Origin: a virus
Reading direction: 5' to 3' (one strand)
IMG/VR virus record: IMGVR_UViG_3300024520_000307
Coordinates: 1 to 32,819 of that record
DNA length: 32,819 bases
Below the pieces are notes generated by a model, which was given only the letters and a program-made list of their open reading frames with translations, did no database searches and had not been told where the DNA came from. Below, piece by piece: positions 1 to 32,819 of this stretch (position 1 is the first letter of the stretch; every line of letters starts with the position of its first letter). The translations under genes and the position numbers were made by a program.

Positions 1-23
1 TGACTGAGCGGCGGTCATGGTCC

Positions 24-338
24 ATGGGCTATGTCGCCTGCTGGGTCTGTGGTCGCACGCCACAGGTATTCCCTCTGGAAACACACGAGATCGAGCGGAG
101 GAGTCAGGCTCCGTGGCATCGCTGGGCTGACACATGCAACTACTTCCGCACCTGCCATAGCTGTCACAGCGACCAACTGGCGGCCATGCCACACGCTAGG
201 CAGTTGGCCTATAAATACATCCACGATCCGGATAACTTTAACCTAGATCGCTGGCTCCGCCTGAAGGACCCTGAACTCAGAGCACCAGATCGAGTTACGG
301 AAGAGGAGGTGCTGTTGCATGTCGGCGAACTCCTTTGA
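24..338 (+). CDS. HNH-like zinc-binding protein (possible nuclease), may be 5'-partial
   Basis: A 104-residue protein with a cysteine pair C6-x2-C9, a central T-H21-E-I segment and a second C44-x2-C47-H48 knuckle. This order (C-x2-C, H-x-I, C-x2-C-H) is what treble-clef HNH proteins show: the four cysteines would hold zinc, and H21 and H48 would sit at the active site. The usual H-H pair is H-E here, so catalysis is uncertain. The C-terminal half (R-Q-L-A-Y-K-Y-I-H-D-P and V-T-E-E-E-V) resembles a short HNH-like family I remember from Planctomycetota; that is recall, not a search. The frame stays open to the left edge with no stop and no clear ribosome binding site before the ATG, so the gene could begin outside the window. 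It overlaps the start of the resolvase gene by 20 bases, which suggests co-transcription. Confidence 0.65.
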   Translation: MGYVACWVCGRTPQVFPLETHEIERRSQAPWHRWADTCNYFRTCHSCHSDQLAAMPHARQLAYKYIHDPDNFNLDRWLRLKDPELRAPDRVTEEEVLLHVGELL

Positions 339-699
339 GATAACACTGCCCTTCCCCCCGTCCATGAATGGCTACTGGCGGTCCATTGGCCCGGGCCGTG
401 TAATTATTTCCAAGCGGGGCAGAGAGTACCGAGAGGAGGTGATCTACGCCTGTATAGTAGAGCGAGGGGCCATCAAGTCGGACCCCATGGAGGGGAGGTT
501 GGCGGTGACAATCGAGGCGATTGCCCCAGACAAGAGACGCCGTGATCTGGATAATATGTTAAAGGCGATACTGGATTCACTGGAACACGCAAAGGTGTAT
601 GAAAACGACTCGCAAATTGACGACCTTCATATCACCCGCCTGCCACCAGACAAGCCCGGGAGCGTAATTGTCACAGTCACGGAGATCGAAGATGAGTGA
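319..699 (+). CDS. rusA: RusA-type Holliday junction resolvase
   Basis: Encodes a 126-residue RusA-family endonuclease, close to the usual 120-140 residues. RusA dimers cut four-way DNA junctions symmetrically; phages use them to resolve recombination and replication intermediates into packageable DNA. The N-terminal P-F-P-P-S-M-N-G-Y-W-R (11-21) is the family signature. The acidic site is visible as R-R-D76-L-D78-N-M-L-K82 and a later N-D97-S. The D78 to D97 spacing of 19 matches D72 to D91 as I remember it for the E. coli enzyme, so all catalytic residues (D76, D78, K82, D97) appear intact. The preceding gene overlaps its start and the next gene starts 8 bases before its stop, so it sits in a translationally coupled operon. 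Confidence 0.93.
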   Translation: MSANSFEITLPFPPSMNGYWRSIGPGRVIISKRGREYREEVIYACIVERGAIKSDPMEGRLAVTIEAIAPDKRRRDLDNMLKAILDSLEHAKVYENDSQIDDLHITRLPPDKPGSVIVTVTEIEDE

Positions 700-898
700 T
701 GGGGTCTGGCTGCTCATACCCAAGCTGATCATCTGGTCATTTATCACAATGGTATTTGTCTGGGATGTGATAGCCAATGTGTCCGGGCACCACGATGCCA
801 CCATCAGTGTCTTTCTCTTGTCCACCAGCCAAAAGTACCCGATAATAGCATTCCTGTTCGGACTGCTTGCCGGACACGCCTTCTGGCCAAACGAATAG
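692..898 (+). CDS. Small two-helix membrane protein, holin candidate
   Basis: A 68-residue protein with two hydrophobic stretches, about residues 5-28 and 50-65, separated by a short polar loop that includes G-H-H-D. It ends in G-H-A-F-W-P-N-E. I chose the ATG at 692 over the upstream TTG in the same frame because GGAG at 681-684 lies 7 bases before it. It overlaps the resolvase stop by 8 bases. Size and topology fit a small phage holin, which would make holes in the inner membrane at lysis, but there is no lysozyme or endolysin next to it. It could equally be another small membrane protein such as an exclusion factor. No family was recognised with certainty. Confidence 0.6.
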   Translation: MSDGVWLLIPKLIIWSFITMVFVWDVIANVSGHHDATISVFLLSTSQKYPIIAFLFGLLAGHAFWPNE

Positions 899-915
899 AC
901 TCAGGAGTATGACAC

Positions 916-1431
916 ATGGCTACCAGAAACAAGGGACGTTCATCAGCAGAGCCGGTCTTTACGACCCAGAAGAACCATCTTCTGGAGTCATCCATTGTGG
1001 ATGGGCTGGCCTTCTCGTGGTCAAATGCCACCTATAACTATACTGCGGCGGACACAATTCTGGCTGTTCAGAATACTTCCACCACCCACAACCTCCATAT
1101 TGACCAGATATGGTGCCATGGGGACACCACGACTCGGGTGATTGTCCATGCGACAAGTGAAGACGGCTTCACCATAGCTGGAACCACTGTCACGGGAGTC
1201 AACTTGAACCGAGCAAGTTCCAATACAGCTTCGGCGACAGCAAAAGCGGACGAGACAGGAAACACGCAGGGTAATATCATCTGGGCTGGCAGCATTCCGG
1301 CTGACAACGCTACGCCCGTAGCCATTGGCCTTGGTGTTATTCTGGATCTGAACGATGTCATTGCTGTGGACTTCACTGACGTTGGCGGGGAAGCCCTTGT
1401 CACCATCATTGGCCACTACGAGAGGGCCTAA
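916..1431 (+). CDS. Beta-rich virion structural protein (predicted)
   Basis: A 171-residue protein made of short alternating hydrophobic and polar strands with many Thr, Val and Asn, and no signal peptide or membrane segment. The pattern (T-I-L-A-V-Q-N-T-S, then G-V-N-L-N-R, then L-D-L-N-D-V-I-A-V-D-F) is typical of small beta-sandwich proteins encoded beside phage structural genes, which often decorate the capsid or form fibres. AGGAG at 903-907 lies 8 bases before the ATG and supports the start. Its stop overlaps the next start (TAATG), so the two are probably made together. The exact role is unknown; the virion assignment is inference from composition and neighbours. Confidence 0.6.
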   Translation: MATRNKGRSSAEPVFTTQKNHLLESSIVDGLAFSWSNATYNYTAADTILAVQNTSTTHNLHIDQIWCHGDTTTRVIVHATSEDGFTIAGTTVTGVNLNRASSNTASATAKADETGNTQGNIIWAGSIPADNATPVAIGLGVILDLNDVIAVDFTDVGGEALVTIIGHYERA

Positions 1432-2069
1432 TGGCAAGCCTCACAGTACAAGTAGAAGCCAACGCAGATGATGGCTACCGCCTCGGTGATGGCTCAGGTG
1501 GCAGTTTTACGTTCAACAATAGCGCCGCCTACGTCAGCATCGGAGCCCTAAACTCTGGCCCCGGATCACAGGACACGACTTGCTATTTCCGCTTCCTGAG
1601 CGTGGGCATACCCGCTGGGTCCACAATCCTTACTGCCAAGCTCCAGTACAAGCTGAATAGGGCTTACTCGGATTCCAGCAAGACGTGCGACATCCACGCC
1701 GAGGATGTAGATAGCGCTGGGGGCATTGCCAACGACAGCGCAATGACTACCTCTCAGGGCGCAGCTACCACGGCAAAGACTACATGGACCATCGCGACAT
1801 CAAGCGATACCACTAACTTCCTTGACTCAGCAGATTTTACTGCTGTCATTGCAGAGGTCGTTGCCCGAAGCGGCTGGGCCGAAGACAACAACATCACCAT
1901 CCACCTGCTCAACCCCACTGATGCAAGCATGATGGAAGACAGGGAGATGAGGATCAAGTCCCACGACAGTGCCGGGGCTGATGCCGTCAAGCTCGTTGTG
2001 ACCTACACTGCCCCGCCCAAGGCTGGTGGAGTTGCGGCCAACGCCCTTACGCTAGGACTGTTCGACTGA
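1431..2069 (+). CDS. Beta-rich virion appendage protein, DNRLRE-like (predicted)
   Basis: A 212-residue protein. Residues about 1-70 have a compact beta pattern (V-E-A-N-A-D-D-G-Y-R, then C-Y-F-R-F, then P-A-G-S-T-I-L-T-A-K-L). This resembles DNRLRE-type domains of surface proteins, in which a paired-strand fold presents a conserved F-R-F and an I-x-x-A-x-L element. The C-terminal part includes W-A-E-D-N-N-I-T-I-H-L-L and ends V-K-L-V-V-T-Y, again as in that domain class. The likely role is a capsid or tail surface protein, possibly carbohydrate binding; that is inference. Its start shares a base with the previous stop and its stop (TGATG) overlaps the next start. Confidence 0.6.
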   Translation: MASLTVQVEANADDGYRLGDGSGGSFTFNNSAAYVSIGALNSGPGSQDTTCYFRFLSVGIPAGSTILTAKLQYKLNRAYSDSSKTCDIHAEDVDSAGGIANDSAMTTSQGAATTAKTTWTIATSSDTTNFLDSADFTAVIAEVVARSGWAEDNNITIHLLNPTDASMMEDREMRIKSHDSAGADAVKLVVTYTAPPKAGGVAANALTLGLFD

Positions 2070-2659
2070 TGGCAGACACAGTTGGAATTCACCGGTTCGA
2101 TCTCCACTATGATGAGCTGATCGTCCAGCAACTTTCCGACGGAACGGTTAAGGTCAATAAGGGTCTGGCTATGCAATCTGCGGCTGAACCGGCGGCCACA
2201 GATACTGTTGGGCTGCACGTGTTTGAGTCGAATGTGGGCTCTGACAAGGTGGTCCAGCAACTTGGGGATGGCTCGGTGAAGCTGAACGTGTTCTGACAAG
2301 CCACGCCTGTGCTCGACTGGCCATACTTTTTGATCGTCCACTTCGGGGTCATAGTAGGTGTGTGATACCCTGTATGAGGTGGCCTCGATGAACCGCCATC
2401 GCTTCTCGTCCTTCCAGTAAAGCTGCCACCGCCTGTCCCGGTAGCTGTATCTAGGCAGTGGGTCGCCCTTGCCCCACATCTCCCAGTCCATCACGTGCCA
2501 TCGCTTCTTGGAGAAGGGCTTACTCTCCCAGAAGATCATCTGCACAAACCTCAACTTGTCGGTCTTCTCGTCGTACAGGTGGTTCAGCTCTATGATTGCC
2601 ACCCTGTCCCGATAGGTGTGCTCGTGGTCGACGGACCCAATAAGTAACAACAGCCACAT
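2003..2659 (-). CDS. Conserved hypothetical protein with a 98-residue antisense extension
   Basis: The reading frame gives 218 residues, but only about the first 120 (2300-2659) look like a folded, charged, aromatic-rich protein: H-T-Y-R-D-R-V, I-E-L-N-H-L-Y-D, V-Q-M-I-F-W-E, S-H-T-Y-Y-D-P-E. That part closely resembles a family of short uncharacterised proteins I remember from Planctomycetota (recall only). The remaining 98 residues lie antisense to two plus-strand genes and look unrelated, so a stop codon may have been lost by mutation or sequence error. The ATG is 2 bases after the stop of the 1383-residue gene, with GGAAGGGG inside the end of that gene as a likely ribosome site. It is the last gene of the minus-strand operon. 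No function can be assigned. Confidence 0.6.
   Translation of the reverse strand: MWLLLLIGSVDHEHTYRDRVAIIELNHLYDEKTDKLRFVQMIFWESKPFSKKRWHVMDWEMWGKGDPLPRYSYRDRRWQLYWKDEKRWRFIEATSYRVSHTYYDPEVDDQKVWPVEHRRGLSEHVQLHRAIPKLLDHLVRAHIRLKHVQPNSICGRRFSRRLHSQTLIDLNRSVGKLLDDQLIIVEIEPVNSNCVCHQSNSPSVRALAATPPALGGAV
2069..2296 (+). CDS. Small protein with an internal duplication
   Basis: A 75-residue protein built from two copies of one unit: D-T-V-G-I-H-R-F ... V-Q-Q-L-S-D-G-T-V-K-V-N at residues 3-30, and D-T-V-G-L-H-V-F ... V-Q-Q-L-G-D-G-S-V-K-L-N at 45-73, joined by an Ala-rich linker. The start is coupled to the previous stop (TGATG). The duplication and the coupling argue that this is a real gene, although the opposite strand is open across all of it. 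It probably belongs with the two preceding beta-rich proteins as a small virion component; no function is recognised. Confidence 0.6.
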   Translation: MADTVGIHRFDLHYDELIVQQLSDGTVKVNKGLAMQSAAEPAATDTVGLHVFESNVGSDKVVQQLGDGSVKLNVF

Positions 2660-2661
2660 AG

Positions 2662-5600
2662 CTATAGCCCCTTCCGACGTGCTGCTGCTGCCTCCTTCGC
2701 CTTTTGGCCAAGGCTGTAATATACCGAGTACGCTCTAAGTGTGTCTTCGTCCATTTTCTTGATCACATCAAGCGGTGCGTACATATGTTCAAACCTTCTC
2801 ATGCCACGCTTGCCAGACAATTGCTCTTCAAGCATCTTTCTGGCAGCACGGTTATGGGACCTAGCCACGTCAATCTCTGCGAATTTAGCCCCCATAACCG
2901 CTGGCCCAAGACGGGTCACCCAGTTCTGCATGGTGGCATCTTCGCCCCAGAGTGGCTTACGGGGGTCGGTCACTGTACGGGCTGTACTGATCAACCGGCT
3001 GATTGGCGACCGGTTCAGGATAGCATCCAGCACTGGATCAACTTCCAGCGGCTCCATGCTTCCTCGGGGGCCCTCGCCCACCCTGCCTAGCTGTGTCTGT
3101 ATGTTTGCTATGGCCGTCCCAGCAGGGCTGGTCTGCTCTCTCAGGGGCCTGCCAGAGTAAAGGCTGTGACCTGACCCCCCCTCCCAGATCGCCTGAAGAA
3201 TCGGGTGCAACCTTCCACCAGCCGCTGCCAAGCCTCGCTGGAAAGTATCAAGTGGATCAACCCCGGGCCGGAGTATCCCCAATACGTCTTCAGCACCACC
3301 AAGCAATGGGCTCAGGCCGGTAAGGAACTGTTGCTGGCCCTCTGAGTCTTCCCCCCCGATAGGAATGGCAATGCTCTGGGCAATATCATCTGGCAGCAAC
3401 TGATCCTTTGTGGACTCGCGGCGAATTCGCCCCACGCCCTTGATCATCTGTGGCAATGCACCGCCCGGTCGCTCGGCCATGACCTCCACAACGAACGGGA
3501 TCTGGCGACGTGTAAAGGAGTAGAACGGGATGATCCGACGCATCACGTTTCTCTCAAAGCCAGTCAGGGCACTGTAATCTACCTGTGCCAGCTTCACCTT
3601 TCGGAGAGCCTCGGCAACGGTGTACCCCTGCTTACGGAACCCAAGGTATCCTGAGATACGGACGAGGTTTTCAATGTACTCATTGGACAACTCACCGGCT
3701 GCTGCTGGCCGCCATGTCGACTCGGTACGGCCACCCACCCCGCGTATGTTCCGGATGTCCCAGTATTGGCTGTGCCTGCTAGGCACCTCTGGTGGCAGGG
3801 TTTTGAACACATCGTCCGTTGCCTCAACACCCAGCGGGTCTACGATTCGCTTTGCCCCCTCACGCACCTTGACTGTGCGTGGACCAGTGGGCTTCTCGGG
3901 AGCCAGCTTCTGCCACCACGCGGGTGATACTAGCGGGAAGGCAGCATCCTTGGGCCGCATCCCCGGAATGTTTTCCGCCACGCCCTCGGCCATGCCAGCC
4001 TGACCGACGAACTCTGCCCGGGTCTGGTACTTGCCGACCAAGTTGCCAGCCCACACTTCTTCAGCCAACCGACGGGTGGCCTCAGCGTCCGTCATGCCCT
4101 GAAAACCGGGGACATCATTGGCAATACCCTTGATTGTCTTGCCGTTAATCATGGCGTGGGCTTGCTTCTGAGGCATGAAATACTTCATGAAGCCGACCTG
4201 CTTGGGGTCGCCAGCACCAGCGTAGACGTTGGACATCAGGGCACTGAAGTAGTTACGCCAGCCAAACGCAGGCCATGGACTCGTGACAGAGCCCTTCCAC
4301 ATATTGGTGTAGTAATCCCACCAGTGCTGGGCACCCTTGATCGCGTCATTCGCATCCGCCGGATCGGAGTATGAGCGGAGATACCGCCCTACGTCATCAG
4401 CCAATTCCTTTGGCAGCACGAGGTTGTCAAGGATCTGTAACTCAAAGTCCTTGGGCATTTTGCCGCCAGACTCCACAGCGTTGGCCACATCGTTCCCGTG
4501 CTTCTGCCAGAGATCCTTCAGCACAGCATGGGTGTTGGGCGTCATGTGACCCTGCTGAAGGGCCATATCGGAACCTGCCTTATCAAGGCTCATTACCTCG
4601 TGGAGCTTTCGGGATATCAGGGACGGTGCCTCGTCCTTGTTCACAATGAGCCACGAATTCAGCACGTGCCTCAGTGTTGTGGAGCCAGCGGCTGGAAGCG
4701 ACGACGCCGCTACAGCGTTAGCCACAATCAGGTTAGTAGCGGTCTCGGCTGCCGTGGCAGCCCTGATCGTATTGATCATGTAGTCCCGCACCGACTCCAA
4801 GGGGTTCAGCTTGTAGGCCGGAACGACTTCTGCTGCACGGCGCGGGTCAAGGTTACCGACCCAGCGAGAGAGCTTGTTGAGGATCGGGTCCTTGTTGCCC
4901 TCATACCACTCCCTCAGGCTGGCCGGGACAACACTCTCCTTGCTGAAGTAGTCTGCATCCAGACTAAGTTTGATCTTCTTGATGGCCTTGCTCTGGCTGT
5001 GGGGGTCAGCGGGGACCCGGCGAAGCAGGCCGGAAATATCCCCGTCTACACTCATGTCAATCAGAACATCTGTGCCGCCGGGGATATCTTTAATATCCCG
5101 TGGGAGGGCATGTGGATTAAACGTCCCCACCGCCTTTTTGCGAGCCATGTTCATGGCCTCGTCAGGGAACGTGTGCAGCGCCCGGGGGAAATGCTTGATG
5201 AACATATCATCCAGTATGTCCATATCAAGGCCAGCCTTGGTGGACATCTCCCGGGCGCGGCCCATCATGGCCCTGATGGCGTCAATGTCGTCTTCTATGC
5301 CTAGACCTTTAAGGTTGTCCGGCAACTCGCCCTTGGACCAATCCCCCTGCTCCCAGATGAAATCCGTTGTCCCCTCCTTGGCACCCGGAACCTCTTTCTT
5401 CAGGATCTCAAACTGTCCCTCAGCGTACCTCCGCACTGCCCGGGCATTGTCTGTGGCCAGCTTCTTGGCACCTATCTCATCGAGGCCACTGGTAGCACGC
5501 ATGATGTGGTCTGCGTCGAACACGCCTATGTCATCAAACTTGCTGAAGACTGGGGCAAAGTGTTCAAGGACAGCCTGTTCAACCTCTTGTACCGCCTGTA

Positions 5601-6813
5601 AAGTCCTTGCAGACCTTACCTGTCCTGTCTCTGAGAGCATCTCGCCAGCAGCCGGGCTCATCTTCTGGGCCACGTAGCGGGGCAAGGCACTGTACCGCAG
5701 GGAGTGCCCAAGGTTATCCATTGCCACGGCGACCTTCTCACCCATCCCGCCCTTGGTTCCAAGGGGCGTGCCCATGAACCGGGCCACGCTACCGAGCGGC
5801 TCCTTGGCGATGTCTGCAATCTCTCCGCCACTGGGACCAAGAGCTTGGTTCAGGCGGGTCTCCAGATCCTGAACCCGGAGAGGATCTCGCGGCTTGGTGT
5901 CCACCCCCCCAGTCTTACCAAGGACATCATCCCATATCCCCCCGGGCTGGCTCTGAAGGAACTCTTGCGCCTTCTGTGGGGTCATGCCCGCAATCTCATC
6001 TGCTGACTTGCCAGCCTTCTGAAGAGCAATCCGCATCTGCTGGGTTATCTGCTGGCCCGGTGCCCTTAGTGCTGCGCCGGTACTGCCTATCCCCTCGCCG
6101 CCAAGGCTGCCCAGTTCCTTGAGAATGCGGTTCGCCTCCATCGGGCCCTCAGCCAGTGGAGTGAGGAAGTTCCCCTTCGCATCTTTTTTCAGCAGCCGCT
6201 CAAGCGTCATGTGCTGGAGGGCCTGACGCTTGCCCATCCCGACCTTACCAAGGCCGAGAGCCTCGGGCTCGTATTTGGCCATACGGTAGAACTCGTCCAG
6301 TAGGCCAGACTTCTTGAGAGCCTTGCCTGACTTGGAGAGTGCCGGGAGGATTCCTCCAGTGACGTAGGAGAGTGGATCGGTGAGTACCTCAGCGCCGAAC
6401 CCGGCTACGTCGCCCCAGTCCAAACCGGGAGTGTTCTTTTCCAGTACACCCATGCCCTCAAGCAATCCACGACCACCGACAAACTCGCTGGGATCAGTAA
6501 TCCCAAGATAGTCCGTGGGAATAGGAAGGACGTTGAGCATCTCCCGTGGATTGCCGCCCAGAAGGCCGTATAAGGCCCGCTGTGGCTTCTGGAAGACGTT
6601 TGCCACCACCGAGAGCATTGACAGTGGGATCTGAGACATCTGCCTCAGGACCGACGCCCGCTCCTCAGAGGTATTAAACTCCGAGAGGTAGTCCTCGATA
6701 GTAGGTCGGGCCGCACGGGCAGACTGGACCCCCGTGGGCTGGATACCCATTAGCCGGAGATTCCTGTTGATATCTGCCAGTGGGTCTGCGATCTGTCCAA
6801 GCGGGAGGGGCAT
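2662..6813 (-). CDS. Very large protein (1383 aa), putative internal or ejected virion protein
   Basis: A 1383-residue mostly helical protein and the second largest in the window. Residues about 55-80 form an amphipathic stretch (I-P-L-S-M-L-S-V-V-A-N-V-F). Residues about 130-165 carry a G-F-G-A-E-V-L-T-D-P-L-S-Y element that recurs, as I remember it, near the start of large phage proteins. Near residues 1070-1110 is F-E-R-N-V-M-R-R-I-I-P-F-Y-S-F-T-R-R, a sequence I associate with very large phage 'polyvalent' proteins of marine podoviruses (possibly the LPD38 region). No lytic transglycosylase or polymerase motif was seen. Position after the tail genes and size suggest a protein packed in the head and ejected with DNA. 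The in-frame upstream stop fixes the start; its ribosome site is weak. Confidence 0.8.
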   Translation of the reverse strand: MPLPLGQIADPLADINRNLRLMGIQPTGVQSARAARPTIEDYLSEFNTSEERASVLRQMSQIPLSMLSVVANVFQKPQRALYGLLGGNPREMLNVLPIPTDYLGITDPSEFVGGRGLLEGMGVLEKNTPGLDWGDVAGFGAEVLTDPLSYVTGGILPALSKSGKALKKSGLLDEFYRMAKYEPEALGLGKVGMGKRQALQHMTLERLLKKDAKGNFLTPLAEGPMEANRILKELGSLGGEGIGSTGAALRAPGQQITQQMRIALQKAGKSADEIAGMTPQKAQEFLQSQPGGIWDDVLGKTGGVDTKPRDPLRVQDLETRLNQALGPSGGEIADIAKEPLGSVARFMGTPLGTKGGMGEKVAVAMDNLGHSLRYSALPRYVAQKMSPAAGEMLSETGQVRSARTLQAVQEVEQAVLEHFAPVFSKFDDIGVFDADHIMRATSGLDEIGAKKLATDNARAVRRYAEGQFEILKKEVPGAKEGTTDFIWEQGDWSKGELPDNLKGLGIEDDIDAIRAMMGRAREMSTKAGLDMDILDDMFIKHFPRALHTFPDEAMNMARKKAVGTFNPHALPRDIKDIPGGTDVLIDMSVDGDISGLLRRVPADPHSQSKAIKKIKLSLDADYFSKESVVPASLREWYEGNKDPILNKLSRWVGNLDPRRAAEVVPAYKLNPLESVRDYMINTIRAATAAETATNLIVANAVAASSLPAAGSTTLRHVLNSWLIVNKDEAPSLISRKLHEVMSLDKAGSDMALQQGHMTPNTHAVLKDLWQKHGNDVANAVESGGKMPKDFELQILDNLVLPKELADDVGRYLRSYSDPADANDAIKGAQHWWDYYTNMWKGSVTSPWPAFGWRNYFSALMSNVYAGAGDPKQVGFMKYFMPQKQAHAMINGKTIKGIANDVPGFQGMTDAEATRRLAEEVWAGNLVGKYQTRAEFVGQAGMAEGVAENIPGMRPKDAAFPLVSPAWWQKLAPEKPTGPRTVKVREGAKRIVDPLGVEATDDVFKTLPPEVPSRHSQYWDIRNIRGVGGRTESTWRPAAAGELSNEYIENLVRISGYLGFRKQGYTVAEALRKVKLAQVDYSALTGFERNVMRRIIPFYSFTRRQIPFVVEVMAERPGGALPQMIKGVGRIRRESTKDQLLPDDIAQSIAIPIGGEDSEGQQQFLTGLSPLLGGAEDVLGILRPGVDPLDTFQRGLAAAGGRLHPILQAIWEGGSGHSLYSGRPLREQTSPAGTAIANIQTQLGRVGEGPRGSMEPLEVDPVLDAILNRSPISRLISTARTVTDPRKPLWGEDATMQNWVTRLGPAVMGAKFAEIDVARSHNRAARKMLEEQLSGKRGMRRFEHMYAPLDVIKKMDEDTLRAYSVYYSLGQKAKEAAAARRKGL

Positions 6814-6850
6814 GACTATTAGTCACCATGGTTCATCTGGAGCGCTATTG

Positions 6851-7654
6851 CTAGTTGCCGTATTTATATGACCGCACCGGAGCCGGTTTCTTGACGGTAT
6901 CCAGTTCCGGGTCCGCCGCAATTATCTTCATGAGATCCTCGTAAGTAGGCCCCCACCCCGGCGATGCCCCGAATCCGTATAGTGGATGCTCCTCGGTCCC
7001 CAAGCCGCCGCCCGCCGGTCCAACCTCCGAGTTATACCCCCCCGTAATCGCATTCATTAGACGACGCTTTTTGAAATCCTCCTGACTCTGCCACCTTTGC
7101 TGGCTACGACCCCGCAACATGTCGCCCACACCCCTCATAACACCGTGGTCCTGCTGTCCCGACACGGGCTGATGAAACCCTTCTGTAGCCTGCGATCTTT
7201 TGATGGCCCACTGTCTCGCGGCTGCAAAGGCGTCTGCGCTGGCCCGTGGTCGCGTTCCCTCGCCCATGGCCCTAAGGGAATTTATCAACACTGTCTGCGC
7301 TTTGCTTGGCGAGGTTGTTGATGGATCTAGACCTAACTCTTCCATCAGCAGCTTATAGTTTGCGCTTCCCGTCCCGTAGTTTTCGTCTATAAATGCCTGT
7401 GCTACCGCCCGGGCATCCGCTTCTTCCTTATCCGAGTAGAGCCTATTAAACCCCGGATATTGCTGCATACTGTCACGTGGGGACACCGCTCGGTACGGAC
7501 TTGGCTGACGCTCTGGCTGTCGCTGTAGGTCCTCCTCTTGCATTCTCCTGATCCGTTCCTCAATGGTTTCTACCCCGGGGTCCGTCGGTATTACCGGGGG
7601 CTTTACATAGTATTCACCCTGAGGTCGTCTACCACTAAATAAAGGATCTGGCAT
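6851..7654 (-). CDS. Hypothetical protein (267 aa) of the large-protein block
   Basis: A 267-residue hydrophilic protein with no membrane segment. Residues 1-75 are Pro, Gln and Arg rich and probably disordered. Residues about 75-160 look helical (A-D-A-R-A-V-A-Q-A-F-I-D-E-N-Y, then N-Y-K-L-L-M-E-E-L-G-L). The C-terminal third has G-G-Y and G-A-S-P-G-W-G-P elements. The ATG overlaps the previous stop (TAATG) with GGGAG just upstream, so it is translationally coupled to the 631-residue gene. A 37-base gap with no obvious signal separates it from the 1383-residue gene. Composition and position suggest a minor virion protein; no family recognised. Confidence 0.72.
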   Translation of the reverse strand: MPDPLFSGRRPQGEYYVKPPVIPTDPGVETIEERIRRMQEEDLQRQPERQPSPYRAVSPRDSMQQYPGFNRLYSDKEEADARAVAQAFIDENYGTGSANYKLLMEELGLDPSTTSPSKAQTVLINSLRAMGEGTRPRASADAFAAARQWAIKRSQATEGFHQPVSGQQDHGVMRGVGDMLRGRSQQRWQSQEDFKKRRLMNAITGGYNSEVGPAGGGLGTEEHPLYGFGASPGWGPTYEDLMKIIAADPELDTVKKPAPVRSYKYGN

Positions 7655-9549
7655 TATCGTCTCCCGCCGAAGAAATCAGGCAGGCGCATGGGCGGTGCCT
7701 GTGGGCTGTTTTGGAGTTGCGTCACGCGAGACTTAGCTTCTGCCAATGCTGCCAATAGCGGCTTGGCCTCTATTGACTGAGCCGGGTTTCGGCCCGGATT
7801 GTTCTGCTGCCACGTATCAAGTGCTGCCTGCGCCTGAGCCACCTGAGTCATTGCGTTCATGATGCCTTGCTGCCGCCGGGAATCTCCCTGCTGACCCTGC
7901 TGGAGCATGTAGTTCATGATGGCAGGAAACATGTTCCCCATCATTCCCATCATTCCACCCATATCCCCGCCCCCTGTCATTGACTGACCTAAGGCGCCAG
8001 CCATGGCACTATACCGCTGGGCATAGGCTGCGTCAGACTCGCCGGGGAATCTCGGCACATTGATATAAGGATCGCCCCCTTGCTGGCCATATCTCTCACG
8101 GCTGCGGCGACGGCGTGTAGCCAACCTCTTCGCCTTGTCAGCCTTTCGCTTTTCCATCGCTGAGAAAAATAGCTTCGACCTCTCCTTGTCATACTCCGTT
8201 GGGAGTATCTGAAGGTTGGGGCGACCTGTTTCCGGGTCAGCAACAAGGTCTAGCTGTGGGTCAGCGGCCAGACGCCGTATTCTGCTAGGGCTTAACCTCA
8301 GCGCGTCCCCCTCGTAAGCCGCTTTCGCCTGACTTCGATAGTCCCCGCGTGGCACTGGTTGCCCGGTCTCTGGGTCCAACTCATGGAAGCGAGCATCAAA
8401 TATCGCTCCCGCTTTGCCCGCCCCCAAGTCCGACGGCGACCTCGCCACACCCCCCTCCGCTGGTCCAGCCACATACCGTAGCCGTTCTCTGCCAGTCACA
8501 TCAGCGCCAATAGCGTCCACGCTGGTTTCTTCCCCGTCAACATCTCTCTGGGTGCGGCCAGCAGCGCCAATGCCCGTATCCTGCGCTGCACGCACAGCAT
8601 CCTCCTCCGACACTTCAGCCATCAATGCCCGCATACCCTCAGCCTGCTCTGGGGCTACTAGCTGGATGGCTTCGCCAGAAAAGCCATGCTTGCCACGCAG
8701 TTGCGGCGGGACCCTGACCATGACACCCTGTGCTGCGCCGAACTTCGGCCTCGTGGTCGTTCTGCTCAGGTTGGGCTGGGCTAGGTCGCCCGCTAAGTCA
8801 GGGAAGTTCTCGGCAAGTTTCGCGTCCACTTCCTCAGGGGTGTCAAAGCCGCTGAGATGCAATTGACCGCCACGGCCCTCCCGTATGGCCTGAGCCTCCA
8901 CGTCCCCTTCCATGGTAGTCCGCCATAGCTCTTCTTCTTTTCCGTCTATGATTCCATCGCCATTGAAGTCAAACCGCTCAAGACGGGTCATGCCTTCGCC
9001 TTGGGGAAGGTTCCGCTCTTCCTCGTCGAGGCGGCGTTGCATGTCCTCGAACTCATCCTGATGTTCGCCCATTGCGGCACCAGCCTTCGCCCCAAGGACA
9101 TCCTCCTGCATGTTCCGTGCGTATCTCTCCATCGACTTAGGGTTGGGTCCCCACTTAACCTCTTTGCGGGGCCGGTCGAGGATTGGCGGCATTGGTACAT
9201 CAGCGGTATCGGTCGCCTCCATCAGCAACCGGCGGGTAAGATCCTGCTCAAGCGGCAAGGGTCCCTCAACCATATCGAGTGGCATGAGCGGCCCGGGGGC
9301 CCGGCTGTTAAGGACATCAAAGCGAGACGGTTTCCGAGGACCGGTCTCGCCCTGTAGGCCAGCCTGCTCCGCCAGCCTGTCCAGCATGTACTGCTCTGCT
9401 TCCCATTTAGCCATCGCCTCCTTTTCCGACAGGGGCGGAAGGCCCGGCGCGGTTACCTCTGTCGACTGCCGTGGAACCGGAATGTTGCCCGGCTGAATAC
9501 CTAGCTGTTGGGCCAGAAGCGGATTAAGCGGGGGAAGTGGATTTACCAT
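7654..9549 (-). CDS. Hypothetical virion protein (631 aa) with an EF-hand calcium loop
   Basis: A 631-residue hydrophilic protein. Residues 194-205 form a full 12-position EF-hand loop: D194-F-N196-G-D198-G-I200-I-D202-G-K-E205. It is flanked by helix-like segments (T-R-L-E-R-F before, E-E-L-W-R after), so calcium binding is likely. Residues 466-486 are strongly basic (R-R-R-R-S-R-E-R). Residues 503-512 read G-E-S-D-A-A-Y-A-Q-R, a motif found twice in the neighbouring 1905-residue protein. Residues about 520-555 are Met, Gly and Gln rich. It probably works with its neighbours in the virion interior or at the tail vertex; that is inference. The start has a modest AGGTAG site about 8 bases upstream. 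Confidence 0.75.
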   Translation of the reverse strand: MVNPLPPLNPLLAQQLGIQPGNIPVPRQSTEVTAPGLPPLSEKEAMAKWEAEQYMLDRLAEQAGLQGETGPRKPSRFDVLNSRAPGPLMPLDMVEGPLPLEQDLTRRLLMEATDTADVPMPPILDRPRKEVKWGPNPKSMERYARNMQEDVLGAKAGAAMGEHQDEFEDMQRRLDEEERNLPQGEGMTRLERFDFNGDGIIDGKEEELWRTTMEGDVEAQAIREGRGGQLHLSGFDTPEEVDAKLAENFPDLAGDLAQPNLSRTTTRPKFGAAQGVMVRVPPQLRGKHGFSGEAIQLVAPEQAEGMRALMAEVSEEDAVRAAQDTGIGAAGRTQRDVDGEETSVDAIGADVTGRERLRYVAGPAEGGVARSPSDLGAGKAGAIFDARFHELDPETGQPVPRGDYRSQAKAAYEGDALRLSPSRIRRLAADPQLDLVADPETGRPNLQILPTEYDKERSKLFFSAMEKRKADKAKRLATRRRRSRERYGQQGGDPYINVPRFPGESDAAYAQRYSAMAGALGQSMTGGGDMGGMMGMMGNMFPAIMNYMLQQGQQGDSRRQQGIMNAMTQVAQAQAALDTWQQNNPGRNPAQSIEAKPLLAALAEAKSRVTQLQNSPQAPPMRLPDFFGGRR

Positions 9550-9600
9550 GGCTGCTACCTGTTAATACCTGTTGCTGGTTATGTATAAACGCGACGGTCA

Positions 9601-12600
9601 TCACCACGTCGTTGTCTGGTAACCTTGAGTCTGCTGGCCTGATGATTGTGGGTTGTAGCTCTGTCCGAGTAGCGTCTGTGCGCCCGGAAGACCGCTCTCC
9701 ATCATAGCCATTCCCTCTGGCCCGCTAAAGACTGATCCCAGCAGAGACTGGAGAAGAGGGTTGGCAAACTGCTGCATCATTGCGTCTGTGATTCGCTGGA
9801 ACTCCTGTGACCGGAAGGCACGCTTGTACCAGTCGTCTGCCGTGGTGCCCGCTAATCCGAGCATCTGCTGGAACTGCTGGTCAGATAGGCCACGACGCCA
9901 CGCTTCGTTCTCTATCGCTGTCTGGTAGGGGATCATCGCCTCTGCTGTTCTGGCCCCTGTCAGTGACTGCACAAATGGGTCCACCATGTGGGCGTATTCT
10001 GTGCCTAGTCCAGATGATATTCCACGACCTGCCCATCCTTGGTCCTGTCTCGCCTGCTCTATCTTTTGGCGGGCTTGCTCGTATTCCACGTTGACTCGGC
10101 GCTGCGCCCAACCGGGATCGATTCTTGGGCGGGTAACTTCATCCCATGAGAGTGGGGTTGAGACCTCTATCGCGTTCTCAAGTCCCATATTGTCTGCCAG
10201 TGTGGGCTCCTCTTCATCGTCCCTGTGGGCACTTATCCAGCCCTGCGCGGGGTCCCACGTAGCAATATCTGTCCCCTGCACTGGATCAACAACCTCGTTG
10301 TTCATGTTGTATGTCGTGCCGTCGGCCTTCACGACAAAACGATTTCCATTGGCATCCTCGACCAAGCGATCAGCGACCTGCTCAACTTGGTCACCGCCTT
10401 GTTCGGCCCGGATAATATCCTCAGCAGAACCCTGATCCACTTGGCCTTCCTGCCCCGCATCGGTCACAACAGGAGCATCAGGGATTCCCGTCTCGCGATC
10501 CGCCTCTGCATCCGGGCGTCCAACCGTCACCCCCGTACCTCGCTCAGGAGCACCCTGATCTACTACCCCGGTGTCTTGATCTGCTACCCCGGTGCCCTGA
10601 TCTGCTGCACCACGAATAACATTCTCAGCAATAAAGTCCTGAGCACTCGGCAAGCCCGTACCCTGCTGGTCATCACGGATAACGCCCTCTACAGCACCCT
10701 GATCAACCGGTGTTCCGGTATCCACAGGCTGAGTGACGCCAGTGTCTACTGTGGAGCCATCGTCAACCTGCCCCGTAACGTCCTGTGCGGGGTCCTGATC
10801 GACTACATCGACCGCACCGCCCTCCACCACCTGAGCGTCCTCAACTGGCTTAGCCTCTCCCTCAGCCAACGCAGCGGCCAATTCCTCACCGGGACCGGTT
10901 TTGGCAGTCTGTTCGAGCTTGTTGTTTTGCAGCCACCTCCTGTGCTCAAGGATGTCCCGGGGCATCAGGGTCTTGCTGTCGGTCAGGGACTTCATGCCCT
11001 CCTTGCTTAATTGGGCGAATCTCTGCTTCCCGGCGTCCCCGTGAGCCTCATAGGTATTCCGGATCTGGTGATAAATACTCTTTTCGCCAGAGGTTAAACC
11101 CCGGAACCAGTTTGTGTGGGTGTTCATCACACCATCCACACTCAATGAGGCTTTAGGGGGGGTGGGGACCCATGCCGGTCGGCCCGCGTCGTGCATCCCC
11201 TTGTTCCACGTCCACCGAACTCCAGATGCACCCCGAGTCTGATCCGTGAACCCCTGACCGTTCTCAAGCGTTCCAGCATCTATCTGGCTCTGGAACCGGT
11301 CCCGGTTAGACTGAGCCATTCCCGGTGGCCAGTCAAATCCAGCACCAGCGGCTACCTTCTGGTCGAAGGTCATGGTGTTTACGTTTGGCGGGCGCTCACC
11401 ATGCTTGTACCAGTACGCCATGTTGTCGGCACCAGAGCCCCTCTTCTTGAGGTCATCCAAGAGGGCCTGAGCCTGAGCCTTCGATGTTAGGTTTACCCGA
11501 TCCCGGGTGTGTGGCTGCTGACCCTGCCACTTCAGGATGAAGTTGTGCGCCCCCCAAGGCTCCTCCCGAATGGCGTTCGACAGGCTGCTGATATCAGATC
11601 GGTATAGCCTGTTTTTTTCCCTGTCTTCCCGAAACTCGGGGATGTCCGTTAGGTTGATCATCCCGTCTTCAGTAAGCTGTTCCCCATGTCCGCCGGGACG
11701 ATCAGGCACTCTTGAGTGCCCCACCTGTTTTCCGAATACATCGAACCTCGGAACTAATTCGCCTGACGCTGGCAACTCGCCACGGAACTCCCAGCCGTCA
11801 CCAGTGTTGTAATGACCCGGCGTTACGGCTTCGGCAGGAGCGGCTACCTCTTCGGCTGGAGCGGCCTCCGCCACAGGTTCTGCCACAGGTTCTGCCACAG
11901 GTTCTGCCACTGCACGCTCGGCGCGAAGCCTTGCGCTTTCTTCCTGACCACGCCGCCATTCGTCAAGCAGTCGCTGCCTCTCCTCGGGGGTCTGGTATAC
12001 GTCCTGAATAATGCCGGGACTAATTGCGTTGGCCGCTTCAACCAATGCCGACTTCTGCCGATCATCCATCTGGCTGTCGGCCTGAGCCCGGAATACCGAA
12101 TCCGTGACATACCTGTTCAGATAGTCAGGATCAGTTACATCGGCAGCCTCACCCTCCGCCCGATCTTCAGTGGTCGATGCCGCGCCGCGAATGATCTCCT
12201 CTGGGTCAGCGGCGGCAACGCCTGCTGCCGGTTCTGATCCGCGTGCGGCCAACCGGGCGTAATGGTCCCACTGTTCTCTGCGGGTTCTAGGCCCTCCGCC
12301 CGGACCACCAAATTCAGCGTCCCAAAAGTTATGACTCTCGAACGGGGGGGGACCCATCCTCTCGCGCGCCTCCCGCGAGCTAATCGGCCTACCCTCTAAT
12401 TCCTGCAACCGGTTTGCATATTCCCCCAATGACTCCCCCTCCAGTGGAGGGTTGCGCCCGATCCGCCCGTAGTACATCCCCAATGATTCCCCGGCCTGCT
12501 GAACTTTCCCCTCCTCAATGGCCTTCGCCCGGGCATCGGGATCATCCGCCCTCTGTGCCTCACGCTGGGGCGTGACACCCTTGGCTTGCTGCTCTGCCAC

Positions 12601-15318
12601 CTGCTGGTCGATAAAGTTCTTCTGCCAATCCAGCGGCACAAGGCCCTCTCCGCCCTGAGCCTCCCACGCCTTCTGTGCGTCCGCGGCGCGACCCTCACGT
12701 GCGTCTATTTCGTCTTGCCGCTTCTTAGTCAGTGCCGCACCGGCTGCGTCTCTGGCCTGCTGCTGGAGATCCCTGTTGTATTTCGCAAGCCTTCCTGCCT
12801 CCATGGAAACGCGCTTGTAATCCGGCTCACTAAGACCGCCAAAGCGACTCGCGAAACGGTCATAGCTTAGCCCCAGATTCCGTGCAGCCGCTTCGAGACT
12901 AGAATCAACCTGACCTGCCTCCACCGGGGCGGCAGCTTGCGCGTCACGAATGATTCCCTCTGGGTCAGCGGCCACGTCCGCCGACACAGCACCGCGTGTT
13001 CCAACTGGCTCACCCTGTACGCCAAGCCTCTCTGCATTAGCTTTGTCTTCTGCGGATAGTGAGTTCCAGTCCACCCACCTCATGCTGCCAGCGTTGCGTG
13101 GCGATATGCCGGGCATAAACTGGTCTAGATCCCGCTTTCGGGAAAGAATTATTCCGCCCCCCTCGAACTCCCGGTAGGCGATTAAATCGTTGCCCTCGCT
13201 GTCCTTGGCTGTGACAAGCGACATGTCTTTGGGGTCGTAGGTGGTCACGTCCCTGTAGTGAATGCCATCGTCATCAGCAGACCACCCCGCCGCAGGCGTG
13301 TCGACCGCTGGCTGGTCGCCAAGGACGCCAAGGTCACCTGCTACCCTCTGGGTAAACTCCACCCCTTCCTGCTGGCTGAGGAAATCCGTTGTTAGGAACG
13401 GATTCTTCATGAAGGTGTCGTTCTGCTGAGAGGTATACTTCTGGCGGAATGCCTCGAATGCTGCGTACCTTACCTCTTTGTCAGCGTGCTTCAGGCCATG
13501 AGCTATATCGTTGGCAGTCCACTGGGTTCCAGCGATACCGCGAAGCTGTTGTGCATCCTGCTCCTGCGACCAATCGCGGCTTAGGGCAGCATCCTCAGCC
13601 GACACCTTGCCCTGCAAGCCCTGCGTAATTGAGTCCCCCACTTGATCCTGACGAATGATCTCCTCTGGGTCAGCGGCGGTTACATCTGCTGCTTGTGCTG
13701 TCGTAGCTGTCGTAGCCGCACCCGGCTGCCAGCCCTGTGGGGCAAGTCCCTTGCCACCCTGATTCTCCCACGCCTGCTGTACCTCTATCGTCGGTGGTGT
13801 CGGAGCCGCCGCCTGCGGAACCGCCTCAAACTGCTCGTCAGGGGGATATACAACTGAGCCATCAAGGTTTGTGGTAAGCCGCAAGTCATCCTTCAACTGG
13901 TCAATTCCCAGCCCCCAGTCGTGCATCATTATGATTGACTTACCGGTACTCCTTTGTGTCCCCGCATAGAGATATTCCTTATTGGGGTCTAGCTTGCTTT
14001 TCCAGTCAAAGTTCTCCCACTTGTTGGGTGGCTCCCGACGCTTAATCATTACCAACGTGGCCTGCTTCTTGGCCTGCTGCGCGGTCGGCCTCGCTCCATG
14101 GCGAGTACCTCCTCCGGGGAGGCGGGTCTGAAGGTGTTTCTGGAAATCATCGGACTCAAACCACCCGCTTAACTCCTTATCATCCATGCCCAAAATACGG
14201 TTAAGCTGCTCGTCTGTGGCGTTCTCCCACGCTTGACCGCGTTGCTGCTCAGATGTCGCATCCATGTTCGGAAAGAGTTGCCGTAGGACACCGGGAAATC
14301 CTCTTCTAACAGCAGCAGCCTTGTCTACTGCCGCTTTCTGGGCCTCTCTCTCGGCTGCCCACTCTATACGGCGTTTCCAGTCAGGCACACCGTCGCGGTT
14401 GTTATCCATCGATTCGGGCGTGAAGCCTGCATCAGTCCACCTATACCGAGTGCCATCCGCCTTTACAACTAACTGACCCGGCTTCAGGTGGCTCCTCGCC
14501 TCGTGTGGTATCTGCTCAAAGCTCAAGGCGGCTTCAAGATCGGCATGACCCTGAACACCGGAAACCTGCTGTTGCAACGTGGCCGCTGCCGCCGCCGCCT
14601 CGTCCTGCTGGGCCTTTGCGGCTGCCGCGATCCCCGCCTGACGAGCATCTTCCGCAGCCTTGTCTGCTGCCGCCTTCTGGGACTCCTGCTCTGCCCGACG
14701 GGCCTGATACGCCCCGGTCACGAGGTCGTTGTATTCCTTAGAATTGGCCGTTTGGCCCGTGACCCGGTTCACCATATAGCTCTGACCGCCATACGTGTAG
14801 CCTGCCCACTCTTGGGGATTATACGCCCTCTGTGATACGTCTTGGCCACCATACGCCTGAGATAATTGCTGGGCGTACTGCTCGTGTGTTAGCGTCTGGC
14901 CAGTTTGCGGATTATAGAATGTAGAGGAGAGATTCCCGGCCTTGTCGCCAACATCCCGCCGCTGCCACTGGGCAGGATCTTGTTGTTGTGGCTGGGTGGC
15001 TGCGACAGCAGGCGTAGTGGTTTGGGTGGCTGCAACAGCAGGTGTGGTGGTCTGGGTAGCTGAGACAGCAGGTGCAGTAGTCTGCTGGCTGCGAATTATG
15101 CTCTCCGCCGGAGCAGATGCTGCTGGGGCAGATACAGCCGGAGCCGCTGCTGCAACCTCATCCGGCTTCTTCCACGTGCCATCCAGTTGGCGAACCAATC
15201 CCTGAGCCCGCTTCTGAGCATCCGCAATCATATTCTGGCGATTCCGGTCGCTGGCAGACTGCCGCGTGACCCACTTCTTTGTTATCGGATCGAAGACTTT
15301 ATTTGGGTCGGCTGCCAT
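9601..15318 (-). CDS. Giant repeat-containing protein (1905 aa), putative internal virion protein
   Basis: At 1905 residues this is the largest gene in the window. It alternates disordered Ala/Gln/Thr/Pro linkers with short folded-looking segments. Seven copies of (A/P/V)-E-x-(I/V)-I-R occur at about 71-76, 551-556, 786-791, 1039-1044, 1543-1548, 1564-1569 and 1632-1637, mostly preceded by A-D or G. Other internal repeats: A-W-E-x-Q-G-G-x-G-L (516-525 and 884-893), G-E-S-L-G-x-Y-x-x-R (943 and 961), V-V-K-A-D-G-T-x-Y (284 and 1662), a 10-residue T-P-A-V-A-A-T-Q-T-T triplet (about 80-109) and A-E-P-V (about 1138-1149). Residues 305-313 (D-N-N-R-D-G-V-P-D) look like a thrombospondin-3/EF-type calcium loop. 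The helical C-terminus (1735-1861) resembles that of the 371-residue protein. No enzyme motif was seen. Confidence 0.8.
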   Translation of the reverse strand: MAADPNKVFDPITKKWVTRQSASDRNRQNMIADAQKRAQGLVRQLDGTWKKPDEVAAAAPAVSAPAASAPAESIIRSQQTTAPAVSATQTTTPAVAATQTTTPAVAATQPQQQDPAQWQRRDVGDKAGNLSSTFYNPQTGQTLTHEQYAQQLSQAYGGQDVSQRAYNPQEWAGYTYGGQSYMVNRVTGQTANSKEYNDLVTGAYQARRAEQESQKAAADKAAEDARQAGIAAAAKAQQDEAAAAAATLQQQVSGVQGHADLEAALSFEQIPHEARSHLKPGQLVVKADGTRYRWTDAGFTPESMDNNRDGVPDWKRRIEWAAEREAQKAAVDKAAAVRRGFPGVLRQLFPNMDATSEQQRGQAWENATDEQLNRILGMDDKELSGWFESDDFQKHLQTRLPGGGTRHGARPTAQQAKKQATLVMIKRREPPNKWENFDWKSKLDPNKEYLYAGTQRSTGKSIIMMHDWGLGIDQLKDDLRLTTNLDGSVVYPPDEQFEAVPQAAAPTPPTIEVQQAWENQGGKGLAPQGWQPGAATTATTAQAADVTAADPEEIIRQDQVGDSITQGLQGKVSAEDAALSRDWSQEQDAQQLRGIAGTQWTANDIAHGLKHADKEVRYAAFEAFRQKYTSQQNDTFMKNPFLTTDFLSQQEGVEFTQRVAGDLGVLGDQPAVDTPAAGWSADDDGIHYRDVTTYDPKDMSLVTAKDSEGNDLIAYREFEGGGIILSRKRDLDQFMPGISPRNAGSMRWVDWNSLSAEDKANAERLGVQGEPVGTRGAVSADVAADPEGIIRDAQAAAPVEAGQVDSSLEAAARNLGLSYDRFASRFGGLSEPDYKRVSMEAGRLAKYNRDLQQQARDAAGAALTKKRQDEIDAREGRAADAQKAWEAQGGEGLVPLDWQKNFIDQQVAEQQAKGVTPQREAQRADDPDARAKAIEEGKVQQAGESLGMYYGRIGRNPPLEGESLGEYANRLQELEGRPISSREARERMGPPPFESHNFWDAEFGGPGGGPRTRREQWDHYARLAARGSEPAAGVAAADPEEIIRGAASTTEDRAEGEAADVTDPDYLNRYVTDSVFRAQADSQMDDRQKSALVEAANAISPGIIQDVYQTPEERQRLLDEWRRGQEESARLRAERAVAEPVAEPVAEPVAEAAPAEEVAAPAEAVTPGHYNTGDGWEFRGELPASGELVPRFDVFGKQVGHSRVPDRPGGHGEQLTEDGMINLTDIPEFREDREKNRLYRSDISSLSNAIREEPWGAHNFILKWQGQQPHTRDRVNLTSKAQAQALLDDLKKRGSGADNMAYWYKHGERPPNVNTMTFDQKVAAGAGFDWPPGMAQSNRDRFQSQIDAGTLENGQGFTDQTRGASGVRWTWNKGMHDAGRPAWVPTPPKASLSVDGVMNTHTNWFRGLTSGEKSIYHQIRNTYEAHGDAGKQRFAQLSKEGMKSLTDSKTLMPRDILEHRRWLQNNKLEQTAKTGPGEELAAALAEGEAKPVEDAQVVEGGAVDVVDQDPAQDVTGQVDDGSTVDTGVTQPVDTGTPVDQGAVEGVIRDDQQGTGLPSAQDFIAENVIRGAADQGTGVADQDTGVVDQGAPERGTGVTVGRPDAEADRETGIPDAPVVTDAGQEGQVDQGSAEDIIRAEQGGDQVEQVADRLVEDANGNRFVVKADGTTYNMNNEVVDPVQGTDIATWDPAQGWISAHRDDEEEPTLADNMGLENAIEVSTPLSWDEVTRPRIDPGWAQRRVNVEYEQARQKIEQARQDQGWAGRGISSGLGTEYAHMVDPFVQSLTGARTAEAMIPYQTAIENEAWRRGLSDQQFQQMLGLAGTTADDWYKRAFRSQEFQRITDAMMQQFANPLLQSLLGSVFSGPEGMAMMESGLPGAQTLLGQSYNPQSSGQQTQGYQTTTW
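10555..10610. repeat. 21-base tandem repeat (2.7 copies)
   Basis: Near-identical 21-base units encode repeated D-Q-(G/D)-T-G-V-(A/V) within the acidic linker at residues about 1573-1590 of the 1905-residue protein. Unit length keeps the frame. It lies between the sixth and seventh I-I-R motifs. Confidence 0.8.
11871..11906. repeat. 12-base perfect tandem repeat, three copies
   Basis: CCACAGGTTCTG occurs three times without change on the plus strand and gives A-E-P-V units on the minus strand in the 1905-residue protein. Perfect identity suggests slippage-driven recent expansion. Confidence 0.85.
12188..12215. repeat. 28-base dispersed repeat copy 1 (encodes A-D-P-E-E-I-I-R)
   Basis: This 28-base stretch is identical to 13652-13679 and nearly identical to 12947-12974 (a few changes). 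Each copy encodes the A-D-P-E-x-I-I-R motif. Such DNA-level identity over 0.7-1.5 kb points to recent duplication or gene conversion. Confidence 0.85.
12947..12974. repeat. 28-base dispersed repeat copy 3 (diverged)
   Basis: Matches the other two copies except at a few positions; encodes A-D-P-E-G-I-I-R around residues 784-791. Confidence 0.75.
13652..13679. repeat. 28-base dispersed repeat copy 2
   Basis: Identical to 12188-12215; encodes the motif around residues 549-556 of the 1905-residue protein. Confidence 0.85.
14991..15080. repeat. 30-base tandem repeat, three copies
   Basis: Three adjacent 30-base units with a few substitutions encode the decapeptide repeat T-P-A-V-(A/S)-A-T-Q-T-T near the N-terminus of the 1905-residue protein, just after the first I-I-R motif. 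Confidence 0.88.
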
Positions 15319-15320
15319 AC

Positions 15321-16529
15321 TTATGCGCCCCCACGGAATGGCGATGGGGAAGCTCCCATCATCGGAGTTTGACCAAGCGGTGGAAATGCACTCTGCTGGT
15401 TTGTTAGCCAGTTCGGCGTAGAGCCTCTGGTCGGCACACGGCCCGGAGACGCAGCTCCCGGCTGCTGGCCGCGCATACTAGAACCCATTGGGTCCGGGGG
15501 CATCAGTAAGTCTGCTACCTGCGTGGAAGAAACCGGGCCCGGCGGGGTGGGTGTGAATGCCGGACCCGGTGTGGGTGGAGCCGGATAACTTGTTGGTACA
15601 GCGGGTGTAGTGGGCGTCGGTATTGCCCCTGTTGGTTCGTAGTCCCGAATAATTACTCCGCCGGGAGGATTTGTGCCCGGTGTTGGGCTTACTGGTGTAC
15701 TTGCTGTGGGTCCCGGTATTCCTACCGGGGGGCCACTGGGAGAAACTGGCGGTGCCGTCGACACCGGAGTGTCCGGAGTGCCCGGAACGCTGGTCGGCAT
15801 CGGAGGGACTGGCATCGGTGGGACAGGCATCGGAGTGTCCGGAGCGCTGGTCGGCTCCGCTGGGAATGGCATGTCCCCGGTTCCTACCGGAGTTGTCGGG
15901 GACGGTGCAGGTGCCGGAGCGGGTGCCGGAGCGGGTGCTGGTGCGGGAACTGGTGCGGGAACTGGTGCCGGAGTAGGTGTGGGCGTAGGCGCTGGGGCGG
16001 GTGCAGGTGCTGGAGAGGTGTCTGCCGTGGTGTCACCCTCACGCTTTGCCAGCGCCTCGTCGTACATCTGCCCGCCTTCCGTGGGATTGTAACTCTCAAA
16101 CTGTTCACGGGATGCCAGTCCACCATAGCGTTCATTTGCTGCTGACACTCCACTATCGGCTGCCGTCTGTGTGTACCCGGCCCACTGGGGCGCTGGCATT
16201 GTGGAACCCATGTTTGTAGCAGCCACATCCCGTGGCTTTACCTGCGGTCCTGCTGGCGTATTTGTCCGCCCTACCTGTGGGGCGAACATGTTCGGAGCAC
16301 CCGGCCTCGAACTGGCGACCGGAGTTGCTGCCGCGCGAGGAACCTGAGGCGAATAGGCCCCAGACATTGCGCCAGCCAATCCTTCCCCGGTCTGCACATT
16401 TGGGTCGGCCACCTGAGCCTTCCGTCGCAGCTGCTCCACCGGGTTCATAAAGCCGCCGCCCTGAGACGCCCATGTGGCTGGCTGGGTGCCATTCAACATC
16501 CCGTATGAACTTCCTACCCGTGTAGCCAT
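15321..16529 (-). CDS. Pro/Ala/Thr-rich protein (402 aa), putative virion linker or fibre
   Basis: A 402-residue protein. Residues 1-170 are polar with scattered motifs, including P-Q-W-A-G-Y-T (114-120), echoed as Q-E-W-A-G-Y-T (169-175) in the 1905-residue protein. Residues 173-212 are an almost pure P-A/P-T/P-V dipeptide repeat, and 213-335 stay Pro/Thr/Gly rich, with V-I-I-R-D at 292-296 that recalls the I-I-R motif of the next protein. Such sequence forms an extended, stiff, disordered rod. The function is unknown; a spacer, or a fibre attached to a partner through its ends, is plausible. It starts just after the 371-residue gene with a poor ribosome site (TTAGAGCA) and ends 2 bases before the 1905-residue gene, so coupling is likely. 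Confidence 0.75.
   Translation of the reverse strand: MATRVGSSYGMLNGTQPATWASQGGGFMNPVEQLRRKAQVADPNVQTGEGLAGAMSGAYSPQVPRAAATPVASSRPGAPNMFAPQVGRTNTPAGPQVKPRDVAATNMGSTMPAPQWAGYTQTAADSGVSAANERYGGLASREQFESYNPTEGGQMYDEALAKREGDTTADTSPAPAPAPAPTPTPTPAPVPAPVPAPAPAPAPAPAPAPSPTTPVGTGDMPFPAEPTSAPDTPMPVPPMPVPPMPTSVPGTPDTPVSTAPPVSPSGPPVGIPGPTASTPVSPTPGTNPPGGVIIRDYEPTGAIPTPTTPAVPTSYPAPPTPGPAFTPTPPGPVSSTQVADLLMPPDPMGSSMRGQQPGAASPGRVPTRGSTPNWLTNQQSAFPPLGQTPMMGASPSPFRGGA
15894..16013. repeat. Pro-Ala/Pro-Thr coding microsatellite
   Basis: An irregular 6-base repeat (GGTGCC/GGAGCG/GGTGCG on the plus strand) encodes the P-A, P-T and P-V run at residues 173-212 of the 402-residue protein. Slippage-prone, so its length probably varies among relatives. 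Confidence 0.85.
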
Positions 16530-16533
16530 TGCT

Positions 16534-17649
16534 CTAACCCATCAATGATTGTTGGAGTGGATTCATGTACTGCATCATTGGGCCAACAAGACCTAGTTGC
16601 TTTCGCATCTGAGTCTCATAAGCAGACAAACCAAGCTCTTCCTGCTGTTGGCCTAGTCCCGAGGCAAACTGACCGCCAGCAATCGTCTGCTTGGCAATCT
16701 GTGCGTCTCGGGCCGCCTGTGTGTCCGCCTGACCTGCCATCAGGGCTGGCTCAACTACACCTGTACGGGATTGGTTGCCAGCGGTCGTTAGGCCCTGAGA
16801 CACTATGTCGTTCAGCGGCCCCGTCCCACCGATGCCGGAACGCAGCTTGGCAAACGCCGACTGGGCCATTTGCGGAAAGCTCCCCTGTGAGGCAGTTCCT
16901 ACCGAGACACCCGTATTCGGATCGTACTTGGCATAGGTCGGGTTGTATGGACTCGACCGAATATTGACAACTGACGAGGGCCCAACTCCAGCGCCCGCGA
17001 CATCACCGCCGGTTGGCCCCCTTGGGCCAGTTGGACCAGTTGTACCAGCCACTCCGCCCCCGGGCCGAGTGTATTCACCGGTCTCTGGATCGTAATCATG
17101 GCTGGTGATCATGCCCATCATGCGCAGGGCCGTCCAGAGCTTGGACTTCTCCAGCATCTGGCGCTGATTCTTGGTCAGCCAGTAATCCTGTGTCGCTCCG
17201 AGCTGGGCAATCATGTTGGGAAGCGCATTCCACGCTGCCCAAGGAGCAAGACTCGCAAACGGGGATTGCGGAGCCTGCGTGTAGTAGTTGGCGCTGCGGC
17301 GATAATAGTCGTCGTCTTCATCTCCGCCACCATCTCCGCCACCATCTCCGCCGCCATCTCCACCAACATCTCCGCCGCCATCTCCACCGCCATCTCCGCC
17401 ATCCGGGTCCACAAGGTGGCCGCCGGGACCCACAACCCACGGTCGGGCGGGGTCCATTCCCGGGGGGTCACCAAGCTGGTTCCACTCATCATCCGACAAC
17501 TGGGGGCTGCCGTATGGTATCCATGCCTCGGCTTCATGATCCCACACACCCCACTTGCCAGACCCTTGGGGGTTTTCTTGCCATGAGTATCTAAATCCGG
17601 CTATCTCCATACCGCCCGGTTCCACGTTTCTGTGATCAATAGCTGCCAT
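16534..17649 (-). CDS. Gly/Asp-repeat protein (371 aa) with a helical C-terminus, putative virion protein
   Basis: A 371-residue protein. Residues 17-46 are aromatic-rich (Y-S-W, G-K-W-G-V-W-D, W-I-P-Y). Residues 84-110 are a G-G-G-D tandem repeat, followed by an acidic E-D-D-D. Residues 202-216 form a short collagen-like G-x-x run (G-T-T-G-P-T-G-P-R). The C-terminal 110 residues look helical and end M-M-Q-Y-M-N-P-L-Q-Q-S-L-M-G, matching an element near the end of the 1905-residue protein. The G-G-G-D repeat could bind calcium in an RTX-like way, but it lacks the hydrophobic position of true RTX repeats. AGGAGA lies 6 bases before the ATG, the strongest ribosome site in this block, so translation of the block probably starts here. 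Confidence 0.75.
   Translation of the reverse strand: MAAIDHRNVEPGGMEIAGFRYSWQENPQGSGKWGVWDHEAEAWIPYGSPQLSDDEWNQLGDPPGMDPARPWVVGPGGHLVDPDGGDGGGDGGGDVGGDGGGDGGGDGGGDEDDDYYRRSANYYTQAPQSPFASLAPWAAWNALPNMIAQLGATQDYWLTKNQRQMLEKSKLWTALRMMGMITSHDYDPETGEYTRPGGGVAGTTGPTGPRGPTGGDVAGAGVGPSSVVNIRSSPYNPTYAKYDPNTGVSVGTASQGSFPQMAQSAFAKLRSGIGGTGPLNDIVSQGLTTAGNQSRTGVVEPALMAGQADTQAARDAQIAKQTIAGGQFASGLGQQQEELGLSAYETQMRKQLGLVGPMMQYMNPLQQSLMG
17320..17400. repeat. 12-base repeat coding G-G-G-D
   Basis: Imperfect 12-base units (CCACCATCTCCG type on the plus strand) encode the G-G-G-D run at residues 84-110 of the 371-residue protein. Confidence 0.85.
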
Positions 17650-17658
17650 GATTCTCTC

Positions 17659-18636
17659 CTAAAGCCCTAATCCGGTGCGTGAGTTGTTGAGTCGCTCCAA
17701 AAAGCCAACCTCAATGTAGAGAGGAACTGTGTCTACGGTGACCGCACCATGTGACAGTGCGCTACTCCCTGTTACTGTGTGTGAAAGCGCTGGTGTTGTG
17801 TGTGTATGGGTGTTTGGTGTTGGCGTACTCACCATGTTACCGGTATGGTTCAAACTAGCTACGCCTTGTGGTGTGCCAGTTCCCGCTGCAACTGTTGAGG
17901 TATTATCTACATTATGTGTGTGGTCTGGAAAGTGTCCTGACGTTGCCCCACTCGTTCCGGCTCCGTGAGTCGCGATAGCTACCGCTGAATCAACAGAACC
18001 CCCGCTGTGGGAACCAACCGTCACGCTATCCGTATCTGCTCCACCTACTGCCTTGTTTCCAGAGGCTGATGCCCATTGTCGCAAAAACCGTTTATTTGTA
18101 GCAAGGTCCAAGTCGGAACCGCCGTTCTCCTTTGAGTTCTTTGCACCATCCATAACGCCCCAGCCCTTGGGGCCCTTGTCGCCATTGATGTCCTGACGGA
18201 TCGTGCCAATACGAGAATCACCATTTCCGGGGGATACCAATATCCCGTCCTTGGCCTCATAAAAACTGATCACATCACCGCTCACAACATTCGGGTCGTC
18301 ACCCAACGTGACCGGCAAGTACACAGTAATGTCGCTCTTGCCAGTCGTCCCATTACCCTGCCAATCTGCCGCTTCCCGACAAATAACCACCGCCATCTTC
18401 CCGCCCTTGCTGGGAGCAGCCGATGATAATGGATTGTAGTCCCAGTTGTGCTGTGCCACCGCCCAGCGACCCGCTTGCACTGTCGGGGCTACAACAGAAC
18501 CGTTAAAGGTGACTATTCCGTCATGCTCCAACTCCATGTCAGGGTTTCCGAAGATGCTTCGGAAAACATGGACCTGCTCCTGCGTCATGCCAGCATCAAT
18601 GAGCCTGTCAAGCTGTCCCGCTACCTTGGAAAACAT
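17659..18636 (-). CDS. Tail fibre / receptor-binding tip protein with collar-like domain
   Basis: A 325-residue protein. After a short N-terminal helix (about 1-27), residues 40-150 form strands, and 150-167 read D-I-N-G-D-K-G-P-K-G-W-G-V-M-D-G, as in phage tail-collar and fibre-tip domains. The C-terminal half is rich in Gly, Ser, Thr and His, with H239-T-H241 and H277-T-H279 pairs and further single His at 286 and 296. It ends L-Y-I-E-V-G-F-L-E-R-L-N-N, the usual closing strand of collar-type tips. HxH pairs in T4 gp12-like fibres line up on the trimer axis to hold metal ions, so a metal-stabilised trimeric needle is likely. The start overlaps the nozzle gene's stop (TAATG), which ties production of fibre to tail. 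Confidence 0.78.
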   Translation of the reverse strand: MFSKVAGQLDRLIDAGMTQEQVHVFRSIFGNPDMELEHDGIVTFNGSVVAPTVQAGRWAVAQHNWDYNPLSSAAPSKGGKMAVVICREAADWQGNGTTGKSDITVYLPVTLGDDPNVVSGDVISFYEAKDGILVSPGNGDSRIGTIRQDINGDKGPKGWGVMDGAKNSKENGGSDLDLATNKRFLRQWASASGNKAVGGADTDSVTVGSHSGGSVDSAVAIATHGAGTSGATSGHFPDHTHNVDNTSTVAAGTGTPQGVASLNHTGNMVSTPTPNTHTHTTPALSHTVTGSSALSHGAVTVDTVPLYIEVGFLERLNNSRTGLGL

Positions 18637-21143
18637 TAACTGCCCTCCTCGACACCCACTACATCAATCTGCTGCACCTTGGGTACGTCATCCCCGGCGT
18701 AACCACGCAACTCCAAAGCCACCTTGTGATCCCCGTGGGATAGACTGCTATATGTCCCGTCCCAGCGGAAACTCTCGTGGCCACTGGCATTCTCTAGGCT
18801 GCTACGGGCAGTTTGCATGAAGAATACCACATCTGACTTGTTGGTCTCCTGTATTTCCACCGCATCACCCAAAACCTGCGATGTTTCAAAATCCTGAGCC
18901 GTGCTGCTGCCGTTGAAGTACAGCCTGAGGTCCATTCGCTGGTCCCCAGTGGTGGGAGTGAACTTTATGGACACCCGACGCTCACGACGGGTCCCGTCCT
19001 GAGGTAACTCAAAACTGGTGCTCTTCCAATTCCACTCTATGGCCCCGATTATGTACTTTGAGGTGGTATCAGGGGCTGTCCACGTGGCCACGGTCAATTG
19101 TGTGCCGGTTCTGGCCGTTATGGTGCGAATTTGGCCCTTTCCAGTCCCCTCGTAGATGTATACCGGGGCTCCAATCATGGCCGTTGTGAAACTGGCCCCG
19201 GAATCCACTAAAGTTGTCGTCGATCCGCCCGTTGCGGTGCCTTCTGCTTCCGCTGTTACTATGTCCGTGTTGCCCGTGTCCGCCATGTGGACGTTGGAGC
19301 TTTCTGCACCCAGTAAAAACCGGGTTTCGCCTGTTTGCTGGACTGTTGCTGCCGAGCCTACCTGCTGTGGGTAGTGATAAATGTCCCAAGACTTGCGGCG
19401 GATGTTGAAAACGAGGGCACGAGTAGGGTAATTGCCCGAGTCACCGGTGAAGGCCACAAAAAAGTACGCCCGACCCTTGGCCCGGTCCACCTTTACATGG
19501 AATTTGTCCGTTTTGGTGAAATCAATCGTGTCTCCAGTACCATCCTTCCGCCACAGATCCTTGATCGCGGTCCCGATGGGCGACGAGGAGCCCCCTGAGA
19601 AGGTGTATGGGCCTGTGTCGTCCATCATGTAGGCCGTGTTCTCATACATGTCCCAGCAGTAGTGGTTGAATACGCCCCTGTCCTCGGTATACCGCACAGT
19701 CCCGTCCTTCAGTGGCTTCCGCATGAAACTGAAGGCGTACTTGTGGCGACTTCCAAGCAGGTACAGGTACGGCCCCTGCGGCATGGCACCGATAATGTCA
19801 TCATCGTCGCCTGATACCTCCTGAACAGAAAACCTGTTCACTACCGGAACACTCTCTGGCTCGTCTGGCTCACTAAAATCGACCGTTCTCCTCTTGCTGG
19901 GCTCCGGGTACATGACATACCCCTTGCTCCCAGACGTATTGATGGCAGTATCCAAGGTCAATTGTGTCGCTGAAACGAAAGCCGTGATTTCCCGGGGGGC
20001 AGTCTGGCCAACAATGTCTATGTACCGGCCAACCATCGTGGCCACCCAGTCAGTCCCGCTGCCAGTTAGGGTCGTTGAGCTTCCGCTCGTCGAAACGGTT
20101 CCCCGGTTGTATTTGACTGTACCCAAATAGAAGTACCTGTCCTGAAACTGGACCACGATTGGGCGATCATTCGGTGGGGGCTCAAAGCGGCGGGCCACCA
20201 AACTGTTGTCAGTCGGGGGATTGGTCAGAATAAGCAGCACGTCCGCGTCCGCACTATTGTTGAGCGTGGCGTCGTCCACCTGATCCACCGCCGGTGTGCC
20301 ACCATGGGCAATCGTCTCAACCCGGTAGAGAACATTGGTGACACCTGATGTACTTCTGTACAGTTCGATCTTGTGCTGAGCCCTCGCCTCCGTGGCTGCC
20401 GTCAGGTTCGACCACGTGAACTGGTCACCGGTATTGGCCGTCGTCGTGGTAATTGCCGTGAGGCTGGAGGGGACCTTCGTGCTTGTATCGTCGATGTACC
20501 GATAGGCGAATATGTATTCACCGGCAATTGCCCCAAATCCCTCCTTGCTCCACGTCCCGGCTGCGGGGCTGGTGTCGTATGCTCCATCAAAGACCGTATT
20601 TGCTAACTTGAACGTGTTGGTTGTCTTGCCGGTCACCTCAAACTGCTGATTGTTCAGTTCGTTTGCCATGGCACCCGAGGTTGCAACCACGTTGCCAATT
20701 CTGACAACATCGCCGTCCACCAGACCGTGGCTACTGCTGGTTAGCTCGTACAGTCCGCTGGAATCACCAATCGCAGAAATTGCCCCGCCCTTTCCTGCCG
20801 CACTAATCGCTGCGCGGACTATTGTGGGAGCTGCTGTGGGGGCCGTGATCCCAATCTGCTCCACGTTTGTGGTGATCCCATCCCAACGAAAACCACGATC
20901 CACACCATTCACAGCGATGAGGTCACCAAACCGAGTTTTGCAGAAACACAACCGCTGGAACGTGTTGAAGGCTGAAGAAGATATCGTTGTGGTTGTGAAT
21001 GTGACCGGCTGAATACCGCCACGAACCTTCAGCTCACCAGCAGTGGTTGTGCTCACGTTCTTCTGAGATTGCGAAGCGCCGCCCGGGAGATCACCCGGGT
21101 CAGCATCGCTGACTTGACCAAGAAAGTTCGTTATTTTGGGCAT
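18636..21143 (-). CDS. Tail nozzle / tail tubular protein B-like
   Basis: An 835-residue beta-rich protein. Size, position directly after the adaptor gene, and a repeated strand pattern (G-D-L-I-A-V-N-G-V-D-R-G-F-R-W-D, Y-L-Y-L-L-G-S, D-R-Y-F-Y-L-G-T) match the tail tubular protein B / nozzle of podoviruses (T7 gp12 is about 790 residues). The N-terminus (N-V-S-T-T-T-A-G-E-L-K-V-R-G-G) also fits: nozzle proteins commonly begin by listing a series of values through a beta-propeller-like core. The role would be to extend the portal-adaptor channel and carry the fibres. It is coupled by TAATG to both the adaptor and the fibre gene. I did not recognise a specific family sequence, so the assignment rests mainly on context and architecture. 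Confidence 0.75.
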   Translation of the reverse strand: MPKITNFLGQVSDADPGDLPGGASQSQKNVSTTTAGELKVRGGIQPVTFTTTTISSSAFNTFQRLCFCKTRFGDLIAVNGVDRGFRWDGITTNVEQIGITAPTAAPTIVRAAISAAGKGGAISAIGDSSGLYELTSSSHGLVDGDVVRIGNVVATSGAMANELNNQQFEVTGKTTNTFKLANTVFDGAYDTSPAAGTWSKEGFGAIAGEYIFAYRYIDDTSTKVPSSLTAITTTTANTGDQFTWSNLTAATEARAQHKIELYRSTSGVTNVLYRVETIAHGGTPAVDQVDDATLNNSADADVLLILTNPPTDNSLVARRFEPPPNDRPIVVQFQDRYFYLGTVKYNRGTVSTSGSSTTLTGSGTDWVATMVGRYIDIVGQTAPREITAFVSATQLTLDTAINTSGSKGYVMYPEPSKRRTVDFSEPDEPESVPVVNRFSVQEVSGDDDDIIGAMPQGPYLYLLGSRHKYAFSFMRKPLKDGTVRYTEDRGVFNHYCWDMYENTAYMMDDTGPYTFSGGSSSPIGTAIKDLWRKDGTGDTIDFTKTDKFHVKVDRAKGRAYFFVAFTGDSGNYPTRALVFNIRRKSWDIYHYPQQVGSAATVQQTGETRFLLGAESSNVHMADTGNTDIVTAEAEGTATGGSTTTLVDSGASFTTAMIGAPVYIYEGTGKGQIRTITARTGTQLTVATWTAPDTTSKYIIGAIEWNWKSTSFELPQDGTRRERRVSIKFTPTTGDQRMDLRLYFNGSSTAQDFETSQVLGDAVEIQETNKSDVVFFMQTARSSLENASGHESFRWDGTYSSLSHGDHKVALELRGYAGDDVPKVQQIDVVGVEEGS

Positions 21144-22333
21144 TACGCATCCGTGGTAATGATGTTCTGAAGGTGGCTGAATAAGTAATCATACCGGGAG
21201 CCCCGGGCACCTCCGGATGAAGATACGCGGGCCTCCGCTTCAAGGGACCGCCGCAATTCCATCTCGGCCACACCCTTGGAGGCCGTCATGTCCTGCAAGT
21301 CATTGGCAAAGCGACTCAGACGGTACTCCACTTGTGCCTTGAATGCCTCAAGCATTGTGTCGTTCATGTCGATAGGATCAGATACGACAAGTTTGTTAGT
21401 TCCGCCTGCGTATGCCTGCGTAAGGGCACTGTCAAGGCTTACGGTAGTGCCACTCAGGGATGCTATCTTGAACTGCTCCGCGTAGGGAGAGGAACCAGCA
21501 AGGCCGGTGGGGTGGGTGGTCGTGCTGTCCGCCAGCCGAACGACAGAGCCTACCATGCTGGCGGGCAGGGCCGTGCTTGTCACCAATGAGTCATTACCTA
21601 TAGACCTCGACCCGAACGTATAGGTTCTCGCCTCTGTCTCTGTTCCGGCCCACCTGAGCGTGCGTGGACGGCGGCGATAAATAAAGCCCAGAGGCTCTGC
21701 CGTACTGGGAGCAGGATCAACCCACAATGCAAACCTGTTGTCGTTGTCCGGGTCCTTCATTATCGTCCACGCCCACGTCTGGCCCGTGGTCGCAGTGAAT
21801 CTCTCCCTCTGGAGCCACTCTGTGGGCGTCAGGTAGTAGGTAATCCAGTAGGATTTCTCTACGGCCACATCATACAAACGCCACAAATCAGCGGGGAGAG
21901 AATAAACGGAGCGATACAGGTCATAGGTAGTCAAGGCCGCCACGTCAGCCCCGGGGTTAAGGTCCTCACCTAAAGTGAGGAGGACATCAGAGCCCGACAC
22001 CTTGCTTTCAACGGGATAAACCACGTCATTAAATCGAATCCGCCCATACTTGGCCCACCCCGGCCACGTTCCAGAGGCAAGCGTGACCTGACGCTCGTTG
22101 GCACCACCCGTGTGATCATAGGCTATGGTGCTGGAGGTCTGGTTGGCAACGAGGTCAACCCGCCCCTCCTTCATGTAGTAATCCCACTCGTGGCACATGG
22201 TAATGTCACGGTAGGCACCAAGGATGGCCTCTTTATGGAGGCGCAGATCCTTCGTCCTCGCACCACCGTCCGTTAAGGCGGTGATGTAGTCCAGCATGTC
22301 ATGGAATGTTAAGACGCCATCATCAACGGACAT
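21143..22333 (-). CDS. Head-tail adaptor, tail tubular protein A / gp4-like
   Basis: A 396-residue protein with helices at both ends (D-M-L-D-Y-I-T-A-L-T near the start; M-L-E-A-F-K-A-Q-V-E-Y-R-L near residue 320) around a beta-rich centre. The stretch W-T-I-M-K-D-P-D-N-D-N-R-F-A-L-W-V-D-P-A-P followed by Y-R-R-R-P-R (about 190-225) is characteristic of podovirus adaptors (P22 gp4 / T7 gp11 type). In those, twelve copies dock under the portal and receive the nozzle. The longer length than P22 gp4 comes from the central strands. AAGGGG lies about 7 bases before the ATG. It sits between small accessory genes and the nozzle gene, as expected for a tail-completion module. Confidence 0.82.
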   Translation of the reverse strand: MSVDDGVLTFHDMLDYITALTDGGARTKDLRLHKEAILGAYRDITMCHEWDYYMKEGRVDLVANQTSSTIAYDHTGGANERQVTLASGTWPGWAKYGRIRFNDVVYPVESKVSGSDVLLTLGEDLNPGADVAALTTYDLYRSVYSLPADLWRLYDVAVEKSYWITYYLTPTEWLQRERFTATTGQTWAWTIMKDPDNDNRFALWVDPAPSTAEPLGFIYRRRPRTLRWAGTETEARTYTFGSRSIGNDSLVTSTALPASMVGSVVRLADSTTTHPTGLAGSSPYAEQFKIASLSGTTVSLDSALTQAYAGGTNKLVVSDPIDMNDTMLEAFKAQVEYRLSRFANDLQDMTASKGVAEMELRRSLEAEARVSSSGGARGSRYDYLFSHLQNIITTDA

Positions 22334-22343
22334 GGGCTACCCC

Positions 22344-22874
22344 TTATACTGGTCTGGGTCCCGGGGGTGGTCCGGGTTGGCCCGGTCCAAATGGCATCTG
22401 CGGGTATGGCGGTGCCATCATGCCGGGAGGGGCCCCGGGAGGAGGGCCGCCAGACAAGACGCCCGGAGGAGGTACTCCGGGGGGGCCCATTGGTGGTGGT
22501 GGCCCCATTGGCTGTGGTGGACCCATTGGACCTCCCATCGGTGGAGGACCCATTGGACCGCCCGCCATCATGCCGGGAGGAGGAGGCGGGCCTACCTGAG
22601 GAAGACCCTGAGGAAGCCCCGTCTGTGGTGGCTGGGCCATGGCCTGTGACATGACCGAAAGCTGCTCTTTGATCTGCTTTAGCTCGTTCTGAAGGATATC
22701 AAATGCTGGGGGCATTGATGCCCCTACCGATTCGCTTTGAGAAGCAGACTCAGCTTGCGCCTTGACCTTCGGCATCTTGCGTGCCATCTGGTTGGCCAGT
22801 GGGTCGGGGCTACCCATACCACCAGCAGCCCCTCCGGCCATGGCCGAGTTGAATAATTCTGAAAATCCTGCCAT
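22344..22874 (-). CDS. Gly/Pro/Met-rich protein (176 aa), tail or head accessory
   Basis: A 176-residue protein when started at the ATG at 22874, which has AAGGGG about 7 bases upstream. The longer frame opening with a GTG at 22904 would overlap the previous gene and has no site, so I prefer 22874. Residues about 1-60 are polar, and 58-81 contain a helix (A-F-D-I-L-Q-N-E-L-K-Q-I-K-E-Q-L-S). The rest is Pro/Gly/Met repeats (P-M-G-P-P and similar) with no fixed fold. The helix could assemble it as a coiled coil with the low-complexity part as a tether. No homologue is recognised; position suggests a minor morphogenesis protein. Confidence 0.7.
   Translation of the reverse strand: MAGFSELFNSAMAGGAAGGMGSPDPLANQMARKMPKVKAQAESASQSESVGASMPPAFDILQNELKQIKEQLSVMSQAMAQPPQTGLPQGLPQVGPPPPPGMMAGGPMGPPPMGGPMGPPQPMGPPPPMGPPGVPPPGVLSGGPPPGAPPGMMAPPYPQMPFGPGQPGPPPGPRPV
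22441..22600. repeat. Degenerate Gly/Pro/Met coding repeat
   Basis: Irregular units rich in CCATTGG and GGTGG on the plus strand encode the P-M-G-P-P-x repeats of the 176-residue protein. Confidence 0.7.
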
Positions 22875-22884
22875 TGCTTTCCCC

Positions 22885-23163
22885 TTAAACTGAGTATTCC
22901 CCACCGGGCTCTTCTTTGTACTGACCGGGATAATTGCCTGTCTCGATTCTGGCAGGCATCCCGGCGTCAGCCAGCTGCAACTTCAGGGCCACCGCTTCTT
23001 GTCGGCCCCCCTCATTATACGGATATTTCACCACGAGCCGAGTGTCATCTCCACCGCCCTCGACGCTCACGTCTAGCCCGGCTTCCCGCATAGACTCCTT
23101 CACACGGTTCGCCTCTGCTCTGGCCGTGTCACCGGCACCGACATCAATTACGACTCGTGGCAT
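22885..23163 (-). CDS. Small two-repeat alpha/beta protein (92 aa), SPOR-like or ferredoxin-like
   Basis: A 92-residue protein with the pattern strand (V-V-I-D-V), helix (A-R-A-E-A-N-R-V-K-E-S-M-R-E-A), strand (D-V-S-V), then strand (T-R-L-V-V-K-Y), helix (Q-E-A-V-A-L-K-L-Q-L-A-D-A) and strand (A-R-I-E-T). That is two beta-alpha-beta units, as in SPOR or ferredoxin-like folds. Without SPOR's conserved peptidoglycan-binding residues I cannot confirm that family. AGGAG lies 9 bases before the ATG in a 27-base gap. The role is unknown; it lies among accessory genes between portal and adaptor. Confidence 0.7.
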   Translation of the reverse strand: MPRVVIDVGAGDTARAEANRVKESMREAGLDVSVEGGGDDTRLVVKYPYNEGGRQEAVALKLQLADAGMPARIETGNYPGQYKEEPGGEYSV

Positions 23164-23190
23164 TATTTGTTACTCCTGCACTTGCCGCGA

Positions 23191-23649
23191 TTAGCGGCGT
23201 GGATTCGGAATCAGACCGGGCGTCGGCGGGAGGGGCCGAAGACCCTGCTCCATTCGAAGGTTTTGGGCTGCCGTGTTCTGTCCTTGCCGCACCATGTTAG
23301 TTGTCTGCTGATGCTGGGGTGTCAGTGGCAGTACTGGCAGTACTGGCGGTACTGGCGGTACATTCCTACTAAATGTCGGATTTGCACCTTGGAGCATCTG
23401 CTGTATTACGGGAGGAAGCTGCGGTGGCCCTTGCATGGCTGGCGGCGAGAGGGGTGGTCGCGTTACCGGTGGTTGCGGTGGCAGCCCAATCGCGTTCGAC
23501 ATCCCACGCAACATTGCCGGTGATGGCATCTGAGGCGGTTGAGATGGCCTGCGGGGAAGGTGCGCTGACATGTTGCCGTAAGAGCCCGGCTCTCCAGAGT
23601 TATTGTTCTGGAATGGCAAACCCGGATTCTGAGGCGGATACTGTGGCAT
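23191..23649 (-). CDS. Pro/Gln-rich protein (152 aa)
   Basis: A 152-residue protein that is Pro-rich almost throughout, including a V-P-P-V-P-P-V-L-P-V-L-P run (about 98-109). It has one helix-like stretch (A-M-L-R-G-M-S-N-A-I-G-L) and a Gln-rich segment (P-Q-H-Q-Q-T-T-N-M). The ATG overlaps the previous stop (TAATG) with AAGGGAAG upstream. Nothing suggests an enzyme. Pro-rich stretches in virion proteins often act as flexible linkers or docking peptides, so a minor head-vertex or scaffold-associated protein is possible. No family was recognised. Confidence 0.68.
   Translation of the reverse strand: MPQYPPQNPGLPFQNNNSGEPGSYGNMSAHLPRRPSQPPQMPSPAMLRGMSNAIGLPPQPPVTRPPLSPPAMQGPPQLPPVIQQMLQGANPTFSRNVPPVPPVLPVLPLTPQHQQTTNMVRQGQNTAAQNLRMEQGLRPLPPTPGLIPNPRR
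23331..23357. repeat. 9-base tandem repeat, three copies
   Basis: GTACTGGCR is repeated three times in a row, with a partial fourth unit after it, and encodes the V-P-P / V-L-P run of the Pro-rich 152-residue protein. Confidence 0.8.
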
Positions 23650-24203
23650 TATTCGCTTCCCTTCTTGCCGTGCTTGGCTATTACTCGTTCACGTACTTCG
23701 TTGATCAGCTTGGGCTTTCGCTTGACCTTCTCTCGGGTCTCAGGTTCCGTTGCCAGTATCCCCCTAACATAGTTGTCGCAGATGTCTGAAGCCAAGACCT
23801 TTCTCTTGGGCTTCTGTGGCGGGGACTGATAATTCACTGATCCTGTGCTGGAAAGTCCCTTCGCCTTGCAGGCCGCTATTACGTCATCTCGGCCAGATAC
23901 CCACGCCATTGGGTCATTCGGCTTGCCAAGCCCACCCTTGTACACCTTGCCCTGAGTGGAAATCCCCGCCTTCTTGGCTGCGTCATGAAGGCCCTCAGCA
24001 TTTTTTAAGAACATGCTGTCAGCCCAGCTATGCGTTCCCTCTAAAAAAGCCCTGTCTGTTCCCAGTGCGCCCGGTGGACGGCGCTGGGCCAGCATTGCGG
24101 CGAACCCCGACTTATTGCCATCCTCAATTAGCTGGTCATAAAAGTCGACACAGCCCAGTCGCTCACATTCGGCCCGATGCCTATCTTGGTGCGGATCTGT
24201 CAT
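23649..24203 (-). CDS. Hypothetical protein (184 aa) after the portal gene
   Basis: A 184-residue basic protein with a helical C-terminus (I-N-E-V-R-E-R-V-I-A-K-H-G-K-K). Residues about 18-60 (V-D-F-Y-D-Q-L-I-E-D-G) and 70-105 (N-A-E-G-L-H-D-A-A-K-K-A-G-I) look folded and helical. C14 and C19 lie near the N-terminus, but there is no zinc pair. The start shares bases with the portal stop (TAATG) with AGGGGAGA upstream, so the two are co-translated. It may be a portal-associated or internal head protein; that is inference only. No family recognised. Confidence 0.72.
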   Translation of the reverse strand: MTDPHQDRHRAECERLGCVDFYDQLIEDGNKSGFAAMLAQRRPPGALGTDRAFLEGTHSWADSMFLKNAEGLHDAAKKAGISTQGKVYKGGLGKPNDPMAWVSGRDDVIAACKAKGLSSTGSVNYQSPPQKPKRKVLASDICDNYVRGILATEPETREKVKRKPKLINEVRERVIAKHGKKGSE

Positions 24204-26389
24204 TATTCGTTCTCCCCTGCACCTTTCTCACGCATGAACCTCATCTGTAACTGGTGAGATTCCTCGGACTGCTTGACCTCCTGCTGATGCTTCTCCTGAT
24301 CCTGCTGCAACTCCTGCTGGTGGGCAGCGGCATCCTCCTGACGATCCTGCTGCTTTAAGCCAGACTCGGATTGCTTGAGTTGTATGTCAGTCTGCTTCTC
24401 CTGCATCTCAAGCTGCTTCATCTGCATATCCATCTGCATCCCAACCTGTTTCATCTGGGCCTCAATCTGCTCAGGGCTGGGGCCCTCTTGCGGTGGCGGA
24501 GGAGGCGGCGGTTGAACCATGTACCTTGCGGGATCAAGGTCGTTGGCTTTGGACCAGTCCTCGATCAATGCGTTGTATGGGTCCATCATCCCCTGCATGG
24601 CAAACTGCTGAAGCGTTGGCATAGCAATCTGTGCGAACTCGTTAAGCTGACGTACCCGGTTGACCTTATTCGGCTTGCGGGCCGTGCCTGCCTCAATCCG
24701 GTAGTCATAGTCGCGGATCGTCTGCTCAAAATCCTGAGTCTTGATCTGCGTGTCCCAGATGTGGGCACCCATCTTGCCAAGCACCGGCTTTATCTCTTCG
24801 CCGGTCAGCATCCACTCGGCAGCCTCCATCTCCTTCATCGCAGCCTGACCGAGCCAGTCCTCTACCCGGCTCGACATGTCGTCCGGCCTGACGCTCACAT
24901 TGTTGCTGCGAACCTCGGCTTCCGTGGCACTTCTCATCTGTGTGGGCCCAGATAAGCCGTATACAAGCTCAGTCAGTCCAGTTCTCTTGTCGATCATGTC
25001 CAGCACCTGCCGGACCATGTTCCAAATTTCCACGTTGAACGACGGGGCATCGAGAAAAGAAACAACGTCTTTGACGCTACGACCGAATATCTCGCTGATC
25101 TCGATGTGCGTGTAGGGACCAAGACCAGACTTGATCTGGTCCTGAATCTCCGCACCGGCTGCCTTGGCTATGGCCACATACGTGGTGCTTGACGCTGCTA
25201 CCTTGTCTGCCAAGAAACTCATGCACCAGTTGACAAACCGCAGTTCCCCGATGGCTGGCTTGATCATGCTGATCGGCCAAACTTCCTTGGGCTTGTCATG
25301 GAAGTGAAGCCGGGAAAACGGCCAGCCGCCATCAGTCCAGAAGGGGATAGGCCACTGGGCTCTGGAGAATACAGTCTCGAAGTCCTCCTCCTCCAACGCC
25401 TCTGAGGGGAGGTTGAGCGGGAAGGGGATGTCCTCGGAGATAGCAAGGTAACAGAAGTCTCCTAGCTGGGCCCAGTCATACCCCTTCTTGGTTTCCCGGG
25501 AGTCGCTGTTCCTCAACCTGTCGCCAAAGCCAGCCTTGGAGTACACCTGCCAATACTCAAGCAGGTCAAACGTCTCGCCGAGCCTCTTCTCCTTGCTCGT
25601 CTTTTTCCGCCCCGCTGAATATGTGCCACCTTGGCTGTGCAGGGACTCAAGCGTTCCCGTGAGCTTTCCTTCCAGACCGAAGATCCGCTCCACCTGCCAC
25701 ACGGGGTGCACGACCTTGCGGGCTACCCATTGAATGTCTTCCCAGTATTCGGCGTCAGGATCAATTACCAGATCGTCTACCGATACAAAGTAGCTCTTGG
25801 GATACCGTGTCAGAGAACCCTTCGGCTGATACATCTCCGTCCACAATAAGCTCATGCCCTTGATGATCGCCTCGTTGATCCCAAGTCTGGCCTGCGTCTT
25901 CTTGTCCGCCTCAAACTGCAACCAGTTGAGATAGTGCTCCTTGAGGCTGGCGTGGCACCGACTCACCTCCTTCTCCGTCTTCTCCTCGTCCTCAAACATC
26001 TGCCAGTATTGGGCATGGGCTGGCTGGCTGGGATCAAGCCCGATGGCCTCAGGAGTGATCGTGGGACTCATTCGGGGACTGACCTGAATTCGAGGGTTCC
26101 GGTGATACAGCACCGGGCCAAATAGGGCCACAGCCTCAAACACACGATTGACAGTCATCCGAAAAGTGGGGAGGGCCCCCTGTGCTTCCTTGTCCAGAAA
26201 GCCCCCCGGGGACTTCGCGTAAGCCCCTTTCCACATCCAGTCATGAGAGCCGTCAAAAAACTTCATCGCCTCCTCGGCATACTTGCCGAAGCGGTCATGC
26301 TTCTGTTTCTTGGCGTCCTTGATCTTCTGCATCCACTGAGCGCATATCGCGTTCATTGGGTGCGTTCCATCATTAAGATTGAGCGGCAT
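24203..26389 (-). CDS. Portal protein
   Basis: A 728-residue portal of podovirus length. Portal proteins form the dodecameric ring through which DNA enters the head and to which the tail joins. The fold signature is visible as a helical N-terminus, a central alpha/beta clip and wing with F-G-P-V-L-Y-H-R-N-P-R (about 90-100), D-D-L-V-I-D-P-D-A-E-Y-W-E-D (about 205) and a long helical crown. The last 95 residues (about 635-728) are Gln/Met/Glu heptads, a predicted coiled coil, longer than in many portals. It lies two genes after the large terminase, as in most tailed phages. The start directly abuts the previous stop, with AAGGAGAG about 4 bases upstream of the ATG. Confidence 0.9.
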   Translation of the reverse strand: MPLNLNDGTHPMNAICAQWMQKIKDAKKQKHDRFGKYAEEAMKFFDGSHDWMWKGAYAKSPGGFLDKEAQGALPTFRMTVNRVFEAVALFGPVLYHRNPRIQVSPRMSPTITPEAIGLDPSQPAHAQYWQMFEDEEKTEKEVSRCHASLKEHYLNWLQFEADKKTQARLGINEAIIKGMSLLWTEMYQPKGSLTRYPKSYFVSVDDLVIDPDAEYWEDIQWVARKVVHPVWQVERIFGLEGKLTGTLESLHSQGGTYSAGRKKTSKEKRLGETFDLLEYWQVYSKAGFGDRLRNSDSRETKKGYDWAQLGDFCYLAISEDIPFPLNLPSEALEEEDFETVFSRAQWPIPFWTDGGWPFSRLHFHDKPKEVWPISMIKPAIGELRFVNWCMSFLADKVAASSTTYVAIAKAAGAEIQDQIKSGLGPYTHIEISEIFGRSVKDVVSFLDAPSFNVEIWNMVRQVLDMIDKRTGLTELVYGLSGPTQMRSATEAEVRSNNVSVRPDDMSSRVEDWLGQAAMKEMEAAEWMLTGEEIKPVLGKMGAHIWDTQIKTQDFEQTIRDYDYRIEAGTARKPNKVNRVRQLNEFAQIAMPTLQQFAMQGMMDPYNALIEDWSKANDLDPARYMVQPPPPPPPQEGPSPEQIEAQMKQVGMQMDMQMKQLEMQEKQTDIQLKQSESGLKQQDRQEDAAAHQQELQQDQEKHQQEVKQSEESHQLQMRFMREKGAGENE

Positions 26390-26848
26390 TTAGCTCTCCT
26401 TAGACTGGATGGCTTCTTCCAGCCACCCGCGTTTGGGATTGCCCTTGAACTTAATGCCAAGCTCAATCGCCTTGTCTCTCAGGGTACGATAGGAGCCAAG
26501 GCCCTTCTTGTCGTCCATCACATCCTCAATCCGTGCCAGACGATTCTTCAGGTCCTCTCTCTCCTCCACTTCCCTCTTGTGGTGGTCAGTATAGTCCCAC
26601 GCGCCGTTTTCACGGTGGTCGGAATTGATTTTCAGCTTCGGATCTCCCAAGTGCCTGACAGCATCATAGATCGCGCCGTCAGCCGTCCTGAGCATTAGGT
26701 TCCTGCCAGAGCGAGAGATGCGGATAACAAAACCCATTCTGGGAACGGAGTTGTCCCGCCTTCCATTGGGGAAAAAGGCCACCGGCGTCCCCTCGCTGAT
26801 TATCGGCATTTCAAAGTCCATTTCCAGTAACTCCGTAACGCTCTCCAT
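26390..26848 (-). CDS. Small protein with SH3-like N-terminus and HeH/SAP-like C-terminus
   Basis: A 152-residue protein. Residues about 16-66 alternate strands (T-P-V-A-F-F-P-N-G, G-F-V-I-R-I-S-R, L-M-L-R-T-A-D-G-A-I-Y) as in small barrel domains. Residues 90-115 form a charged helix. The C-terminus L-R-D-K-A-I-E-L-G-I-K-F (123-134), followed by W-L-E-E-A-I, resembles a HeH/SAP or Rho-N-like helix-extended-helix that binds nucleic acid. It sits between large terminase and portal, so a packaging accessory that touches DNA is plausible but not proven. The ribosome site GGGAGA lies in the end of the terminase gene. Confidence 0.65.
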   Translation of the reverse strand: MESVTELLEMDFEMPIISEGTPVAFFPNGRRDNSVPRMGFVIRISRSGRNLMLRTADGAIYDAVRHLGDPKLKINSDHRENGAWDYTDHHKREVEEREDLKNRLARIEDVMDDKKGLGSYRTLRDKAIELGIKFKGNPKRGWLEEAIQSKES

Positions 26849-26850
26849 AA

Positions 26851-28599
26851 CTATTCTCCCGTAGGCCCAAGGTTGATATAAGTCGAGGCTGGCCCTCCAC
26901 CTCTCATTACTGTGTTCATCCGGCTTTGAGATGCTCGCCGCTTCCGCTCTCCCAGTATCATCGCCACTCGGCTCTTGTTGACGACGTTCGATTTTGGCTT
27001 CACGTATTTTAGCCCATGAGCCACAGCATATTCTAGCGTTTCTATCGCGTGACAGTTAGACCTGCGATTGCCCTCGTCCTGTATGTATCCATTGACGACC
27101 TTCTTCTTGAACCGGGAAAACTCCCGGCACAGGTTGGGGCACTTCTCTGTCACGACCAGCATCTTTGGAGAACCATCAGACTGGATGGACAACCACTCCC
27201 TCATCTTGATCTCACGGCCTGACACATCATCGCTGCCGGGTATGAAGTTGTGACCCGTCTCAACACTGTACACCCGCCTCTTCTCCAACTCTGATGAGTA
27301 TTGCCTGCGGGGGAGCAGGCCACTTCCAATGTCCCTTAATCGGCCACCGTGAGCATCAATAATAAACGACTGGAATGACTGGCCATTGGCCTTTACTCCC
27401 ACGTACTCACCAAACTTCGTGGCGGTGCACTGCTGAATGTACAGCTCGTCATACACCACCGTCTGGGACCCAATGTGCGGCGGGGGCACGGCATGGAATG
27501 TTACCGCGCACACAGCGTGCCCGGGATCTACCACCATGTAACGGCACCAGTCGAGGGGAGGGACACCCTTGTTCTCAGTGATGATTTTCTGAACCTGCGT
27601 CCGTGGCTGCGACTGTCGGATTGCCCCATGAAGATCCTTGGAAAATGTGGGATACATCAGGATGCTGTCTGTAACCATCTCGCCGAGGGCACGCTTGCGA
27701 TATTCATCCTCGCCTCGCTTCCGCCACCGCTTGATGTTCTCCTGCTTGACCTGCTCAGGCATAAACGGGTTGTCGAATATCGTCGCCCTGATTACTACCG
27801 TACTGGGATGCTCGTCCTTGATCTCATCCTCTGCCCGCTCAGAGAGATTTATCAGGGCGTCATTCTTTGAGTGCGGCAGGGCAGACCAGCGGATCTTGCC
27901 ATCACGCATCGAAAGCCGGGCGATCATCTCGTCATACCACTCAGGTCGCTCCAGATCCTCGTCGATGTGCACAAGGTCTGCCTGAAACCCTTGTGTCGGT
28001 TCACCCTTGCTACCCATCGCATAGATTACCCAGCCGTTGTGAAGCTCACATATCTCAAAAACATGCTGGGCTCTCTTCTTCCAAGCAAAGTTCTTGATGT
28101 ACCTCGGGGGAATCAGTGGGGGTGCTGGCTTGGTCTCGTCCTGACGGGCCCAATCATCCTTCTCCCATGGATGCCACGCCCGCCACTCGTTGGTTACGGC
28201 ATCCTTGATAATCTTGAATGCCCCGGCCCGGAACAGGTACTTGTGAATCACCCTGCCGATATGGCCCTCGTCCATTCCAAGACAGACCATTACCCCGTTC
28301 TCCTCCGGGTACTTGCCGTGCGGATCTTGTCCGGTGGCTGCCCGGGCATCCTCCACAAAAGCCGCGAGACTTTTGCCGACTTGATTCCCGGCCTGAAGAA
28401 GAACCTCCTTCGCCTTGCTGGAATGAAACCGCTCCTGAAAGGGCAGGGGTTCATACAGGCGCAAAGCCTCCAGTCGGCGACGGGATCTCTCTGCGTAGAG
28501 ACGCCGCATCTCCTTCTTCTGCTGCTCTGTTACACCACCTTGGTATGCGACCTCAGGTATCTGAATCGCTTCCTGCGGTGGCTTCTTCTTCTTTGCCAT
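26851..28599 (-). CDS. terL: Terminase large subunit (ATPase-nuclease)
   Basis: A 582-residue packaging motor protein. The ATPase half has a Walker A, A-G-N-Q-V-G-K-S (70-77), and a Walker B, L-V-H-I-D-E (209-214), with D213 and the catalytic E214. The nuclease half shows Y-M-V-V-D358-P-G-H, V-V-Y-D-E385 and I-I-D415-A-H, which fit the RNase-H-like metal-binding acids. The third acid is likely near the C-terminal I-E-T-L-E-Y (about 535), where other terminases have theirs. The protein cuts concatemers and pumps DNA into the prohead at the expense of ATP. The overlap of 47 bases with the upstream gene and the Lys-rich M-A-K-K-K-K start support co-translation. A weak GGAA site lies 6 bases before the ATG. 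Confidence 0.93.
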   Translation of the reverse strand: MAKKKKPPQEAIQIPEVAYQGGVTEQQKKEMRRLYAERSRRRLEALRLYEPLPFQERFHSSKAKEVLLQAGNQVGKSLAAFVEDARAATGQDPHGKYPEENGVMVCLGMDEGHIGRVIHKYLFRAGAFKIIKDAVTNEWRAWHPWEKDDWARQDETKPAPPLIPPRYIKNFAWKKRAQHVFEICELHNGWVIYAMGSKGEPTQGFQADLVHIDEDLERPEWYDEMIARLSMRDGKIRWSALPHSKNDALINLSERAEDEIKDEHPSTVVIRATIFDNPFMPEQVKQENIKRWRKRGEDEYRKRALGEMVTDSILMYPTFSKDLHGAIRQSQPRTQVQKIITENKGVPPLDWCRYMVVDPGHAVCAVTFHAVPPPHIGSQTVVYDELYIQQCTATKFGEYVGVKANGQSFQSFIIDAHGGRLRDIGSGLLPRRQYSSELEKRRVYSVETGHNFIPGSDDVSGREIKMREWLSIQSDGSPKMLVVTEKCPNLCREFSRFKKKVVNGYIQDEGNRRSNCHAIETLEYAVAHGLKYVKPKSNVVNKSRVAMILGERKRRASQSRMNTVMRGGGPASTYINLGPTGE

Positions 28600-29098
28600 G
28601 GGATTCCAAACGTCTAGGGGTCAGGAGGATCAGCTTGCGGGCTGTCTCCTCAATTTCCCGATCCAAGTCTTCGTCCGTGATCTCTTCTAGGCTCTTCTGG
28701 GCTGCTCCGGATTCACTCACCTTTACGTTGAGTCTGAGGATAGTGTCGAGCATCCTCTGACGAGTGGAAGATCCTAAAGAGGTTGACAGGAAATTGGCCA
28801 TGAAGTGCTGTGCAAACCCTCCGGGGCCCCCAAACACTTCGATCAACCTCTGGAAGGTCTCCGCCATGTGGGGAATGTCACTGCCACCCTTGGTCAGGTT
28901 GCCCAGTAGGGTAATGCCCTCCTTCTCTAGGGCCATGATCCGGGCATCAATCAGTTCATTCTCCTTCTCCTTCTTGTCCTCAATACGGCACATCTTGCAC
29001 ACCTTCCGGTAGCCGTCCGGCTGGTGGCCGTCCTTGTGCCAATACTCTTCGCCCAGCGGGTATGTGACCCCGCAATTATTGCACTGCTTCTCGTTCAT
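28553..29098 (-). CDS. Zinc-ribbon protein, candidate small terminase subunit
   Basis: A 181-residue protein. I chose the ATG at 29098, with AAGAAG about 7 bases upstream, over one at 29128, which has no site and adds only a polar decapeptide. The N-terminus has C6-x2-C9 and C34-x2-C37, a four-cysteine zinc site. Residues 37-55 are a charged helix, and the remainder is helical with a strongly acidic tail (E-E-I-T-D-E-D-L-D-R-E-I-E-E). It lies directly before the large terminase and overlaps it, where small subunits usually sit, and both DNA binding and an acidic C-terminus fit one. I recognised no TerS helix-turn-helix, so it could instead be another DNA-binding helper. Confidence 0.65.
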   Translation of the reverse strand: MNEKQCNNCGVTYPLGEEYWHKDGHQPDGYRKVCKMCRIEDKKEKENELIDARIMALEKEGITLLGNLTKGGSDIPHMAETFQRLIEVFGGPGGFAQHFMANFLSTSLGSSTRQRMLDTILRLNVKVSESGAAQKSLEEITDEDLDREIEETARKLILLTPRRLESHGKEEEATAGSDSDT

Positions 29099-29540
29099 GC
29101 TGCTTCTTGTTAAATGGGATGAATTCATTGATAGGAAGATGCACCACCGGCTCCATGTCCTGCCAGTCGCCTCTGTCTTTTCTTCCGCCCCACCGCACCT
29201 CGATAAGTTCCCGCGCCTCAGGGAAGACAGGGAACCAGAGATCAGTATCAGTGAACCTCACGGCCAGATTGCACCGCAGGCTTGGGGCTGACTGCTGGAG
29301 GCTCAGTAGTGCCTCCCACTTACCCAAAGACAGGATCAGGGTCTTGTATTTCGTGGATTGGACGCCCCGGCATTTCAGCTCAGTAAACCCAACCACCTTG
29401 CCATTCTGAGTAACGGCGTAATCCACCCGGTAGGAGATGGGGAGCTTGTTCAGGATCTTCCCTGTCCAATGCTCAATGTCCCGGCGAAACCCATCTTCCC
29501 GGGTCCAAGATGCCTCGTCTTCGTATATCGGTCGTGCCAT
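29076..29540 (-). CDS. PD-(D/E)XK nuclease-like protein
   Basis: A 154-residue protein. Residues 37-60 (Y-R-V-D40-Y-A-V ... G-F-T-E54-L-K56-C-R) give D-x13-E-x-K on two strands of the restriction-endonuclease fold, with a following helix at about 73-85 (G-K-W-E-A-L-L-S-L). D40, E54 and K56 would form the metal-dependent active site. Possible jobs are trimming DNA near packaging, degrading host DNA or serving a defence role; its location upstream of the terminases favours packaging. GGAGG lies 7 bases before the ATG, a strong site, which suits a gene starting a new segment after the terminator. It overlaps the next gene by 23 bases at the preferred start. Confidence 0.62.
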   Translation of the reverse strand: MARPIYEDEASWTREDGFRRDIEHWTGKILNKLPISYRVDYAVTQNGKVVGFTELKCRGVQSTKYKTLILSLGKWEALLSLQQSAPSLRCNLAVRFTDTDLWFPVFPEARELIEVRWGGRKDRGDWQDMEPVVHLPINEFIPFNKKQHEREAVQ

Positions 29541-29573
29541 TGCTTTCCTCCATGTGGCTCATTCAATCCATTA

Positions 29574-29613
29574 AAAAACGCTGCCGGGTTCCCCGAAAGG
29601 AAGCCCGGCAGCG
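29574..29613 (-). terminator. Intrinsic (Rho-independent) terminator after the head genes
   Basis: Read on the minus strand, a 10-bp perfect GC-rich stem (CGCTGCCGGG paired with CCCGGCAGCG) extends past one bulged C by TTCC/GGAA around a short loop and is followed directly by six T. It lies after the decoration gene, so it would end or reduce transcription from the scaffold-capsid-decoration genes and set the higher level of capsid transcripts over the terminase and portal genes beyond it. Confidence 0.88.
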
Positions 29614-29635
29614 CACCCAAGATCCCGTGTTGCAT

Positions 29636-29647
29636 GGCTGCGCAGCC
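29636..29647. repeat. 12-bp perfect palindrome before the terminator
   Basis: GGCTGCGCAGCC reads the same on both strands, lies between the decoration stop and the terminator, and has no T run. It could be a minor hairpin that protects the transcript's 3' end or a dimeric protein's site; chance is possible. Confidence 0.4.
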
Positions 29648-29659
29648 GGGTGTCCGGTC

Positions 29660-30232
29660 TTAGTAAGGGACGTGCAGGTGAACTAAACCTGCGTTATTGT
29701 CACTTATCGCATCGACCGCAACGCCCATGATGTTGCCGATGTGAGCAGCCGTGGCAGCCATGAGATGGCCGTCAGTGCCTGCATCTGCAACAACCGGGGC
29801 ACCCACAGCGATGCCACCTTCAGCATAAATTGGCACAACCCCGCCGATAATCAACCAAAAAAGGTCGTCATCTGCGACAGTGGTTGTCCCAAGCTCAGGA
29901 TCACCAACACCAGCCCAGTCGCCTTCAGTAATGCTTGCACCTGCGCAAGCACCGGCAGCCACTCGTCCAGTAGAGGAATCCACATCAAAGCTAAGAGCTA
30001 GACCATAAGTAGCAGCAGCTACGGTTAAGGCCGAGCCTTTGGTGTTACGACAGCATACGGCCCGAAGCGATTGGCCACTGCGGCGGCTTTTGCCGCCACG
30101 GAGGGTGGGCGTGCGATCAACGTCGGGGAATTCAAAGACAGCACCACACCAATGGGTATTGGTCAGGTTGCCGTCGCTGTCAGTCCCCGAGAGCGTTTCG
30201 CCCAAGTCAAAAGGAGGATCAACGTACTTCAT
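29660..30232 (-). CDS. Capsid decoration / head-stabilising protein (predicted)
   Basis: A 190-residue beta-rich protein with many Gly, Ala and Thr, directly after the major capsid gene. The pattern (L-S-F-D-V-D-S-S-T-G-R-V-A-A, then L-F-W-L-I-I-G-G-V-V-P-I, then A-P-V-V-A-D-A-G-T-D-G-H-L) resembles DUF2190-type and similar head decoration proteins that sit on capsid three-fold axes. It has no signal peptide or catalytic motif. AAAGGA lies about 8 bases before the ATG. The gene is followed by a strong terminator. Its role is inferred from context. Confidence 0.72.
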   Translation of the reverse strand: MKYVDPPFDLGETLSGTDSDGNLTNTHWCGAVFEFPDVDRTPTLRGGKSRRSGQSLRAVCCRNTKGSALTVAAATYGLALSFDVDSSTGRVAAGACAGASITEGDWAGVGDPELGTTTVADDDLFWLIIGGVVPIYAEGGIAVGAPVVADAGTDGHLMAATAAHIGNIMGVAVDAISDNNAGLVHLHVPY

Positions 30233-30257
30233 TTTCTTTTCCTTTCAAGAAAAGGGA

Positions 30258-31406
30258 CTATGCAAGCGCTTGCAACTTGAAGAAGTTCCTCGGTGAGGAG
30301 AACTTCATGTTGGAGAGCGTGCTAACAACGGCATTGAACGACTGCGAGTGGATGTCGTACTCAGGACCTTCACTGCGGAGCAGGGAATCGTCCATCGACT
30401 TCAGCTCGATGTTGTCGTAGTTCAAACCATAACCAACGCCACTGGCAATAGCGGCTTCCCAGCTCACTTCCACACCGTCGAAGTTCAAGACGTTCTTGAA
30501 ACCGAGGGCACGGAGATTGTGCTCACTGGAAATCTGAATGCGCTCATTGTCATCAAGCAGGTTCAACAGATCCGTGTAAAGGTCACGAGCCAACAGGATG
30601 TTGGTAATCTGACCATTCTTGGAAGTGTTTCGCTGCGAGTTGATGATCGCGTAACGCATCGCTTCGTCGCCCTGCTTCGCCCATGTGTCAGCAGAACCAC
30701 CGAACTTGCTGGTCGTGTAGTTGACCACAAGCGGGAGCCAGAAATCAAATTCTGAATCCGCAATGCCGTCAGGCCACACCAAACCAGATTCCTCGTCACC
30801 ACCGTAGTAGCCCGGCGTTGTCAGCAGGCCAGCGTAGGTAACGCTTTCCGGATAACCGACGTAATCAGCGGCATTGGCTGTACGACCGGAGTTTGCACCA
30901 GAGGTGTCAGTCGTATCGAACGTCTTGCTGATGGTGCCGAACAAGGACTCCAGCCCGTGCCACGATTGCTCGTTGCCACTGGCTGCGCCATTGACGTAAT
31001 ACTCACCGCCGAGGCCCTCAGTGATGCTCGTCTCAAGACGCTCGACAAAGTTGTCGAATACCTTGATGACGCCCTCTGGGCCACGGTTCGAGCGGAACTC
31101 ACGGTAGTACATGGTGTCCGCGACTTGGTAGCCACGATACTCCAGATTCGCCGTCTTCCACAGATTCCGTCGTGAAAAGTTGCGTGCAGTTTCCCCAGTG
31201 TTACCCTCGATCTTGTGCAAACGATACTGCACGGGCCAATCGAAGCCTTCACCACTATTGTTGTAGTTCACTCGACCGGCAGCTTCGAGCAAGGCACCCA
31301 TCTGGAAATTGCGGAGCATAGACTCCTCAACTTCTCGAATGTGCTTTGCAAGAGTAGTTGCACTGGTACGGGCAAATGCTACAGGATTAAAACCTTTGTA
31401 GGCCAT
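30258..31406 (-). CDS. Major capsid protein (HK97 fold, podovirus type)
   Basis: A 382-residue protein between a scaffold gene and a decoration gene. It begins with a helix (A-R-T-S-A-T-T-L-A-K-H-I-R-E-V-E) and then shows W-P-V-Q-Y-R, F-S-R-R-N-L-W-K-T-A-N-L-E-Y-R-G-Y and F-R-S-N-R-G-P-E-G-V-I-K-V, which match the N-arm, E-loop region and spine helix of P22/HK97-like coats as I remember them. The length fits a gene 5-like coat. There is no inserted domain. GAGGGG about 8 bases upstream of the ATG is a good site, expected for a very highly translated gene. Confidence 0.88.
   Translation of the reverse strand: MAYKGFNPVAFARTSATTLAKHIREVEESMLRNFQMGALLEAAGRVNYNNSGEGFDWPVQYRLHKIEGNTGETARNFSRRNLWKTANLEYRGYQVADTMYYREFRSNRGPEGVIKVFDNFVERLETSITEGLGGEYYVNGAASGNEQSWHGLESLFGTISKTFDTTDTSGANSGRTANAADYVGYPESVTYAGLLTTPGYYGGDEESGLVWPDGIADSEFDFWLPLVVNYTTSKFGGSADTWAKQGDEAMRYAIINSQRNTSKNGQITNILLARDLYTDLLNLLDDNERIQISSEHNLRALGFKNVLNFDGVEVSWEAAIASGVGYGLNYDNIELKSMDDSLLRSEGPEYDIHSQSFNAVVSTLSNMKFSSPRNFFKLQALA
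30261..30274. repeat. 14-bp perfect palindrome at the capsid gene's 3' end
   Basis: TGCAAGCGCTTGCA covers the last codons of the capsid gene (L-Q-A-L-A). It could form a weak hairpin on the mRNA, lower decoration output relative to capsid protein, or be codon chance. Confidence 0.35.
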
Positions 31407-31428
31407 TTCTGTACCCCTCTTCTAAGGA

Positions 31429-32562
31429 CTAAAACAAACCGTCTTCCAACGCCTGCTGGCGTAACTTGTCACCCGCACTCAGCCGTGAGTTTTGGGTCGT
31501 CGGGGTCTCGGGTCGGGGTATACTTCCACCTGCGGAGGGCACATGCTCGGCTCCCCTCTGAAGGTGATCCATGTTTCGTTGCAGTGTCTGTTGTTGCGAA
31601 CTGACCTGCTGCTGCTGCCCGTACATCCTCTGCGTTGCGATGTCTCCGGCGTACATCCTTGTAGCAAGCTGCCACAGTTGCTGGGGATCATGTATCCCCG
31701 ACTCTCTCAAGTGGTTAATGTAATTTGTAACAGCTTGGCCTTCCTGTGATAACACCAAGTTGCCACTTACATCCTGTACATGCTGGCCTGACCGAGCGTC
31801 CTTCTGGTACACCCAGTCGGCATTCCGCTCGTGGATCTGCTGTACTGCCTGCTGTTTCGTCGCTTCCTGCTGATAGGACTGCTGCCACTTCATCACAGCC
31901 CCGTAGCGGTCGGCAAATAGCTTGTCAAATTCCTGCTCGATAATGCCCGGCAGGACCTCGTGGGGACGGCGGGTAATATCCTCTGTCCACTTCTCAATGT
32001 GGTTGACGTAATCCTCCGCCTGCTGGCGGACTGCGGGAGGAGTATTGGCTGACCAGTCCCAGTACAGTTCACCCTCGGGGGTCTGGAACTGCTGGCGGTA
32101 TCGCTGGGCATCATCGTAGTTAAAGTCAGGGGCTCCCCACCAGTTCTCGTTCAGCTCGTCGGTGGTAGCCTGCTGCTGCTGCTGGGCCTGATCGTGCTGC
32201 CATTGCAGGTACTCTTGGTACTGCTGCTGCTGCTGCTGATTCTGCTGCTGGGACTCTTGGGCCTGACGCTGATAGTGGTCTGCCCACTGTGAGTTCTGGT
32301 CCTGTAGCTGGTGATAAGATTCCAGCAGACGATTGGCCGCCTCTGTATCGTCGCTGACGCCAGAGAAGCCAAGGGATTCAACTTGCTCAGAGAGGGTTGG
32401 TCCCGTGTAAACCGGATCGGGTTGCGGTACAAACTCTGGCTCTTCAGCAACTACGTCTGTGAGGTCGAGCGTCGGGGCTTCTGTGGGCTCTGTTGTGTCC
32501 TCGGGAATCGCTGTGTCCACAACGTCTTCCATAACGTCTTCTTGGGTGATATCAGATGACAT
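31429..32562 (-). CDS. Scaffolding protein
   Basis: A 377-residue hydrophilic protein directly before the capsid gene. Residues 1-50 are acidic (E-D-V-M-E-D-V-V-D-T, E-E-P-E-F). Residues about 95-135 are Gln-rich (up to six in a row) and predicted helical or coiled. The C-terminus has M-D-H-L-Q-R-G and ends L-R-Q-Q-A-L-E-D-G-L-F, a short helix that in other scaffolds touches the coat protein. Acid-rich, Gln-rich and unfolded composition together with its location give the call: it would guide coat assembly and leave or be cleaved before DNA filling. AAGGA lies 10 bases before the ATG. Confidence 0.82.
   Translation of the reverse strand: MSSDITQEDVMEDVVDTAIPEDTTEPTEAPTLDLTDVVAEEPEFVPQPDPVYTGPTLSEQVESLGFSGVSDDTEAANRLLESYHQLQDQNSQWADHYQRQAQESQQQNQQQQQQYQEYLQWQHDQAQQQQQATTDELNENWWGAPDFNYDDAQRYRQQFQTPEGELYWDWSANTPPAVRQQAEDYVNHIEKWTEDITRRPHEVLPGIIEQEFDKLFADRYGAVMKWQQSYQQEATKQQAVQQIHERNADWVYQKDARSGQHVQDVSGNLVLSQEGQAVTNYINHLRESGIHDPQQLWQLATRMYAGDIATQRMYGQQQQVSSQQQTLQRNMDHLQRGAEHVPSAGGSIPRPETPTTQNSRLSAGDKLRQQALEDGLF
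32170..32255. repeat. CTG-type trinucleotide repeats coding polyglutamine
   Basis: Two clusters of CTG on the plus strand (CAG on the coding strand) give the Gln tracts of the scaffold at about residues 105-132. Triplet runs of this kind slip during replication, so tract length may vary. Confidence 0.75.
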
Positions 32563-32639
32563 AAAGTTTTCCTTACCTTGGGTTTAGGTATCTCTCAACG
32601 AGAATGTCCCCTATTGGTGTACATCCGTGCAAGGGTATT

Positions 32640-32819
32640 TCAGGGTTTTTTCTTGGCCTTCCGCCACCAGAATAGGACGTGCATCCAGAACTTGACCAGA
32701 CCCACCTTCGCAAAGCCCCGTTTGAAGATGTGATTCTTGGCTGCAATAAGCTCCTCGCACGAGTTGGTCCGGACCATAACCCTGTCCCTCTGCCCAACCT
32801 TAATAAATCGGATCTTCAT
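32640..32819 (-). CDS. Short basic protein at the right edge (59 aa, may be 5'-partial)
   Basis: The frame begins with an ATG on the final base of the window and encodes 59 residues: M-K-I-R-F-I-K-V-G-Q-R-D-R at the start, a middle L-I-A-A-K-N-H-I-F-K-R-G-F, an aromatic cluster V-K-F-W-M-H-V-L-F-W-W, and a basic end R-K-A-K-K-K-P. It is strongly basic; the aromatic stretch is too short and charged for a clear membrane helix. Since the frame may extend outside the window, the true length is unknown. It precedes the scaffold by a 77-base gap containing the scaffold's ribosome site. No family recognised. Confidence 0.5.
   Translation of the reverse strand: MKIRFIKVGQRDRVMVRTNSCEELIAAKNHIFKRGFAKVGLVKFWMHVLFWWRKAKKKP

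Follow-up and report, generated by a model that had tools for sequence, protein, structure and literature searches.

A clade-specific peptide tag on variable late phage proteins and its possible role in virion docking

We have identified a clade-specific short linear tag on the variable late proteins of a group of uncultured phages, and its existence is well supported. Seven copies occur in one 1905-aa protein of the window, by which we mean the whole 32,819-nt stretch analysed here (IMG/VR record IMGVR_UViG_3300024520_000307). The peptide is kept amid changing flanks and recurs in variable late proteins that are unrelated to one another, whereas conserved proteins hardly contain it, which is the pattern of a docking tag. 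We put at roughly 0.5 the probability that it links variable proteins to one conserved phage partner and so recruits them to the virion; it is by inference that we speak of docking, of entry into the virion and of a particular partner. The giant protein and the motif copies lie as follows.

9601..15318, minus strand: 1905-aa protein with seven motif copies, no Cys and large low-complexity linkers
15091..15108, minus strand: copy 1, AESIIR, residues 71-76 (pattern match)
13651..13668, minus strand: copy 2, PEEIIR, residues 551-556 (pattern match); the G001 and G002 homologues retain E-x-[IV]-I-R-Q-D
12946..12963, minus strand: copy 3, PEGIIR, residues 786-791; repeats copies 2 and 4 at the DNA level
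12187..12204, minus strand: copy 4, PEEIIR, residues 1039-1044; repeats copies 2 and 3 at the DNA level
10675..10692, minus strand: copy 5, VEGVIR, residues 1543-1548; 41-nt repeat (73%) in common with copy 7
10612..10629, minus strand: copy 6, AENVIR, residues 1564-1569 (pattern match)
10408..10425, minus strand: copy 7, AEDIIR, residues 1632-1637 (pattern match); 41-nt repeat with copy 5
9604..10281, minus strand: C-terminal region, residues 1680-1905, conserved in the G001, G002 and G005 giant proteins
15642..15656, minus strand: VIIRD (GGVIIRD) in the 402-aa neighbour, read from sequence

Exact matches to [APV]E.[IV]IR were found at residues 71, 551, 786, 1039, 1543, 1564 and 1632 of the minus-strand protein, precisely where the original prediction had placed them, and every [IV]IR of the protein falls within a copy. 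Composition does not explain the array, as the expected number of copies is 0.006 under residue shuffling and 0.03 (maximum 1 in 2000) under dipeptide-preserving shuffling. The permuted controls D.HHR, K.HHR, E.HHK and E..HHR (H = I, L or V) have no match in the protein, and a reduced-alphabet motif search gave no clear signal for it, whereas the exact-residue search did. A related peptide had also been proposed in the 402-aa neighbour: VIIRD is indeed present at its residues 292-296 but lacks the E, and may be a degenerate copy.

The seven copies are not seven independent events, a point that the original prediction had missed. The copies at 551, 786 and 1039 have about 26 nt of near-identical DNA in common and descend from DNA-level duplication, and those at 1543 and 1632, with a 41-nt repeat at 73% identity, probably arose likewise. 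Thus, the array reduces to about four independent groups, which differ from one another in codons and flanks, and part of it reflects duplication within the gene.

The motif is also clade-wide rather than specific to the 1905-aa protein, which the original prediction had likewise missed. We surveyed about 140 related IMG/VR contigs, gathered through the terminase, capsid, portal and w835 tail-region protein. The 1905-aa gene lies on the same strand as, and downstream of, the genes for these four proteins, and is thus encoded among virion genes. Names such as terminase and scaffold come from sequence reading and position, the exceptions being portal and w835 (PHROG; w835 is annotated as a virion structural protein) and capsid (weak fold match). 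The reference genes of the window are these.

24203..26389, minus strand: portal protein (PHROG), the basis for the split of relatives into near and far
26851..28599, minus strand: large terminase (named from sequence), used to recruit related contigs
30258..31406, minus strand: major capsid protein; a weak model, structurally closest to HK97-type capsids

The AlphaFold model of the capsid reaches a pLDDT of 51. At about residues 336-348 this protein (30258-31406 minus) carries a conserved, tag-like stretch, SMDDSLLRSEGP (DESLLRS in L084), whose resemblance is probably coincidence. Relatives, one far relative among them, conserve a 1383-aa protein (window 2662-6813 minus), which has a weak 116-residue match to Cellulosimicrobium phage DS1.

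When the window protein is excluded, E.[IV]IR occurs 22 times in structural-strand ORFs of the relatives against 3.0 expected, and once in opposite-strand ORFs (1.06 expected). Expected counts are based on residue composition, and some inflation of the counts is possible from homologues that fall below the k-mer filter. Across 611 non-redundant ORFs E.[IV]IR is enriched in every size class, and permuted controls are mostly near expectation; E.HHK (2.4-fold) and EHHR (2.0-fold) are mildly enriched, as is to be expected of helical proteins. The coding frame contains 47 sites (1.4 expected), and the five other frames together yield 3 against 2.8. All six Arg codons are used for the R of the motif. 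As the codons vary, selection acts at the level of the peptide.

An unbiased enumeration of all four-residue patterns up to width six (about 707,000, the window protein left out) places E..IRN second (19 versus 1.1 expected) and ED.IR next, with EE.IR, PE..IR, EQ.IR and E.IIR also in the top nine, and the consensus reads [DST]-[PA]-E-[DEQN]-[IVLM]-I-R-[NQSG]. The top-ranked pattern in late proteins is a different one, DP.TG (31 versus 3.6 expected), seen for example in window 9601-15318 minus as FYNPQTGQTLTHEQY and YMVNRVTGQTANSKEY; it is probably a small beta-hairpin mini-domain, Y.N..TG...(T/S)..EY, repeated in giant proteins.

The refined consensus derives from the very proteins in which it was counted; E.[IV]IR, by contrast, was taken from the window, and the broader forms were checked in a hold-out, which alone is free of that circularity. 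It comprises the ORFs of new contigs from a portal scan, fetched afterwards and divided into near (portal identity of 58% or more) and far (52% or less) relatives. The near set is small, with 25 new ORFs, and holds 7 matches to E[DEQN].IR (0.18 expected) and 3 to E.[IV]IR (0.07 expected), with controls at expectation (D..IR, 1 versus 0.74; E..LR, 1 versus 1.18). Far relatives (115 ORFs) show no clear enrichment, with 1 versus 0.84 for E.[IV]IR and 4 versus 1.6 for E[DEQN].IR.

The sites lie in ORFs that vary from phage to phage and occupy slots between conserved genes: portal to w184, w184 to w396, w190 to w191, before the scaffold, and w325 to w1383, the last of which holds the giant proteins. 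Only three matches fall in the twelve conserved core families, which total about 55,000 residues: two are in portal and one is in scaffold. Each of the 13 near relatives whose late region is long carries one or more late-protein matches; in a few phages (e.g. G008 and G009) some of the matches are in portal. Most sites are internal, with a modest excess within 20 residues of either terminus (14 of 62, 6.7 expected) that includes MTPEEIIRQ, EEIIRGNRQ-end and EDLIRSAR-end in other proteins. Many tagged proteins are small and Pro-rich, are encoded between portal and tail genes and have no recognised effector domain.

In 19 comparisons, some of which are reciprocal, between homologues that align at 25-80% identity, the motif retains its E in 79%, its I in 68% and its R in 74%; outside the motif the corresponding figures for these residues are 50, 57 and 48%, a modest difference. 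We rejected flank disorder as a mark of the sites, which are not set apart from their host proteins in this respect; the hydrophobicity of their flanks is just a little below that of the remaining sequence of these proteins.

The giant protein itself is hardly conserved. Pfam, PHROG and PADLOC gave no match to it and no enzyme domain is recognised; direct search with peptide patterns and in GenBank phages found no relatives of it, and the terminase, capsid and portal have no match among 50,697 GenBank phage records. As a pointer to the host, the lone genome match is a 3-kb contig in a gammaproteobacterial MAG and is possibly a binning error. Residues 421-586 recur in G001 and G002, and the conserved C-terminal region is modelled by AlphaFold as mostly helical at low confidence (pLDDT 45); neither this model nor that of the capsid is strong enough to argue for a partner. 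In G001 and G002 the linker before copy 551 is altered, with two residues lost, and E-x-[IV]-I-R-Q-D is retained; it is the only one of the seven copies present in their giant proteins. In a separate case, G011 encodes a 1576-aa protein with eight E.[ILV][ILV]R (0.28 expected) and no detected similarity to the window protein.

Other linker peptides are repeated in these relatives. At the same gene position, the giant protein of G001 (L143 8081-12700), like that of G002, holds EK[PG]RFAEVGEAA three times, and a single FAEVGEAA is present in L115. The G001 protein also has two or three copies of AGII(R/Q)K.G.(F/W)V.G(T/S)PEE, to which the N-terminus of the window protein, AQGLVRQLDGTWKKPDE, is similar.

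Several giant late proteins of relatives carry recognisable domains. A 2515-aa protein (L118 3510-11057) matches cpYpsA SLOG clearly and NADAR below threshold, a 1618-aa protein (L129 979-5835) has a strong DUF7831 match, and a 1557-aa protein (L145 9953-14626) contains an FtsK gamma domain (E 9e-11), which binds DNA and could be directed at sites on the host chromosome; there is also a weak deoxyribosyltransferase match. Judged from sequence, the cpYpsA-SLOG, NADAR-like, deoxyribosyltransferase-like, DUF7831 and FtsK-gamma domains would fit ejected, effector-like proteins of the polyvalent kind, and the window protein has no such domain.

On the docking-tag explanation, the motif [PA]-E-[DEQN]-[IVLM]-I-R-[NQSG] would form a short amphipathic segment that binds one conserved phage partner, and variable proteins, including the giant proteins encoded beside tail genes, would thereby be recruited to the assembling virion. 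The 1905-aa protein, with its seven copies, may then bind with avidity or be anchored in several places. By analogy, the scaffold, portal and capsid are candidate partners. The w835 and w325 families, found only in motif-bearing relatives and absent from far ones, are also candidates by virtue of that distribution, which is confounded by phylogeny. From gene position only, we infer that tagged proteins enter the virion. A broader and more tentative possibility is that the internal motif addresses proteins to the virion throughout the clade, as a universal and multivalent label. The range of variable cargo would then be open-ended and would include giant proteins with host-acting domains, and a protein would join it simply by gaining a six-residue linker peptide.

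A host partner is an unlikely alternative, in which the tag binds a common host protein after entry and brings different ejected proteins to one host machine. A host target would equally explain a tag on unrelated proteins, and the effector-like domains in giant proteins of relatives (cpYpsA-SLOG with a weak NADAR match, the weak deoxyribosyltransferase match and FtsK gamma) agree with it; however, many of the tagged proteins are the small, Pro-rich products of the portal-tail interval, and the motif follows the phage clade.

We think it less probable again that the peptide serves self-association as a generic amphipathic helix or N-cap, to which helical, charged and disordered proteins have converged repeatedly. 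A start of D/S/T-P-E-E is a typical helix N-cap, and the mild enrichment of E.HHK and EHHR points the same way. Such a helix should not demand E first and I-R last, yet D..IR, K..IR and A..IR are not enriched in the hold-out, the motif is nearly absent from opposite-strand ORFs and far relatives have no clear excess of it.

The original prediction offered docking sites and protease sites side by side, and the docking reading is the better supported of the two, because the motif recurs in unrelated late proteins, in linkers and near termini, and E, I and R are kept where flanks change. As processing sites, the copies would cut a polyprotein-like giant protein into segments, consistent with their place in linkers between folded-looking segments, and prohead proteases of T4 type and of giant phages do cut after Glu. 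Still, cleavage at the near-terminal sites (MTPEEIIRQ, EEIIRGNRQ-end and EDLIRSAR-end) would release almost nothing, the conserved I and R come after the Glu, on the primed side, and the A-x-E rule reported for SPN3US does not fit most sites. A scan of window proteins recognised no prohead protease, several late genes being without any match. Given the terminal copies and the conserved residues after Glu, we consider cleavage sites very improbable. Least probable of all is a functionless by-product of DNA-level duplication in low-complexity linkers. The copies at 551, 786 and 1039, and in part 1543 and 1632, are indeed DNA repeats, and in G001 and G002 another linker motif (EK[PG]RFAEVGEAA) is triplicated. 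Yet E-x-h-I-R persists in the other copies, and in other phages, despite different codons and flanks; the motif recurs in unrelated proteins, and the hold-out and codon tests largely refute such an origin.

How non-structural proteins are selected for the virion is known in detail for few phage systems, T4 and P1 among them. A portable internal tag, if true, would make candidate virion cargo readable from sequence across an uncultured group and would offer a simple test for the recruitment of giant ejected proteins. More broadly, a linear motif can be discovered without cultivation by comparing fast-evolving late proteins.

The closest parallel is the T4 capsid-targeting sequence (CTS) of IPI-III and Alt, a short conserved peptide on diverse proteins of variable genes that brings these proteins into the assembling head (PMC3012670, PMC9026906). 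The tag resembles it in being common to unrelated variable late proteins and nearly absent from core proteins, and in its distribution may work like a capsid-targeting sequence. However, the T4 CTS is an N-terminal propeptide removed by gp21, whereas the tag is mostly internal and occurs in up to seven copies; as it is internal, repeated and without sign of processing, we do not class it as a CTS. In P1, an N-terminal CTS sends the giant late protein DarB into the head, and the N-terminal 30 residues suffice (PMC9024508); this is a single N-terminal signal, and the sections of that paper available to us describe no repeated internal peptide of the kind found here. Encapsulin cargo-loading peptides are likewise short, sit on flexible linkers and bind the inside of an HK97-fold shell (PMC6668986), but encapsulins are cellular compartments with C-terminal tags, and we claim no sequence kinship between these and the phage tag.

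Phage polyvalent proteins are giant, multidomain, encoded with virion genes and predicted to be injected (Iyer et al. 2017; PMC5512222), a paper in which the term 'linear motif' does not occur. The 1905-aa gene is similarly placed among virion genes, and SLOG, NADAR-like and FtsK-gamma domains occur in the giant proteins of relatives; the 1905-aa protein itself differs from the polyvalent plan of two or more disparate catalytic or binding domains, having no Pfam, PHROG or PADLOC match. Relative to targeting in T4 and P1, the proposed system would differ in having an internal, multivalent tag that operates without a recognised prohead protease.
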